Positions 1 through 64,000 of a stretch of DNA of 64,000 nucleotides are shown here, piece by piece. A program made the translations under genes and the position numbers. Location of the stretch: positions 186,001 through 250,000 of the forward strand of contig NZ_JAEVLS010000006.1 in assembly GCF_016801985.1 (NCBI RefSeq), read 5' to 3'. Positions within the stretch are counted from its first letter, which is position 1. Each line of letters starts with the position of its first letter. The stretch is from Steroidobacter gossypii (GTDB lineage: Bacteria; Pseudomonadota; Gammaproteobacteria; Steroidobacterales; Steroidobacteraceae). The notes under the pieces were generated by a model. That model searched no databases, had not been told where the DNA came from, and saw nothing but the letters and a program-made list of their open reading frames with translations.

Positions 1-1617
1 CACGTGGACCGTGATTTCTTCGGGCTGTAGCCCCAGTTCTTCCGCAACCACCTGCGCGAAAACTGTTCGCGTGCCGGTGCCGATGTCCTGTGTGCCGCAG
101 AATGCATCAACCGAGCCGCTGCCGGAGATTCGCAGCTCGCACGTGGTATAGCTGTTCACGATGTAGGGCCACATCGACTGTGCCATACCTAAGCCATGTT
201 TGATCGGGCCGGGATCACTGCCCGGTGCGCGTCGCTTTGACCATCCAAACTTTTCCGCGCCAATGCGACGTTCCGCGGCACGAGCGCGGACGTCATCCGC
301 GTCGCGTGTGTCGATCTTGTTTCTTAGCGCCACAGGATCCATCTGCAAGCGCGCGGCCAGCGCGTCGATGGCCTGCTCGAAAGCGAATATCCCTTGCGCC
401 TGTCCTGGGCCACGAAACGCGGCGCACGGACCGGCGTTGGTGAACACATCGTAGTGCTCGATGCTGACGTTCGGGCAGGGATACATGCTGTGCTGACACG
501 ATCCAACACCAGCGCCAGCGGCGACGCCGCCCGTGCCGAAGCTTCGCAGCTGAATGGCGGTCAGCGTGCCATCGCTTCTCGCGCCGATTTTCAGACGCTG
601 CAAGCTGCTGGGTCGATTGCCCACCGACACATGTTCCTCGCGCCGATCCAGCACCATTCTCACCGGTGCGCGCGCTTTGCGGGACAGATGAATGGCCAAT
701 GTGCCGTAGTTACCGATGCCATACTTGGCGCCGAATCCGCCGCCGGTATAGTCGCTGACGACGCGGATCTTCTCTTCAGGCAGCTTGAAAACTTCGGCCG
801 CTTCTTCACGCACGCTGAATACGTGCTGCGTCGATGAGTAGAGCGTCAGTTCATCATCCCGCCAATCGGCAACGATGCCGTGCGTTTCCAGCGGCGTGTG
901 GGTTTGAACCTGCGTGCGATACTCGCCTTCGACGATAACGTCGGCCTCGCGAAAGCCACGCTCGATCTCACCTCGCGAACCGCCCTTGCTCGGACCGCGC
1001 AGATTGCCTTTTTGGGGCAGACCGCGCGGCGCGCCGCCACCGCCGGCGCTTGCGCTTTGCTCAGTCGGCCCTGGAAACACCGCAGGCGCGTCGGGCTGCA
1101 TCGCGTCTTCCAGCTCGGTGACGTGGGGCAGAGGTTCGTATTCGATTCGAACCAGCCTCGCCGCAGCCTCAGCTGCTCGCGCCGAAGTGGCGGCCACTGC
1201 GGCGATTGGTTGACCGTTGAAGCGCACGAGGGGATAGCGCTCGTCGGCTTCGGCGCTGGAGTCGCGCAGCTCGGCGGCCATCAGCAACCGTTCAAGCACG
1301 TGCACGGCGCGTACGCCTGGATACTGTTCGGCGCGCGAAGTATCGATCGACTTGATGCGAGCGTGCGGCACGGTGCTGTTGATGACGCGGGTGTACAGCA
1401 TGCCCGGCAGTTGCACGTCGAACGTGTATCGCGCGCGGCCGGTGACTTTCTCCAGCGCATCCATGCGCGGCGCGTTCTTGCCGACCACTTGCAGCTCAGC
1501 GTTCGTCGGCCACTCGGGCGGCTCGGTCGCGGGGACTTTGCGACTGACCGGCTGCAACGTCTCGCCGACGATGCCGGCGTGCAGGCTGCGCTGCTCGAAT
1601 GATTCCGCGCTGCTCAT
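1..1617 (-). CDS. Molybdopterin-binding large subunit of a xanthine dehydrogenase-family hydroxylase (3' end outside window)
   Basis: Catalytic subunit of a molybdenum hydroxylase, the family that hydroxylates aldehydes or N-heterocycles using water. Read from the ATG at 1617 it stays open for 539 codons to the window edge. The start of the aldehyde oxidase/xanthine dehydrogenase a/b hammerhead domain is visible as DALEKVTGRARYTFD from residue 53. The molybdopterin-site stretch CGTQDIGTGTRTV is at about residues 507-519. Family members run to roughly 700-770 residues, so about 200 C-terminal residues, including the catalytic glutamate region, are off-window. The start overlaps the stop of the 2Fe-2S subunit gene (ATGA), which implies translational coupling. 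No FAD subunit lies between or upstream. Substrate cannot be told from sequence. Confidence 0.9.
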   Translation of the reverse strand, partial: MSSAESFEQRSLHAGIVGETLQPVSRKVPATEPPEWPTNAELQVVGKNAPRMDALEKVTGRARYTFDVQLPGMLYTRVINSTVPHARIKSIDTSRAEQYPGVRAVHVLERLLMAAELRDSSAEADERYPLVRFNGQPIAAVAATSARAAEAAARLVRIEYEPLPHVTELEDAMQPDAPAVFPGPTEQSASAGGGGAPRGLPQKGNLRGPSKGGSRGEIERGFREADVIVEGEYRTQVQTHTPLETHGIVADWRDDELTLYSSTQHVFSVREEAAEVFKLPEEKIRVVSDYTGGGFGAKYGIGNYGTLAIHLSRKARAPVRMVLDRREEHVSVGNRPSSLQRLKIGARSDGTLTAIQLRSFGTGGVAAGAGVGSCQHSMYPCPNVSIEHYDVFTNAGPCAAFRGPGQAQGIFAFEQAIDALAARLQMDPVALRNKIDTRDADDVRARAAERRIGAEKFGWSKRRAPGSDPGPIKHGLGMAQSMWPYIVNSYTTCELRISGSGSVDAFCGTQDIGTGTRTVFAQVVAEELGLQPEEITVHV

Positions 1618-2171
1618 TTCGATTCTTCGCTGCCGGCGGCGCGCATCTCGGCCGCCGCTGCCAACGTTGCTTTGAAGATGTTGGGATACGTTCCGCAGCG
1701 ACACAGATGACCGGAAATGGCTGCCTGGATGTCGTCGAGTGTGCATTCCGGGTTGTTGTTCACCAGATGCGCGCAACTCATCACCATGCCGGGGGTGCAG
1801 AACCCGCATTGAAGCGCGTCGTGTTCGATGAACGCTCGTTGCACCGGATGGAGCTGATCGCCTCGAGCCAGCCCTTCGATGGTGGTGATGCTGTGGTCTC
1901 GTGCGTCGAGTGCGAGCGTCATGCAACTTGCCGCGACTTCACCGTCGATCCACACGGTGCAGGCCGAGCATGCGCCACGGTCGCAGCCGATCTTGGTTCC
2001 TGTCATCCCAAGCGCATCGCGCAGGAATTCGACGAGCGTAGTGGCGGGATCGGCGAGCGCGGTACGGACTTCGCCGTTGATGAGCAATGACAACGGCCGA
2101 GGCTCGGGCCCGAACGAGTGCGAAGTGGCTGCATTCCCGCGATCGGGCGGGCGATGAGGGGCGACGCTCAT
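1614..2171 (-). CDS. 2Fe-2S subunit of the molybdenum hydroxylase
   Basis: Small electron-transfer subunit (185 aa) that passes electrons from the molybdenum centre through two [2Fe-2S] clusters. The plant-ferredoxin-type N-terminal domain shows CDRGACSAC. The C-terminal all-helical domain shows CGFCTPG and CRCGTYPN, the two paired-cysteine motifs of the family. The ATG at 2171 (MSVAPHRPP) is preferred over a TTG ten codons upstream because a GGAG sits at normal distance. No clear twin-arginine signal is seen, so the complex is probably cytoplasmic. It is coupled by a 4-base overlap to the large-subunit gene. The closest arrangements known to me are PaoA/YagT-type or isoquinoline-oxidoreductase-type two-gene sets. 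Confidence 0.92.
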   Translation of the reverse strand: MSVAPHRPPDRGNAATSHSFGPEPRPLSLLINGEVRTALADPATTLVEFLRDALGMTGTKIGCDRGACSACTVWIDGEVAASCMTLALDARDHSITTIEGLARGDQLHPVQRAFIEHDALQCGFCTPGMVMSCAHLVNNNPECTLDDIQAAISGHLCRCGTYPNIFKATLAAAAEMRAAGSEESK

Positions 2172-2288
2172 GGAGGCTCCGTCGCCATTCCTTCGGCGCA
2201 AGTTCCCTGGCGCTGCTGGGCCGGTTGCTTGACCGTAAGCAACGCTTCGGCGCCGGTGGAGTTCCGGCGCTGCGCCAGGAGCTGGATA

Positions 2289-3692
2289 TCAGCGGGTGAT
2301 GGTTCGCTCGCGCAGGAAGGAGTTGATCTCTTCCAGATCGGCGCGATCGAGCGTGCCGGTCGCCAGCTGCAGCTGTAATACGTTCAGGATGTAGTCGTAG
2401 CGGCTGCGCGCGTAGTTGGTCTGCGCTTCGAACAACTGACGTCGGGCATCGAGGACGTCGACGGTGGTGCGTGTTCCGACTTCAAAGCCGGCTTCGGTGG
2501 CCTGCAAGGCCGTCTGACTGGATTCCACCGCTTGTCGGAGCGCGCGGACGCGTGAGATTTCGCTCAACACACCGAGATACGAATCGCGAGCGAGACGCTC
2601 GGTCTCGCGATTGGCTCGCTCCAGGCGCTCACGCGCCGCTCGGTGCAGATAGACCTGCTGGCGCACGCGAGAAGAAGTCGCGCCACCGGAGTAAATGGGC
2701 ACGGTCACTTGCAAGGAGATGCTGTCCGACTTGCCATCGGCATCCGCGGGAAACACCTGCGGGGCCGTGTTTGGATTCGTGACCGTACGTGTGCCGCTGT
2801 CTTCGGAGTCGGCATGGGTGGCGACGATATCGAGCGAAGGCAGGTGTCCCGCGCGTGCTACACGCACGTCCTGCTTCGCGATGTCGGTTGCTAGGCGTGC
2901 GGAGATCACCTGTAGATTCTGATCGAGCGCGGTCGTAACCCATTGCTCCTCGTTGGCCGGATTCGGGGACTCCAGCGGCATGTCGTCCACCGGCGCGGCC
3001 AGCTGATCGAACGATTCGCCGGTCAGCTCACGCAGCAGTTCGCGCGCTGTCGCGAGCGTGCGCTTCGCCTGAATCAGAGCTGCCGCGGCCTGATCGTGCG
3101 CGGCGCGCGCTTCCTGAACGTCCGTGATCGCGATTAAGCCAACCTCGAAGCGCTTTTCCGCCTGCTCGAGCTGGCGAGCGAAGGCATCCAGCGACGCTTG
3201 CGCGGCGTCGACCGTGTCTTGCGCGGCGAGCACATCGAAATAGCGAATCGAGGTGCGCTGAATCAGGTCTTGCTGCGCGAATCGATAATCCGCTTCGGCC
3301 TGCGCGACTTCCGCGTCGGCGCGTTTCAGCGTCATCCATTGATCCCACCGGAACACCGGCTGGCGCAACTGCACTTGCCAGCCGATCGTGTCGGTATCGT
3401 TCTCGGTCTGGCGGTTGACGAAAGTAGTCAGGTCCCCGTCGGTACTTGGGAACAGACTCGAGCCGTCTGACTTGAATTTCTCGGCCGAGCCGCTCGCATC
3501 GAGCTGCGGCAGCAACGCCGCCAGTGCCTGCGGCTTGGACTCGCGGCTCGCCAGGCGAAGCGCATCCGCTTCACGGATCTGTGGATCGTTCTGCAAGGCG
3601 CGTTGATAGACGGTGACCAGGTCGGCGGCATCGGCCGCGGCCGATGCGAGGATCAGACTGCAAGCGGCGATGAGCGGAGCGCGTACTTTCAT
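2289..3692 (-). CDS. tolC: TolC-family outer-membrane efflux/secretion channel
   Basis: Outer-membrane exit duct for tripartite drug-efflux pumps or type I secretion, spanning the periplasm as a trimeric alpha-barrel. The 467-aa product begins MKVRAPLIAACSLILASAAADA, a classical Sec signal peptide ending near residue 22, which decides the start at 3692 over codons further upstream. Two outer-membrane-efflux repeats follow (roughly residues 25-230 and 240-440), with helical Ala/Gln/Glu-rich stretches such as RRQLFEAQTNYARSRYDYI. It is the last gene of a minus-strand series with the PCMT-like and rhodanese genes, an order I know from other gammaproteobacteria. A 187-bp gap separates it from the rhodanese, with an 8-bp-stem hairpin at 3851-3870, so it may have its own promoter. 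Confidence 0.9.
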   Translation of the reverse strand: MKVRAPLIAACSLILASAAADAADLVTVYQRALQNDPQIREADALRLASRESKPQALAALLPQLDASGSAEKFKSDGSSLFPSTDGDLTTFVNRQTENDTDTIGWQVQLRQPVFRWDQWMTLKRADAEVAQAEADYRFAQQDLIQRTSIRYFDVLAAQDTVDAAQASLDAFARQLEQAEKRFEVGLIAITDVQEARAAHDQAAAALIQAKRTLATARELLRELTGESFDQLAAPVDDMPLESPNPANEEQWVTTALDQNLQVISARLATDIAKQDVRVARAGHLPSLDIVATHADSEDSGTRTVTNPNTAPQVFPADADGKSDSISLQVTVPIYSGGATSSRVRQQVYLHRAARERLERANRETERLARDSYLGVLSEISRVRALRQAVESSQTALQATEAGFEVGTRTTVDVLDARRQLFEAQTNYARSRYDYILNVLQLQLATGTLDRADLEEINSFLRERTITR

Positions 3693-3879
3693 CTTGTTCG
3701 TTCCAGTCCTAGGGTCGTTCGCCGATGATGACACGCTGGCGAAGTTATTAATGAGGCGGCGGCAGGGCACGAACCGGCTTTCACCATTCATGCCACAGTT
3801 CCATCCTTCCACCGCCTCCGTGTCATCCCGGGGCAGCTCACATTCATCCGGTGAGCGCGGTGGCGCTCACTTGGACGCT

Positions 3880-4221
3880 TCAGTAGGTCGGAATGGTTGC
3901 ATCCAGCTCGCGCGACCACGCGAGGATGCCGCCGGCGACGTTGACCGTCTGAAAGCCGTTTTGTTGCAGAAACTTTGCGACTTCCAGGCTACGACGACCG
4001 GAACGGCACAGCACCGCCACTTCCTTGTTGCGATCGAGCTCGCCGAGCCGGTCGGCAACTTCGCCCATCGGAATGTGCACCACCTGTTGATCGGCCGGCA
4101 CGCTGGCCACGCCGAGCTCCCAGGCTTCGCGCACATCGAGCAGGGTCAATGCATCGCCGCGCTGGCGGCGAGCCACGAATTCAGTCGGGGTGATCTCGAC
4201 GATCGGTTGCGGAGTGCTCAT
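3880..4221 (-). CDS. Single-domain rhodanese-like protein
   Basis: Small sulfurtransferase-type protein (113 aa), likely cytoplasmic and GlpE-like. The rhodanese fold signature LLDVREAWE is at about 27-35. The active-site loop CRSGRRS starts at Cys72, so the persulfide-forming cysteine is present and the six-residue loop fits sulfur rather than phosphate substrates. The ATG at 4221 gives MSTPQPIVEITP, a normal family N-terminus; upstream in-frame codons would overlap the PCMT gene. It starts 14 bp after the stop of the upstream PCMT-like gene, so the two are almost certainly co-transcribed. The in-vivo sulfur acceptor is unknown. Confidence 0.88.
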   Translation of the reverse strand: MSTPQPIVEITPTEFVARRQRGDALTLLDVREAWELGVASVPADQQVVHIPMGEVADRLGELDRNKEVAVLCRSGRRSLEVAKFLQQNGFQTVNVAGGILAWSRELDATIPTY

Positions 4222-4235
4222 GGTTGACGCTCCGA

Positions 4236-4886
4236 TCAGAACACGAACGCGGACGGGCGCGGCGCATTCACCAGCGGCGCGATCACCGTTTCGAACAGGC
4301 TCACGCGCTGCCATTCACGTTCGCCGACGCGCGTGACCTGCCAGGCTTCCATCACCGGCGCCTGACCGACCACCACGAACAAGCGGCCGCCGATGCGCAG
4401 CGCTTGTTGGAAACGTTCGTCATACAACGGCAACGAACCGGTCACGGCGATCACGTCGTAGCTCGACTGCTCGGCGAGCTGCATGCCGTCCGCCGCTTCG
4501 ACCGATACATTGTTGACGGCGGCGGCGAACAGGTTGCGCTGGGCCAGCTCGGCCAGCTCGGGGAAGATCTCCAGCGAGCGCACGCGCGCCGCGAGCCGAC
4601 CCAGGCAGGCGCTCAGATAGCCGCTGCCGGCGCCCACTTCCAGGGCAATATCGCTGGGAGAGGGCAGCAGTGCCTGCAGAATCCGGCCTTGGATATTGGC
4701 CGGCAGCATGGTCTGGCCGTGCGGCAGCGGAATGGCGGCGTCCGCGAACGCCACGCCTTGATAGGCGGGCGGGGCGAATTGCTGCCGGGGGATCTGGCGC
4801 ATGGTGTTCAAGACCCGCTCGTCGAACACCTCCCAAGCATGTACCTGGTGTTCGATCATCTGGTCGCGAGCCAACTCGATATTCAT
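4236..4886 (-). CDS. Protein-L-isoaspartate O-methyltransferase family protein
   Basis: SAM-dependent methyltransferase of the PCMT family (216 aa), which in its canonical form starts repair of isoaspartyl damage. The family segment IPLPHGQTMLPANI is at about 52-65 and the SAM-binding motif I LEVGAGSGYL is at about 82-91. It is the tolC-linked paralogue type, often annotated pcm but distinct from the pcm near surE/rpoS, so exact substrate is less sure. The ATG at 4886 (MNIELARDQMIEHQV) fits the family. First gene of the pcm-like/rhodanese/tolC series. The only upstream neighbour is the divergent GGDEF/EAL gene. Confidence 0.85.
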   Translation of the reverse strand: MNIELARDQMIEHQVHAWEVFDERVLNTMRQIPRQQFAPPAYQGVAFADAAIPLPHGQTMLPANIQGRILQALLPSPSDIALEVGAGSGYLSACLGRLAARVRSLEIFPELAELAQRNLFAAAVNNVSVEAADGMQLAEQSSYDVIAVTGSLPLYDERFQQALRIGGRLFVVVGQAPVMEAWQVTRVGEREWQRVSLFETVIAPLVNAPRPSAFVF

Positions 4887-5302
4887 AGGCAGTTTTCGTA
4901 GACAAATCAGGCCTGGTCCGGGCCCGCGCAGGGCTGTCCGAGAGGGCTGTTTACGGCCGCCAAACAGGCGTCGCGCGGGCGGCGGCAAGGGTACGGGCTT
5001 TAATTACGTCGCACAAGAAGCGGGACGGCGCGCGCCGGCTCGCCCGAGGGCCCACTGCGACACGCGCCTGCTGGGAACCCTGAAGCGGTCTTCAGGGCCA
5101 CATTCAGGCCAATATTCCACGACTTGCCACGTACAATATGGTCAATCCCCCCGGCAGATGTTGAACCGTTCGCTATGCTCTGTTCCGGATATCTAGGCAC
5201 TAGTGCGCAGTTTCGATGCGCGCCTGCATCTAGCCGACATGGCGGGCTCCAGCGTGCGCTGGCCTGCTCAATCAGGGGATCGAAGGACAAGAGCGTTTCA
5301 AT
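4887..5302. other. 416-bp divergent intergenic region
   Basis: Lies between the minus-strand PCMT-like gene and the plus-strand GGDEF/EAL gene, so it must hold promoters for both. It is GC-rich on the left (4910-5070) and less so on the right. Around 5160-5200 there is TTGAAC followed by TATGCT and GATATC words that could form a plus-strand promoter, but none has a convincing spacing. I see no conserved coding frame, no RNA gene and no copy of the hairpin repeat found elsewhere in the window. Confidence 0.4.
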
Positions 5303-7612
5303 GTGAGTGCCCTGTTGGGGACTTTGACCTTTTCTCTCGCCGTCGCGGTCGTGCTGCTGCTGGGTTTCATCCTCTGGCGGGAGCGCCGGAGCGCGGCCTT
5401 GAGCCGCGCCGCCGGACAACTGGAGGGCATCGTGCGCTCGGGCAGATTCGCCGAGCGCATTCGCGTCACCGGGCCGGCCTCGGACTTCGCCGACAGCGCC
5501 AATCGTCTGCTCGAGCAGATGGCCATGAAGGATCTGATGATCGGCGAGCGCGAGCGCTCGCTGGTCGGGCTGCTGAGCGGGCTGCATGAAGCGGTCGCCG
5601 TGCATCGCGAGCACATCGTGTTTGCCAATGAGCGCTTCGCCGCGCTGACGGGCAGCGTTGCCGCCGAGCATCTCACCGGCAAAAAGATCGCAGACCTGCT
5701 GCATCCCGATTACACCGAGCTGGTGAGCGAGCATCTGCGTCGCTCGCTGGCCGGCGAGCCGGGCCTGGACCGCCTCGAAGTCGAGTTGCATCCCGATGCA
5801 CTGGGCGGCAGCGCGCGTGCCGAGTTGTCGGCGGTGCGCATCGACTATTCGGGCGGGCCCGCGCTGTTGTTGACGATGATCGAGATGGGCCCGCGCTCCA
5901 TGCCGGTGCCTCCCGCGGCACGCGGTCGCCCGACTGCGTGGGAAACGCTGGACTCGCTGGGTGAGGGCATCATCACCACCGACGTGAGCGGCCGCATCGA
6001 CTACGTCAATCAAGCGGGCGAGCAACTGATCGGCGCCACTGCCGTCGACGCGCTCGGCAAAAGCATCACCGATATCATCCAGCTGCTGGACGAAGGTGAC
6101 CGGCGCTCGCTCGGCGATCCGGTGCGGCACTGCCTGGCGACGCAGTCGAAAGTGACCGCCGGCCGTCGCGGCTTGATGATCTCGCGTAACGGCAGCGAAG
6201 AGCGTTCGGTGGAGCTCACCGTGACGCCATTGAAAGCCCAGAAGGGCGATCTGGTCGGCACGGTGGTCGTGGTCCGCGATGTGAGCGAACTGCGCGGCAT
6301 CACCAAGCAGATGTCGTATCAGGCGAGTCACGATGCGCTGACCGGCCTGGTGAACCGTCGCGAGTTCGAGCGTCGCCTGGAAGAAGCGCTGCAAACGGCG
6401 CACACCAACGAAGCCAAGCACGTGCTGTGCTATCTCGACCTGGATCGCTTCAAGGCGGTGAACGACACCTGCGGGCACATGGCCGGCGACGGCATGCTGC
6501 GCGAGGTCGCGGCACTGATCAAAGAGACGGTGCGCGATTCGGACACTGTCGGCCGCCTCGGCGGCGACGAGTTCGGTCTGTTGCTGGTGGGCTGTCCGCT
6601 CGACAAGGCGCGCCAGATCGCCGACGACGTGGTCCGCAAGATCAGCGATTACCGCTTCGTCTGGAAGGACAAGATTTTCAACATCGGCATCAGCGTCGGG
6701 CTGATCGAGATTTCGCGCGAGAGCGGCGCGCCCGACGAAGTGATGAGCGCCGCCGACTCGGCCTGCTACGTGGCGAAGAAGCAGGGCAATCACGTGCACG
6801 TTTATTCGGCGCGCGATGAGGCGGTTGCTCGTCATCGCGGCGAGATCCAGTGGCTGCAACGCCTGCAGTCGGCGCTCAAGGACAATCGTTTCGAGCTGAT
6901 GGCCCAGCCCATCATCGCTTCGACGGCGACCGAAACCGGTCCGGCGCTGGAAGTGCTGCTCAGGTTACAGGACGACACCGTGCCCGGCGGCATCTCGCCC
7001 GCGGAGTTCCTGCGCGCCGCCGAGCGCTATCGTTTGATGTCCGATGTCGATCGCTGGGTGGTGCAGACGGCGTTGACGGCACTGGGGCGTGGCGGCATTC
7101 GTCTGCCCTCGCGCCGCAGCCTCTCCATCAATCTCTCCGGTCAGACTCTCGGCGATCCGCAGTTCCTGGAGTTCGTGGTCGACGTGCTCGATCGCACCGG
7201 CGTATCGCCCAACCAGCTGTGTTTCGAAGTCACCGAGAACTCGGTGATCACCAATATCGAACATGCGCAGCGTTTCATCGGGGTGTTGCACGGCATGGGG
7301 TGCCAGTTCGCGCTGGACGATTTCGGCCGCGGTTTGAGCTCGTTCGGCAACCTGAAGAATCTGTCGCTCGATTATCTGAAGATCGACGGCACGTTCATTC
7401 GCAACCTGGCGGTGGACTCGGTGAACCAGGCCATGGTGGCGGCGATGATCAAGCTGGCGCGCACGTTGAACTTCCAGGTGATCGCCGAGCAGGTGGAAGA
7501 CGCCGGCGCGCTGGATGCGGCCAAGAAAATGGGCGTCGACTTCCTGCAAGGCTTCTATCTTGGCCGGCCGCAGCCGCTGGCGCGCGTGGTGCCGGCGCGG
7601 AGCATCGGCTAA
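5303..7612 (+). CDS. Membrane-anchored PAS-PAS-GGDEF-EAL c-di-GMP enzyme
   Basis: Composite diguanylate cyclase/phosphodiesterase of 769 aa that could make or break c-di-GMP. One N-terminal membrane segment (about residues 5-25) is followed by two PAS-like sensor regions (about 70-190 and 205-330), then GGDEF (about 340-495) and EAL (about 510-760). GGDEF is intact at residues 420-424, and an RxxD product-inhibition site (RDSD, 411-414) sits five residues upstream. The EAL signature reads EVL (Glu550). The other catalytic elements are intact: FEVTE, DDFGRGLSSFGNL, LKIDG and AEQVED. It starts with GTG at 5303; the ATG two bases earlier runs straight into TGA. Its stop overlaps the convergent DUF454 gene by 4 bp. 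Which activity dominates cannot be told. Confidence 0.9.
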   Translation: MSALLGTLTFSLAVAVVLLLGFILWRERRSAALSRAAGQLEGIVRSGRFAERIRVTGPASDFADSANRLLEQMAMKDLMIGERERSLVGLLSGLHEAVAVHREHIVFANERFAALTGSVAAEHLTGKKIADLLHPDYTELVSEHLRRSLAGEPGLDRLEVELHPDALGGSARAELSAVRIDYSGGPALLLTMIEMGPRSMPVPPAARGRPTAWETLDSLGEGIITTDVSGRIDYVNQAGEQLIGATAVDALGKSITDIIQLLDEGDRRSLGDPVRHCLATQSKVTAGRRGLMISRNGSEERSVELTVTPLKAQKGDLVGTVVVVRDVSELRGITKQMSYQASHDALTGLVNRREFERRLEEALQTAHTNEAKHVLCYLDLDRFKAVNDTCGHMAGDGMLREVAALIKETVRDSDTVGRLGGDEFGLLLVGCPLDKARQIADDVVRKISDYRFVWKDKIFNIGISVGLIEISRESGAPDEVMSAADSACYVAKKQGNHVHVYSARDEAVARHRGEIQWLQRLQSALKDNRFELMAQPIIASTATETGPALEVLLRLQDDTVPGGISPAEFLRAAERYRLMSDVDRWVVQTALTALGRGGIRLPSRRSLSINLSGQTLGDPQFLEFVVDVLDRTGVSPNQLCFEVTENSVITNIEHAQRFIGVLHGMGCQFALDDFGRGLSSFGNLKNLSLDYLKIDGTFIRNLAVDSVNQAMVAAMIKLARTLNFQVIAEQVEDAGALDAAKKMGVDFLQGFYLGRPQPLARVVPARSIG

Positions 7613-8013
7613 TTTCCCGGTGGCTCCGGTCGGAGCCACAGCCACATCAGCACCAGCGCCATCACCGCCGTGATGGTTTCAGCGAGCCACATGCGTGTGC
7701 TGGTAAGAAACAAAATGACCGCGCACGCCGCCATCATGACGGTCGCCGCGACTTTCGAGCGACGACTGACTGCGCCGTGCCTGCGCCAGTCCCGCAGCAT
7801 CTGGCCGAACAGGCGGTGGTTCTCCAGCCATCGATGAAATCGCGGTGAGCTGCGCGCCGCGGCCCAGCCGGCCATCAGGATGAACACCGTGGTCGGCAGG
7901 CCAGGGATGAAGATTCCGATGACGCCTAGCGCCACGCAAACCACGGCGAAGACCAGCAGCAGGTAGCGCGCCACCGCGGGCAGGGGACGAGCGGATTTGC
8001 TGGAGTCATCCAT
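7609..8013 (-). CDS. DUF454 (YbaN-like) inner-membrane protein
   Basis: Small integral membrane protein (134 aa) of the DUF454/YbaN family, function unknown. It has two hydrophobic blocks (about 15-50 and 90-125) around the family core [16 protein letters not shown]. That core is followed by the arginine-rich cytoplasmic loop [17 protein letters not shown], which is diagnostic of the family. It begins with ATG at 8013 and its stop TAG overlaps the stop of the plus-strand GGDEF/EAL gene (CTAA at 7609-7612). It lies downstream of hppA on the same strand but beyond a strong terminator, so it is probably transcribed on its own. Confidence 0.85.
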
Positions 8014-8033
8014 GGCTACAGTTTGCCAGGGCC

Positions 8034-8065
8034 AAACAAAAAGGGCGCAGCCAGGCTGCGCCCTT
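8034..8065 (-). terminator. Rho-independent terminator of hppA
   Basis: On the minus strand, 22 nt after the hppA stop, an almost unbroken hairpin forms from AAGGGCGCAGCC and its complement GGCTGCGCCCTT (8041-8065) around a single base. It is directly followed by a T-rich run (TTTGTTT). The stem plus U-tract fits an intrinsic terminator and ends the pfp-hppA transcript. Confidence 0.88.
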
Positions 8066-8087
8066 GGTATCGAAGCTGTCGCTATCT

Positions 8088-10133
8088 TTACAGCAGTGGC
8101 ACGAGGAGCAGCGCCACGATGTTGATGATCTTGATCAGCGGGTTGATGGCCGGGCCGGCCGTATCTTTGTACGGATCGCCCACCGTGTCGCCGGTGACCG
8201 CAGCCTTGTGAGTCTCCGAGCCCTTGCCGCCGAAGTGGCCTTCCTCGATGTACTTCTTGGCGTTATCCCAGGCGCCGCCGCCCGTGCACATGGAGATGGC
8301 GACGAACAGGCCAGTGACGATCGTGCCGATCAGCAGACCGCCCAGCGCGCGAATGCCCGCGCCCGGGCCCATCAGGAAATTCATGCCGAAGGCCACGATC
8401 ACCGGCACCAGAATGGGCAGCAGCGACGGCACGATCATTTCTTTGATCGCGGCACGAGTCAGCATGTCCACCGCCTTGGAATAGTCCGGCTTGGCCGTGC
8501 CCTCCATGATGCCCTTGATCTCCTGGAACTGACGGCGCACTTCCACGACCACCGAGCCGGCGGCGCGACCCACCGCTTCCATCGCCATGGCGCCGAACAG
8601 ATACGGCACCAGGCCGCCGATGAACAAGCCGATGATCACGGCCGGATCGGACAGCGAGAACGTCTCCAGCTTGCCGCTCGCGTCGAGGTTGTGGGTGTAG
8701 TCGGCGAACAGCACCAGCGCCGCTAGACCGGCCGAGCCGATGGCGTAACCCTTGGTAACCGCCTTGGTGGTGTTGCCGACCGCGTCGAGTGCGTCGGTGA
8801 TCTTGCGGACTTCCGGCGGCAGGCCGGACATCTCGGCGATACCACCGCCGTTGTCGGTGATCGGGCCGTATGCGTCGAGCGCCACGATCATGCCGGTCAT
8901 CGACAGCATCGCGGTAGCCGCGATGGCGATGCCGTACAGATCGGCGATGTGATATGCGCCCCAGATGGCGGCGCAGACCGCGAGCACCGGCAGGGCCGTC
9001 GACTTCATCGACACGGCGAGACCGGCGATCACGTTGGTGCCGTGACCCGTCTGCGAGGCGGCAGCAACGTAACGCACCGGCGCGAACTCGGTCGCGGTGT
9101 AGTACTCGGTGATCCAGATCAACGCGGCGGTGAGCACGAGGCCGATGACCGCGCAGGCGAACAGATCGACGGCCTGTTCGCCCATCACCATGTCCGACAC
9201 GAACCAGAACGCGATCAGCGCCAGCACGCCGGACACAGCGGTACCCCGATACAGCGCGTTCATGATCTTGCCGCCTTCGCGCGCCTTCACGAAATACGAA
9301 CCGATGATGGAGGCGATAATGGAGACCGCGCCCAACATCAATGGATAGATGATGTAGCGAATGTCGAGAGAGCCGTCGGCGGTGGTGAACATCAACCCGC
9401 CGAGCACCATCGTGGCGACCACGGTGACGGCATATGTTTCAAACAAGTCCGCCGCCATGCCGGCGCAGTCGCCGACGTTGTCACCGACGTTATCGGCGAT
9501 CACCGCGGGGTTGCGTGGATCGTCTTCCGGGATCCCGGCTTCGACTTTGCCGACCAGGTCCGCGCCTACGTCGGCGCCCTTGGTGAAAATGCCGCCGCCG
9601 AGACGCGCGAAGATGGAGATGAGCGAGCCGCCGAAGGCGAGGCCGATCAGCGAATGCAGCGCATGTTCGTCGCCGATCATGCCGCGCATGAGGGTGAAGT
9701 AACCGGCGACGCCGATCATGCCGAGACCGACCACCAGCATGCCGGTGATGGCTCCGCCGCGGAAGGCGACTTGCAGCGCGGGATTCAAACCGACGCTGGC
9801 GGCCTGCGCGGTCCGCACGTTGGCGCGCACCGAGACGTTCATACCGATATAACCGGCCAGGCCGGAGAGAATGGCGCCGACCGCGAAGCCGCCGGCGGTG
9901 GCCCAGTCCAGCGCCAGACCGAGCACGATCAACAACAACACACCGACGATCGAAATGGTGGAGTACTGACGATTCAGATATGCCTTGGCGCCGGCCTGGA
10001 TCGCCGCCGCGATCTCCTGCATGCGCTCGTTGCCTGCGGGCTGCTTGTTGATCCAACCGACCGAAATTACGCCATACAGCACGGCTATTACACCGGCGCC
10101 GATCGCGAGCCAAAGCGCGATATCTGTGGACAT
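8088..10133 (-). CDS. hppA: Membrane-bound proton-translocating pyrophosphatase, K+-independent type
   Basis: Hydrolyses PPi and pumps H+ across the inner membrane (681 aa, about 16 membrane segments). The PPi-binding signature [13 protein letters not shown] and the acidic loop [19 protein letters not shown] are present, as is the C-terminal [17 protein letters not shown] loop. In the region that sets potassium dependence it reads GNTTKA. Lysine at this position (where K+-dependent enzymes have alanine) marks the K+-independent proton-pumping class. The ATG at 10133 follows a GGGGGAGGA Shine-Dalgarno. It lies 167 bp downstream of the PPi-dependent phosphofructokinase on the same strand, an association also known from methanotrophs. 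A terminator follows at 8034-8065. Confidence 0.96.
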
Positions 10134-10300
10134 CAACTTCCTCCCCCTTGCGGGCAATCGTTGTGAACCGAATTTTTACAGCAGGCAGATCGTCAGTAAG
10201 GCAGTTCCAATCCAGGCTGAAGGCGCGCTCAGGCACCGGCGTGCGACCGTGCAAAAGCGCGCGAGTTGAACGAAGTTAACAGCGCAAAAAACGCGCCGGA

Positions 10301-11605
10301 CTATAGCACAAAGGGGGTGTCCAGCTTTTTCTTCACCGCTGCGTTCTTGAGCGTCACATATTGGGGCAGGCCGTCGCGATAGGGCGGGTAATCCTCGCCG
10401 CGGATTAACGGGCTCAGGTAGCGGCGTCCCTTGGCGGTGATATGGAAGCCGTCCTCGGTGATGTAGTCACGCGGCAGCATCTTCTCCTGGTTCGCCACTT
10501 TGTCGAGCGGCGCCATGCCGATCTTCCAGCGATACGGGTTCTGCGAAGCGCGCACGATGGTCGGCATCACCGAGTTGTGGCCCTTGAGCGCCAGCTCCAC
10601 CGCTGCTTTGCCAACGGCGTACGCCTGTTCGACGTCCACCTTGGACGCGATGTGACGCGCGGCGCGCTGCAAGTAGTCGGCGACCGCCCAGTGATATTTG
10701 TAATTCAGCTTGGACTTCACCAGCTGTGCAATCACCGGCGCGACGCCGCCGAGCTGCGCATGACCGAATGCATCGCGCAGGCCGGCATCGGACAGGAACT
10801 TGCCCTCGGCGTTCTTGACTCCCTCGGAGACCACGATGGCGCAGTAGCCGTACTTCTCCACGCATTCCTTGACGCGCGCGCAGAACTTTTCTTCGTCGAA
10901 GGTGATTTCCGGGAACAGGATGATGTGCGGGGCGTCGCCATCCTTCTCGGCGGCGAGTCCGCCCGCGGCCGCGATCCAACCTGCATGGCGGCCCATCACT
11001 TCCATGATGAACACCTTGGTGGACGTCTTGGCCATCGAGGCCACGTCGAAGCCCGCCTCGCGGATCGATACCGCGACATATTTCGCCACCGAGCCGAAGC
11101 CCGGGCAGCAGTCGGTGATGGGCAGGTCGTTATCCACGGTCTTGGGCACGTGGATGGCCTGGATGGGGTAGCCGAGCTTGTCGGCGAGTTGCGAAACTTT
11201 CAGGCAGGTGTCGGCCGAGTCGCCGCCGCCGTTATAGAAGAAATAGCCGATGTCGTGCGCCTGGAACACTTCGATCAGGCGCTGATACTGGGCCGGGTTG
11301 TCTTCGAACTTTTTCAGTTTGTAACGCGCCGAGCCGAATGCGCCGGAGGGCGTGTGACGCAAGGCGCGGATGGCCGCGGCGGATTCCTTGCTGGTGTCGA
11401 TCAAATCTTCTGTCAAGGCGCCGACGATGCCGTGCCGGCCGGCGTACACCTTGCCGATGCGGTTCTTGTTGCGGCGGCAGGCTTCGATCACGCCGGCGGC
11501 GGAGGCGTTGATGACCGCCGTGACACCGCCGGACTGGGCGTAGAAAGCATTGCGTGGGCGGGCCGAGCGGCGAGCATTCTTCTTCGGTGCAGTCTGTTTC
11601 GGCAT
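10301..11605 (-). CDS. pfp: PPi-dependent 6-phosphofructokinase
   Basis: Reversible phosphorylation of fructose 6-phosphate using pyrophosphate in place of ATP (434 aa, cytoplasm). The phosphoryl-donor loop reads GGGDS (126-130), with an aspartate aligned to the position that is glycine in ATP enzymes. The second specificity site reads PKTVDND with Lys155; together these identify the PPi type. GGVTAVIN near the N-terminus and MGRHAGW are further PFK motifs. Length fits the 400-430-aa PFKA-like PPi clade. The start at 11605 has AGG upstream. No ATP-PFK is seen in the window. PPi consumed here or by hppA links glycolysis to biosynthetic PPi. The adk gene is divergent 118 bp away. Confidence 0.93.
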   Translation of the reverse strand: MPKQTAPKKNARRSARPRNAFYAQSGGVTAVINASAAGVIEACRRNKNRIGKVYAGRHGIVGALTEDLIDTSKESAAAIRALRHTPSGAFGSARYKLKKFEDNPAQYQRLIEVFQAHDIGYFFYNGGGDSADTCLKVSQLADKLGYPIQAIHVPKTVDNDLPITDCCPGFGSVAKYVAVSIREAGFDVASMAKTSTKVFIMEVMGRHAGWIAAAGGLAAEKDGDAPHIILFPEITFDEEKFCARVKECVEKYGYCAIVVSEGVKNAEGKFLSDAGLRDAFGHAQLGGVAPVIAQLVKSKLNYKYHWAVADYLQRAARHIASKVDVEQAYAVGKAAVELALKGHNSVMPTIVRASQNPYRWKIGMAPLDKVANQEKMLPRDYITEDGFHITAKGRRYLSPLIRGEDYPPYRDGLPQYVTLKNAAVKKKLDTPFVL

Positions 11606-11723
11606 GGTTCGACCTGTGCAATATGACCGGGCGAAATACCCCGTCCTGATGGTGCGCGAAGGATAGCGCTCGATGCTCGCTTTCTGTACCCTCCCCGGCT
11701 CTCATGGGAGGTCGGATTCAAAA

Positions 11724-12779
11724 ATGATGCGGATCGTATTGCTGGGGGCGCCCGGTTCGGGCAAAGGTACTCAGGCGCAGCGCCTGCAGACCAAATATGG
11801 CGTGCCTCAGGTGTCCTCCGGCGATCTGCTGCGCGACGCGGTGGCGCGCGGCACCGAGCTTGGCAAACAAGCCAAGTCGGTCATGGACGCCGGTCAGCTG
11901 GTGTCCGATGACATCGTGCTCGGTCTGATCCGCGAGCGCCTGAGCCGCCCCGACGCCGCCAACGGTTTCATCCTCGACGGCTTCCCCCGCAACAGCGAAC
12001 AGGCCAATGCGCTGAACGCCCTGCTCGAAGAGCTCGGCCAGCCGTTGGATGCGGTGCTGCTGCTGGACGTGCGCAACGAAACGTTGATGCAGCGCCTCGC
12101 CGGACGTCGTGTGTGCCCGAAGTGCGGCACGGTTTACAACGTGCATACGCTGCCCGAAGGCGTGACCAGCTGCGAGAAGGACGGCACCGAGTTGTATCAA
12201 CGTCCCGACGATAAGGAAGAAGTGATCGGCAAGCGCCTGGCTGTGTACGACCAGCAGACCAAGCCGCTGATCGAGCACTATTCCAAGCTCGGCCTGCTGC
12301 GCAAAGTCGCCGGCGAAGGCGAGCTCGAAGAAGTGTCCGAGCGCATGGAAGCCGCGGCGCTGGCCAAGCCCGTGCCGGCTTCCAAGGTCAAACTCACCAA
12401 GTCATCCCCCAAGTCATCCAAGCCTGCGACCAAGTCGTCTGCACGCGCCTCGGCTGCCAAGTCGGCCAAACCCGCGGCTGTGAAGAAAGGTGCGGCGAAG
12501 AAAGGCGCGGCGAAGAAGGGCGCGGCGAAGAAGGGCGCCAAGGTCGGCAAGAAAGCGCCGGCGAAGACTCCAGCCAAGAGCAAGTCGTCCGCCAAGTCGT
12601 CCACCAAGAGCAAAGCCGCCGCCAAGCAGCGCTCAGCGGCCAAAGGCAAAGCTCCGCGGAAGACGCCGGCCACCAAAGGCACGCTCTCGCGCAAATCTTC
12701 GAAGCGCCCCGCCGCTCGTGGCGCCTCCAAGAAGCCCGCCTCCAAAGCCGCCGGCCGCAAAGCCCGCGCCAAGAAATAA
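11724..12779 (+). CDS. adk: Adenylate kinase with a long lysine/alanine-rich C-terminal tail
   Basis: Interconverts ATP + AMP and 2 ADP. Residues 1-212 are a normal long-type Adk: P-loop GAPGSGKGT at about 8-16, AMP-site LDGFPRN at about 84-90, and a LID with Cys131, Cys134, Cys150 and Asp153. That residue set is the zinc-type Cys3-Asp seen in Bacillus enzymes. Residues 213-351 are an extra tail of Lys, Ala, Ser and Pro, including four tandem KKGAA units, which looks like histone-H1/AlgP-type DNA-binding tails. The frame is continuous with no stop, and the tail is coded by varied codons as well as a 15-bp repeat. ATG at 11724 or 11727; GGGAGG lies 12 bp upstream. Ordinary Adk is about 214-220 aa. 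Confidence 0.92.
   Translation: MMRIVLLGAPGSGKGTQAQRLQTKYGVPQVSSGDLLRDAVARGTELGKQAKSVMDAGQLVSDDIVLGLIRERLSRPDAANGFILDGFPRNSEQANALNALLEELGQPLDAVLLLDVRNETLMQRLAGRRVCPKCGTVYNVHTLPEGVTSCEKDGTELYQRPDDKEEVIGKRLAVYDQQTKPLIEHYSKLGLLRKVAGEGELEEVSERMEAAALAKPVPASKVKLTKSSPKSSKPATKSSARASAAKSAKPAAVKKGAAKKGAAKKGAAKKGAKVGKKAPAKTPAKSKSSAKSSTKSKAAAKQRSAAKGKAPRKTPATKGTLSRKSSKRPAARGASKKPASKAAGRKARAKK
12484..12540 (+). repeat. 15-bp tandem repeat coding KKGAA units in the Adk tail
   Basis: About four near-identical 15-bp units (AAGAAAGGTGCGGCG and variants with synonymous changes) lie in tandem inside adk. They encode KKGAA pentapeptides. Unit number could vary between strains by slippage without breaking the frame. 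Confidence 0.85.
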
Positions 12780-13234
12780 CCCGCGTCCACCGGCACGAAG
12801 ATCGTCCGCAGTTCTACTTCCGCACCGACGTGACGGGTGCGGTGGCGTCCCGGCGTGATGTCACTCGGTGCCGCGCCAAGCGCGGCCCCCAACAGTGCGT
12901 GGTAACGCCAGCGCGTCCGCCCCGACACTGCGTGGTAACGCCAAGCGCGTGACGCTCAAGTCGCGGTGCCAGCAGGCGCGCGTAGAAACGCGCGTTGGGA
13001 GTGTCTTTCACTCCGGCTGCGCGAGGCGCGCGGAAACGCTCGAGTCCCTGCGTCAGCTTGGAAGACGTGGAAGCGTGGACGCGTGCAAGGCGTGGAAGGC
13101 GTGGAAGGCTTGGAAGGCTTCCAAGGCTTGGAAGCGCGTTGGAGGCGTCTTGACTCCGACCCGCGCGAAGCGCGGAAAAGAAAAAAAACAAATCTTCTTG
13201 CCGAGCGACGCGCGAGAGCGCGGAGACGAGGCGC
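12780..13234. other. 455-bp convergent intergenic region with short repeats
   Basis: Lies between the stops of adk (+) and rnd (-). It contains two copies of TGCGTGGTAACGCCA followed by an AGCGCG word (about 12895-12916 and 12928-12949). It also holds a 9-bp tandem repeat at 13087-13131 and a hairpin CCGCGC-GAA-GCGCGG (about 13160-13175) next to an A-rich run. Open frames across it are low-complexity (for example KAWKAWKAW) and have no ribosome site, so I call no gene. No clean intrinsic terminator is visible for either flanking gene. Confidence 0.55.
13087..13131 (+). repeat. 9-bp tandem repeat (AAGGCKTGG)
   Basis: Five consecutive 9-bp units: AAGGCGTGG twice, AAGGCTTGG, AAGGCTTCC and AAGGCTTGG. 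Two degenerate units (AAGACGTGG, AAGCGTGG) lie just upstream. It is in the non-coding gap between adk and rnd. Confidence 0.8.
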
Positions 13235-14344
13235 TCAGGTCGCGCCTTGCAGCCCGGCGATCAAGCGATCGCCGATGACGTCTTTGCGCCAGCCGGTGCT
13301 CAGACGATCGGTGCGACGCGAGAAAACCAGCTGCTCCACGTCTCGGCGAGTGGCGAGGATCTCGGGGCTGACCTTCAACTCTTCCGCGGTAGTCCGCGCG
13401 ATGTTCATGAGCTTGGTCACCATGGCCAGCTGCTGAGGCTCCGGACGGGGCGGCACGAATGAAGCCGGCTCGCCAGCGCCCAGTTCGATACCGCGCGCCA
13501 CCAAAGCGACCAACTCGTCGCCGCGACGGCGAGCGATGCCACCGGGCAGGGTACGGATGTTTTCCAGATCCTGGATGCTGCCAGGCAGCCGTTCGGCGAT
13601 TTCACGCAGGGCATCGTCCGCCAGGATCCAACCGCGAGGCTTGTCGTGTTTGATCGCCGTTTCCTCGCGCCAATGCGCGAGCAACTTCGCCGTGGCGCGC
13701 TGTTCGGGCCGCAGGCGGTCCAGACCTTTCAATCGTTTCCAGGCCGCCTCCGGCTCGGTGCGATGGAGGGACGGAAGCTCCAGCTCGCGTGTCTCCTCGA
13801 ACAACCAGGGCGTGCGCCCAGCTTCTTCCAGCGCGTCGCGCAGATTGAGATACAACGGCACCAGATAGCGCACGTCGTCTTCGGCGTACTGCAGTTGTTC
13901 CGGGCTGAGCGGCCGCCGCGACCAATCGGTGCGCGTATGACCTTTCTCGAGCTGTTGCCCGAGGCGCGCCGCAACCAGTGCGCCGTAGCCGATCTGCGCC
14001 GGCTGACCAAGCAAGGCAGCTGCGATCTGGGTATCGAAGATCGGCCCGTTGAGCGCGCCGCGCATGGCGACCGACAACACTTCCAGATCCTGGCGCGCGG
14101 CGTGTAACACTTTGGTCCGGGCGCGGTCATTCAGGAAATTCCACAGCGGCTGCAAGTCCGGCACCGCCAGCGGATCGATCAGCACGCAGTGAGCGGGCGT
14201 CGCCACCTGCACCAGGCACAGCTTGGGAAAATAAGTGCTCTCGCGCATGAACTCGGTGTCCAGCGCGACGAAATCGGCATCGGTGAGCCGTTCGAGCGCT
14301 TGTAGAAGTTCAGCGGACGTGGTGACGGGTTGGGCGGCTGGCAT
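13235..14344 (-). CDS. rnd: Ribonuclease D
   Basis: 3'-5' exoribonuclease for tRNA 3'-end trimming (369 aa, cytoplasm). DEDDy catalytic residues are visible: Asp29 and Glu31 in LDTEF, Asp86 in HAARQDLEVL, and Tyr153/Asp157 in YAEDDVRYL. An HRDC domain follows at about 205-285, and the C-terminal part looks like the second HRDC-like region of E. coli RNase D (375 aa). The ATG at 14344 (MPAAQPVTTSAEL) is chosen because a perfect -10 box lies just upstream. It is divergent from the small membrane protein before mpl. Confidence 0.95.
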   Translation of the reverse strand: MPAAQPVTTSAELLQALERLTDADFVALDTEFMRESTYFPKLCLVQVATPAHCVLIDPLAVPDLQPLWNFLNDRARTKVLHAARQDLEVLSVAMRGALNGPIFDTQIAAALLGQPAQIGYGALVAARLGQQLEKGHTRTDWSRRPLSPEQLQYAEDDVRYLVPLYLNLRDALEEAGRTPWLFEETRELELPSLHRTEPEAAWKRLKGLDRLRPEQRATAKLLAHWREETAIKHDKPRGWILADDALREIAERLPGSIQDLENIRTLPGGIARRRGDELVALVARGIELGAGEPASFVPPRPEPQQLAMVTKLMNIARTTAEELKVSPEILATRRDVEQLVFSRRTDRLSTGWRKDVIGDRLIAGLQGAT

Positions 14345-14368
14345 GGGCGTGCGTGTACAATTCGTCGC

Positions 14369-14374
14369 ATTATA
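14369..14374 (-). promoter_or_regulatory. -10 box (TATAAT) for rnd
   Basis: Perfect TATAAT on the minus strand, 24 nt before the rnd ATG, which would leave a leader of roughly 17 nt. No good -35 hexamer is seen 16-18 bp upstream, so strength is uncertain. Confidence 0.6.
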
Positions 14375-14419
14375 GGGGAGTCGCCGCCGACACTTGCCGC
14401 TGCAACACGCGTTTCGCTC

Positions 14420-14935
14420 ATGGTCATTTTGCGATTTCTGCAAAGCTTCCTCGACATCGCGCTCTGGCGAAAGGGACCGCAGGACCTGCCGGCGTCGACC
14501 TTGCTGGCGACACTGGCGCTGATCGCCTACATGGCGACCGGTTTCGTGCGCATGCGGCTGTTCACCCTGGATCAGTCCACCGCGCTGCTGTTCATCTGCG
14601 TCGACGTGATGATGATGGGCGCCTGGCTGTGGCTGGTGCTGGCGTTCTTCGGGCGCCGTCAGCGTTTCGTGCAGACCATCACGGCCACGCTCGGCGTCGG
14701 GCTGCTGGTGCTGCTGCTGGATGTGACTTTTCGCTCGGCGCAGCTCGCGCTCGGCTGGAGCGACGAGCTGTCGATGAACTGGCTGATGCTGCGTTTCCTG
14801 ATCACTGCGCTGGTGCTGGGGCGCATCTTCATGCTGGCGCTGGATCGCGGCCTGATCACCGGCATGGCGCTCACCGTGGCCATCGTTTATTCAACTCAGG
14901 CGGTCGTGCAGCTGATGCTCGATCTGCGCGGATAG
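14420..14935 (+). CDS. Small multi-pass membrane protein upstream of mpl, family not recognised
   Basis: Hypothetical inner-membrane protein of 171 aa with about four hydrophobic segments (about 22-42, 50-75, 85-105, 120-165) and few charges apart from RRQR and the ends. I see no catalytic motif. The ATG at 14420 (MVILRFLQSFLDIALW) gives an amphipathic N-terminal helix and fits the divergent promoter region shared with rnd. The gene ends 8 bp before mpl, so it is probably co-transcribed with it, but nothing in the sequence ties it to peptidoglycan recycling. Confidence 0.75.
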   Translation: MVILRFLQSFLDIALWRKGPQDLPASTLLATLALIAYMATGFVRMRLFTLDQSTALLFICVDVMMMGAWLWLVLAFFGRRQRFVQTITATLGVGLLVLLLDVTFRSAQLALGWSDELSMNWLMLRFLITALVLGRIFMLALDRGLITGMALTVAIVYSTQAVVQLMLDLRG

Positions 14936-14943
14936 TCCACCAC

Positions 14944-16314
14944 ATGCACGTTCACATTCTTGGCGTTTGCGGCACCTTCATGGGCGGCATCGCGGCGCTG
15001 GCGCGCGCCTCGGGTCATCGGGTGACCGGCTCGGACCAGAGCGTCTATCCGCCCATGTCCGACCAGCTCCGGGAGCTGGGCATCGAGATCATCGAAGGCT
15101 ACCAGCCCGAGCAGCTCAAACTGCAGCCCGACATCGTGGTGGTCGGCAACGTCATGAGCCGCGGCAATCCGCTGATCGAGGCGCTGCTGGAAAGCGATAT
15201 CCCCTACACCTCCGGTCCGGAATGGCTGGCGCGGCACGTGCTCCACAAGCGCTGGACCCTGGCGGTCGCCGGTACGCACGGCAAAACCACGACTTCCAGC
15301 ATCCTGACCTGGCTGCTCGAGTACGGCGGGCTCGATCCGGGCTTTTTGATCGGCGGTGTGCCCGGCAATTTCAATGTGACCGCGCGCATCGGCGGCGGCC
15401 AGCACTTCGTGGTCGAGGCGGACGAATACGACACCGCTTTCTTCGACAAGCGTGCCAAGTTCGTTCACTACCGGCCACGCACCGCCATCCTCAACAATCT
15501 CGAGCACGACCACGCCGATATCTATCCCGACGTGGCGTCGATTCAGTGGCAGTTCCATCAGCTGATGCGCATGGTGCCGCGGCACGGGCTGGTGGTCGCG
15601 AACGCCGGCGACGCGAATGTGATGCACGTGATCGACATGGGCTGCTGGACGCCCGTCGAGCGCTTCGCCAGCGGACTACATGGCGACACGGCGTGGTACA
15701 CGCTCGCGCCCACGGGCGGCGACTACAGCACTTTCTCCATCATGCAGGGGAACGAACTGCGAGGAGAGGTGAGCTGGTCGATGATGGGGCGTCACAATGC
15801 CGAGAACGCATTGGCTGCCGTCCTTGCCGCGCGCGGCGCGGGCGTATCGATCGAGACGTCAGTCGCTGCTTTGAGGGAATTCCAGGGCGTGCGCCGGCGC
15901 ATGGAAGTGCGCGGTGTGGTCAATGGCATCACGGTCTATGACGATTTTGCGCACCACCCCACCGCGGTGGCGACGACCATCGACGGTTTGCGAAGAAAGA
16001 TCGGCTCATCGCGGCTGATCGCGGTGCTCGAGCCGCGTTCCAACACCATGAAACTGGGCACGCACTCGGCCGCTCTGGCAGGCGCGTTGTCCCAGGCCGA
16101 CCATGTATGGATGTATCAAGGGCCGAATGTCACCTGGGATGTGGCCGGTTCGGTGGCCACGCTGGGTAAGCGAGCGCAGACTGTGCGCGATCTGGATGAA
16201 CTGATCGGCTCGCTGGATCGTTCACTGGTGAGCGGCGATCACGTGCTTATCATGTCCAATGGCGGCTTCGGCGGTATTCACGGCAAATTGCTGGACCGGC
16301 TGCGGAAGCGTTGA
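14944..16314 (+). CDS. mpl: UDP-N-acetylmuramate:L-alanyl-gamma-D-glutamyl-meso-diaminopimelate ligase
   Basis: Murein-recycling ligase that joins recovered tripeptide to UDP-MurNAc with ATP. 456 aa, matching E. coli Mpl (457). The Mur-ligase Rossmann start MHVHILGVCGTFMGGIAALA is distinctive, with GTFMG where MurC has GxGMxG. The ATP loop GTHGKTT is at about 110-116 and the metal/ATP region VVEADEYDTAFFD follows. NLEHDHADIYPD and YDDFAHHPTA are Mpl/MurC signatures. The ATG at 14944 is set by this conserved N-terminus. Eight bp after the small membrane protein gene and 16 bp before the Lon-N protein gene. Confidence 0.95.
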   Translation: MHVHILGVCGTFMGGIAALARASGHRVTGSDQSVYPPMSDQLRELGIEIIEGYQPEQLKLQPDIVVVGNVMSRGNPLIEALLESDIPYTSGPEWLARHVLHKRWTLAVAGTHGKTTTSSILTWLLEYGGLDPGFLIGGVPGNFNVTARIGGGQHFVVEADEYDTAFFDKRAKFVHYRPRTAILNNLEHDHADIYPDVASIQWQFHQLMRMVPRHGLVVANAGDANVMHVIDMGCWTPVERFASGLHGDTAWYTLAPTGGDYSTFSIMQGNELRGEVSWSMMGRHNAENALAAVLAARGAGVSIETSVAALREFQGVRRRMEVRGVVNGITVYDDFAHHPTAVATTIDGLRRKIGSSRLIAVLEPRSNTMKLGTHSAALAGALSQADHVWMYQGPNVTWDVAGSVATLGKRAQTVRDLDELIGSLDRSLVSGDHVLIMSNGGFGGIHGKLLDRLRKR

Positions 16315-16330
16315 GTCGCAAGGAGGACTC

Positions 16331-16912
16331 ATGTCGGTGGTCCTGCCTTTGTTTCCGCTGAACACGGTGTTGTTCCCGGGCGGTCCGTTGCGTCTGCGTA
16401 TTTTCGAGCCGCGCTATCTGGACATGGTGAGTCGCTGCATGCGGGAGAGCAGCAACTTCGGCGTTGCGCTGATCACCGAAGGCCGCGAAGCGGGCGGAAC
16501 GGCGCGGACCACGTCGATAGGCACTACCGCACGCATCGTGGATTTCGAGCGCCTCGATGATGGATTGCTCGGCATCACCGCCCGCGGCGAGCAGCGATTC
16601 AGCATTCTCGAGGTGAAGACGCAGGGCGATGGCTTGAACATCGCCAATGTGAGTCTTTTGCCCGACGAGCCGGCGATGGAGATCCCCGAGGACCTCGGCA
16701 TTCTGGCCGAGCTGCTGAAGCAGGCGTTCGTGCAGGTGGGCGCCGCTTACGGCGAGGATCCGCCCATGTTCGAGAACGCCAGCTGGGTGGGCATGCGGCT
16801 CGCGGAGATCCTGCCGTTACCCATGCCGGAAAAGCAGCAGTGTCTGGAAATGGACCACGCCGTGGACCGCTTACGGTTGTTACGCGAGCGTCTGGATATC
16901 CGCCAGGCCTGA
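16331..16912 (+). CDS. LON N-terminal (substrate-binding) domain protein
   Basis: 193-aa protein made only of the Lon substrate-recognition (LAN) domain, with no ATPase or protease part. PLFPLNTVLFPGGPLRLRIFEPRY at the N-terminus is the hallmark of this domain. The rest alternates beta strands and a C-terminal helical bundle ending in ERLDIRQA. A perfect AGGAGG at 16321-16326 fixes the ATG at 16331. It follows mpl closely and its stop is 4 bp from the convergent CPBP protease. Stand-alone LAN proteins are common in proteobacteria; their role is not settled. Confidence 0.9.
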   Translation: MSVVLPLFPLNTVLFPGGPLRLRIFEPRYLDMVSRCMRESSNFGVALITEGREAGGTARTTSIGTTARIVDFERLDDGLLGITARGEQRFSILEVKTQGDGLNIANVSLLPDEPAMEIPEDLGILAELLKQAFVQVGAAYGEDPPMFENASWVGMRLAEILPLPMPEKQQCLEMDHAVDRLRLLRERLDIRQA

Positions 16913-16916
16913 GTAG

Positions 16917-17801
16917 TTACGCCTCGCGTCTGCGCCCCGAAAAAACACGGTTCCACACAATGAAGGCTGCTGCAATCATCGTGAACCAGACGAGCGCCGC
17001 CCATCCGATGACGCCGTCGTACGAGCCCACCAACATGGCCATCTCGGCCTCAGGATTCACGCGCGTCGCCTGACGGAGCACGGCGATAAACGCGACGCCG
17101 GCGGCGTGCAGACCGATGCAACCGGCAATGGCGCCGGTGCGCAGTCGGACCAGGGCGAACAGCACGCCCAGCATGGTCAATGCGACGAACGAATCCGCGA
17201 ACGTCAGTGGCTCCACGTACCGTTCGAACAACTTGCTCAACACCTCGAAGCCGTGAACCCATGACACCTCTTCGGGAGGGACGCGCAGCTTGCCGCCAAG
17301 GAAGTGCAGAGATGCATACAACACGCTGGGAGCGATGATGGCCGCCGCCGCGCCGGAAGTGCGTGAGACGGCAGTAAACAATACCCCGCGGAAGAATGTT
17401 TCTTCGATGAATGCGACTGTGAGTCCCGTCAGCAAGCCGCTCACGATCAATCCCAGCCACGCGCCGTCGAAGTCGGGTTTCACTTCACGGATGTCGAGTC
17501 CGAGCAGCAGCGCGGTGAGAGGAAACATCAGTCCCACGCCGCACACGAAACCCACGCCCATTTGTTTCAAGAATCGAGGGCGCGGCAGGCCATAGCCGAG
17601 CGATTCTTTATCGGAGAGCCCGAGCCGACGCGTCAGCACCACCAGTCCGATCAGCGCCAGCAGCATGGCGATGCGATGCATGACCCGGTGGACGGGCTCG
17701 ATGGAAATCAGACTCACCAGCCACCAGGCCGGATACGTGAGCACGGCCGCCACCACCAGCGAGCCCCCCAGCAGGGCGACGAACAAAGCAAAGGCGCGCA
17801 C
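16917..17801 (-). CDS. CPBP-family (CAAX-like) intramembrane metalloprotease
   Basis: Inner-membrane protein of 294 aa with about eight hydrophobic segments. The three ABI/CPBP motifs are present: EETFFRG (about residue 138), a second-site histidine in SLHFLGG, and GLHAAG near residue 230. The glutamates and histidines expected for metal-dependent proteolysis are therefore intact. Translation must start at GTG 17801 with GGAG nine bases upstream, because the ATG just before it runs into a stop. Substrate is unknown. It is divergent from the Myb/SANT-like gene. Confidence 0.88.
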   Translation of the reverse strand: MRAFALFVALLGGSLVVAAVLTYPAWWLVSLISIEPVHRVMHRIAMLLALIGLVVLTRRLGLSDKESLGYGLPRPRFLKQMGVGFVCGVGLMFPLTALLLGLDIREVKPDFDGAWLGLIVSGLLTGLTVAFIEETFFRGVLFTAVSRTSGAAAAIIAPSVLYASLHFLGGKLRVPPEEVSWVHGFEVLSKLFERYVEPLTFADSFVALTMLGVLFALVRLRTGAIAGCIGLHAAGVAFIAVLRQATRVNPEAEMAMLVGSYDGVIGWAALVWFTMIAAAFIVWNRVFSGRRREA

Positions 17802-18013
17802 GGCTCAGCACTCCATGACCGGTCGGCGCGCGCGAAGCCGCGGCATTTCTCGATGAATCGCCAGATATGCGGCGCTTTTGCGCACGGCCCACGCGCTTAC
17901 ACTGCAGTCAACCTCGCAGCTACGTGCTACGAGGCGAGAGAAATTCACATTCATCGAGAGCAGATTCATCAAGAGCTCAGTGATCGAGCCGAAGCTTTCT
18001 GGAGAACGACATC

Positions 18014-18412
18014 ATGGATGACAACAAGGCCCTGGCCATCGTGTCCGCGCTGGCGAACGGCGTCAACCCGCAGACTGGCGAGATGTTCGAGGTCGACTCG
18101 CCGTATCAGTCGGTTGACGTGATTCGCGCATTGTATGCGGCCGTGCGCGCGTTGGAGGCCACCGCGCGCACCAAGTCTCGCGCCAATCGCGGCCGCATGC
18201 CCGCCAACGCCGGCAAGCCGTGGACCGAACAGGAGGATCGCGAGCTGCTGGAGAAATTCGATTCGGGCCATTCGGTGCCCGAGCTCGCGCAGGCGCACGA
18301 CCGCACGCTGGCCGGCATTCAGGCGCGGCTGGAACGCCACGGTCGCGTGCAGGTCCAAGGTCTGCAGTGGCGTGGGCGTAGTTCACAGGCCGAAAATCAA
18401 GCTGCACGCTGA
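18014..18412 (+). CDS. Small protein with a C-terminal Myb/SANT-like helical motif
   Basis: 132-aa protein of unknown role. The N-terminal half (about 1-45) has MDDNKALAIVSALANGVNP and PYQSVDVIRALYAAVRAL, a small helical domain. Residues about 65-110 read PWTEQEDRELLEKFDSGHS followed by VPELAQAHDRTLAGIQARL, the W/E/D pattern of a Myb/SANT or related helix-turn-helix fold. Similar modules occur at the ends of some proteobacterial helicases and as stand-alone proteins. GGAGAA lies 8 bp before the ATG. It probably forms a single-gene unit with a long leader (17802-18013). It could be a DNA- or RNA-binding protein; this is inference. Confidence 0.7.
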   Translation: MDDNKALAIVSALANGVNPQTGEMFEVDSPYQSVDVIRALYAAVRALEATARTKSRANRGRMPANAGKPWTEQEDRELLEKFDSGHSVPELAQAHDRTLAGIQARLERHGRVQVQGLQWRGRSSQAENQAAR

Positions 18413-18437
18413 CATCGATGCTCGGGGCCTCGGCCGC

Positions 18438-18443
18438 TAGAAT
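18438..18443 (+). promoter_or_regulatory. -10-like box (TAGAAT) for the glycosyltransferase gene
   Basis: TAGAAT (5/6 to consensus) lies 47 bp before the GTG start of the glycosyltransferase gene, inside a 7-bp inverted repeat (GCCTCGG/CCGAGGC). No convincing -35 box is seen. Confidence 0.4.
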
Positions 18444-18490
18444 GGCGCCCGAGGCCCAACGGCCGCGAGCAGTCAGGTCGGCGGATACAC

Positions 18491-19501
18491 GTGCAGAAAC
18501 CAGCGGCAACTCCTTACAAGATCCGGATTATCGGTAAAATGAACGGCGTCGGACTGACGCGCGACATCAAGCTGCTGAGCGATTGCCTGCGCCAGGACGG
18601 CCATGAGGTGAGCGTGCAGGCCATCGACGCCGCTGCCGCCGGCCGCCGGCGCTCACGTCTGCATCAATTGGGCTTGCAGCTGAAACTGGCCGGGTCGCGC
18701 GCCGCGGCGGACGTCGATCTGAACATCATGCTGGAGCATGTCTGGGCCGAGTTCCTGCCACGGGCCAGGCGCAACGCCGTGGTGCCCAATCCTGAATGGT
18801 TCGATCGTAACGACGTCCGCTTTCTGCGACACGTCGATCACGTCTGGGCCAAGACCCGGCATGCCGTCGACATTTTTCAACGCCTCGGCCGGCACACGCT
18901 GTTTCTGAGCTTCGACAGCGAAGATCGCTATCGTCCGGAGGTGCCGCGCGAGCGACGTTTCTTTCATCTCGCCGGCAAGAGCACCATGAAGGGCACCGAT
19001 CGGCTGCTGCGCCTGTGGGCGCAACGACCGGATTGGCCGACGTTGACCGTGATCGAGCACTGTCGCGACGTGCATGCGCCGGAGATCGAGGCGGCCAACA
19101 TCGAGCGCCGTGAAGGCTATCTCAGCGAAGACGAGCTGCTCGAGCAGCAGAACGCATGCATGTTCCATGTCTGTCCGTCGCTGTCGGAGGGCTGGGGGCA
19201 CTACATCGTCGAAGCGCTCAGCGTTGGCGCCGTGGTGTTGACGGTCGCGGCGCCGCCGATGGACGAGCTGGTCGCCGAAGATCGAGGGCTGCTGGCGCCG
19301 TACGAGCAGGTCGGCGAGCAACGTCTTGCGAGCACTTATTACTTTTCCACCGCGGGCCTGCAGGCCGCGATCGATCGAGCGCTGGCCATGAGCGACCAGG
19401 AATGGTCGCGCCTGTCGAGCAACGCGCGCCGCTGGTTCGAGAACAATCGATGCGACTTTCCGCTGCGGGTGAGATCGGCCCTGCGCGAGTCGGTACAATA
19501 A
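18491..19501 (+). CDS. GT4-like glycosyltransferase
   Basis: Probable cytoplasmic sugar transferase of 336 aa with a GT-B fold. The acceptor half begins IRIIGKMNGVGLTRDIKLL. The donor-binding half holds the E-x7-E motif SLSEGWGHYIVEA at about 226-238, followed by a glycine/alanine-rich APPMDEL stretch typical of GT4 enzymes. It starts at GTG 18491. The next gene, 80 bp downstream, encodes a Wzi-like outer-membrane protein, so the pair may act on an exopolysaccharide. No polymerase, flippase or priming transferase is nearby, so the product is unknown. Confidence 0.82.
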   Translation: MQKPAATPYKIRIIGKMNGVGLTRDIKLLSDCLRQDGHEVSVQAIDAAAAGRRRSRLHQLGLQLKLAGSRAAADVDLNIMLEHVWAEFLPRARRNAVVPNPEWFDRNDVRFLRHVDHVWAKTRHAVDIFQRLGRHTLFLSFDSEDRYRPEVPRERRFFHLAGKSTMKGTDRLLRLWAQRPDWPTLTVIEHCRDVHAPEIEAANIERREGYLSEDELLEQQNACMFHVCPSLSEGWGHYIVEALSVGAVVLTVAAPPMDELVAEDRGLLAPYEQVGEQRLASTYYFSTAGLQAAIDRALAMSDQEWSRLSSNARRWFENNRCDFPLRVRSALRESVQ

Positions 19502-19581
19502 ACAAGAATCGTCACATCGAGCACGCCGACACGAGTTGGCCCGGGGTTGGCCGAGGTTGGAATGAACGCGCAGGTGCAGGT

Positions 19582-21546
19582 TTGAGCAGCAGTCGAATTG
19601 TCCGGCTCACCGTGTTGGTGGCCGCCGGATTGCTATCTGGCGAGGCGTTGGCGCGAGGCCCCAGCCCATATCTGCCACTGAATCTTTCCCCGGAGATCGA
19701 GCGTGAGATCGATCGGGTGCTGCTGCTGGCGGGCCGTCCTGTCGTGCGCCGTCCGATCGCGGCCGCCGTGGTGCTGGATGCGTTGCCCGCGGCGTGCCGG
19801 CTGGACGCTGTGCTCTGCGAGCGGGTGCGCACTTATCTGCGGGCTTATACCGACCGTTACGGAGTGACGCACGCCAGTGTCGAAGGCGGTTCGACGCGCG
19901 ATTCGAACAAGACGTTGCCGAATCGCCGCGGCATGGCGGCTGAAGATGAATGGGCGGCGTCGGTGGCCGGTCAGTTTCGCGTTCACGATTTCGTGCAGTT
20001 GCAGTTGGGCGGCGTCGCCTATCCTGGCGAAACCATGCCTTCAGGCTCCTGGCTCAGCGTGGGCAGCCAGTATCTGCAGGTCGACGTGGGCTTCCGCGAG
20101 CATTGGTGGTCGCCGATGAGCGACAGCGCCATGCTCATCGGCACGCAGGCGCCCACCATGCCTAGCGTGACGGTGTCGAACTACAAGCCATTGACCGGTC
20201 TGAATGTGACTTATGAAGCGTTCATGGCGCGCATGTCGCATGTCGACGGCTTGCCCTTCCAGGACCGCACCACCAGCGGCAAGCCGCGCCTGGCCGGTTT
20301 GAACGTGAGCATCGAACCGCTGCCGGGATGGTCGTTGGGCGCCAGTCGACTGCTGCAGTATGGAGGCGGCGAGCGCTCCGACTCGTTCAGCGATCTGCTC
20401 AACGCGTTCTTACGGCCGACCCGTTACGACAACATCAGCGAAGATCTGACCGTCGCGGATCAGTTCGGCAATCAGGTGGCGGCCGTGACCAGCAAGTTCC
20501 TGGTGCCGGCGCGGCGCCCGTTTTCGATTTACTTCGAGTATGCCGGTGAAGACGGCTCGCGCTCCGAAGGCTGGCGACTGGGCAACGTCTCGCTGTCGGC
20601 CGGGATCGATATTCCGCGCTTCTGGAATCGCTTCGATCTGACGTATGAGGTCTCCGATTGGCAGAACCTCTGGTACGTGAGTGGCGTGTATCCCGATGGC
20701 ACTTCCAACGACGGGCACGTCATCGGTCATTGGGGCGCCGACGATCGCATCGCGCGCGACGCGGTCGGCGCGCAAAGTCACATGCTGCGGATCGGCTGGG
20801 CCGCTCCGTTCGGCGGGTTGTTCGATCTGCGTTATCGGACTCTGCAGAACGAGGATTACGGCCTTGGCGATTACCAGCGCGAGCACGATGTCTCGCTGCG
20901 ATATTCGCGCAGCGTTAGCGATTTCGTCTATGGCGCCGAGGTCAACGTCGGTCGCGACGTGTTCGGCGAAGACTTCAATCGACTGGTGGCCTTCGTGCGC
21001 TATTCGCCGGGCGCTAGAAACGAATTCGCTGGCGCGATGGAGCCGCTTCCCGAACAAGCCACGCGCCACGTGGACATCTTCGTCGATGCCGGTGTCAACG
21101 CCACGCGCGTCGAATTCGATCCTTCCGACCGCGTGACGCCCATCGACAAGAACTCCGCCGTTGGTGCACACGTCGGTGTCGGCGTTCGCCGCGCAGTGAC
21201 GTCGCGCAGCGATTTTGGCGTGCGCGTCGAGATGGACGATTTCGATGGCATGACGGCGCTCGGCGTACGAGCCATCGACTATCGTTACAATCTCACGCGT
21301 CGTTTCTCAGTCGGTGCTTTTGCCGGCGCCATGCGCTTGGATGCGGAGACTGCGGCGTACGGCTATTACGGCGGCGTCAACGCACAACTGCGCGACGTGC
21401 TGCCTCGCTTCGATCTCAACCTCGATCTGCGCGCTTCGGACAAGATCGCCCGCGACGTGCTGCTAACGAGCGATCCCGCCAGCACGTGGGGCGATGTCAT
21501 CTATCAGATCGAGAGCGCCAGCCTGTATCTGAGCTACCGGTTCTGA
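19582..21546 (+). CDS. Wzi-family capsule assembly outer-membrane protein
   Basis: Predicted outer-membrane beta-barrel of 654 aa resembling Wzi, the lectin that anchors capsule polysaccharide. A strong signal peptide (SSSRIVRLTVLVAAGLLSGEALA) needs a start at TTG 19582, since the only nearby ATG (19562) is in another frame and ends after seven codons. Then comes a helical plug-like region (about 25-110) and alternating aromatic strands through a terminal LYLSYRF, the usual C-terminal aromatic barrel signature. LIGTQAPTMPSVTVSNYKPL resembles the Wzi strand region. It probably acts with the preceding glycosyltransferase. The family call is by resemblance, moderately sure. Confidence 0.75.
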   Translation: MSSSRIVRLTVLVAAGLLSGEALARGPSPYLPLNLSPEIEREIDRVLLLAGRPVVRRPIAAAVVLDALPAACRLDAVLCERVRTYLRAYTDRYGVTHASVEGGSTRDSNKTLPNRRGMAAEDEWAASVAGQFRVHDFVQLQLGGVAYPGETMPSGSWLSVGSQYLQVDVGFREHWWSPMSDSAMLIGTQAPTMPSVTVSNYKPLTGLNVTYEAFMARMSHVDGLPFQDRTTSGKPRLAGLNVSIEPLPGWSLGASRLLQYGGGERSDSFSDLLNAFLRPTRYDNISEDLTVADQFGNQVAAVTSKFLVPARRPFSIYFEYAGEDGSRSEGWRLGNVSLSAGIDIPRFWNRFDLTYEVSDWQNLWYVSGVYPDGTSNDGHVIGHWGADDRIARDAVGAQSHMLRIGWAAPFGGLFDLRYRTLQNEDYGLGDYQREHDVSLRYSRSVSDFVYGAEVNVGRDVFGEDFNRLVAFVRYSPGARNEFAGAMEPLPEQATRHVDIFVDAGVNATRVEFDPSDRVTPIDKNSAVGAHVGVGVRRAVTSRSDFGVRVEMDDFDGMTALGVRAIDYRYNLTRRFSVGAFAGAMRLDAETAAYGYYGGVNAQLRDVLPRFDLNLDLRASDKIARDVLLTSDPASTWGDVIYQIESASLYLSYRF

Positions 21547-21571
21547 CCCGCAACGATCTCGCGCGCCTGGC

Positions 21572-22840
21572 CTAAAGCGTTGCGAATACTTTCTTGGCGG
21601 CGGCCACGGTGGCGTCGATGTCGGCGGGCGTATGGGCCGCTGAGATGAAGCCGGCTTCGAACGCCGAGGGGGCGAGATAGACGCCTTCGGCGAGCATGCC
21701 GTGGAAGAAACGTTTGAAGCGCTCCACGTCGCAAGCCATCACTTCGCGGAAGTAACGCACCGGGCTCTTGTCCGTGAAGAACAGACCGAACATGCCGCAG
21801 ACGTGATTGGTGGACAGAGCGATGCCGGCCAGCTTGGCGGCGTGTCGCAGGCCTTCCATCAATTGCGTGGTGCGCTCGGCGATCTGCTCGTAGAACTGCG
21901 GCTGATCCAGCAGTTCGAGCGTTGCGAGGCCCGCGGCCATGGCGACGGGATTGCCGGACAGCGTGCCGGCTTGGTACACGGGACCGAGCGGCGCGATCTT
22001 TTCCATGATGTCGCGGCGTCCGCCGAAGGCGCCGACCGGCATGCCGCCGCCGACGATCTTGCCGAGCGTGGTCAGATCCGGACGAATGTTATAAAGCGCT
22101 TGAGCGCCGCCGCGCGCCACGCGAAAGCCCGTCATCACTTCGTCGAAAATCAGCACCGCGCCGTGCTGATCGCACACCGCGCGCAATGTTTCCAAAAAGC
22201 CCGGGACAGGCGGCACGCAATTCATGTTGCCGGCGACGGGCTCGACGATGATGCAGGCGATCTGATCGCCGCTGTCGTTGAACAGCTGCTGCACCTGGGC
22301 GATGTCGTTGTAAGCCAGCGTGATGGTCTGCGCCGCGAATTCCTTGGGCACGCCGGGGGAGGTGGGCACGCCGAACGTGAGCGCGCCAGAGCCGGCTTTC
22401 ACCAGCAGCGAATCGGAGTGACCGTGATAGCAACCCTCGAATTTCACGATCTTGTCGCGACCGGTGAAGCCGCGCGCCAGGCGGATGGCGCTCATGGTGG
22501 CCTCGGTGCCTGAGTTCACCATGCGAACCAGCTCCACCGACGGCATGATCTCGCAGATCCGCTGAGCGAGCTTGGTCTCGATGCGCGTGGGCGCGCCGAA
22601 CGACAGGCCCAGCGCGGCGCGCTCCTGCACGGCGCGAATCACATTGGGATGGGCGTGGCCCAGAATCATGGGTCCCCACGAGCCGACGTAGTCGATGTAA
22701 CCCCGATCGTCCTGATCGAACACGCGCGCGCCCGCGGCTCGCTCGATGAAAACGGGCTCGCCGCCCACGCCACGAAAAGCGCGGACGGGAGAGTTCACGC
22801 CGCCTGGAATGTAGCGGCTGGCATCGGAAAATAGCGACAC
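21572..22840 (-). CDS. hemL: Glutamate-1-semialdehyde 2,1-aminomutase
   Basis: PLP enzyme forming 5-aminolevulinate from glutamate-1-semialdehyde, the C5 route to heme (422 aa; E. coli 426). [46 protein letters not shown] and the PLP-lysine segment [18 protein letters not shown] are all present. There is no ATG at the conserved N-terminus. The GTG at 22840 ([14 protein letters not shown]) with GGAG six bases upstream is the best start. It is convergent with the Wzi-like gene and divergent from rubredoxin. HemJ, a later heme enzyme, is also in this window. Confidence 0.96.
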
Positions 22841-23010
22841 GGGAGGCTCCGGAAGCGACTCGAGCGCGCAGTGTAAGGCATCAGAACAAATCGCAGGATG
22901 CCCGAATGTGACGGGCAGGACGCGAATGCAGCGGGCACATGGACGTGCAGGAGCTGCCCGCGAGCGCCGGGACGCGCAGCAGCGGCCTCCCATCGCCGGC
23001 GTCAGTTCCC

Positions 23011-23016
23011 TATAAT
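23011..23016 (+). promoter_or_regulatory. -10 box (TATAAT) for rubredoxin
   Basis: Perfect TATAAT 42 bp before the rubredoxin ATG, preceded by C and followed by a GC-rich discriminator. The same style is seen before rnd and petA. No clear -35. Confidence 0.55.
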
Positions 23017-23058
23017 CCGGCCCCTTGTTTCACTCTCGATCGAAGCCGGCGCTGCGAA

Positions 23059-23223
23059 ATGAAAGCCTACATGTGCGTGATCTGCGGTTACGTCTACGAA
23101 GAAGAAAAAGGCGATCCCGCATCCGGAATTGCTGCCGGCACGCGCTGGGACGATGTGCCGCTGTCGTGGCGCTGCCCGGACTGTGGCGCGGGCAAGGAAG
23201 ACTTCGAGATGGTCGAGGTCTGA
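23059..23223 (+). CDS. Rubredoxin
   Basis: One-electron carrier with a single Fe(Cys)4 centre (54 aa). The two knuckles CVICG (Cys6, Cys9) and CPDCGA (Cys39, Cys42) are exact, as is GDPASGIAAGTRWDDVP between them. The rubA/alkG-type short length suggests it serves an oxygenase, a reductase or oxygen defence; the partner is not nearby. It is monocistronic, divergent from hemL and convergent with the GumN-like gene, with a long imperfect inverted repeat after its stop. Confidence 0.97.
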   Translation: MKAYMCVICGYVYEEEKGDPASGIAAGTRWDDVPLSWRCPDCGAGKEDFEMVEV

Positions 23224-23228
23224 GCCAG

Positions 23229-23313
23229 TAGTCGGCTGATGGGGAACGGGGGTTGGAACGGAAAAAGACCGTCTCTTTCTGGCCAACAGCCAACGACCCA
23301 CAGCCAACGACTA
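23229..23313. repeat. Long imperfect inverted repeat between rubredoxin and gumN-like genes
   Basis: The outer arms TAGTCG (23229-23234) and CGACTA (23308-23313) pair. Inside them GCTG/CAGC, GGG/CCC and GTTGG/CCAAC words also pair, and a central AAAGAGAC/GTCTCTTT-type hairpin forms around 23262-23279. One arm also holds direct repeats of an AGCCAACGA word. It fills the convergent gap and reaches into the stop codon of the GumN-like gene. It could act as a two-way terminator-like structure. Confidence 0.6.
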
Positions 23314-24177
23314 ATGCTGAGTGACCTTGTGGCCTTTGCCTTCGAGTAATTCCACCAGGCTGTCTTTACCCACCAGGTGCAGCGTGCCGACCACCACCAG
23401 ATAGTCGTCTTTGTCATCGAGCAGTTGCTCCACCTGACTCACCCAGCGGCGATTGCGGTCGGTGGTCAGCGGCCGGTACAGATCCGGATATTGCTCGAAT
23501 CCCTCCGCCAGCAGGTCCGCCAGCGCTTTGCTGTCGCCGCGGCGCCAGGCAGATAGCAGCTCGTCGATCTCCTCGGCGATCCGATCCGCATCGTCGATGC
23601 TGTAGAGCAGGAACTCGCGCTGCTGAGGAGCCGGCAGCCCGGCCAGCATGCCGAGTTGCTCGCGCAATGTTTCCAGTCCGTGGATCGGCTTCTTGTCCGC
23701 CACCGCGCGCGTAGTGAAGCGCTGCTCGATGCCGGAATCCGGCGCCAGCCCCATTTTCATCAGTTGCAGCTGGACCAGCGTCATGGCCGCGAACCAGGGC
23801 TGGAAGCGATTGAGCAGCGCCGGGTCGATGCCGACGTCCTGCGCGCGTGTCGCCAGCCGTGAGTAGGTCTCTTTGCCGAGTTGCTGTTCGAGCGACTGAC
23901 CGGCTGGCAGCATGCCGAGCTCGAGCGTGACCTGCTGGGTTTCGGCCGGATCGAGATCGTCCATGTCGATCTCCATCAGCAGCACTTCGCTGTCCTCGTA
24001 GGCCTGCTCGAGCGCCGCGGGCAGGCGTTCGGACTTGCTCAAGAAATGCACCGAGCCCAGCAGATAGACGGTGTTGCTGCGGCCCTTGAGCGACCACAGG
24101 CTGTGTTGCTGCTGGTCGGCGGCGCCCGCGCCGGCGCTGAACCACAGCGCGCACAGCGCGACAAGTATTTTTTTCAT
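23311..24177 (-). CDS. TraB/GumN family protein, secreted
   Basis: 288-aa protein with a Sec signal peptide (MKKILVALCALWFSAGAGA). The TraB/GumN core has two GxxH-type motifs: LLGSVHFL at about 40-47 and VVGTLHLVG near the C-terminus. These histidines and the intervening acidic LLMEIDMDD resemble those of Tiki-like metalloproteases, to which the family is related. It is therefore a predicted periplasmic or lipidless exported protein, possibly a protease; activity in bacteria is little known. It starts at ATG 24177 and lies 45 bp downstream of cpdA on the same strand in coding order. Confidence 0.85.
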   Translation of the reverse strand: MKKILVALCALWFSAGAGAADQQQHSLWSLKGRSNTVYLLGSVHFLSKSERLPAALEQAYEDSEVLLMEIDMDDLDPAETQQVTLELGMLPAGQSLEQQLGKETYSRLATRAQDVGIDPALLNRFQPWFAAMTLVQLQLMKMGLAPDSGIEQRFTTRAVADKKPIHGLETLREQLGMLAGLPAPQQREFLLYSIDDADRIAEEIDELLSAWRRGDSKALADLLAEGFEQYPDLYRPLTTDRNRRWVSQVEQLLDDKDDYLVVVGTLHLVGKDSLVELLEGKGHKVTQH

Positions 24178-24222
24178 TCGTGTTGGTTCCCGATGACCGT
24201 CGCGGCTCGCGGCCAGCGTACC

Positions 24223-24996
24223 TCAGGCAGCGCTGGTTTTCGCGTAAGTTTCCAGCCAGCACACTTCGGTGGCGATGGTGCCGTCGGGCATCAGCTCCAG
24301 CACCCGATAGCCGGGCGGACGGTTGTCGATGGCGAAGTCGACGCTGCCCGGAACGAATTGAGCGCACGTGGCGGGCGTGGCCATGAAGCGTACGCCGTGA
24401 ATGAAGCAATCGAGCGACTGGTGTACGTGGCCCCACAGCACGCCGCGCACGTTCGAGTGCTCGCGCACCACGGTCATGAATTCGTCAGCGTCATACAGCC
24501 CTACCTGATCGAGCCAGTGGCTGCGGATCGGGATGGGGTGATGATGCAGGCACACCAGCACGTGATGGTTGCGATGACTGCGCAGCACTTCGCGCAGATA
24601 GCTCAACTGCTCCGTGCCGACACGGCCGCCGGCGTCGTTGGCCACCCAGGAATCCAGCATGACCACCAGCCAGCGCCCGAACTCGGTATGGCCGCCGATT
24701 TTGAACGGCCCACCGCGCAGCGCCGCGCGCATGTGATCTGGCAGATCATGATTGCCGGACAGGCACAGCACCGGCGCCCGCGAGGCGCCGAACACCTGGC
24801 GCACCCAGCGATACCCCTCCGGCTCGTCCTGCACCAGGTCGCCGGTCAGCAAGACGCCGTCAGCACGCTGGCTCCGGCGTTGGGCATCTGCCACAGCGGC
24901 CTGCAACGCCGGCAAGCTGGCGATCCCCCGCAGGCGACTGCTCGCCTCACCGAACAGGTGCAGATCGCTGAACTGAATGAGGCGGACCGATTGCAT
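24223..24996 (-). CDS. cpdA: 3',5'-cyclic-AMP phosphodiesterase, calcineurin-like
   Basis: Metallophosphoesterase of 257 aa that lowers cAMP in the CpdA manner. All five metal-binding blocks are visible in order: FSDLHLF, TGDLVQDE, SGNHDLP, CLHHHPIPI and WGHVHQSLD. The start MQSVRLIQFSDLHLF at 24996 matches the CpdA N-terminus (E. coli 275 aa). Specificity for cAMP is inferred from overall likeness to CpdA. A 463-bp gap upstream carries a copy of the GGA-hairpin element on this strand. Confidence 0.88.
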   Translation of the reverse strand: MQSVRLIQFSDLHLFGEASSRLRGIASLPALQAAVADAQRRSQRADGVLLTGDLVQDEPEGYRWVRQVFGASRAPVLCLSGNHDLPDHMRAALRGGPFKIGGHTEFGRWLVVMLDSWVANDAGGRVGTEQLSYLREVLRSHRNHHVLVCLHHHPIPIRSHWLDQVGLYDADEFMTVVREHSNVRGVLWGHVHQSLDCFIHGVRFMATPATCAQFVPGSVDFAIDNRPPGYRVLELMPDGTIATEVCWLETYAKTSAA

Positions 24997-25459
24997 GTGC
25001 TGACTTCTTTGCCGCGCTACATAATGGGGCAAAATAACCACAATGATCGTAGCAACGGGAATCGAGGGAAAAGGTGACCGGCGTCAAAGGGCATGGGTTG
25101 CAGGCGCGCGCCGCGCGAGTTTTGCGTCTCGTCTCACACCTGCCGCGGCTGCCTGCGTCCTGTCGAATCCGACTGGCGAGGAACAGTTTCGTTCCCGGCG
25201 TGACCACCCGAGTGCGCCATTTGCATTGCCCCACCTCGCCCCATAGTCCAAAATGCGCGGCCTTCCAAGGCCGCTTGTTTGAAACAGCGACTCGGGCATC
25301 CTGCCACTCGCGCTGTGGCGCCGGGAAAAAGGCGTGACTTTTCCCCGGCGCTCGCCGCCTGCGGCGTCGGGCACATCCCTGTGCCTTGGGTGGGACGTGT
25401 TGAGTTTCACAGCTTGGGCCGAATCGTAGCCTTCCACGCACTTTTCGAGATATTTTCCG
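24997..25459. other. 463-bp divergent region between cpdA and tkt
   Basis: Holds promoters for both neighbours plus a structured block. A perfect hairpin GCGGCCTT-CC-AAGGCCGC is at 25257-25274, followed on the plus strand by TTGTTT. A copy of the dispersed GGA-hairpin element lies at 25288-25385 on the minus strand. The left part (25040-25250) has no repeat, no conserved frame and no RNA gene that I recognise. Confidence 0.5.
25288..25385 (-). repeat. GGA-hairpin element, copy A
   Basis: Reading the minus strand: hairpin 1 is GGCACAGGGATGTGCC (25370-25385; stem GGCACA/TGTGCC, loop GGGA). Hairpin 2 is CGCCGCAGGCGGCG (25353-25366). Hairpin 3 has a 13-bp stem (one G-U) around the loop TCACGC (25319-25350). 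Hairpin 4 is GGCAGGATGCCC (25294-25305; GGA in the loop), ending CGAGTCG. Order and loops match copies B, C and D. Hairpin 1 matches the CsrA SELEX consensus at 11 of 12 positions. Confidence 0.85.
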
Positions 25460-27463
25460 ATGCAGACAGCGCACCGCCGGCAGCTCGCCAACGCCATCCG
25501 CGCCCTGGCGATGGACGCCGTGCAAAAGGCCAACTCCGGCCATCCGGGCATGCCCATGGGCATGGCGGACATTGCGGAAGTCTTGTGGAACGATCATCTC
25601 AAGCACAATCCTGGCAATCCACTGTGGCCAGATCGCGACCGTTTCGTGGTGTCCAATGGCCACGGCTCGATGCTGCTGTACTCGCTGCTGCACCTGACGG
25701 GCTATCCGCTGAAGCTGGAGGACCTGCAGAAGTTCCGGCAGCTCGGCTCGCACACCGCCGGTCACCCCGAGCACGACTCGCACCTGGGCATCGAGACCAC
25801 CACCGGCCCGCTGGGCCAGGGGCTCGCGAACGCGGTCGGCATGGCGCTGGCGGAAAAGCACCTGGCGGCCGCTTTCAATCGCCCCGGACACGAGATCGTC
25901 GATCACCGCACCTGGGTGTTTCTCGGCGACGGCTGCCTCATGGAAGGCGTGTCGCATGAAGCGTGCTCGCTCGCCGGCACGCTCAAGCTCGGCAAGCTGA
26001 TCGCGTTCTACGACGACAACGGCATTTCCATCGACGGCGAAGTGCACGGCTGGTTCACTGACGACACGCCGAAGCGCTTCGAAGCTTACGGCTGGCACGT
26101 GGTGGCTAACGTCGATGGCCACGATCCCGCGGCCATCGAGAAGGCCATCGCCGCCGCGGTGGCGCAGACCGACAAGCCGAGCCTGATCTGTTGCAAGACC
26201 ATCATCGGCTGGGGCTCGCCGAACAAGCAGGGCACCGAGGCTACGCACGGCGCGGCGCTTGGCGCCGACGAGGTGGCCGCGACTCGCAAGCACCTTGGCT
26301 GGAACTACGAGCCGTTCGTCATTCCCGACGAGATCCGTTCGGGATGGGACGCTCGCGATAAAGGCGCGCAGCGCGAGTCCGAGTGGCAAAAGCGCTTCGA
26401 CGCATACCAGGCCGAATTCCCGGAGCTGGCGGCCGAGTACCAGCGTCGCCAGGCGGGCGAACTGCCGAGCGGCTGGCGCGACGTGGTGTCGAAGTACGTC
26501 GCCGAAGTTGCCAAGGAGAGCAAGGCGCTCGCGACCCGGCAGTCTTCACAGGCTTCATTGAACGCCTACGGCCCCGGCTTGCCGGAGTTGCTGGGCGGCT
26601 CGGCCGACCTCACCGGTTCCAACAACACCAATCGCAAGGACTCGCGCTCCATGACCGGCGCGGATCCCTCCGGCAACTACATCCATTACGGCGTGCGCGA
26701 GTTCGGCATGAGCGCGCTCATGAACGGAATGGCGTTGCACGGTGGCCTGATTCCTTATGGCGGCACCTTCCTGGTGTTCTCCGATTACGCTCGCAACGCC
26801 ATGCGCATGTCGGCGTTGATGAAGCAGCGCGTGATCTATGTGATGACCCACGACTCGATCGGCTTGGGCGAGGACGGCCCGACGCATCAGCCGGTGGAAC
26901 ATCTGCCCAGTCTGCGCATCATTCCCAACATGATCGTGTGGCGCCCCTGTGACAGCACGGAGACGGCGCTCGCATGGGCCGACGCGATCGAACGTCGAGA
27001 CGGTCCGACGACCCTGGCGCTGACGCGCCAGGCGTTGCCGCAGCAGCCGCGCAGCGAACAGCAGATCGCCAACATCCGGCGAGGCGGCTATGTGCTCAAG
27101 GATTCGGACGGCGCGCCGGAGGCGATCCTGATTGCCACCGGCTCGGAAGTCGCGGTGGCCGTCGAAGCGGCCGCTCAGTTGCAACAGGCCGGCAAGCGGG
27201 TGCGTGTGGTGTCGATGCCGAGCACCAACGTGTTCGAAGCGCAGGACGAGAGCTATCGCGAACAGGTGCTGCCGCGTAATGTCGAAGTGCGTGTGGCGAT
27301 TGAAGCGGCCGCCACCGAGACGTGGTATCGCTATGTCGGTCCGCGTGGCGCCATCATCGGCATGACTACGTTCGGCGCGTCCGGCGTGGCCAAGGATCTG
27401 TTCAAACATTTCGGCTTCACGGCGGACAATGTCGTCCGCACCGTGCAGAAGCTGCTGCAGTGA
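25460..27463 (+). CDS. tkt: Transketolase
   Basis: TPP enzyme moving two-carbon units between ketose and aldose phosphates in the pentose-phosphate path (667 aa, normal length). [18 protein letters not shown] begins the TPP domain. [15 protein letters not shown] and [12 protein letters not shown] form the TPP/metal site. [18 protein letters not shown] is the transketolase signature of the pyrimidine domain, and a C-terminal Rossmann domain starts near 535. It opens a plus-strand run tkt-gap-pgk-pyk with short gaps (19, 2 and 16 bp), clearly one operon. The start [21 protein letters not shown] fits the family. Confidence 0.97.
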
Positions 27464-27482
27464 TTTCAACGAGGTAACGCGA

Positions 27483-28496
<1,014 letters not shown>

Positions 28497-28498
28497 TC

Positions 28499-29674
28499 AT
28501 GGCCGTCTTGCGGATGGTCGATCTAGACCTGCGCGACAAGCGCGTGCTGATCCGTGAGGATCTGAACGTGCCGGTGCAGGGTGGAGTAGTCACCAGCGAC
28601 GCGCGCATCCGCGCGTCGCTGCCCACGATCCAGGCAGCGAAGGAGAAGGGCGCGCGCGTGCTCGTCATGTCGCACCTGGGTCGTCCCGAAGAAGGCGTGT
28701 ACGACGAAGAGTTTTCGCTGGCGCCGGTGGCGCAGCGGCTGTCCGAGCTGCTGGGCTACAAGGTGCGCTTCGAGAAGCACTGGCTGGACGGCGTCGATGC
28801 CGAGCCGGGCGAGGTGGTGCTGCTGGAGAACGTGCGCTTCAACAAGGGCGAGAAAAAGGACAACGAAGCGCTGGCCCAGAAAATGGCCGCGCTGTGCGAC
28901 GTGTTCGTGATGGACGCGTTCGGCACCGCGCATCGCGCCGAAGCCAGCACGCACGGGGTCGCGAAGTTCGCCAAGGTCGCATGCGCCGGTCCGTTGCTGA
29001 TGAACGAGCTGGTGGCGCTCGAGACCGCGCTGGAAAAACCCAAGCGGCCGTTGATCGCCATCGTGGCCGGCTCCAAGGTGTCCACCAAGCTCACGGTGCT
29101 CGAGAGCCTGTTGTCCAAGGTGGATACGCTGATCGTGGGCGGCGGCATCGCCAATACCTTCCTGGCCGCGCAGGGTCATCCGATCGGCAAGTCGCTGCAC
29201 GAGGCGGACATGATCGACATCGCCAAGGCCCTGCTGAAGCGCTCGGCGGAGTTGAATGTGCAGATTCCATTGCCCACCGACGTGGTGGTCGCCAAGGAAT
29301 TCTCGGCAAATGCCGAAGCCGACGTGAAGCCGGTAGCCAAGGTCCAGGCCGACGAGATGATTCTCGACATCGGCCCGGACACGGCTGAAAAGTTTGCACG
29401 CTCGTTCGCCAGCGCCGGCACCATCGTCTGGAACGGCCCGGTGGGCGTATTCGAGTTCGATCAGTTCGGCGAGGGCACGCGCACTCTGGCGCAGGCCATC
29501 GCGAAAGCATCCGCATTTTCCATTGCCGGTGGTGGCGATACGCTAGCCGCTATCGAGAAATATCGTGTAGAAGACGACATCTCATATATCTCCACCGGTG
29601 GCGGCGCCTTCCTGGAATTTCTGGAGGGCAAGAAGCTGCCGGCGGTTGCGGTATTGGAAGAGCGCAGTCGTTAA
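28499..29674 (+). CDS. pgk: Phosphoglycerate kinase
   Basis: Transfers phosphate from 1,3-bisphosphoglycerate to ADP (391 aa). [56 protein letters not shown] and the nucleotide-site [12 protein letters not shown] near the C-terminus are all in place. The ATG at 28499 ([16 protein letters not shown]) begins 2 bp after the gap stop, so translation is coupled. Upstream extensions would lie inside gap. Confidence 0.97.
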
Positions 29675-29690
29675 CGTACACGAGGTTTCA

Positions 29691-31124
29691 ATGCTCCGTC
29701 GCACCAAGATCCTGACTACCCTCGGGCCGGCCACCGATAACCCAAAGGTGTTGGGGGAAATGCTGCGCGCTGGCGCCGACGTCGTGCGAGTGAATTTCTC
29801 GCACGGCGAGGCCGCGGCGCACGCCAAGCGCGTCCAGATGGTGCGTGAAGTGGCGGAACAGGTCGGCAAGTGGGTCGCCGTGCTCGGCGACCTGCAGGGC
29901 CCGAAGATCCGCATCGATCGCTTCGTCGAAGGCAAGGTGTTCCTGAACGAGGGAGAAACCTTCGTGCTGGACGTGGCCCTGGACTCCAAGGCCGGCACCG
30001 CCAAATCGGTAGGCGTCGCTTACAAGAATCTGCCGAAGGACGTTCGTGCGGGCGATACGCTGTTGTTGAACGACGGCTTGATCGTGCTCGAGGTCACGGA
30101 CGTCGACGGTCCGCGCATCATGACCAAAGTTGTGGTGGGCGGTGAGCTTTCCGACAACAAAGGCATCAACAAGCAGGGCGGCGGCCTGTCCGCTGGCGCG
30201 TTGACCGACAAGGATCGCGAGCACATCAAGCTCGCTGCCGAGCTCGGCGTGGATTACCTCGCGGTGTCTTTCGCTCGCGATGGCCATGACATGGAAGAAG
30301 CTCGCCAGCTGTTGCGTGGCGCCGGCGGTCACGGCCACCTCGTGGCCAAGATCGAGCGCAGCGAAGCGCTGGTGAACCTGGATCGCATCATTCAAGCCAG
30401 CGACGCCGTGATGGTGGCGCGCGGCGATCTCGGCGTCGAAGTCGGTTATGCCGAGCTGACGGGTCTGCAGAAACACATCATCTCCGCCTGTCGCAAGCGC
30501 AATCGCGTGGTGATCACGGCGACCCAGATGATGGAATCGATGATTCACAACCCGGTACCGACCCGGGCCGAAGTCTCCGACATCGCGAACGCCGTTATGG
30601 ACGGCACCGATGCGGTGATGCTCTCGGGCGAGAGCGCCGTGGGCAAGTATCCGGTGAAGGCCGTGGCCACCATGGCTCAGGTCATCCTCGGCGCCGAGAA
30701 GTACGAGTCTTCGCACACGCCGGTTCGTCATCGCACCGAGCACAGCATTTTCGAGAAGACCGACGAAGCCATCGCCATGGCGGTGATGTACACGGCCAAT
30801 CACCTGAAGGTGAAGGCCATCGTGGCGTTGACCGAGTCCGGCTCCACGCCGCTGTGGATGTCGCGTATCCGGGCCGACATTCCGATCTACGCATTCACGC
30901 GTCACGAAGAGACGCGGCGCCGGGTCATGCTCTATCGCGGCGTCTACCCGGTGACGTTCGATATCACTCACTCGAATGCGCAGTTGCTGTACGCGGACAT
31001 TTTCAAACTCATGCTCAAACAGGGCATGGTGGAGATCGGCGACCGTATCATCCTCACCAAGGGTGAGCTGTCGGGGGTCTCGGGCAAGACCAACGCGATG
31101 AAGATTCTCGAGGTACGCGTTTAG
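29691..31124 (+). CDS. pyk: Pyruvate kinase
   Basis: Final ATP-forming step of glycolysis (477 aa, PykA-like length). RRTKILTTLGPATDNP begins the barrel. VAVLGDLQGPKIRI, the metal/phosphoryl site VAKIERSEALVNLD, ARGDLGVEV and ATQMMESMI are standard signatures. A B-domain lies at about 68-165 and a C-terminal allosteric domain from about 345. It lies 16 bp after pgk and 11 bp before the acylase gene. With a PPi-dependent PFK as the upper-glycolysis enzyme in the same window, net ATP yield would differ from the textbook path. Confidence 0.96.
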   Translation: MLRRTKILTTLGPATDNPKVLGEMLRAGADVVRVNFSHGEAAAHAKRVQMVREVAEQVGKWVAVLGDLQGPKIRIDRFVEGKVFLNEGETFVLDVALDSKAGTAKSVGVAYKNLPKDVRAGDTLLLNDGLIVLEVTDVDGPRIMTKVVVGGELSDNKGINKQGGGLSAGALTDKDREHIKLAAELGVDYLAVSFARDGHDMEEARQLLRGAGGHGHLVAKIERSEALVNLDRIIQASDAVMVARGDLGVEVGYAELTGLQKHIISACRKRNRVVITATQMMESMIHNPVPTRAEVSDIANAVMDGTDAVMLSGESAVGKYPVKAVATMAQVILGAEKYESSHTPVRHRTEHSIFEKTDEAIAMAVMYTANHLKVKAIVALTESGSTPLWMSRIRADIPIYAFTRHEETRRRVMLYRGVYPVTFDITHSNAQLLYADIFKLMLKQGMVEIGDRIILTKGELSGVSGKTNAMKILEVRV

Positions 31125-31135
31125 CGCCTGCTTCC

Positions 31136-33547
31136 ATGCGTCTGCTTCGGCCGCTGCGTAATGTCGCGCTCGCTGTTCTGATCGTTCTTGTCATCGGCGT
31201 GCTGGCCGGGTATTTCGCACTTCGCGCCAGCCTGCCTCGCCTCGACGGCAACATCACGGCCGCACAAGTCTCCGCCCCCGCCTCCATCGAGCGCGACGGC
31301 GAGGGCACGCCAGTGCTTCGCGCCAGCACGCGATCCGATCTCGCCTATGCGACTGGCTTCGCGCACGCGCAGGACCGTTATTTCCAGATGGATCTGATGC
31401 GGCGTGCGGCCGCCGGCGAGATGGCCGAGTTGCTCGGTCCTGCAGTGCTGGAAGCGGATCGCAAGCTGCGCGTGCATGGCTTTCGTCAGGTCGCTCGCGA
31501 AGTGCTAGCGGCGGCGACGGAGAACGATCGTGCGTTGATCGAGGCCTATGCCGCCGGCGCCAACTTCGCGCTGTCGGAGGCCCGCGCGAAGCCTTGGGAA
31601 TATTTGCTGTTGGGCGAGCAGCCGGCGCCGTGGCAGCCCGAGGATTCGGTGCTGGTCGCGTTCTCGATGTATCTGAATCTGAACGACTCCAGCGGCGCCG
31701 ACGAGCTGGCGCGCCTGCAGCTCTATGAGGCGTTGCCACCCACCATGTTCGCTTTCCTGGCGCCGCTGGGCACTGAATGGGATGCGCCCATCGCCGGTGG
31801 CACCATTCGTTCGGCAACGATTCCGTCGGCGGATATTTTCGATTTGCGCACCGGGGCCGCGCGGGCGGCGGCTCTATCCGCGCCGCGCACCGACGGCACG
31901 ATGGAAGAGAAAACATTCGTCGGTAGCAACAGCTGGGCCGTCGCCGGATCGCACACCGTCGACAAAGCCGCCTTGCTTGCCAACGACATGCATCTGGGCT
32001 TGCGTCTGCCCCATGTCTGGTACCGCGCTCGCATGATCGTTGAAGCGGAGGGCGACGCGCGCCGCGATCTGGTGGGGGTGACATTGCCGGGTCTGCCGGT
32101 GCTGATCGTAGGCAGCAACGGCAACGTGGCCTGGGGCTTCACCAACAGCTTCGGCGATTGGACCGACCTGATCATCGTGGAGCGCGATCCGCAGGACGCC
32201 ACGCGCTATCTCACCCCCGAGGGCTCGGAGCCTTTCGAAGTTCGAGACGAGATCCTGAGGGTCAAGGACGGAGATCCGGAACGCCTCAGAGTGCTGAACA
32301 CGCGTTGGGGGCCGATCGTTCGCGAGGAGGCGTCGAATCGCCTGCTGGCGCTTGCATGGACCGCGCATCACGCGCAGGCCACCAACTTCCGCATGCTCGA
32401 TCTGGAGACCGCCGACAACGTCGAAGCGGCGTTGCTGGCTGCCAACCGCTCCGGCGTGCCGGTGCAGAACTTCCTGGCGGTCGACGCCGGCGGACGCATC
32501 GGCTGGACGTTGATGGGCCAGGTGCCGGTGCGAGGCAAGTACGACTCGACCATGCCGTATCTTTGGAACACGCCGGACGCCGGTTGGATGGGTTGGCGTA
32601 AACCGGAGGAGTATCCGCGCATCGTCGATCCGGCCGCGGGCCGTTTGTGGACCGCGAATGCGCGCACCATCGATGTGGAATCGTGGCTGTCGTTCATGGG
32701 CGATGGCATGTACGACAACGGCGCGCGCGCTACGCAGATCCGCGACGACTTGCTGGCGCTCGAAAGCGCGAACGCCAGAGACATGGTGAACATTCAGCTG
32801 GATGATCGCGCTTTGTTTCTAGTTCGGTGGCGCGATTTCCTGCTCGAGTTGCTGAACACGGACGCGGTGAAAGGGCAGCCGTTGCGTGCCGAGGCTCGCA
32901 AGTATCTGGAAGACTGGTCGGCGCGCGCCGCGGCCGAGGATGTCGGCTATCGGCTGGTGCGAGCGATGCGTTTGCAGATCCGCAAGGATATCTTCGAGTC
33001 GCTGACCGCCGTTGCGCGTATTAAATATCCCGAGACGAAGTTCGCTCCGTCCGCGCAGTTCGAAGGTCCGCTGTGGCAGTTGATCACTCGCCAACCGGCG
33101 CACATGCTCGATCCGCGTTTCGGCAGCTGGGAAGAGGCGTTGCTGGCGTCCGTCGACGCGGCTCTGCAAGCGTTGATCGCTGAATGCAACACGTTGAGCC
33201 AGTGCACCTGGGGCGCGCAGAACACGCTGGTCATGCGCCATCCTTTGTCGCAAGCCGTGCCGTTTATCGGTCGCTGGCTGGATATGCCGGCGCAGCGGCT
33301 GTCCGGGGACGCTTTCATGCCGCGCGTCCAGGGGCCGTCGTTCGGCGCGTCTCAGCGCATGGTGGTGTCGCCGGGGCGCGAGGCGGAAGGATATTTCCAG
33401 ATGCCCGGCGGCCCGGTGGATCACCCGCTGTCGCCGTTCTACGGAGCAGGCCATAACGCCTGGGCGCACGGCGAGCCGCGCCCGCTGCTGCCCGGCGACC
33501 CCCGACACACGCTCAAATTATTGCCTGGCGCGGCAACCAAACAATGA
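31136..33547 (+). CDS. Penicillin acylase-family (Ntn) hydrolase
   Basis: 803-aa amidohydrolase of the N-terminal-nucleophile class, members of which cleave penicillins, N-acyl-homoserine lactones or other acyl amides. The N-terminus is a signal-anchor (RNVALAVLIVLVIGVLAGYFAL), so it works in the periplasm. The alpha part contains FAHAQDRYFQMDLMRRAAAGE. The autocatalytic junction is FVGSNSWAVAG, giving Ser264 as new N-terminus of the beta chain. NDMHLGLRLPHVWYR and WGFTNSFGDWTDL are family blocks. It follows pyk by 11 bp, but a metabolic link is not evident. Quorum-quenching activity is possible, not shown. Confidence 0.9.
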   Translation: MRLLRPLRNVALAVLIVLVIGVLAGYFALRASLPRLDGNITAAQVSAPASIERDGEGTPVLRASTRSDLAYATGFAHAQDRYFQMDLMRRAAAGEMAELLGPAVLEADRKLRVHGFRQVAREVLAAATENDRALIEAYAAGANFALSEARAKPWEYLLLGEQPAPWQPEDSVLVAFSMYLNLNDSSGADELARLQLYEALPPTMFAFLAPLGTEWDAPIAGGTIRSATIPSADIFDLRTGAARAAALSAPRTDGTMEEKTFVGSNSWAVAGSHTVDKAALLANDMHLGLRLPHVWYRARMIVEAEGDARRDLVGVTLPGLPVLIVGSNGNVAWGFTNSFGDWTDLIIVERDPQDATRYLTPEGSEPFEVRDEILRVKDGDPERLRVLNTRWGPIVREEASNRLLALAWTAHHAQATNFRMLDLETADNVEAALLAANRSGVPVQNFLAVDAGGRIGWTLMGQVPVRGKYDSTMPYLWNTPDAGWMGWRKPEEYPRIVDPAAGRLWTANARTIDVESWLSFMGDGMYDNGARATQIRDDLLALESANARDMVNIQLDDRALFLVRWRDFLLELLNTDAVKGQPLRAEARKYLEDWSARAAAEDVGYRLVRAMRLQIRKDIFESLTAVARIKYPETKFAPSAQFEGPLWQLITRQPAHMLDPRFGSWEEALLASVDAALQALIAECNTLSQCTWGAQNTLVMRHPLSQAVPFIGRWLDMPAQRLSGDAFMPRVQGPSFGASQRMVVSPGREAEGYFQMPGGPVDHPLSPFYGAGHNAWAHGEPRPLLPGDPRHTLKLLPGAATKQ

Positions 33548-33616
33548 GTCATGCGTCTGCCGATGGTATGGTGTGACTCTGTTTGCTTGGGTCACGCGCG
33601 TCCTATCGGAGAGTTC

Positions 33617-34462
33617 ATGTCACGCTTCGCCGGCACCGACAACTACGTCGCTACTGAAGATTTGATGATGGCCGTCAACGCGGCCGTGGTGCTGGGCCGT
33701 CCGTTGCTGGTCAAGGGCGAGCCGGGCACCGGCAAAACCCAGCTGGCCGAAGAAGTCGCGCGCTCGCTGCAGCGGCCCTTGTACCGCTGGCACATCAAGT
33801 CCACCACGAAAGCCCAGCAGGGCTTGTATGAATACGACGCGGTGTCACGCCTGCGCGATTCGCAGCTCGGCGACGCCAAGGTGCACGACATCGGCAACTA
33901 CATCGTCAAAGGCCGCCTCTGGGAGGCCTTCGAAAGCGATGTGCAGCCGGTGCTGCTGGTGGACGAGATCGACAAGGCCGACATCGAATTCCCCAACGAT
34001 CTGTTGCACGAGCTGGATCGCATGGAGTTCTACGTGTACGAGACACGCCAGTGGATCAAGGCGCGGCATCGACCCATCATCATCATCACCAGCAACAACG
34101 AAAAGGAACTGCCGGATGCATTCCTGCGGCGTTGTTTCTTTCATTACATCCGGTTCCCCGATGCGACCACCATGGAGCGCATCGTCGGCGTGCACTATCC
34201 GACCTTGAAGAAGGAGCTGCTGTCGGAGGCGCTCACCGCATTCTTCAAAGTGCGCGAGATGCCGGGGCTGAAAAAGAAGCCTTCGACGTCGGAGTTGCTC
34301 GACTGGATCAAGCTGCTGGTGGCCGAGGACATTCCGCCCGAGGCGCTGCGTAGCGACGATCCGAAGAAATCGATTCCGCCGTTGTACGGCGCGCTGCTGA
34401 AGAACGAGCAGGATGTGCACCTGTTCGAGCAACTGGTGTTCCTGAATCGTCGGAGCCGCTAA
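33617..34462 (+). CDS. MoxR-type AAA+ ATPase
   Basis: 281-aa chaperone-like ATPase. Walker A GEPGTGKT (about 36-43), Walker B VLLVDEIDKAD, sensor 1 IIITSNNEKELPDAFLRRC and a C-terminal lid are visible. MoxR proteins work with VWA-domain partners to insert metals or remodel complexes. The next gene, 48 bp away, is exactly such a VWA protein. The start MSRFAGTDNYVATEDL at 33617 has GGAGAG ahead of it. The wider target of the pair is unknown here. Confidence 0.92.
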   Translation: MSRFAGTDNYVATEDLMMAVNAAVVLGRPLLVKGEPGTGKTQLAEEVARSLQRPLYRWHIKSTTKAQQGLYEYDAVSRLRDSQLGDAKVHDIGNYIVKGRLWEAFESDVQPVLLVDEIDKADIEFPNDLLHELDRMEFYVYETRQWIKARHRPIIIITSNNEKELPDAFLRRCFFHYIRFPDATTMERIVGVHYPTLKKELLSEALTAFFKVREMPGLKKKPSTSELLDWIKLLVAEDIPPEALRSDDPKKSIPPLYGALLKNEQDVHLFEQLVFLNRRSR

Positions 34463-34510
34463 GGGCCATCTTTCTCCGACGAACCCTCAACCACGTCGCC
34501 GCCAACTACC

Positions 34511-35686
34511 ATGCTCGTGCCGTTCTTCTTCAAGTTGCGCGAAGCCGCGGTGCCGGTGTCCATCACCGAGTTCCTGTCCCTGTTGCAGGCCTTGCAGGCG
34601 CGCGTTGCCAGCGCCAGCGCGGAGGATTTCTATTATCTGTCGCGCGCCTGTCTGGTGAAGGACGAACGACATTTCGATCGCTTCGATCGCGCGTTCGCGG
34701 CGCACTTCAAGGGGGCCGAGGATTTGTTCGAGGCCATGATGAAGAGCATCCCCGAGGAATGGCTCAAGCGCATGGGCGAGCGCACGCTGTCCGAAGAGGA
34801 GAAGGCGCAGATCAAGGCGCTCGGCGGTTGGGACAAGCTGATCGAGACGTTGAAACAACGCCTGGCCGAACAAAAGGAACGACACCAGGGCGGCAACAAA
34901 TGGATCGGCACCGGCGGCACCTCGCCGTTCGGCGCTTACGGTTACAACCCCGAAGGCATTCGTATCGGCCAGGACGAGTCGCGCAACAAGAGCGCGGTGA
35001 AGGTGTGGGACCAGCGCGAGTTCAAGAATCTCGACGACACGGTCGAGATCGGCACACGCAACATCAAGATCGCGCTACGTAAGCTTCGCAAGTTCGCCCG
35101 CGAGGGCGCGGCCGAGCACCTGGACCTCGACAGCACCATCGATTCAACGGCGCGCAACGCCGGGTTGCTGGATCTGAAGTTCGTGCCGGAGCGGCACAAT
35201 GCGATCAAGGTGCTGTTGTTCCTGGATGTCGGCGGCTCGATGGATTATCACGTTCGCGTGTGCGAGGAGCTGTTCTCGGCGGCGCGCTCGGAGTTCAAAC
35301 ATCTCGAATATTTCTATTTCCACAACTTCGTGTACGAGCACGTGTGGAAGGACAATCGCCGCCGGCACGCGGAGAAGATCCCGACCATGGAAGTGATGCG
35401 CACTTACGGCCACGACTACAAGTTGATCGTGGTCGGCGACGCGACCATGAGCCCGTACGAAATCGTGCAGCCCGGCGGCAGCATCGAGCACTGGAACGAA
35501 GAAGCCGGCGCCATCTGGATGCAACGCCTCACCCGCACCTGGCCCCACCACGTCTGGCTGAACCCCGAACCCGAACAACGCTGGGACTACACGCCCTCCG
35601 TCCAACTCACCCGCGAACTGCTGGAAAACCGCATGTTCCCCCTGACCCTCGGCGGCCTGGAACAAGCCATCAAAGCCCTCCACTGA
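34511..35686 (+). CDS. VWA (CoxE-like) protein, partner of the MoxR ATPase
   Basis: 391-aa protein with an N-terminal helical region (about 1-130) and a C-terminal von Willebrand A domain (about 225-390). The metal-ion adhesion site begins FLDVGGSMD, so the usual DxSxS has glycine in the first serine place, a form common in this CoxE/YehP-like group. No signal peptide, thus cytoplasmic. It makes a two-gene module with the upstream MoxR ATPase. Downstream lies a 585-bp repeat-rich convergent gap. Confidence 0.87.
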   Translation: MLVPFFFKLREAAVPVSITEFLSLLQALQARVASASAEDFYYLSRACLVKDERHFDRFDRAFAAHFKGAEDLFEAMMKSIPEEWLKRMGERTLSEEEKAQIKALGGWDKLIETLKQRLAEQKERHQGGNKWIGTGGTSPFGAYGYNPEGIRIGQDESRNKSAVKVWDQREFKNLDDTVEIGTRNIKIALRKLRKFAREGAAEHLDLDSTIDSTARNAGLLDLKFVPERHNAIKVLLFLDVGGSMDYHVRVCEELFSAARSEFKHLEYFYFHNFVYEHVWKDNRRRHAEKIPTMEVMRTYGHDYKLIVVGDATMSPYEIVQPGGSIEHWNEEAGAIWMQRLTRTWPHHVWLNPEPEQRWDYTPSVQLTRELLENRMFPLTLGGLEQAIKALH

Positions 35687-35706
35687 CCCTCTCTCTCGCT
35701 GCGCCT

Positions 35707-35895
35707 CCCTCGCGCATCGGTTACCACTCGCGCTGGCGTTGCCGCCCCTCGCGCATCGTTACCACTCGCGCTGGCGCTGCCGCCCCTCGCGCATCGGTTA
35801 CCACTCGCGCCGGCGCGCTGCCGTCCCCTCGCGCATCGTTACCACTCGCGCTGGCGCGCTGCCGTCCCCTCGCGCATCGTTACCACTCGCGCTGA
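35707..35895. repeat. ~40-bp tandem repeat, five units
   Basis: Units begin with CCCTCGCGCATCG at 35707, 35746, 35784, 35826 and 35867 (periods 39, 38, 42 and 41 bp). Each goes on with GTTACCACTCGCGCTGGCG-like sequence; the fifth is cut short. Units differ by a few bases and small indels. The words GTTACCAC and CGCGCTGGCG recur on the minus strand in the adk-rnd gap, so the two may be related. Confidence 0.85.
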
Positions 35896-35947
35896 ACGCT
35901 GCCGCTGAGGCTCTTAACGGGGAGTATGCAACGGTCGCCGGAGGCGA

Positions 35948-36090
35948 CGTTCGAGGTGACCTTTCTCCTTCCGGCAGCGTCGAAAAAGAGGGACCTTTTC
36001 GTCGCAGTGCGCCCAGGGACGGGACCCCTCGGGCGCGCTTGCGCGGCCGAGGGGAGCACGGTGCCGGAAGGAGAAAGGTCACCTCGGACG
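35948..36090. repeat. 29-bp inverted repeat with nested AGGGAC-loop hairpins
   Basis: Arms 35948-35976 and 36062-36090 are complementary over 29 bp. The inner 24-25 bp are perfect and there is one T-G pair further out. The 85-nt loop holds three smaller hairpins: an AAAAG/CTTTT stem with AGGGAC in the loop (around 35981-36000), CCC/GGG with AGGGAC (around 36009-36022), and CCCCTCGG/CCGAGGGG capped by CGCGC/GCGCG (around 36026-36056). As RNA this would be a long, very stable structure downstream of the VWA gene. Confidence 0.85.
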
Positions 36091-36144
36091 GCGCGAGCCA
36101 CCGACGCCTCTTCCTCCGAAGAACGCGCCGCTTGCCTCAGCTCA

Positions 36145-36275
36145 GAGCTCCGCCGGAGAATCGGCTCTCGGTCGAACCCAGAGCTCCGCTCAAGGAATCA
36201 GCTCTCGGTCGAACCCAGAGCTCCGCTCAAGGAATCGGCTCTCGGTCGAACCCAGAGCTCCGCTCAAGGAATCAG
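36145..36275 (-). repeat. 37-bp tandem array with GAGC-GGA-GCTC hairpins
   Basis: Three units are nearly identical (starts 36164, 36201, 36238), with a degenerate unit before them. On the minus strand each unit contains GAGCGGAGCTC (36181-36191, 36218-36228, 36255-36265), a 4-bp stem closing exactly on GGA. The last unit reaches into the stop codon of the peroxiredoxin gene, so the array forms the start of its 3' UTR. Confidence 0.85.
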
Positions 36276-36847
36276 CTCCTCTTCGCCTGCAATTCATTGA
36301 TGTCCTTCAGCACCACCTGAGAGTGCCCCTTCGGGTCGACATCTTCGTAGTGACGCACGACCTTGCCTTCCGGGTCGATCAGGAAGGTATCCCGCTTGGC
36401 CAATTCCACCGTGCCGAGGAAACGTTTCAGCACGCCGTATTCCTTGGCCACGGCCTTCTTGTCGTCCGCCAGAATCGGAAACGGCAAACTGTGCTTTTCT
36501 GAAAATTCCTTGTGCGATTCGACGTCATCGACACTGACGCCGAGGATCACCGCGCCGGCGTCCCGGAAGGCGAAGACGTTGTCTCGAAACTCACAGGCCT
36601 GAGTGGTGCAGCCGGGCGTCTTGTCCTTAGGATAGAAGTACAACGCCACCCACTTGCCGCGATAGGACTTCAGATCGTGCCACTTGCCGTTCTGGTCCTG
36701 TAGCTTGAAGTCCGGAGCAGGGCTGCCCACCGAAGGGCTGTCGGCGGCTTCGGCCACGCTGGCGGCGAGCCAGGTGAACGTGACCGCCAGGACCCAGGTG
36801 CGAACCCAGGAATGGATGTTCAGTCGAGACAAACGAACACGGTGCAT
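36272..36847 (-). CDS. Exported BCP/PrxQ-type peroxiredoxin
   Basis: Thiol peroxidase of 191 aa that reduces H2O2 and alkyl peroxides. The peroxidatic Cys80 and resolving Cys85 lie in TPGCTTQACEF, the five-residue spacing of the BCP/PrxQ class. FYPKDKTPGC is the fold signature. Unlike cytosolic Bcp (about 155 aa) it has an N-terminal hydrophobic segment (about 17-35, ending AEAAD), so it is probably periplasmic. The stop codon lies in the last unit of a 37-bp repeat array. Monocistronic. Confidence 0.9.
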   Translation of the reverse strand: MHRVRLSRLNIHSWVRTWVLAVTFTWLAASVAEAADSPSVGSPAPDFKLQDQNGKWHDLKSYRGKWVALYFYPKDKTPGCTTQACEFRDNVFAFRDAGAVILGVSVDDVESHKEFSEKHSLPFPILADDKKAVAKEYGVLKRFLGTVELAKRDTFLIDPEGKVVRHYEDVDPKGHSQVVLKDINELQAKRS

Positions 36848-37056
36848 GGCATTCCCCCGAGGCTTCGATCCCGCAGCACGCGGCGATTGGATGATGACGA
36901 CGCACGATGAGCCAAGCTGACTGTATCGGGCGACATGAAACCTGCGTCACCGAGCAAGCGTAAGTCACTGTGCCATACTAAACGCTCAGCGGCGAGCACC
37001 CGGATCCATCGACAGCGCCCGGAATTTCGCCAACGATTAGGGCACGGATTCAACAT

Positions 37057-38307
37057 ATGAGCGAGCGCACTCCGACATCCGCGCCTCCGGTCGGACCGCC
37101 CAAGGTAGGGTTGGTGTTACCGGGAGGCGGTGCACGGGCCGCCTATCAAGTGGGCGTCCTGCGTGCGCTCGCGGACTTGTTGCCGGCGCGCGCGATCAAT
37201 CCTTTCCCCGTCGTCACCGGCACATCGGCCGGCGCCGTGAACGCCACTGCAATTGCCGTCCACGCCGATCGCTTCCGCGTCGCGGTCGGCAACCTCGAGC
37301 GGGTCTGGCGCAATTTTCAGGTTGGCCAGGTGTTCCGCGCCGACACTTCCAGCATGCTGCGCGCCAGTCTGCATTGGTTCCTCGCCATGATGTCCGGCGG
37401 ATGGTTGCTGCCGCCGCCCAAATCGTTGTTCGACAACTCGCCGTTGCGCGAGCTGATCAAGGAACAGTTCGATTTCAGCCGCATCGGCCGCTCCATCGAG
37501 GATGGCCATCTCGAGGCCCTCGCCATGTCCACCGCCGGGTACGCGAGCACGCGTTCCGTATCGTTTTTCGAAGCCAAATCCGGCTGCGCGCCGTGGCGGC
37601 GCACCCGCCGGGCGGGTCAGCCCGTGTCCTTGTCCGTCGAGCATCTGATGGCCAGTGTGGCGGTGCCGTTCCTGTTTCCGCCGGTGCTGCTCGGCGATGA
37701 GTATTACGGCGACGGGGCGATGCGCGAAGCCAATCCGTTCAGCGCCGCCATCCATCTCGGCGCGCAACGTTTGCTGGTGATCGGTACTCGCAACGAAACA
37801 TCGCCGAACATGGCGGTGCCGCCGTTGTGTCCCACTTTCGGGCAGATCTTCGGATACATGCTCGACTCCTTGTTCACGGACGGCATGTATTCGGATCTCG
37901 AGCGGCTCACGCAGCTGAATCAGATCGTGGACCGCGTGGGCCCGGTCACGGTGAACAGTCCTGACGGCCCCGTGAACCTGCGGAGGGTCGACATGCTGGT
38001 CATCCTGCCGAGCCGCGATCTATCCGAGATAGCGCGCCATCACGTCGCGTCGCTGCCGCGGTCCTTACGTGTGCTGCTGAGAACGTTGGGCGCCATGAAT
38101 ACGGGCGGCGGTCAGCTGATGAGTTATCTGCTGTTCCAGGACACGTACACGCGGGAGTTGATCGCGCTCGGCTATCAGGACGCGATGAAGCGCGCGGACG
38201 ATCTCATGTCGTTCCTTGCCGGCTACTCGGTAGCGTCGACAGGCGCGACGGCCATCCTGCGCCGGATGGACTCACGTAAGGAACAGCGTGCCGAGGCCCA
38301 GAAGTGA
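37057..38307 (+). CDS. Patatin-like phospholipase
   Basis: Serine lipase of the patatin/RssA group, 416 aa. The oxyanion loop GGGARAAYQVGVL (about 23-35), the nucleophile elbow GTSAG (Ser57) and the dyad aspartate YGDGAM (Asp219) are intact. A long C-terminal extension (about 290-416) lacks a known motif. No signal peptide, so it acts in the cytoplasm or at the inner face of the membrane. Its last 36 bp overlap the 3' end of mgtE on the other strand, an unusually long tail-to-tail overlap. Confidence 0.92.
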   Translation: MSERTPTSAPPVGPPKVGLVLPGGGARAAYQVGVLRALADLLPARAINPFPVVTGTSAGAVNATAIAVHADRFRVAVGNLERVWRNFQVGQVFRADTSSMLRASLHWFLAMMSGGWLLPPPKSLFDNSPLRELIKEQFDFSRIGRSIEDGHLEALAMSTAGYASTRSVSFFEAKSGCAPWRRTRRAGQPVSLSVEHLMASVAVPFLFPPVLLGDEYYGDGAMREANPFSAAIHLGAQRLLVIGTRNETSPNMAVPPLCPTFGQIFGYMLDSLFTDGMYSDLERLTQLNQIVDRVGPVTVNSPDGPVNLRRVDMLVILPSRDLSEIARHHVASLPRSLRVLLRTLGAMNTGGGQLMSYLLFQDTYTRELIALGYQDAMKRADDLMSFLAGYSVASTGATAILRRMDSRKEQRAEAQK

Positions 38308-39624
38308 GGCGAAGCCGACGGTATCAGTGACCGTGGTGAGAATCACGCCGCCGGCCAGCGCGGGATCGATGCCCAGGCGCTTGAGCACCAGCGGCACCCC
38401 GACGCCCGCCAATGCGGCGGCCAACATATTGATCACCAACGCAGCGAAGATAATCCCGCCGACGGTCCACGCCTCGAACCAGATCCCCGCGGCCAGGGCC
38501 ACGATGGTGGCGAGCGCGACGCCGTTCAATAAACCCACGGAGATTTCTCGAATCAGCAGCCAGCGCGCGTTGGTCTGCTCGACCTGGCCGACCGCGATAC
38601 CGCGGATGATCAACACCAGGGTCTGACTGCCGGCGATGCCGCCCATGCTGGCGACAATCGGCATGAGCACCGCCAGCGCCACCACTTTCTCGATGGTGGC
38701 CTCGAACAGTCCCACGACGTTGGCGGCCAGAAACGCCGTCGCCAGATTCACGCTCAGCCAGACGGCGCGACGCCGCGCGCTGGTCACAACGCCGGCAAAC
38801 ATATCTTCGTCTTCGCCGAGACCGGCCATGCTCATGACCGAGTGGTCGGCCTCTTCGCGGATCACGTCGACGACGTCGTCGATGGTGATACGTCCGAGCA
38901 GCTTCCCGTCGCTGGTCACGACGGCGGCGGATACGAGGTCGCGGTCCTCGAACAGCTTGGCCACCTCACGCGCCGGAGTTTCCGGCGGAATGCCCTCGAC
39001 GCTCGAGTCCATCACTTCGCCGACAGTCTTCTCGGGGTCCTCGGTGAGCAGGCGGGTGATGTCTACGGCCCCACGGTATCTGTCGTTCCGGTTGACCACG
39101 AACAGCTGGTCGGTGCGGGCGGGCAATTCACCGCGCATGCGCAGATAGCGCAGCACCACTTCCAATGTCACGTCGGCGCGCACGGTGACAGCGTCGAGGT
39201 TCATGAGGCCGCCGGCGCTGTCCTCCTCGAACTGCATGACCGCGCTCAGCCGCTCGCGATCCTGCGCGTCCATGGAGTGGAGCACGCGCTCGTTCAGGGT
39301 CTCGGGCAGGTCGCCGATCAAGTCCGCGAGGTCGTCGACTTCCATGCCTTCGGTGGCGGCGATCAACTCCTCGGCGTCCATGCCGCCGATCAGCTCGCCG
39401 CGCACTTCCTCGTTGAGCTCGATCAGCACATCGCCTTCGATCTCGGGATCCACGAACTCCCAGACGATCTCGCGTCGCGCCGGCGGCAGCGATTCGATCA
39501 GGCTGGCGATTTCCGCCGGATGCAGGCTGTTGATGAGCCGATGCCCGTGGCGCAGCGAGCCTTGCTCGAGCGCGCTACGTAGCGCGGCGAGTCGGGTCTG
39601 CTTTTGTTGCTGAGCTTCGGTCAT
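38272..39624 (-). CDS. mgtE: Magnesium transporter MgtE
   Basis: Mg2+-gated Mg2+ channel of 450 aa. It has an N-terminal acidic helical-repeat domain (about 20-125), two CBS domains (about 130-255) and five membrane helices (about 285-450). PIVASMGGIAGSQT is the conserved membrane signature and GGVILTTVTDTVGF holds the pore aspartate. The ATG at 39624 (MTEAQQQKQTRL) is typical. It follows rapZ on the same strand, with GGA-hairpin copy B in the 178-bp gap, and overlaps the patatin gene tail by 36 bp. Confidence 0.96.
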   Translation of the reverse strand: MTEAQQQKQTRLAALRSALEQGSLRHGHRLINSLHPAEIASLIESLPPARREIVWEFVDPEIEGDVLIELNEEVRGELIGGMDAEELIAATEGMEVDDLADLIGDLPETLNERVLHSMDAQDRERLSAVMQFEEDSAGGLMNLDAVTVRADVTLEVVLRYLRMRGELPARTDQLFVVNRNDRYRGAVDITRLLTEDPEKTVGEVMDSSVEGIPPETPAREVAKLFEDRDLVSAAVVTSDGKLLGRITIDDVVDVIREEADHSVMSMAGLGEDEDMFAGVVTSARRRAVWLSVNLATAFLAANVVGLFEATIEKVVALAVLMPIVASMGGIAGSQTLVLIIRGIAVGQVEQTNARWLLIREISVGLLNGVALATIVALAAGIWFEAWTVGGIIFAALVINMLAAALAGVGVPLVLKRLGIDPALAGGVILTTVTDTVGFASLLGLGTLFLT

Positions 39625-39670
39625 GGCGCGCGCAGTGTAGCGGCGAGCGGCGCGCGCGCAAATCAATGCT

Positions 39671-39770
39671 CGGGATCGGGCATCCAGCCACGACCCGAGC
39701 GCGAGTCGGTGAACGGCGTGACTTTCGCCTTTCGCCGCCGTCTGCGACGGCGGGGTACGTCCGTGTATCC
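39671..39770 (-). repeat. GGA-hairpin element, copy B
   Basis: Minus strand, in the gap after rapZ and before mgtE. Hairpin 1 is GGATACACGGACGTACCC (39753-39770, one mismatch, GGA in the loop; 10/12 to the CsrA consensus). Hairpin 2 is CCGTCGCAGACGG-like (39736-39753). Hairpin 3 is GGCGAAAGTCACGCC (39715-39729). Hairpin 4 is GGCTGGATGCCC (39678-39689), framed by GGGTCG and CGATCCCG. Same order as copies A and C. Confidence 0.82.
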
Positions 39771-39802
39771 GAGGGTGGCCCCTGTCACCGAGATTTAATC
39801 TT

Positions 39803-40675
39803 TTAGCTGGCGCGGTGGACGCCCACGACTTGGTGGCGCGCGTGGACCTGCGGGAACTTGGCGGAAAAATGACGGGCCAGTCGCTCCACCAGATACACCG
39901 AGCGATGCTGACCGCCGGTGCAACCGATCGCGATGGTCAGGTAGCTGCGGTTGGTACGCACCAGCTCCGGAATCCAGTGCTCCAGGAAGCCCACGATATC
40001 GTCGAACATCTTGGTCACTTGCGGATGGCGCTCGAGATACTCGACCACGGCGGGATCGCGACCGGTGAAGCGCGCCAGACCCGGCTCCCAATAGGGATTG
40101 GGCAGGCTGCGCACGTCGAACACGAAATCGGCGTCGCCAGGAACGCCATGTCGAAATGCGAACGACTCGAACAGAATGGACATGCGACCTTCGACGCGTG
40201 CGCCGACCCGCTCGCGGATCAACTCACGTAGTTCGTGCACGCTGGTGCGCGTGGTGTCGATGATCAGATCGGCCGCGTCGGCGATCGGTTCGAGCAACGC
40301 CTGTTCCTGGAGGATCGCGTCGGCCAGGCCCAAGCCTTCGCGACTCAACGGGTGGCGCCGGCGCGTCTCGCTGTAACGTTTCAGCAATGCTTCCTGATCC
40401 GCGCGCAGGAACAGCACTTCACACGCGACGCCGCTGCGCTTCAGATCGGCAACCAGCTTCGGCACGGAAGCGATTTCCGCAGGCCGGTTGCGCGCATCGA
40501 CGCCGACCGCCGTGTAACCGTAAGTCGATTCGCGCGAGCGCACGGTGTGGGAGATGAACATGGGCAGCAGGCCTGCGGGAATGTTGTCCACGCAGTAATA
40601 GTCCAGATCTTCAAGCATGTGCAGCGCCACGCTCTTGCCGGATCCAGACAGGCCGCTGACGATGACGAGACGCAT
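39803..40675 (-). CDS. rapZ: RNase adapter protein RapZ
   Basis: RNA-binding adapter (290 aa) which in E. coli presents the sRNA GlmZ to RNase E and so controls glucosamine-6-phosphate synthase. The Walker A box is IVSGLSGSGKS at the N-terminus. The C-terminal domain shows IGCTGGQHRSVYLVERLA, the conserved RNA-binding/tetramer region. The start at 40675 is normal. In E. coli the order is hpf-ptsN-rapZ-npr; here ptsN is missing from the 204-bp gap and npr from the downstream side. Confidence 0.96.
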   Translation of the reverse strand: MRLVIVSGLSGSGKSVALHMLEDLDYYCVDNIPAGLLPMFISHTVRSRESTYGYTAVGVDARNRPAEIASVPKLVADLKRSGVACEVLFLRADQEALLKRYSETRRRHPLSREGLGLADAILQEQALLEPIADAADLIIDTTRTSVHELRELIRERVGARVEGRMSILFESFAFRHGVPGDADFVFDVRSLPNPYWEPGLARFTGRDPAVVEYLERHPQVTKMFDDIVGFLEHWIPELVRTNRSYLTIAIGCTGGQHRSVYLVERLARHFSAKFPQVHARHQVVGVHRAS

Positions 40676-40778
40676 AACCGATCGCGTGTGTTGCGCAAAG
40701 CGCTAAGTGTGGGCCGCAACTGCGAAGACTACAGCGAGCGCCGAGGGCCCGGCAATGACAAGCGGCGTCACGACGGTT

Positions 40779-40819
40779 CAGCCGCGTCGGCGCGCACCGA
40801 ATGTGCGCGCCGACGGCTG
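40779..40819. repeat. Strong stem-loop in the hpf-rapZ gap
   Basis: TCGGCGCGCAC pairs with GTGCGCGCCGA around the 5-nt loop CGAAT, and after a 2-nt bulge CAGCCG pairs with CGGCTG, giving 17 bp in all. On the plus strand TTTTGC follows, so it looks like an intrinsic terminator facing against the flanking minus-strand genes. On the hpf-rapZ transcript it would be an intercistronic hairpin. Confidence 0.75.
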
Positions 40820-40879
40820 TTTTGCTACTGAACTGTGATCTGTCCGGTGGTTTTTCCGACCGGTCCGCGCCGTGACTGT

Positions 40880-41200
40880 TTATGACGGACGGACTTTCAG
40901 CGCCTCGAGCGGGTGATGATCGGAGAGTTTTTCCTTGTGCTTCTTGACGCGCCGGTCGAGCTTGTCGGCCAGCGCGTCGATGGCCGCGTACATGTCCATG
41001 TCGACCGCGTCGGCGTACACCATGGCGCCGTTCAACAGGACCTTGGCCTCGGCTTTGTGGCGTTGTTTCTCGACGGTGAGGATGCAGTGAACGTCAATGA
41101 TGTGGTCGGAGTGCCTGACGATGCGGTCCAGCTTTTTCTCGACATAACCCTTCATGGAAGTGGTGACATCGACATGGTGACCAGTGACGTTCAGTTGCAT
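40880..41200 (-). CDS. hpf: Ribosome hibernation-promoting factor, short form
   Basis: Binds the 30S decoding centre and helps make inactive 100S ribosomes in stationary phase. 106 aa, so the short HPF type without the dimerising C-terminal domain. VTGHHVDVTTSMKGYVEKKL opens the domain, and the basic C-terminal helix KLDRRVKKHKEKLSDHH is typical. GGAGG lies six bases before the ATG at 41200. It is downstream of rpoN as in enterics, with a long inverted repeat in the 113-bp gap between them. Confidence 0.96.
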   Translation of the reverse strand: MQLNVTGHHVDVTTSMKGYVEKKLDRIVRHSDHIIDVHCILTVEKQRHKAEAKVLLNGAMVYADAVDMDMYAAIDALADKLDRRVKKHKEKLSDHHPLEALKVRPS

Positions 41201-41237
41201 GGAAAGCCTCCACGGCAGTGACTAGGGAACAGGGACC

Positions 41238-41297
41238 GGTGACTGATCGGAGGCGCAATGGCCAGGCGTTCCGGCCAATCTCCAACTACCAGTCACC
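41238..41297. repeat. Imperfect inverted repeat between rpoN and hpf
   Basis: GGTGACTG (41238-41245) pairs with CAGTCACC (41290-41297). Inside, GGAG pairs with CTCC and TGGCC with GGCCA around a 9-nt loop. Just left of it is GGGAACAGGGACC. It resembles in design the inverted repeat at 23229-23313, which also carries a GGGAACGGG word. Confidence 0.6.
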
Positions 41298-41313
41298 AAC
41301 CACATCTGCATTG

Positions 41314-42819
41314 CTATCTCACCGAAACTCTCTTGCGTTCGCTGGACGGAGGTATACCTAGCGCCTCGCGGTATTTCGCAACCGTGCGCCGCGCTACCAG
41401 CACGCCTTCTTGCGACAGAATGTCGGCGATGCGGCTGTCGGAGAGCGGCTTGTCGGGCTCCTCCGCCGCGACCAGCTTGCGGATCTTGGCGCGGATCGCG
41501 GTGGACGACATTTCCGTGCCATCGCTAGCCGCGACGTGGCTGGAAAAGAAATAACGAAACTCGAACACGCCCCGATGCGTGTGCATGTACTTGTTGGTCG
41601 TGACGCGCGAGATGGTCGACTCGTGCATCTGCACGGCCTCGGCCACGTCTTTCAGGATCATCGGCTGCATGTACTCGTCGCCGTTCTCGAGGAACGCCGA
41701 CTGACGCTGCACGATGCATCGTGCAACTTTGAGCAGTGTCTCGTTGCGGATCTCCAGGCTGCGGATCAGCCAACGGGCTTCCTGCAGCTGGGTGCGTAAC
41801 ATCGCGTGGTCCGCGGAACGCCCGATGAGTCCCGCGTAACTCTGATTCACTCGAATGCGCGGCAGGCTCGCGGGATTGATCTCGACCGCCCAGCCTCGCT
41901 CGGTGCGGCGGACAAATACGTCCGGCACGATGTACTCGGCCGGTACGGAATGCACACTCGAGCCGGGGCGCGGCTGACAAGCGCGCACCAGCACCAGGGC
42001 GTTCTCCAATTCTTCTTCAGTAACGCGCAGCTGACGTCTCAGCAGCGCGTACTGCTGTTCGGCGACTTGATCGAGGTAACCGGCGGCGATGGCGAGCGCC
42101 GTTTCGCGGCCCGGCGTATCCGGATCCAGCTGACGAAGCTGTAGTTCGATGCATTCACTGACCGAGCGTGCGCCCACGCCCGCCGGGTCCATCGCCTGCA
42201 CGTGCTTGAGCACGCGCTCGACCTCGGCCGTGGTGGCGACGATCTCGGGTTGTAAATTGCGCGCGATTTCATCGAGCGGCTCGATGACGTAGCCGTCGTC
42301 GTTGATGGCATCGATGATCGCGGCGCCGATGCGCATCTCACGCTCGTTGAGGCGCGACATCTCCAGCTGCCAGGTCAGATGCTCCTGCAGCGTTTCGCCG
42401 CGCGCGTCCGAGAAATCCTGGGAGTGATCGTCGTCGCCCGACCAGGGCGATTCGGCCGGGCCGGTGACCTGCGAATCGCTCCAGTCCTGATCCTCGACGA
42501 TGTCCAGCGGCTGTTCGGCCTCGCGCGCCTCGCCACCATCGTGGTGCTCGTCGGCCTGTTCGCTGCTGGCGCTCGCCTCGGTGCTGGGTGCAGCAGAGGA
42601 TTCGTAAGGGGTTTCGAACTGGGGTTCGAGGGCCGACTCGCCCGTTTCCAGGCTGCCGGACTCGTCTTCGGCCTCCAGCATGACGTTGCTTTCCAGCGCC
42701 TCGCGGATCTGCGCCTGAAGTTCCAGCACAGGCAGCTGCAAAAGGCGGATGGCCTGTTGCAGCTGGGGCGTCATGGTCAGCTGCTGGCCGAGTCGGAGCT
42801 GCAGGGCGGGCTTGAGCAT
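41314..42819 (-). CDS. rpoN: RNA polymerase sigma-54 factor
   Basis: Alternative sigma factor for -24/-12 promoters, needing AAA+ activators (501 aa). Region I is glutamine-rich and begins MLKPALQLRLGQQLTMTPQL. Region II (about 60-140) is very acidic. The core-binding domain and helix-turn-helix precede the RpoN box ARRTVAKYREAL near the C-terminus. The ATG at 42819 is set by the conserved N-terminus. It sits between lptB and hpf, the standard proteobacterial order. Confidence 0.97.
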   Translation of the reverse strand: MLKPALQLRLGQQLTMTPQLQQAIRLLQLPVLELQAQIREALESNVMLEAEDESGSLETGESALEPQFETPYESSAAPSTEASASSEQADEHHDGGEAREAEQPLDIVEDQDWSDSQVTGPAESPWSGDDDHSQDFSDARGETLQEHLTWQLEMSRLNEREMRIGAAIIDAINDDGYVIEPLDEIARNLQPEIVATTAEVERVLKHVQAMDPAGVGARSVSECIELQLRQLDPDTPGRETALAIAAGYLDQVAEQQYALLRRQLRVTEEELENALVLVRACQPRPGSSVHSVPAEYIVPDVFVRRTERGWAVEINPASLPRIRVNQSYAGLIGRSADHAMLRTQLQEARWLIRSLEIRNETLLKVARCIVQRQSAFLENGDEYMQPMILKDVAEAVQMHESTISRVTTNKYMHTHRGVFEFRYFFSSHVAASDGTEMSSTAIRAKIRKLVAAEEPDKPLSDSRIADILSQEGVLVARRTVAKYREALGIPPSSERKRVSVR

Positions 42820-42885
42820 TCGTCTCGCTTGTGGGTCGTCAACACGCCGGCGCAACGGCCGGCCTAGGTCCGGCGGGCGGGACGC

Positions 42886-43611
42886 CTAGAGCCGGAAATC
42901 CTGACCCAAGTACACCTCACGGACCTGCTGGTTTGCAAGGATCTCGTCGGCACTCCCTGCGGCGATCACGACGCCCCCGCTCACGATATAGGCGCGGCCA
43001 CAAATCCCTAGGGTTTCCCGTACGTTATGATCGGTAATCAAGACCCCGATATTGCGGGCGACCAGGTGCTGGATGATGCGCTGGATGTCCAGGACCGAGA
43101 TTGGATCCACGCCCGCGAAGGGCTCGTCCAGCAGCATGAACTCGGGCTCCGCCGCCAGGGCACGCGCAATCTCGACACGGCGGCGCTCGCCGCCCGACAG
43201 GCTCTGGCCCAGGCTGTTGCGGATGTGACCGATATGTAGCTCGTCGAGCAGCGATTCGAGCAGCTCGGCGCGCTTGTCTCTGCTGAGCTCGGGGCGCACC
43301 TCCAGGATTGCCTCGATGTTCTGTTCGACGGTGAGTTTGCGAAACACCGAGGCTTCCTGCGGCAGATAGCCCACGCCGAGCCGCGCGCGCCGATGCACCG
43401 GCAGCCTGGAGATGTCCTGATCGTCGATCAGGATGCGGCCGGCGTCGGTGGGGACCAGGCCGACGATCATGTAAAACGCGGTGGTCTTGCCGGCGCCATT
43501 GGGACCCAGCAGCCCGACCACTTCGCCGCTCGACACTTCCAGCGACAGATCCTTGACGACCTGGCGCGAGCGATATTTCTTGGCCAGTCCCTCGACGCGC
43601 AGACGGCTCAT
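42886..43611 (-). CDS. lptB: LPS export ABC transporter ATPase LptB
   Basis: Cytoplasmic ATPase that powers extraction of LPS from the inner membrane with LptFG (241 aa, as in E. coli). Walker A is GPNGAGKTT, signature [15 protein letters not shown], and Walker [14 protein letters not shown], with the LptB-type [15 protein letters not shown]-loop. Its ATG overlaps the lptA stop (ATGA). Sixty-six bp before rpoN. Confidence 0.97.
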
Positions 43612-44234
43612 GCGCCGCCTTCGGTGTTGTTCGAGGCCTTGTCCTGCCGCGGGCGAATGATGCCGCGGACGCGGTTCGAGGAGCCGCCCGGATTGATTTG
43701 CACGCGCTCGTCACGGATGTTGTAGATCACCACGTCACCGCGAAACTCGTCTTTGCCATTGCTGAACCATACCTGATTGGTGAGCTTCACCACGCCGGTG
43801 TCGAAGTCGTATTCGATCACGCCGGCGCGACCGCGCACCTGGCGATCGTCGGTGCCCACCTGCTCGAAACGCGCCGGCGAGCCTTCGATGCGCGCGTTGG
43901 CGATCTGTCCATTGACCACTGCCGCGGTCGCGAGGTTCGACTTCAAGTCGGCCTCTTCAGTGCGGATGTGCACGTCCTTCTCGAACGTCCACTGCTGTTT
44001 CTCGGCTTGCCCGTTGCGCGCCCTCGCGGTTTGCGCCTCGATGAACTTGGGCCCCTGGGTCACGCGCACGTTGCCGGAGATGTCCAGCGTGTTGTTGCGG
44101 AAGTCGGAGTTGACCACGTCCGCGCTCCAGACGAAGTCCGCATCCAGCGAAGGCGCCTGCAGGGCGCCGCCTGGCGCGGCGAACAGCAATAACAGCAGCC
44201 CGCCCCAACGCGGCATGTCGATCAGTGTTCGCAT
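43608..44234 (-). CDS. lptA: LPS transport periplasmic bridge protein LptA
   Basis: Forms the beta-jellyroll bridge carrying LPS across the periplasm (208 aa). The signal peptide [20 protein letters not shown] ends near residue 27. The OstA-type core shows [19 protein letters not shown] and the strand [18 protein letters not shown]. The start at 44234 is picked for the signal peptide; the upstream in-frame codons would overlap lptC. Four bp after lptC and overlapping lptB by 4 bp. Confidence 0.93.
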
Positions 44235-44238
44235 GCGC

Positions 44239-44826
44239 TCACCGCGGTCGACGCACTTGTTCGGTGGTGGGATCGAATCGACCATTCACTGTCTCCAGCC
44301 GCAGTTTCTCGCTGGTCAGATCGGCGCGCAGACTCTTTACCGTCATCGCATGCTGCCCGAAGCGCATCTGCACCGGTGAGCGGGTGCTGTACGCGATGTT
44401 CTTCTCGGTATCGATCGCCAGCTCGTTGGTGCTCAGGTACGCGTTCGCGTTGCCTTCCAGCGAGCGCAGTTCCACATTGCCTTCCAGTTGCACCACGCGC
44501 GAATTCGGTGGCACCAGGCCGGTGTCGGCGGTCAACGCCCATTGCCAGTCTTCCTTGCCGAAATAGTTCACGCGCACCGATTCCATGGTGATGGCTTCGG
44601 CGCGCGACGGACGGGTCAGCTGCTGTTGGATGCGGCGCGCGATCAGCTCCACGCCGGGCGTGCCGTCTTCGCGCGTGCGCAGGATCACCGCGTCCTTCAG
44701 ATAATAGCCGGGCTGCTCGGGCATTTCGTGGCTCGCCATCGGCATGCCGCCATCGTCGACGAACGCGCCGTAACCGATGACGATGGCGGCGAGCGCGGCG
44801 GCCAGCGATACCCAGCGCCAGTTCAT
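44239..44826 (-). CDS. lptC: LPS export protein LptC
   Basis: Single-pass inner-membrane protein handing LPS from LptB2FG to LptA (195 aa). One N-terminal anchor (about 5-23) is followed by a periplasmic jellyroll (YYLKDAVILRTREDG, LTADTGLVPPNSRVVQLEG). Overlaps the kdsC stop by 4 bp (ATGA) and lies 4 bp before lptA, so the block is tightly coupled. Confidence 0.94.
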   Translation of the reverse strand: MNWRWVSLAAALAAIVIGYGAFVDDGGMPMASHEMPEQPGYYLKDAVILRTREDGTPGVELIARRIQQQLTRPSRAEAITMESVRVNYFGKEDWQWALTADTGLVPPNSRVVQLEGNVELRSLEGNANAYLSTNELAIDTEKNIAYSTRSPVQMRFGQHAMTVKSLRADLTSEKLRLETVNGRFDPTTEQVRRPR

Positions 44827-45341
44827 CCGTGCACCCGTCGATTCACTTCGATCTGCCGCGTTTCGATCAGCAGGTCGCAGACCTCGCGCACGGCGCCCTG
44901 GCCGCCGCTGGCCTGAGTGATGAAGTGTGCGCGTGATTTCACGCTGGGGTGCGCGTCGGCGACCGCGACCGCGAGCCGCGATGCTTCGAACAGCGACAGG
45001 TCGGGCGTGTCGTCACCGACGCTCGCCACCGCCTGAGGTGTGAGATTCAACATGTCGAGCAACTCGCGTAGCGCCGCCAGCTTGTCGTGCACACCCTGCC
45101 GGATCCAGGTCACGCCGAGCTCGCTCATGCGCTTGTCCACGGCCTTGGACTGCCGGCCCGAAATCACCGCCACCTGCAGCCCGGCGTTGAGCACTTGCTT
45201 GATGCCCGCGCCGTCGCGCACGTGAAAACATTTCATTTGCTCGCCGCGGGCGGTGAAGTACAGCCGTCCGTCGGTCAGCACGCCGTCGACATCCAGGACC
45301 AGCAGGCGCACGTCGTTAGCGCGTTCCACCAAGGTGTCCAT
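44823..45341 (-). CDS. kdsC: 3-deoxy-D-manno-octulosonate 8-phosphate phosphatase
   Basis: HAD-family phosphatase releasing Kdo from Kdo-8-phosphate for LPS inner core (172 aa, no cap domain). The nucleophile motif is LDVDGVLTDG, motif II is VISGRQ, and motif III/IV ends with ASVGDDTPDLSLF. Its ATG shares one base with the kdsD stop (TAATG). Confidence 0.96.
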   Translation of the reverse strand: MDTLVERANDVRLLVLDVDGVLTDGRLYFTARGEQMKCFHVRDGAGIKQVLNAGLQVAVISGRQSKAVDKRMSELGVTWIRQGVHDKLAALRELLDMLNLTPQAVASVGDDTPDLSLFEASRLAVAVADAHPSVKSRAHFITQASGGQGAVREVCDLLIETRQIEVNRRVHG

Positions 45342-46339
45342 TACATCACCCCGGCGCGTAACAGATCATGAACGTTCAACGCGCCGACCAGCACGTTGTC
45401 GGCATCGGTCACCAGCAACTGGGTGATGCGATGCTTTTCCATCAGATGCACCGCCTCGGCGGCCAGCTCCCGAGGAGCGATGGTCTTGGGCCCGGCGGTC
45501 ATCACATCACCCATGCGCACAGCATTGATATCGATCGGATGGTCGAGCGCGCGTCGCAGGTCGCCATCGGTGTAGATGCCGAGCACGCGGCGGCGCTCGT
45601 CGACCACGGCGGTCATGCCCAGGCCCTTGCGGCTGATCTCGAGCAGACCATCCTTGAGCGAGGTATCCGGGCTCACGGTCGGCAACTGGTCGCCGGTGCG
45701 CATCACGTCTTCGACGTGCAGTAACAACCTTCGCCCCAGGCTGCCGCCCGGATGCGAGCGTGCGAAATCCTGCTCGCTGAAGCCGCGCGCCTCGAGCACC
45801 GAGACGGCGAGAGCGTCGCCCATCGCAAGCGTGGCGGTGGTGCTGGCGGTCGGCGCCAGATTGTGCGGACAGGCTTCCTCGGGAACGCTCACGTCGAGCA
45901 GGGCGGTGGCCGCCTTGGCGAGCGTCGACTGTCGTTTGCCGGTCATGACCACCAGCGGTACGCCGAGCCGTTTGATCACCGGCAGGATGGTGAGCAATTC
46001 GGCCGTCTCGCCCGAGTTGGAAATGGCTATGACCACGTCTTCTTGAGTGATCATCCCGATGTCGCCGTGACTGGCCTCGGCGGGATGCAGGAAAAACGAG
46101 GGTGTGCCGGTGCTCGCCAGGGTCGCGGCGATCTTGTTGCCGACGTGGCCGGACTTGCCCATGCCGGTGACCACCACCCGGCCCCGGCAGTCGTGCAGCA
46201 GCTGGCAGGCTGCGACGAAGTTTTCATCCAGCCGCGATTCGAGGGCTTGCACCGCAGCGACTTCCGTCGCCAGCACGCGTCGGCCGCGCGTCAGCAACTG
46301 TTCGGAATTCAGTGGGGCCGAAGTCGGTAAAGATCGCAT
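45341..46339 (-). CDS. kdsD: Arabinose-5-phosphate isomerase
   Basis: First enzyme of Kdo synthesis, ribulose 5-phosphate to arabinose 5-phosphate (332 aa). The N-terminal SIS domain has VVVTGMGKSGHVGNKIAATL and SNSGETAELL, and the catalytic-region motif is HPAEASHGDIGM. Two CBS domains follow from about 205. First gene of the kdsD-kdsC-lptCAB-rpoN-hpf-rapZ-mgtE minus-strand series, divergent from ibaG. Confidence 0.97.
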   Translation of the reverse strand: MRSLPTSAPLNSEQLLTRGRRVLATEVAAVQALESRLDENFVAACQLLHDCRGRVVVTGMGKSGHVGNKIAATLASTGTPSFFLHPAEASHGDIGMITQEDVVIAISNSGETAELLTILPVIKRLGVPLVVMTGKRQSTLAKAATALLDVSVPEEACPHNLAPTASTTATLAMGDALAVSVLEARGFSEQDFARSHPGGSLGRRLLLHVEDVMRTGDQLPTVSPDTSLKDGLLEISRKGLGMTAVVDERRRVLGIYTDGDLRRALDHPIDINAVRMGDVMTAGPKTIAPRELAAEAVHLMEKHRITQLLVTDADNVLVGALNVHDLLRAGVM

Positions 46340-46462
46340 CCGTGAATGATAACGCGCCCACTACTGCCAGCGCATAAACATACTGTGTCGGCAGATAGCC
46401 AGAATGTGCGGGGAGGAGATCGGATAAGATGCCGCCCTTTGCAGCCCCAGGGTCGAGCAGCA

Positions 46463-46693
46463 ATGAATGCCGCCGAAGTCCAAACACTGATTCAGAACGG
46501 TTTGCCGGGCGCGCAGGTGCGCGTCATGTCGGACGACGACACTCATTTCGAAGCCGTGATCGTGGCGCCCCAGTTCGAGGGCCGTCGCATGATCCAGCGT
46601 CATCAGCTGGTGTACGCGACCCTCGGGCAGCTGATGGGGCGTGAAATTCACGCGCTCAGCATCCAGGCGTTCGCGCCCTCCGAACAAAAGTGA
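46463..46693 (+). CDS. ibaG: BolA/IbaG-family protein
   Basis: Small BolA-fold protein (76 aa) which, with a monothiol glutaredoxin, is thought to handle Fe-S or iron signals. MNAAEVQTLIQNGLPGAQVRV and FEGRRMIQRHQLVYATLG are typical, the latter with the conserved RHQxVY histidine. It sits 3 bp before murA, the usual ibaG-murA pair. The Mla lipid-transport genes that precede ibaG in E. coli are not here. Confidence 0.93.
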   Translation: MNAAEVQTLIQNGLPGAQVRVMSDDDTHFEAVIVAPQFEGRRMIQRHQLVYATLGQLMGREIHALSIQAFAPSEQK

Positions 46694-47953
<1,260 letters not shown>

Positions 47954-47954
47954 A

Positions 47955-49115
47955 TCAACGCGAGCCGCGAGGCGGGCGTTCTTCCAGCGTGGCTTCGACG
48001 CTGAAGTCTGCATTGCCGCGGCGGCCGCGGATTTCCAGCTCGGAACCTGGGGACATCGCGGCCACGCGATTCAGGGCCTCTTGAGCATTCACGATGGGCT
48101 GACCGTTCAGGTGGGTCACGAGATCGTCGACGCGGATGCCGACGCGAGCGGCCGGGCCCTGCGGATCGACTGAGCTGATGCGCAACGCCACCGGCGGATC
48201 GATGCCGAGCGCAGCGGCGGTGGCCCGCGGCAGTTCTTCGGACGACACACCCAACCAGCCGCGACGCACGCGGCCGTGCGCGATGATTTGATCCATTACG
48301 CCGCGCACCATGTTCACGGGAATTGCGAAGCTGATGCCATCGGTCCCCAGTGTCTGTGCGAGCACGGCAGTGTTGATGCCGATGAGCTCGCCTTCCGTAT
48401 TGATCAGCGCGCCGCCGGAGTTACCGAAGTTGATGGCGGCGTCGGTCTGAATGAAATCCTCGAAGTCGGTGACGCCGAGGCGGCCGCGGCCGGTGGCGCT
48501 GACGATGCCTTGGGTCACGGTCTGGCTGAGGCCGAAGGGATTGCCGATCGCGAGCACCACATCTCCGGCGCGCAGTACGTTGGAGCGGCCCATGGGCATC
48601 ACGGGCGGGTTCTCCAGATCGACGCGCAGCACGGCGAGATCCGTATCTGGATCAGTACCGACGATTGTGGGGGTGGCTATGCGGCCATCGGCGAGTTGCA
48701 CGCGGATCTGGTCGGCGCCCCTGATGACATGGTCGTTAGTGACCAGATGGCCGTCCGAATCGAGGATGACACCTGAGCCAAGGCTGCCTTCAACGCGGCG
48801 GCGGACCTGAGCTGGATTCTGTCGCAACAGCGGATTGCCGAACGCTGCGTTGGGGACGCTCGCAACTACGCGCGCCGTGTAGATGTTGACGACCGCAGGT
48901 CCGGCGCGGCTGACGGCGTCCGCGAACGATGTGCGCACTTCACCTTCGCGCGGCGTGAAGGAAGCCGGCGTTGCGGGCGAATCCTGCTGAGCGGGCGCGG
49001 CAGCGGCGGTTGGGCCTTGCTGGATCGGCCGCACCAGCATCAGCACGGCAGCGATCGCGAGGCCTACCAGGGTCCATTTCAGCAGGAACAACAGGGTCTG
49101 CGGCACGGTGGGCAC
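47955..49115 (-). CDS. Membrane-anchored trypsin-like serine protease with one PDZ domain (DegS/AlgW type)
   Basis: Periplasmic site-1-type protease that cleaves anti-sigma factors in envelope stress. One N-terminal membrane anchor (TLLFLLKWTLVGLAIAAVLML) precedes the protease domain. The triad is His in VTNDHVI, Asp in DTDLAVLRV and Ser in NFGNSGGAL. A single PDZ domain follows (from about 285), as in DegS/AlgW and unlike DegP. There is no ATG near the conserved N-terminus: GTG 49115 or GTG 49106 are the likely starts (386 or 383 aa), with TTG 49163 a third option. Divergent from the bc1 operon. Confidence 0.88.
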   Translation of the reverse strand: MPTVPQTLLFLLKWTLVGLAIAAVLMLVRPIQQGPTAAAAPAQQDSPATPASFTPREGEVRTSFADAVSRAGPAVVNIYTARVVASVPNAAFGNPLLRQNPAQVRRRVEGSLGSGVILDSDGHLVTNDHVIRGADQIRVQLADGRIATPTIVGTDPDTDLAVLRVDLENPPVMPMGRSNVLRAGDVVLAIGNPFGLSQTVTQGIVSATGRGRLGVTDFEDFIQTDAAINFGNSGGALINTEGELIGINTAVLAQTLGTDGISFAIPVNMVRGVMDQIIAHGRVRRGWLGVSSEELPRATAAALGIDPPVALRISSVDPQGPAARVGIRVDDLVTHLNGQPIVNAQEALNRVAAMSPGSELEIRGRRGNADFSVEATLEERPPRGSR

Positions 49116-49182
49116 GAGTATGAAGGCCGGCTGACGACCGGCGCGTCGTGGCGCCCTGGGCAATGTACTTGGGCGATGTGTG

Positions 49183-49188
49183 TATAAT
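49183..49188 (+). promoter_or_regulatory. -10 box (TATAAT) for petABC
   Basis: Perfect TATAAT 91 bp before the petA ATG in the divergent petA/degS-like region. The best -35 at 17-bp spacing is only GCAATG. The leader would be about 85 nt. Confidence 0.55.
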
Positions 49189-49279
49189 GCGGAATTCCTT
49201 GAAGGTTTGAAACCTCGCTCCGGGCTCGCAGGCGCCGGTGTGGGGTGCGCGTGCGAAAGATGCCTCGCGGAGATCTTGG

Positions 49280-49885
49280 ATGACGTCAGAAGTTGAAAAG
49301 GTGGATGGCGGCCGGCGCCATTTTCTGCTGGTTGCGACCGCCGTGACCGGCATAGCCGGCGCCGCGATGACCGCCGTGCCGTTCCTGGCCTCCTGGAAAC
49401 CGAGCGCACGCGCGCAGGCGTTGGGCGCGCCGGTCGAACAGGACATCAGCAAGCTCGAACCGGGCGCCGTGGTCAAAGTGAACTGGCGCGGCCAGGCGAT
49501 CTTCATCGTGCGTCGCTCGCCCGAGATGATGAAGCAGCTGGAGGATCCGGCGCTGGCCGATAAGCTGCGCGATCCGAAGTCCGAGCAGTCCGAGCAGCCC
49601 GAGTACGCCAAGAACGATGCGCGTTCGCTCAAGCCGGAATATCTGGTGCTGGTCGGCGTGTGCACGCACCTGGGGTGCGCGCCGCTGAGCCGCTTCCAGC
49701 CCGCGGACGCCGAGCTCGGCGCCGACTGGCCGGGCGGCTTCTATTGCCCGTGCCACGGCTCGAAGTTCGATCTGGCCGGCCGCGTCTTCAAGGACGTGCC
49801 CGCGCCCACCAATCTCAAAGTGCCGCCGTACCGCTTCGTCACTGACGGCGTGGTGCAGATCGGCGTCGACGCGGAGGTCGCCTGA
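49280..49885 (+). CDS. petA: Ubiquinol-cytochrome c reductase iron-sulfur (Rieske) subunit
   Basis: Carries the [2Fe-2S] centre of the cytochrome bc1 complex (201 aa). GGRRHFLLVATAVTGIAGAA is a twin-arginine membrane anchor, fitting Tat insertion of folded Rieske proteins. Cluster ligands are in CTHLGC and CPCHGSKFD. The ATG at 49280 has GGAG eight bases upstream. Its stop overlaps the petB start (TGATG). Confidence 0.97.
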   Translation: MTSEVEKVDGGRRHFLLVATAVTGIAGAAMTAVPFLASWKPSARAQALGAPVEQDISKLEPGAVVKVNWRGQAIFIVRRSPEMMKQLEDPALADKLRDPKSEQSEQPEYAKNDARSLKPEYLVLVGVCTHLGCAPLSRFQPADAELGADWPGGFYCPCHGSKFDLAGRVFKDVPAPTNLKVPPYRFVTDGVVQIGVDAEVA

Positions 49886-51135
49886 TGAGCGCCACGATGC
49901 AACAAAAAGGGCGCATGGCGCAGCTGGTCGACTGGATCGACGCGCGCTTCCCGATGACTCGCTTCATGAAGGAACACGCCAGCGAGTACTACGCGCCGAA
50001 GAACTTCAACTTCTGGTACTACTTCGGCTCGCTCGCCCTGGTGGTGCTGGTGTTGCAGATCGTCACCGGCATCTTCCTGACGATGAACTACAAGCCCTCG
50101 GCCGCGGACGCGTTCGCGTCGGTCGAGTACATCATGCGCGACGTGGAGTGGGGCTGGCTAATCCGCTACATGCATTCCACCGGCGCGTCGGCCTTCTTCA
50201 TCGTCGTCTATCTGCACATGTTCCGCGGCCTCATGTACGGCTCGTACAAGAATCCGCGCGAGCTGGTGTGGATCTTCGGCATGCTGATCTACCTGTGCCT
50301 GATGGCCGAAGCGTTCTTCGGCTACCTGCTGCCCTGGGGCAACATGTCCTATTGGGGCGCGCAGGTGATCGTGTCGCTGTTCGGTGCGATCCCGGGCATC
50401 GGTGAAGGGCTCGTGGAGTGGATCCGCGGCGACTACTACATCTCCGATATCACGCTGAACCGCTTCTTCGCGCTGCATGTCATCGCGTTGCCGCTGGCGC
50501 TGGTATTCCTGGTGATCGCGCACATCTTCGCTCTGCACGAAGTCGGCTCGAACAATCCGGACGGCATCGAGATCAAGAAGCTCAAGGGTCCGGACGGCCA
50601 TCCGGTGGATGGCATTCCGTTCCACCCGTATTACACCGTGAAGGACCTGGTGGGCTTCATCGTGTTCGCGATGCTGTTCTCGCTGGTGTTGTTCTTCGCG
50701 CCGGAGATGGGCGGCTACTTCCTGGAGCACGCCAACTTCGACCCGGCCAACCCGCTGCAGACGCCCGAGCACATTGCGCCGGTGTGGTACTTCACGCCGT
50801 TCTACGCAATCCTGCGCGCGGTTCCGAACAAGCTGCTGGGCGTCGTCCTGATGGGTATCGCGGTGCTGGCGTTCGTGTTCCTGCCGTGGCTGGACCGCTC
50901 CAAGGTCAAGTCGATCCGCTATCGCGGCTGGCTGTTCCGTGGCTTCCTCGGCGCCTTCGCGGTGAGCTTCATCGCGCTCGGCTACCTCGGCCTGCAGCCG
51001 GCGACCCCGGGATACACCCTGGCCGCCCGCGTGTTCGCGGTCATCTACTTCGCGTTCTTCCTGCTCATGCCCTGGTACACGAGGATCGATCAGACCAAGC
51101 CCGTGCCCGAGCGTGTGACTTTCCATACCCACTAA
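49885..51135 (+). CDS. petB: Cytochrome b of the bc1 complex
   Basis: Quinol-oxidising membrane subunit with two b hemes (416 aa, eight to nine membrane helices). The heme-ligand helices show HSTGASAFFIVVYLHMFRGL and FFALHVIALPLALVFLVIAH. The quinol-site PEWY loop appears as APVWYFTPFYAILR (PVWY), a variation seen in some bacteria. GYLLPWGNMSYWGAQV is the classic segment. Between petA (overlap) and petC (10 bp). Confidence 0.97.
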   Translation: MSATMQQKGRMAQLVDWIDARFPMTRFMKEHASEYYAPKNFNFWYYFGSLALVVLVLQIVTGIFLTMNYKPSAADAFASVEYIMRDVEWGWLIRYMHSTGASAFFIVVYLHMFRGLMYGSYKNPRELVWIFGMLIYLCLMAEAFFGYLLPWGNMSYWGAQVIVSLFGAIPGIGEGLVEWIRGDYYISDITLNRFFALHVIALPLALVFLVIAHIFALHEVGSNNPDGIEIKKLKGPDGHPVDGIPFHPYYTVKDLVGFIVFAMLFSLVLFFAPEMGGYFLEHANFDPANPLQTPEHIAPVWYFTPFYAILRAVPNKLLGVVLMGIAVLAFVFLPWLDRSKVKSIRYRGWLFRGFLGAFAVSFIALGYLGLQPATPGYTLAARVFAVIYFAFFLLMPWYTRIDQTKPVPERVTFHTH

Positions 51136-51145
51136 GCAGCCCGCC

Positions 51146-51913
51146 ATGATGAAGAAGACTTTCCATAAGCTGTTTCTGGGTGCGGTCGGTGTGACGGCCC
51201 TGTCCTGGTCGACGGTGGGCGCCACGGCGGAGAGCGGCGCCCCACTGCAACTGGCGCGCAACGATGTCGCGAATACCGCCTCGCTCCAGCGAGGCGCCCG
51301 CAACTACGTGAACTACTGCAGCGGCTGCCACTCGGCCAAGTACGTGCGCTACAGCCGCCTGGCGGAAGATCTGCTGCTGACCGAAAAGCAGGTGACTGAC
51401 AACCTGATGTTCAGCGGCGAGCGGATCCACGACACCATCAAGATCGCCATGCGTCCGGAGGACGCCAGCCACTGGTTCGGCACCACCCCCCCGGACCTGT
51501 CCCTCATTGCACGCAGCCGCGGCACCGACTACATCTACTCGTTCCTGAAGTCGTTCTACCTGGATCCGAGCCGTCCGACCGGGACCAACAACCTGATCCT
51601 GCCGGGCACTTCCATGCCCCACGTGCTGTGGGAGCTACAAGGCTTGCAGCGGGCGGTCTATGATGGGCAGAGCGACGCGGAACACAACGCGGTCCACAAG
51701 AAGTTCAAGGAATTCGAACTGGCGAAGCAAGGCAGCCTCTCGCCGCAGGAGTACGACCAATTCGTCCGCGACACGGTCAATTTCCTCGACTACATCGCCG
51801 AACCGATGCAGATCGAAAGGAAAAATTTGGGCATGCGAGTGCTGGCATTCCTGATAGTCTTCTTCCTGTTCGCCTATTTCCTCAAAAAGGAGTTCTGGAA
51901 GGACGTGAAGTAG
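51146..51913 (+). CDS. petC: Cytochrome c1
   Basis: Heme c subunit of the bc1 complex (255 aa). A signal peptide lies at about 1-27. The heme site is YCSGCHSAKYVRYSRLAEDL, and the axial methionine is in LPGTSMPHVLWELQG. A C-terminal membrane anchor (RVLAFLIVFFLFAYFL) is present. It begins ATGATG at 51146. The sspA gene follows after 61 bp, the usual neighbour in gammaproteobacteria. Confidence 0.97.
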   Translation: MMKKTFHKLFLGAVGVTALSWSTVGATAESGAPLQLARNDVANTASLQRGARNYVNYCSGCHSAKYVRYSRLAEDLLLTEKQVTDNLMFSGERIHDTIKIAMRPEDASHWFGTTPPDLSLIARSRGTDYIYSFLKSFYLDPSRPTGTNNLILPGTSMPHVLWELQGLQRAVYDGQSDAEHNAVHKKFKEFELAKQGSLSPQEYDQFVRDTVNFLDYIAEPMQIERKNLGMRVLAFLIVFFLFAYFLKKEFWKDVK

Positions 51914-51974
51914 GCCTGACCTTGACGGGTGCCAAACTGCGTTCGATCAGAACTGTCTGGAGCGTACTACCGTG

Positions 51975-52574
51975 ATGACGCTCTTCTCGCGCGCCGACGA
52001 TCCCTGGAGCCATCGCACCAGGATCGTGCTGGCTGAGAAGAGCATTCACGTCGAGACCATCGACGTGCAGGGTGGCAACCTGCCCGAAGACCTGCTCGAC
52101 CTGAACCCGTACCACACGGTCCCCACCCTGGTGGACCGTGATCTGGTGCTCTACGACTCGCGCGTCATCATCGAATACCTGGACGAGCGCTTTCCGCACC
52201 CCCCGCTGATGCCTGTGGATCCGGTGGCGCGGGCGCAGTTCCGTCTGGCGCTGTATCGGATCGAGCGGGACTGGTACAGCCTGGCTCAGCAGATCGACGA
52301 CCCGTCGGATCGCAAGAACGGGTTGAAGGCGCGCAAGATCCTCCGCGACAGCATCCTGGCCAGCACGGACGTGTTCAAGGCCAAGCCGTACTTCCTGTCG
52401 GACGAGTTTTCGTTGGTGGATGCCACCATTGCTCCCATCCTATGGCGGCTGTTGTATTGGGAAATCGATCTGCCTCCGCAGGCTCAACCCATTACCAAGT
52501 ACGCCAATCTGTTGTTCTCCCGGCCCGCGTTCAGGCACAGCCTGTCGCGCGCCGAGCAGGAAATGCGCGCTTAA
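51975..52574 (+). CDS. sspA: Stringent starvation protein A
   Basis: Glutathione-S-transferase-fold RNA polymerase-associated protein of 199 aa. MTLFSRADDPWSHRTRIVLAE and NPYHTVPTLVDRDLVLYDS form the thioredoxin-like domain, and an all-helical domain follows. It is probably not a catalytic GST. ATG at 51975, one codon after an in-frame GTG. sspB follows 5 bp later, making the standard sspAB pair. Confidence 0.95.
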   Translation: MTLFSRADDPWSHRTRIVLAEKSIHVETIDVQGGNLPEDLLDLNPYHTVPTLVDRDLVLYDSRVIIEYLDERFPHPPLMPVDPVARAQFRLALYRIERDWYSLAQQIDDPSDRKNGLKARKILRDSILASTDVFKAKPYFLSDEFSLVDATIAPILWRLLYWEIDLPPQAQPITKYANLLFSRPAFRHSLSRAEQEMRA

Positions 52575-52579
52575 GACTC

Positions 52580-53005
52580 ATGGCAGATGCTCCAATTCGA
52601 TCGCGCCGGCCCTATTTGTTGCGTGCCATGCACGAGTGGATCAGCGACAGCAATCAGACACCGCATATCGTCGTCGATGCTTCGTTACAAGGCGTGGAAG
52701 TGCCCCGGCAATACGTCCAGGGCGGCAAGATCATCCTGAATGTCAGCAATAATGCGACGAGCAACCTGAGTCTCGGCAATGACGTCGTGCGGTTTCGCGC
52801 GCGTTTCGGGGCGGTAACTCACGACGTGCATGTGCCGATCGCGGCGGTGCTGGGTATCTATGCGCGGGAGACGGGGCAGGGGATGATTTTCTCGGAGGCG
52901 GATGCGCCGCCGCCCCAGCCGCCGAATGCGCCGACCGAAACGCCGGCTGGCGGCGCCGGGCCGGAAGTGAAGCGGTCGAAGCCGACCTTGAAGGTCGTCA
53001 AATAA
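52580..53005 (+). CDS. sspB: ClpXP adaptor SspB
   Basis: Delivers ssrA-tagged proteins to ClpXP (141 aa). The Sm-like substrate-binding core reads RPYLLRAMHEWISDSNQTPH and NVSNNATSNLSLGND. A proline-rich linker (about 110-132) leads to the C-terminal ClpX-binding tail KPTLKVVK, almost identical in type to the known XB motif. Downstream is a short convergent gap before pdxH. Confidence 0.96.
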   Translation: MADAPIRSRRPYLLRAMHEWISDSNQTPHIVVDASLQGVEVPRQYVQGGKIILNVSNNATSNLSLGNDVVRFRARFGAVTHDVHVPIAAVLGIYARETGQGMIFSEADAPPPQPPNAPTETPAGGAGPEVKRSKPTLKVVK

Positions 53006-53091
53006 CGCCGCCGGGCGATTTATGCCACGGTCGCTGCCGGGACCGAGAGGGCGCGAAGCGCGCGCCAAGCAGCGGAATAAGAAGCGAGCGA

Positions 53092-53754
53092 CTACGGGTT
53101 CAGACGTGTCGCGGTCCACTGGCCGCCGCTGAACGTGAATTCATCTTTCTTGGTCAGCGTGCGCTGCCAGCGCGCGCGGTCGTGAATCCGCCCGGCGCCC
53201 TCCGACCATAACTCGATCGAGTCGATCCACAGACGAATCCCGCCCCAATGCGGCGGCCGCGGCACTTCACCTTCGGTCGCCTGTAACAAGCCGAGGCGTT
53301 CTCTGACAGCTTGAACCTGCTGGACCATAGCCGCGCGCGAGGCGAGCGGCTCGCTCTGAACGCTGGCCCACGCGCCTACCCGGCTCTCGAACGCGCGGCT
53401 GGCGAAATACTGATCGCTCTCCGGCGCCGGCGACCGAACCACCGGACCTTCGAGGCGGACCTGCCGATGCAGCACGTCCCAATGAAACACCACCGCGGCG
53501 CGTGGATGAGCGGCCAGTTCCCGGCCTTTGCGCGAGTCGTAGTTCGTGAAAAAAACTATGAAGCCCTGATCGGCCACCAGCCGCTTGCACAGCACCACGC
53601 GAGCGGACGGCGCGCCATCGTCGCCGACGGTGGCCAGCACCATGGCGTCCGGGTTGGGCTGAACGTTGCGTGCCCGGGCGTCGCTGAACCAGGTCGCGAA
53701 CATGGGCATGGGATCGGCGGGCAGCGGATCGGGCAGAAGTTCGTCGGCAGGCAT
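53092..53754 (-). CDS. pdxH: Pyridoxine/pyridoxamine 5'-phosphate oxidase
   Basis: FMN enzyme giving pyridoxal 5'-phosphate (220 aa). NPDAMVLATVGDDGAPSARV, FVFFTNYDSRKGRELAAHPRA-type FMN contacts and the C-terminal RWQRTLTKKDEF...RLNP ending are diagnostic. The ATG at 53754 (MPADELLPDPLPADPM) is favoured. A TATAAT lies only 9 nt before it, which suggests a leaderless transcript. Divergent from tyrA. Confidence 0.95.
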   Translation of the reverse strand: MPADELLPDPLPADPMPMFATWFSDARARNVQPNPDAMVLATVGDDGAPSARVVLCKRLVADQGFIVFFTNYDSRKGRELAAHPRAAVVFHWDVLHRQVRLEGPVVRSPAPESDQYFASRAFESRVGAWASVQSEPLASRAAMVQQVQAVRERLGLLQATEGEVPRPPHWGGIRLWIDSIELWSEGAGRIHDRARWQRTLTKKDEFTFSGGQWTATRLNP

Positions 53755-53763
53755 AGGAGCCAC

Positions 53764-53769
53764 ATTATA
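53764..53769 (-). promoter_or_regulatory. -10 box (TATAAT) just before pdxH
   Basis: Perfect TATAAT on the minus strand with 9 nt between it and the pdxH ATG. Transcription would begin at or within 1-3 nt of the start codon. No convincing -35 hexamer is visible. Confidence 0.5.
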
Positions 53770-53848
53770 TACGGGCGTTAACTTGCGGGCCGCGCACGCC
53801 GGTTGGTAAAAGGCGTGAGCAACCCGCAAAGTCGAGACCCGACCTTTG

Positions 53849-54958
53849 ATGAATCTTCAGGAACTCCGCGAACGCCTGTCCGAAGTCGATCGGCAGCTGC
53901 TCGCGCTTGTCGCCGAACGCCAACGGCTGAGTCGCGAGGTGGCCGAGGCCAAGCGCTCCGAAGGACGTGCGACGCGCGACTACACGCGTGAGCGCGAGGT
54001 GCTCATGCAGGCGCGCGCTACTGCGGATTCACTCGGGATTTCCCCGGCTCTGGCCGAGTCGGTGTTGCGCCTTTTGATTCGCGGCTCGCTGACCACGCAG
54101 GAGCGCATCCGGGTTGCGGCTGGCGGCCGCGGTGACGGCAAGAGCGCACTGGTCATTGGCGGCACGGGCAAGATGGGCCGCTGGTTCAGCGAGTTCATGG
54201 CCTCGCAGGGGTACACCGTGACCGTGGCCGATCCAGCGGGCAAGCCCGACAACGCCGCCTACCCGTACACGTACGTCGCGGATTGGCGCGAAAGCGGCCT
54301 CGACTACGATCTGATCGTGGTGGCCACTCCACTCAAGATCGCAAACGTGGTGTTGCAGGAATTGGCCGAGCGCAAGCCGCGCGGCGTCGTGTTCGACATC
54401 GGTTCGCTCAAGACGCCGCTGCGACAAGGCATCGATGCATTGCAGAGCGCCGGCGTGAAAGTCACGTCCGTGCATCCCATGTTCGGGCCGGACACCGAGC
54501 TGCTGTCCGGGCGGCACGTGATCTTCATCGACATGGGCAACCGCGAGGCGGTCGACGCCGCGCGCGAATTGTTCGGCTCGACCATGGCGGAACAGGTGGT
54601 GATGGGGCTCGACGAGCACGACCGCCTGATCGCTTACGTGCTCGGGCTGTCGCATGCGTTGAACATCGCATTCTTCACGGCGCTGGCCGAGAGCGGCGAA
54701 GCGGCGCCCCGACTCGCGCAGCTATCCAGCACGACCTACGACGCGCAGGTCGACGTCGCCACCAAGGTGGCCGGCGAGAGTCCCGACCTGTATTTCGAGA
54801 TTCAGCATCTCAACGACTACGGGCGCGAGTCGCTCCTGGCCTTGCGCGGCGCCGTCGAGAAGCTGTTGCAGTCGGTGTCGACGGGAGACTCGCCGGCATT
54901 CACGGCGATGATGCAGCGGGGCCGCGAATACCTCGCAGGCCGGGTGCGCAATGATTAG
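53849..54958 (+). CDS. tyrA: Bifunctional chorismate mutase / prephenate dehydrogenase
   Basis: Fused enzyme (369 aa; E. coli TyrA 373) converting chorismate to 4-hydroxyphenylpyruvate for tyrosine. An AroQ-type mutase is at about 1-88 ([20 protein letters not shown]). The NAD site [12 protein letters not shown] is at about 103-113. [15 protein letters not shown] and [18 protein letters not shown] belong to the dehydrogenase. The fusion is typical of gammaproteobacteria. The ATG at 53849 follows an in-frame TTG. The GGDEF gene is 22 bp downstream. Confidence 0.96.
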
Positions 54959-54980
54959 CTTTGGTTCGAGGCAGGCTTAG

Positions 54981-56102
54981 ATGTCGGCACGGGATCTCCA
55001 GGGAGAGATCCGCGAATTGCGCGGGCGCATTGCTGCGCTCATGGATGAGGCTGCGAACAACGAAAAGCTGCTCCGGCGGAGTCAGGAGCGCGAACTCGAG
55101 TTGCTCAAGGCCGAAAACATGGCGCAATTGTTCGACACCATCTGCAAAGGCTTGAAAGCTTCGTACGCGCTGGAATCGGTGACGCTGTTGCTGCTCGATC
55201 CGCAGCACGAGATCCGACATCTGATGATCGCCGACGGGCTGCAGCTCGAGGATTATCCGCAGGTGTTGTTCACCGACAGCTTGGCGGGCATGGCGCCGCA
55301 GTTCACCTCATTCCATCGCCCCTGGCTGGGGCCGTACATGGGCTGCGATCATCAACTGCTATTTCCCGACGTCGCGGGTTTGAAAAGCGCTGCGCTGATC
55401 CCGCTACGACGTCAGGAAAAGCTGCTTGGCGCGCTGAACTTCGGCAGCGTCGACGAGAAACGATTCACGCGACATCTGGCCACCGACTTCCTGGCGCATC
55501 TGGGCGTCATCGCTTCCTTCGCCATCGAGAACACGATCAATCGCGCGCGCCTCGTGCGCAGCGGACTGACCGACTTTCTCACTGGTTGGCACAACCGCCG
55601 CTACCTCAATGCGCGACTCAAAGAGGAACTGGCGCGCGCGCAACGCCAGGGCACCAGCCTCACGTGTCTGGTCATCGATCTCGACCGTTTCAAGCAGATC
55701 AACGATCAGCACGGCCACCTGGCCGGCGACATGGCTTTGCGCGAGGCTGCGCAGCGAGTCGATTCGCATATCCGCGGCAGCGATGCGGCGGCTCGCTTCG
55801 GCGGCGATGAATTCGTGGTGCTGGCCCCAGCCATCTCTCCCCAGCAGGCGGCATGCCTTGCCGAGCGCATCCGCACGACGGTATGCGAAACGCCTCTGAC
55901 GCTGCCCTCCGGGGTTCAGTTGAATATGACCGTCTCGATCGGCGTCGCGTGGATCACCGTGCCGCGCGAGGAGGTCGATCTGAAAGCCGCCGCCGAACGG
56001 TTGCTGGCCGACGCCGACTCCGCGCTGTATCGGGCGAAGCAAGCCGGCCGCAACCGGGCGGAGCTCGCGAGCGGCGACATGCCCGAGCATCCTTGCACCT
56101 GA
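54981..56102 (+). CDS. Diguanylate cyclase with N-terminal DUF484/GAF-like sensor
   Basis: Soluble c-di-GMP synthase (373 aa). A coiled-coil (about 5-45) leads to a DUF484/GAF-like domain (about 45-195), then GGDEF (about 200-360). The catalytic GGDEF is at 274-278, and the inhibitory site RGSD is at 265-268, five residues upstream. Activity and product feedback are therefore expected. No membrane segment. Co-directional with tyrA 22 bp upstream; a functional link is not obvious. The signal sensed is unknown. Confidence 0.9.
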   Translation: MSARDLQGEIRELRGRIAALMDEAANNEKLLRRSQERELELLKAENMAQLFDTICKGLKASYALESVTLLLLDPQHEIRHLMIADGLQLEDYPQVLFTDSLAGMAPQFTSFHRPWLGPYMGCDHQLLFPDVAGLKSAALIPLRRQEKLLGALNFGSVDEKRFTRHLATDFLAHLGVIASFAIENTINRARLVRSGLTDFLTGWHNRRYLNARLKEELARAQRQGTSLTCLVIDLDRFKQINDQHGHLAGDMALREAAQRVDSHIRGSDAAARFGGDEFVVLAPAISPQQAACLAERIRTTVCETPLTLPSGVQLNMTVSIGVAWITVPREEVDLKAAAERLLADADSALYRAKQAGRNRAELASGDMPEHPCT

Positions 56103-56142
56103 CCCCCTCGGCACCCTGACGAATAATTAACGCCGGCGATGT

Positions 56143-56171
56143 CTGACAGACCTGGTCAAACGTGATTAAAT
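56143..56171 (+). promoter_or_regulatory. Promoter of the iron ABC transporter operon
   Basis: CTGACA (56143-56148, 5/6 to consensus), an exact 17-bp spacer and TTAAAT (56166-56171, 4/6). The -10 overlaps the Fur box at 56169-56187, the classic position for repression. The ATG follows at 56202. Confidence 0.7.
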
Positions 56172-56187
56172 GCGAGTCATTCGCATT
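56169..56187 (+). promoter_or_regulatory. Fur box
   Basis: AATGCGAGTCATTCGCATT is a 7-5-7 perfect palindrome (AATGCGA/TCGCATT) of the 19-bp Fur type, close to Fur sites of pseudomonads. It overlaps the -10 box of the iron-transport operon, so iron-loaded Fur should repress it. Confidence 0.8.
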
Positions 56188-56201
56188 GATTGGATTTTGG
56201 A

Positions 56202-57224
56202 ATGATCAGGACAATCAGGGTCGATCGATTCGCGCCGGTGCTCGGCGCGCTACTGCTGGCAGTGGGGTTGGTGGGCTGTGGCAAACAGCCCGACGAACTG
56301 GTGGTCTATTCGGCGCGCAACGAGCAGCTGATCAAGCCCATGTTCGATCGCTACACGGCCGAGACCGGGAACAAGATCCGCTTCGTAACCGATGACGCGG
56401 GACCGCTGATCGAGCGACTCAACGCCGAAGGTGCGAATTCCCAGGCCGACATCCTGATGACCGTCGACGCCGGCGAGTTGTGGCACGCGGCTGATCGCGG
56501 CCTGCTGCGCCCGACGCAGTCGGAAGTGTTGAACGCCAACATCCCTGAAAACTTGCGCGATCCGCAGGGCCGCTGGTTTGGCTTCTCGATCCGAGCTCGC
56601 ACCATGGTTTACAGCACCGAGCGTGTGAAGCCCGAAGAGTTGAGCGACTACGCGGCGCTCGCCGACGAACGGTGGAAGGGCAAGCTGTGCCTGCGCACCT
56701 CGAAGAAGGTGTACAACCAGTCGCTGGTGGCCATGCTGATCGCCGAGCACGGCGAGGCCAAGACCGAAGAGATCGTGCGCGGTTGGGTCGCGAATCTGGC
56801 CACCGAGCCGTTCTCCAACGACACCTTGCTCATGGAAGCCATCGCCGCCGGCCAGTGCGACGTGGGTCTGGTGAACACTTATTACTTCGGCCGCCTGTTG
56901 CGGGACAACCCCGACCTGCCGTTAAAACTGTTCTGGGCCGACCAGGCCGGGCAGGGCGTGCACGTGAATATTTCTGGCGCGGGCGTCACCGCTCATTCGC
57001 CACGCGCGGAGCGAGCGAAAGAGTTTCTGGAGTGGCTGTCGCAGCCCGAAGCCCAGTCGCTGTTCGCCGGCTTGAATCTGGAATATCCCGCCAGCCCCAG
57101 CATCGAGCCCGATCCCATCGTGAAAGCCTGGGGCGACTTCAAGCGCAGCCCGATGAATGTGGCGCAAGCCGGCGAGTTGCAGGCGACGGCAGTGAAGCTG
57201 ATGGATCGGGCCGGCTATCGCTGA
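56202..57224 (+). CDS. Iron(III) ABC transporter substrate-binding lipoprotein
   Basis: FbpA/FutA-type periplasmic ferric-ion binding protein (340 aa). The N-terminus has a lipobox (AVGLVGC, Cys26), so it is likely lipid-anchored. The core ELVVYSARNEQLIKPMFDRY opens the transferrin-like fold, and the double-tyrosine iron ligand is in LVNTYYFGRL. The ATG at 56202 is preferred over an in-frame TTG four codons earlier. Controlled by the Fur box overlapping its promoter. The permease gene follows after 151 bp holding GGA-hairpin copy C. Confidence 0.93.
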   Translation: MIRTIRVDRFAPVLGALLLAVGLVGCGKQPDELVVYSARNEQLIKPMFDRYTAETGNKIRFVTDDAGPLIERLNAEGANSQADILMTVDAGELWHAADRGLLRPTQSEVLNANIPENLRDPQGRWFGFSIRARTMVYSTERVKPEELSDYAALADERWKGKLCLRTSKKVYNQSLVAMLIAEHGEAKTEEIVRGWVANLATEPFSNDTLLMEAIAAGQCDVGLVNTYYFGRLLRDNPDLPLKLFWADQAGQGVHVNISGAGVTAHSPRAERAKEFLEWLSQPEAQSLFAGLNLEYPASPSIEPDPIVKAWGDFKRSPMNVAQAGELQATAVKLMDRAGYR

Positions 57225-57264
57225 CGAGTTGCAACTATGAAAAGCCATGTTTCGCGTACCACCC

Positions 57265-57370
57265 GGGTACAGGGAGGTACCCCGTCGCCGCAGGCGGCGG
57301 CGAGCAGCAAGAAGTCGCGCCTTTTTGCGAGCTCGCAGGAGGGTCGTGGCAGGATGCCCGATCCCGAGTC
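57265..57370 (+). repeat. GGA-hairpin element, copy C
   Basis: Plus strand, between the binding-protein and permease genes of the iron operon. Hairpin 1 is GGGTACAGGGAGGTACCC (57265-57282; stem GGGTAC/GTACCC). Hairpin 2 is CGCCGCAGGCGGCG (57286-57299). Hairpin 3 has an 8-bp stem with one G-U around TCGCGC (57307-57328). Hairpin 4 is GGCAGGATGCCC (57348-57359), followed by GATCCCGAGTC. Hairpin 1 matches the CsrA consensus at 11/12. Confidence 0.87.
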
Positions 57371-57375
57371 ATAAG

Positions 57376-59001
57376 ATGACGCGGCGTGCGTGGCGCGATC
57401 CGCTGAGCGTGGTGCTCGCGGTTGTGCTTTGCCTGCCTGCGCTCGTGCCGTTGCTGGTGATCGCGCACGCCACGATTTCGCCGGAAGCGGATGTCTGGGC
57501 GCACCTTGCGCGCTATGTGCTGCCCGAAGTCACCGCCAACACCATCAAGCTGCTGCTCGGCGTCGCGATCCTGAGCGGCATCGTCGGCACCGCGCTGGCG
57601 TGGCTCACGTCCATTTGTGAGTTTCCCGGGCGGCGCTTTTTCGACTGGGCGCTGCTGCTGCCGCTGGCCATTCCCACTTACGTGCTGGCATTCGTCGCGG
57701 TGGGGTTCCTCGACTACTCCGGTCCCTTGCAAAGCTGGTTGCGCGAGTGGACGGGCACTTCGGCCTGGGTGCCGCGAATCCGCTCCACGGGCGGCGTCAT
57801 CCTGGTCCTGTCGCTCGCGCTATATCCCTATGTTTATCTGTTGGCCCGAACTGCGTTTCTCACGCAGGGCCGTCGAGCGCTCGAAGCTGCGCAGACGCTC
57901 GGGCTGGGGCGCGCTGCGGCGACTTGGAAGGTGGCGCTGCCGATGGCACGTCCCTGGATTGCCGCGGGCATCGCATTGACCTGCATGGAAACATTGGCCG
58001 ACTTTGGCGCGGTCTCGGTGTTCAACTACAACACCTTTACGACGGCCATTTATCGCGCGTGGTTCGGCATGTTCTCAGTGAATGCGGCGCTTGAGCTGGC
58101 GGGTGTGCTGCTGCTGTTCGTGATCGCCGCTTTCGCGCTCGAACGCGCGTCGCGAGCTGGAGCGCGTTTCACCAGCAGTCGCGACGTTACTCGCGAAGCC
58201 GCCCGATTGCAGCTTGGGCCGGCAGCGCGATGGCTGGCATTCGCCGGCGCCGCGTTGATCCTGGCGCTGTCATTCGTGTTGCCGCTGGTGCAGTTGTTGA
58301 TCTGGTCAGTAAAGAACGCGGGCGATATCGACAGTCGCTACTGGGGCTTTATCGCACGCAGCTTGATGTTGGCCGGCAGCGCTGCCGTGGTGATCGTGAC
58401 GGCAAGTCTCGCGCTGGCCTACGTCGAGCGTCGCAGATCGACAGCTTCGATGCGAATGCTCGTGCGGCTCGCGACCTTGGGTTACGCCATCCCGGGCACG
58501 GTGCTCGCGGTCGGCATCGTGGTGCCGCTGGTGCTGTTGAACAACCAGCTGCAAGGCTGGTTACGTGGCTGGTTTGGGGACGCTGCGCCGGTGCTGCTGC
58601 TCCAGGGCACTTTGCTCGCGGTGCTGATCGCCTATCTGGCTCGTTTCCTCACCGTCGGCTTCAATCCCGTCGAGAGCGGCTTGCAGCGCGTGACGCGGAG
58701 TATCGACGAAGTGGCCGCCAGCCTCGGGGTGGTCGGCACCGATCTGATTCGCAAGGTGCACGTGCCGCTGTTGCGAACCAGCCTGGCCACCGCGGCCACG
58801 CTGGTGTTCGTCGATGTGATGAAAGAGATGCCCATCACCTTGATCACGCGGCCGCCCGGCTGGGACACACTCGCGGTGCGCGTGTGGGAAATGACGTCGG
58901 AAGGCGAGTGGGAGCGTGCGGCCTTGCCCGCTGTCGCGATCGTGCTGGTGGGATTGATTCCCGCCGCGATGCTGACCCGCAGAGGTGCGCATGTGGCTTG
59001 A
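57376..59001 (+). CDS. Iron(III) ABC transporter permease, fused two-domain type
   Basis: FbpB-like permease (541 aa) made of two tandem BPD-transporter domains with about 12 membrane helices. The two EAA loops are LEAAQTLGLGRAAATWKVALP (about residues 172-192) and DEVAASLGVVGTDLIRKVHVP (about 445-465). The ATG at 57376 begins MTRRAWRDPLSVVLAVV; a longer in-frame start at 57247 would translate the hairpin repeat into an arginine-rich oddity and is rejected. No good Shine-Dalgarno is seen. It overlaps the ATPase gene by 11 bp. Confidence 0.92.
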   Translation: MTRRAWRDPLSVVLAVVLCLPALVPLLVIAHATISPEADVWAHLARYVLPEVTANTIKLLLGVAILSGIVGTALAWLTSICEFPGRRFFDWALLLPLAIPTYVLAFVAVGFLDYSGPLQSWLREWTGTSAWVPRIRSTGGVILVLSLALYPYVYLLARTAFLTQGRRALEAAQTLGLGRAAATWKVALPMARPWIAAGIALTCMETLADFGAVSVFNYNTFTTAIYRAWFGMFSVNAALELAGVLLLFVIAAFALERASRAGARFTSSRDVTREAARLQLGPAARWLAFAGAALILALSFVLPLVQLLIWSVKNAGDIDSRYWGFIARSLMLAGSAAVVIVTASLALAYVERRRSTASMRMLVRLATLGYAIPGTVLAVGIVVPLVLLNNQLQGWLRGWFGDAAPVLLLQGTLLAVLIAYLARFLTVGFNPVESGLQRVTRSIDEVAASLGVVGTDLIRKVHVPLLRTSLATAATLVFVDVMKEMPITLITRPPGWDTLAVRVWEMTSEGEWERAALPAVAIVLVGLIPAAMLTRRGAHVA

Positions 59002-60031
59002 GCTGGAAAACGTGGTTCGCCGCTTCGGCGCCCGCTCGGCCGTGAATGGCTTGTCGATCCGGCTGGCGAAAGGCTCGATCGGTTGCCTGCTCGGTCCCAG
59101 TGGCTGCGGCAAGACCACGGCGCTGCGTTGTATCGCGGGCTTCGAGCCCGTGGACGAAGGAACGATCCGCGCTCATGGTCGTCAGCTTGCAGCTCCAGGT
59201 TTTCATGCCGCGCCCGAGAGCCGTCAGATCGGCATGGTGTTCCAGGACTACGCATTGTTTCCGCACCTCACCGTGCTCGACAACGTTGCGTTCGGTTTGC
59301 ATCGTTGGGAGCGGAGCAAGCGAGTTCGCCGCGCCGAAGAAATCCTCGACACCGTGGGCCTTGCGGAGTACCGCGATCAATACCCGCATCAACTGTCCGG
59401 CGGTCAGCAGCAGCGCGTCGCTCTGGCGCGCGCGCTGGCGCCAGAGCCGGAGATTGTGCTGCTCGACGAACCGTTCTCCAGCCTGGACGTGGAATTGCGC
59501 GAACGCCTGAGCGTGGAAGTGCGCTCGGTGTTGAAAAAACTCGGCGCCACCGCGTTGCTGGTGACGCACGATCAGCAAGAAGCCTTCGCCGTCGCCGACG
59601 TGGTGGGCGTGATGAAGGACGGCAGGCTGGAGCAGTGGGACACTCCGTATCAGTTGTATCACCGTCCGGCGACGCGCTTCGTCGCCGACTTCATTGGCCA
59701 GGGCGTGTTCATTCCGGGCGAGATCGTGGCGGCCGGTTCGGTCCGCACGGAGCTCGGCGTGGTGCGCGCCAATGGCAACGGACAATGGCAGACCGGCCGG
59801 CACGTCGACCTGCTGTTACGGCCCGACGATGTGATCCATGACGACGCCAGCGATCTGCGCGCCGAGGTCTGTCAGCGCGCGTTTCGTGGGGCCGAGTTTC
59901 TGTACACCTTGAAAATGGCCAGCGGTCTGCAGTTGTTGTCGCTGGTGCCGAGCCATCACGACCATGCAGTGGGCGAGCGGATCGGCATCCGCATAGAGCC
60001 GGATCACGTCGTGGCATTCGCGCGCGAATGA
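58991..60031 (+). CDS. Iron(III) ABC transporter ATP-binding protein
   Basis: FbpC-like ATPase (346 aa). Walker A is GPSGCGKTT, the Q-loop [20 protein letters not shown], signature [15 protein letters not shown], and Walker [15 protein letters not shown]-terminal TOBE-like regulatory part starts near 240. The ATG at 58991 has AGAGG five bases upstream and lies within the permease gene end (11-bp overlap), so the two are coupled. Completes the Fur-controlled ferric uptake operon. Confidence 0.94.
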
Positions 60032-60152
60032 TCCAAAACAGCGTCTCGGGCACCCCACGTACAGCGGCAGGGCACGTGCCTCGGAGCGGGTGAAATTTGG
60101 TTGGCGCGGAGGCTTGTGGAACAATCGGCGCAATCCGATTTCCAAAAGTTCC

Positions 60153-60728
60153 ATGACCGATTTCATCGATGCAGACGGCTTTCGCGCCAATGTCGGAATC
60201 GTCTTGATGCGCGAGGATCGCCAGGTCTTCCTCGGCGGCCGGACCGGCGGCCGCGGCTGGCAATTCCCACAAGGCGGCGTACAGCAGCGGGAGACGCCCG
60301 AAGAGGCGTTGTATCGCGAGCTGAAAGAAGAAGTGGGCCTCGAGCCCAAGGACGTGAAGCTGGTCGCTGGCACGCGCAGCTGGTTGCGCTATCGCCTGCC
60401 CAAGCAGTACGTCCGCAAGAACAGCCATCCACCGTGCATCGGCCAGAAGCAGCGCTGGTTTCTATTGCGCTTCATGGGCTCGGAGGACCGCTTCGATCTG
60501 GAGTCGACCGGCGAGCCTGAGTTCGACAGCTGGCGGTGGGTCGACTACTGGACGCCGGTGCGCGAAGTCATCTACTTCAAGCGCGCTGTCTACGCCCGCG
60601 CGCTCGACGAGCTTGCGCGCACCGCCTTTCCGATCGACCCTCCGGCGCTGCCGGAGTGGTGCCAGGAAGAAAAATATCTGCGCAACCTGGCTCAGCGCCG
60701 GCAAAAGAAAGAAGGATGTGACCAATGA
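60153..60728 (+). CDS. rppH: RNA pyrophosphohydrolase
   Basis: Nudix hydrolase (191 aa) that removes pyrophosphate from mRNA 5' ends and so starts RNase E decay. The N-terminus [19 protein letters not shown] and WQFPQGGVQ lead into the Nudix box at residues 41-63 ([20 protein letters not shown] then VGL). Length is slightly over E. coli RppH (176). Starts at ATG 60153. Its 3' flank holds GGA-hairpin copy D. Confidence 0.96.
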
Positions 60729-60739
60729 GAGCCGCCCCA

Positions 60740-60798
60740 GGTACAGGGATGTGCCCGCCGCAGCCGGCGAGCGCAGCAGTGGCAGGATGCCCGAGTCG
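60740..60798 (+). repeat. GGA-hairpin element, copy D (short form)
   Basis: In the 78-bp convergent gap after rppH. Hairpin 1 is GGTACAGGGATGTGCC (60740-60755); bases 60741-60752 match RUACARGGAUGU at 12/12. Hairpin 2 is GCCGCAGCCGGC (60757-60768). Hairpin 3 is missing. Hairpin 4 is GGCAGGATGCCC (60781-60792), followed by GAGTCG. Confidence 0.87.
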
Positions 60799-60806
60799 CT
60801 GTCTGA

Positions 60807-61226
60807 TCAGAACGGTTTGACCACCACCAGGATCACGATGCCGAACAGGAACAGGGTCGGCACTTCGTTGAAACCTCGGTACCAGCGCTCCGAGCGCTGG
60901 TTGCGGCCGTGTCGGAAGGCGAGCAGCAGCCGATAGCACCACACGTGATAGCCGATCAGTCCGGCCACCAGGGTCAGCTTGGCATGCATCCAGCCGGCCT
61001 GCATGAACCCCGGCACCTGACCCAGGGTGGCGCCGCCGAACAACACCGCCAGCACCCCGCCCACCGTCATCATGGTGAACAGTCGTCGTTCCATGATCTT
61101 GAAGCGCTCCGAGCCGGCCGTGTCGCCGCCCACCGCTGCGTGGTACACGAACAGCCGCGGCAGATAGAACAAACCGGCGAACCAGGTGATCACGAATACG
61201 ATGTGCAGCGCCTTGAGCCAGAGCAT
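60807..61226 (-). CDS. hemJ: Protoporphyrinogen oxidase HemJ
   Basis: Small membrane enzyme (139 aa, four helices) for the penultimate heme step. LKALHIVFVITWFAGLFYLPRL carries the conserved histidine and W/F pattern of HemJ (UPF0093), and the later MQAGWMHAKLTLV block is also typical. The start MLWLKALH at 61226 is the family N-terminus. Convergent with rppH, with copy D between. Confidence 0.93.
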   Translation of the reverse strand: MLWLKALHIVFVITWFAGLFYLPRLFVYHAAVGGDTAGSERFKIMERRLFTMMTVGGVLAVLFGGATLGQVPGFMQAGWMHAKLTLVAGLIGYHVWCYRLLLAFRHGRNQRSERWYRGFNEVPTLFLFGIVILVVVKPF

Positions 61227-61480
61227 GGATGTCCTTTCGATCGTTCGGTGACGGCCCGATGAACGGGCCACCTGCCGCGTTCACCTCACTGCCGATTGAG
61301 CCATCGCCGTATTCGGTCCCGGGGCGCCACTGCCGATGGTCCCGGACCTGGAGCCCGCAAGACCCGATTCTTTGCGGCGCTTCTCAATCGAGGCGCGGCG
61401 GCTGTGCTCTAATTTCACCAGCTTCCGTCAAATTCGTACAACGGTTTTCGAACCACGGCTGATCACGCGCCCGTTCAGAA

Positions 61481-62221
61481 ATGGCTGATTTCAACCCACT
61501 GCGCACCGGAGCCTTCGTGGTCCGCCAGATGCCTTCCTGGCGTCGGCGGGTGCTGCTCGTGGGCGCCGTGCTGGCCACGGTGGTGGCCATGTACGTGATG
61601 TACGAGTGGGGCCGCTTCGAAGGCGGCTATAGCAAGTTCGCGGAAATCCAGCGGCGTCGCGAATTGACGGCGCAGATCCAGTCGCTGAAGGACGAAAATG
61701 AGCGGCTGCGCGCCGAAGTCGCGGCCGCGGAGCTGGCTCGCAACGTCGATAACAAGGCCTATGCGGCCGTCGAAAAGAATCTGGCCGATCTGCAGGCGCA
61801 GGTGCTGAAACATCGCGAGCAGCTGACGTTCTATCGCGGCATCGTCTCGCCCGAGGACGGCATCGGCGGGCTGCGCATCCAACGTTTCCAGGTGCTGCCC
61901 GGCGCGGCCGAGCATCACTACCGCTTGCGACTCGTGCTGGTTCAATCGATGCGGCAGGAGACTGTCGTGTCGGGCTCGGTGGTCGTGCAACTTGAAGGCG
62001 TGCGCGACAATCGACCCGTGCAACTGCCACTGTCGGAAGCTGCGGACACCCAGCGCGCGGACGGGCTGCTCCCGTTCCAATTCCGTTATTTCCAGAATCT
62101 CGAACAGGACATCGTGTTGCCGGAGGGCTTCGAGCCGCGCGCCGTCAACGTCGAAGTGCGTTCGGCACGGCTCGCCCCTGTGCGAGAATCGTATCCTTGG
62201 CAAGTGCAGGTAGAGGGCTGA
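61481..62221 (+). CDS. DUF6776-like inner-membrane coiled-coil protein
   Basis: 246-aa protein with a single membrane anchor (about 22-42), a coiled coil (about 52-115, QIQSLKDENERLRAEVAAAE) and a beta-rich C-terminal domain facing the periplasm. No catalytic motif. I believe it belongs to the gammaproteobacterial DUF6776 group, which is often seen just before a bactofilin, as here (39 bp). A cell-envelope or scaffold role is a guess from context. Confidence 0.7.
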   Translation: MADFNPLRTGAFVVRQMPSWRRRVLLVGAVLATVVAMYVMYEWGRFEGGYSKFAEIQRRRELTAQIQSLKDENERLRAEVAAAELARNVDNKAYAAVEKNLADLQAQVLKHREQLTFYRGIVSPEDGIGGLRIQRFQVLPGAAEHHYRLRLVLVQSMRQETVVSGSVVVQLEGVRDNRPVQLPLSEAADTQRADGLLPFQFRYFQNLEQDIVLPEGFEPRAVNVEVRSARLAPVRESYPWQVQVEG

Positions 62222-62260
62222 AAGCCGCTGCCTGGGCGAGCTCCTTGACCGGGACGGCTC

Positions 62261-62686
62261 ATGTTCAATCGCAGTAAACCCAAACCTCATCGCATCGACA
62301 CGCTGATCGGCGCCGGCACGCGCATCATCGGCGACGTGCAATTCGCCGGCGGCTTCCACGTCGACGGCCATGTGAAAGGCAACGTGGATGCGCCGCCCGA
62401 TTCGGGCGCAACCCTGAGCGTCAGCGACAGCGGCGTCGTGGAAGGCTCGGTGGCCGTACCGAACGTGATTCTCAACGGCACCGTGAAGGGCGACATCCTC
62501 GCCCACGAGCGCGTCGAGCTGGGCGCGACCGCCCGTGTCACCGGCAATGTGTATTACGCGCTGATCGAAATGGAGATGGGTGCGGAGATCACTGGCAAGT
62601 TGATCCACGAGCCGCGCCGTGGTGGCCGGTCCGAACCGGAGATCAAGCCCGCGCCGGGCGCCGCAGCCGCAGATTCCACCGGCTGA
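62261..62686 (+). CDS. Bactofilin family protein
   Basis: Cytoskeletal beta-helix polymer protein (141 aa). The core IDTLIGAGTRIIGDVQFAGG and VDGHVKGNVDA, then repeating VEGSVAVPNV, LNGTVKGDI, VTGNVYYALIEM, show the short hydrophobic/glycine rungs of bactofilins. Short unordered basic and proline-rich ends flank it. It follows the DUF6776-like gene closely, so they likely act together. Confidence 0.94.
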   Translation: MFNRSKPKPHRIDTLIGAGTRIIGDVQFAGGFHVDGHVKGNVDAPPDSGATLSVSDSGVVEGSVAVPNVILNGTVKGDILAHERVELGATARVTGNVYYALIEMEMGAEITGKLIHEPRRGGRSEPEIKPAPGAAAADSTG

Positions 62687-62717
62687 TGACCTTATTCCTC
62701 AAAGGCTTGGCCGCGCT

Positions 62718-62747
62718 TTGACGCTGCCGACGGGGGCTCGTTACACT
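62718..62747 (+). promoter_or_regulatory. Promoter of erpA
   Basis: TTGACG (62718-62723, 5/6), an 18-bp spacer and TACACT (62742-62747, 4/6), 34 bp before the erpA ATG. It lies in the gap after the bactofilin gene. Confidence 0.6.
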
Positions 62748-62781
62748 TGATTTACGCCAGGTAAGCCCTCATCGTGGCCGC

Positions 62782-63156
62782 ATGAACACTGAATCCGCCG
62801 TTTCCGATCTTGCTCCGACCCCGGGTGCGCCGAGCCTGGTCTTCACCGATGCCGCGGCTGCCAAGGTGAGCGAGCTGATCCGCGAGGAGTCCAATCCCAA
62901 CCTCAAGCTGCGCGTGTTCGTGCAGGGTGGCGGTTGCTCCGGCTTTCAGTACGGCTTCACTTTCGACGAAAACCTGGAAGACGGCGACACTCGCGTCGAG
63001 AACGGCGGCGTCACGCTGCTGATCGACCCGATGAGCATCCAGTATCTGGCCGGCGCCGAGATCGATTACAAGGAGGACATCGAAGGCGCGCAGTTCGTCA
63101 TTCGCAACCCGAACGCCTCGACCACCTGCGGCTGCGGCTCGTCGTTCTCGATGTAA
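62782..63156 (+). CDS. erpA: Iron-sulfur cluster insertion protein ErpA
   Basis: A-type carrier passing Fe-S clusters to target proteins (124 aa). The three conserved cysteines are Cys52 in [10 protein letters not shown], and Cys116 and Cys118 in TTCGCGSSF. Length and ends match ErpA better than IscA. It has its own promoter at 62718-62747, and ppx follows 23 bp later. Confidence 0.95.
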
Positions 63157-63179
63157 GCGCCCGATCCAGAACAATCGTA

Positions 63180-64000
63180 ATGGCGCGCAGGATCCCCGAC
63201 GTTATTGCGGCCGTCGATCTAGGTTCCAACAGCTTCCACATGGTCGTCGCCCGTCATTCGCACGGGCAGCTCACCATCGTCGATCGCTTGCGTGAAAGCG
63301 TGCGCCTCGGCGCCGGGCTCGACGAACAAGGGCGATTGAAGCGCGAGGCCATCGACGTTGCGCTGGCTTGCCTGGAGCGATTCGGTCAGCGACTGCGCGA
63401 CATGAAGGCAGAGAGCGTGCGTGTCGTCGGCACCAACACGCTGCGCAAAGCCAAGCGCAAAGGGGCGTTCCTGGATCGCGCGCGTTCCGCGCTCGGTCAT
63501 CCCATCGAAGTGATCTCCGGTATCGAAGAAGCGCGCCTGATCTATCTCGGCGTAGCGAACACCATGCCGAGCGAGCCGGGCCGGCGCCTGGTCGCGGACA
63601 TCGGCGGCGGCAGCACTGAAATCATCATTGGCGAAGGCCATCAGCCGAAGAAGCTGGAAAGCCTGCACATGGGCTGCGTGAGCATGAGCTCGCGCGTCTT
63701 CAGCGACGGCGCGATCACCGAGAAGCGGTTGAAGCGCGCTCGCCTGGCTGCGCGCCTCGAACTGGAGCCGGTGCAGACGACCTTCAAAGAATATGGTTGG
63801 GATCAGGTCGTCGGCTCATCCGGCACCATCCGAGCCGTCAGCGACGTGCTGCGCGCACGCTCCAATGGCGACGGAATCATCACGCCGGCTGGCATCGACG
63901 CGTTGCTGGAGCAAGTGCTCCGCGCCGGGCACCTCTCGAAGCTGCGCTTGCCTGGACTGGCGGAGGAGCGAGTCCCGGTGTTCCCGGGAGGGCTGGCCAT
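63180..64000 (+). CDS. ppx: Exopolyphosphatase / Ppx-GppA family (3' end outside window)
   Basis: Cleaves polyphosphate or pppGpp. Begins MARRIPDVIAAVDLGSNSFH, with the actin-like phosphate-1 loop AAVDLGSNSFHMVV. VGTNTLRKAKRKGAFL, ISGIEEARLIYLG and the phosphate-2 loop ADIGGGSTEIIIG follow. 273 codons lie in the window and the frame is still open in the VFPGG motif, with the rest off-window. Ppx is likelier than GppA from length of the conserved blocks, but both activities are possible. Confidence 0.92.
   Translation, partial: MARRIPDVIAAVDLGSNSFHMVVARHSHGQLTIVDRLRESVRLGAGLDEQGRLKREAIDVALACLERFGQRLRDMKAESVRVVGTNTLRKAKRKGAFLDRARSALGHPIEVISGIEEARLIYLGVANTMPSEPGRRLVADIGGGSTEIIIGEGHQPKKLESLHMGCVSMSSRVFSDGAITEKRLKRARLAARLELEPVQTTFKEYGWDQVVGSSGTIRAVSDVLRARSNGDGIITPAGIDALLEQVLRAGHLSKLRLPGLAEERVPVFPGGLA

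Follow-up and report, generated by a model that had tools for sequence, protein, structure and literature searches.

A histone H1-like basic tail on the adenylate kinase of Steroidobacter gossypii and its possible role as a tether to nucleic acid

Adenylate kinase (Adk) is among the best-studied enzymes. It balances ATP, ADP and AMP, and is usually assumed to be soluble and to diffuse freely. An Adk gene of Steroidobacter gossypii raises the question of what a long, strongly basic tail does on such an enzyme. The gene lies in the window analyzed here, a stretch of 64,000 nucleotides of contig NZ_JAEVLS010000006.1. Its open reading frame (11724-12779, plus strand) encodes 351 residues with no internal stop, an Adk core followed by a basic tail. 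An earlier note, made from the sequence alone, had described a complete core that reads without a stop into a 139-residue Lys/Ala/Ser/Pro tail, and both points held on analysis.

The core comprises residues 1-212 (11724..12359, plus strand) and was recognized by the Pfam ADK and ADK_lid and NCBIfam adk models, by AlphaFold2, by structural matching and by a residue check. The two Pfam models score 191.4 and 40.5 bits, both above their curated cut-offs, and TIGR01351 scores 253.8 bits against a cut-off of 168. Matches to the two best NCBIfam adk models stop at residues 210 and 211. The core has every one of the 17 conserved residues scored at the P-loop, AMP-site, Mg and LID positions; the window's Adk sequence served as the reference for this check and does not figure among the sequences with losses. 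The LID is of the CxxC...C...D type. AlphaFold2 gives ten-residue means of 90-96 over residues 1-210, indicating a confidently predicted core. The best structural match to the core is human AK2 (2c9y, Z 27.9, rmsd 2.8, 217 aligned residues), with matches within 1 Z of each other counted as tied. CxxC-LID Adks of the B. subtilis/Geobacillus type share the core fold and the CxxC LID, and are 45-47% identical to it in structural alignments. Unlike the window Adk, the best 60 of 90 solved relatives are 181-245 residues long and none reaches the tail. A whole-sequence look-up in solved structures and the structural comparison recovered the Adk core alone. No other Adk was detected in the 7.1-Mb assembly, and the protein is therefore likely to catalyze ATP + AMP = 2 ADP. 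A longer in-frame start is available at 11673; the Adks of relatives were read from an MMRIV or MRIV start.

The tail comprises residues 213-351 (12360..12776, plus strand). It contains 28% Lys, 34% Lys+Arg and no Asp or Glu, and carries a net charge of +47. With the tail included, the protein has a computed isoelectric point of 10.4, compared to 5.4 for the core. A repeat block is located at 12483..12542 on the plus strand; of the four KKGAA units claimed earlier, three are exact and the fourth reads KKGAK. Outside this block the tail is an irregular series of Lys, Ala and Ser. AlphaFold2 ten-residue means are 47-58 from residue 221 on, and the model contains no secondary structure past this residue. 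The tail is thus predicted to be disordered and the core to be folded.

The tail DNA does not look like a product of base composition. It contains 0 stops and encodes 0 Asp/Glu and 39 Lys, compared to means of 2.6 stops, 10.4 Asp/Glu and 4.8 Lys in 5000 single-base shuffles. None of the shuffles had zero Asp/Glu or 39 Lys, and 6% were stop-free. A sequencing error that joined adk to a separate lysine-rich gene, which the earlier note had named as a way for the observation to fail, has next to no probability. No evidence in favor of such a fusion was found. The same architecture occurs in all 14 sequenced members of the genus and in many other genomes, in independent assemblies, and codon usage in the tail matches that in the core (GC3 0.79 and 0.81, respectively). 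Together these observations rule out a frameshift or fusion artefact.

Lysine-rich sequences are rare in the part of this genome that was scanned. Among 3969 open frames of at least 100 residues in 864 kb (12% of the genome, window included), only 3 reach 20% Lys over 60 residues, and the strongest is the Adk, with 35% Lys and no acidic residue. A second, weaker one is a frame of 153 residues (L235, near 16869). A search of the whole genome with the tail scored 150 of its 455 initial candidates and returned three other matches, with E values of at least 0.27 and internal stops. Neither the 12% sample nor this search supports lysine-rich tails as a genome-wide habit.

Is the tail kept in relatives, as the earlier note had proposed to check? 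Within the genus it is. All 14 sequenced species, including S. gossypii, carry a basic tail of 59-228 residues with a net charge of +21 to +75 and 0-5 acidic residues. We calculated dN/dS for the 24 of 91 species pairs with a core dS below 0.9. The values are 0.06-0.23 for the core and 0.17-0.58 for the tail; the latter rest on rough repeat alignments, because tail dS is higher than core dS throughout and reaches saturation (0.9 or above) in 21 of the 24 pairs. The safest values are those of the three close pairs among L003, L004 and L005, since their tail dS is below 0.9, and these are 0.20-0.24. Judging from these comparisons, the sequence and length of the tail evolve quickly and its character changes slowly. 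Charge alone may matter, because sequence and length are barely conserved.

The same data bear on an alternative explanation, near-neutral repeat growth, in which the frame grew by slippage at Lys and Ala codons and the tail is ballast that the cell tolerates. The spread of tail length within one genus, the evident repeats and a tail dN several times the core dN are in line with it. However, dN/dS is below 1 in 24 of 24 pairs, including the three unsaturated ones, Asp and Glu are almost absent in 14 of 14 species, and the Adk tail is the only strong one in the 12% genome sample. The distribution of the tail, described below, adds a point on each side.

The neighboring genes shed little light on the tail. 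A diphosphate-dependent phosphofructokinase (10301..11605, minus strand; NF010675, 662.6 bits) is divergent from adk, and beyond it lies a membrane H+-translocating pyrophosphatase (8088..10157, minus strand; Pfam H_PPase, 907 bits). A ribonuclease D-like protein is encoded downstream of adk (13235..14443, minus strand), with Pfam DNA_pol_A_exo1 and HRDC above cut-off. All 14 genus members have the phosphofructokinase and ribonuclease D genes next to adk, but untailed adk is flanked by them too, so they reveal little about the tail. The phosphofructokinase and pyrophosphatase are ruled out as the reason for the tail, as they adjoin tailed and untailed adk alike; the phosphofructokinase gene accompanies adk in many relatives, whether or not the Adk is tailed. 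Between adk and the ribonuclease D gene, the region 12890-13200 appears repetitive by eye, with GCGTGGTAACGCCA-like and GTGGAAGGC-like units.

To describe the distribution, we called an Adk tailed if it has at least 40 residues past the core, 25% Lys+Arg and a net charge of +10. L146 (34 residues, +11) and L274 (36 residues, +10) fall below this threshold and were counted as untailed. Five tailed sequences end at a contig end (L036, L123, L159, L190 and L192). The sequences read lean towards tailed ones, because the searches were run with the tail included in the query and the loci read were best matches or suspected tails. The family sample consists of 38 Adks from 22 genera. Nine genera have tailed and 14 have untailed Adks, with both found in genus g18. 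The tail is thus dispensable for the family. Across the class, at least 33 of 140 evenly drawn genomes (134 with a match) encode a tailed Adk, a lower bound because some of the matched genomes went untranslated. Among 79 Adks read from the 80 named loci kept from a scan of species genomes, at least four are tailed: L032, L034 (Natronospirales), L036, L076 (Nevskiaceae). All four are proteobacterial by title.

A sample of 150 genomes across the phylum, about 110 of them outside the class, revealed out-of-class tails only in three genomes of genus g250; of the other sequences from outside the class, 19 in one set and 16 in another were read as untailed and the remainder were judged by the extent of the match. 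L300 contained no readable Adk. The g250 tails (L282-L284) belong to another class, so tails are not confined to Gammaproteobacteria. They are Lys/Ala-rich and are found on a shorter Adk of a different subtype. In the one g250 genome examined for neighbors, the tailed adk (L282) is beside rpsM (Pfam Ribosomal_S13, 106.6 bits). The sequences are most simply explained by a separate origin of this tail. Among 216 Adk sequences, all 63 tailed ones have a CxxC LID and none of the 36 without CxxC is tailed; a restriction of tails to CxxC-LID Adks holds in this set and does not extend to the three shorter g250 Adks, whose LID was judged by eye.

A quick tree of 128 cores, 65 of them set as tailed, requires at least 11 changes of tail state, with support below 80 at 53 of 125 inner branches. 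Sequences from outside the class, most named sequences, short cores and sequences with more than 5 X were left out. The P-loop pattern did not pick up L176, L269, L270 and L271, which are absent from the tree; L168, with an N run, and L031, at a contig end, were assigned to the tailed state manually. One group is wholly tailed and consists of 26 sequences from 25 families and one named bin (support 89, not starred). This suggests that the tail is old in the group, in which untailed members may be missing because a tail-containing query picked the loci. Within the window's own family, the sequences read indicate that the tail comes and goes. Such gain and loss agrees with near-neutral growth. 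The occurrence of a similar tail on another Adk subtype argues against it, and we regard near-neutral growth as unlikely.

A few tailed Adks have altered catalytic residues. At the 17 conserved positions, losses were found in 0 of 43 tailed and 1 of 76 untailed Adks (L163, D34E) outside the set of genomes with two Adks; these counts include the order genomes G044 and G057, which have a second partial match. Where a genome has at least two Adk matches, 4 of 21 tailed Adks have losses: L187 (G208; D34E, R89E), L269 (G242; G15D, D34E, D85S), L270 (G296; G15R) and L271 (G241; G15S, R37K, D162E). G15 is a P-loop position, and D85 and R89 are presumably Mg-site and AMP-site residues. Each of these four genomes also encodes an untailed Adk. 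In 19 of the 21 multi-Adk genomes we found 20 further copies, which are untailed, 214-223 residues long and unchanged except for D163E in 15 of 20. The difference between 4 of 21 and 0 of 43 has a p value of 0.009, and that between 4 of 21 and 0 of 20 (D163E uncounted) has a p value of 0.11. We treat the altered copies as a lead and not a result, because the sequences are related to one another. They are a hint of a role for the tailed copies beyond catalysis.

These copies also bear on the possibility that the tail is catalytic or regulatory. The polycation would fold back on the core or gather ATP, ADP and AMP, tuning activity with no role in location. Nucleotides are polyanions, and a linker resembling LAKPVPASKVK, adjoining the core, is kept in most genus members. 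Past this linker, however, no conserved tail motif was seen, the model shows no secondary structure in the tail, and the four altered copies are still tailed. We consider a regulatory tail very improbable. A broader proposal is that tailed Adks form a widespread moonlighting class of H1-like, polyanion-binding proteins, in which selection would act on the role of the tail independently of catalysis. If a tailless second Adk takes over the catalytic work, the tailed copy may decay to a pseudo-kinase that keeps its tail, and the sensing of energy charge, as the core opens and closes with ATP and AMP, might then be linked to the binding of chromatin or ribosomes. We put this forward as speculation and think it rather unlikely.

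Which polyanion would the tail bind? DNA, RNA and polyphosphate are indistinguishable as partners from sequence. The earlier note had raised a tether to polyphosphate, with ppx elsewhere in the window. The tail would keep Adk at polyphosphate granules, where it would recycle AMP and ADP for PPK1 and PPK2. PPK and Adk reportedly have a joint polyphosphate:AMP activity in E. coli, and PPK1, PPK2 and Ppx matches are present in the S. gossypii genome. AlgP, which has a similar tail, is reported to associate with polyphosphate granules (PMC9239181). A Ppx/GppA match was indeed found in the window, but it is at the far end (63243-64000) and runs past it. The ppk1 match starts about 1.9 kb outside the window, on the strand opposite to the Ppx/GppA match. 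The adk gene is about 50-53 kb away and not linked to ppk or ppx.

The occurrence of polyphosphate kinases in other genomes further weakens the polyphosphate tether. We scored PPK1 and PPK2 in 80 genomes chosen by hand and not at random, 53 tailed and 26 untailed, with one set aside (G242, which has both PPKs and was found to be tailed later). PPK1 was detected in 40 of 53 tailed and 23 of 26 untailed genomes, and PPK2 in 37 of 53 and 20 of 26, respectively. Neither was detected in 10 of 53 tailed and 2 of 26 untailed genomes (Fisher p 0.32), and there is no positive association between tail and PPK in this set. Completeness of the ten tailed genomes is 94-100%, and among them are G013, a member of the same genus (99%), and the single-contig G240 and G284. 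Because the tail is also kept where no polyphosphate kinase was detected, a polyphosphate tether is quite unlikely. Polyphosphate may be one ligand of the tail and is unlikely to be the general reason for it.

Known proteins provide a model for the tail. AlgP, an H1-like protein of P. aeruginosa, has a long disordered Lys/Ala/Pro C-terminus with a repeat region of 154 residues; KPAA-type peptides from such tails are reported to bind DNA, and the C-terminus to be needed for granule spacing (PMC9239181). The phasin PhaF of Pseudomonas putida consists of a functional N-terminal domain and an AlgP-like tail described as natively unfolded and DNA-binding (PMC3574117), which is thought to tie its cargo to the chromosome (PMC9239181). 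The window Adk shares the long, Lys/Ala-rich, predicted disordered C-terminus with few acidic residues that is typical of AlgP/PhaF/H1-like tails. There are also differences. The N-terminal domain of AlgP is helical and not an enzyme, the cargo of PhaF is a PHA granule and not a metabolic enzyme, and the regular KPAA repeats of AlgP are absent from the window tail, with its KKGAA-type units and irregular remainder. By analogy the tail may work like those of AlgP and PhaF, and we do not class the protein with them. Streptomyces HU also carries a Lys-rich tail on a folded core (PMC3784963), but its core itself binds DNA.

The earlier note knew of no described case of such an Adk. We found no published description either: in a search that left most subscription journals outside, no title or opening of an abstract pointed to an Adk with a lysine-rich tail. 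The window Adk is not a lone case, as tails recur across Gammaproteobacteria and NCBIfam NF010381 (PRK13808, 335 positions) covers a tailed Adk elsewhere. Its cut-off was passed by 3 of 12 genomes searched, the three g250 genomes, in which an Adk core is followed by a Lys/Ala tail. Unlike the window Adk, this lineage is from another class, has a shorter core and has adk beside rpsM; the window Adk scores 204.4 bits against the cut-off of 426. The parts are thus already known, and one tailed Adk lineage is already in the NCBI family models.

A tail of H1/AlgP-like character kept on an intact Adk is best explained by tethering, as the earlier note had suggested for the nucleoid. On the strength of sequence and analogy, we lean towards a disordered polycation that anchors active Adk to nucleic acid (nucleoid DNA, ribosomal RNA or both) with no sequence preference. 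A single-copy, active Adk with an intrinsically disordered, polycationic C-terminal tail would bind polyanions, above all these two. Part of the Adk pool would then be held where ATP is consumed and AMP and ADP are made, instead of diffusing freely, and could benefit from that location. Tailless E. coli Adk is reported to bind ribosomes with a Kd of 3.7 uM and to change its kinetics on binding (PMC6471074), so the tail would strengthen a known contact.

If this is true, many bacteria would organize their adenylate balance spatially, at the nucleoid or ribosome, and tails of the AlgP/PhaF type would be general tethers. The tailed Adk offers a clean test case, with one enzyme and one removable tail.
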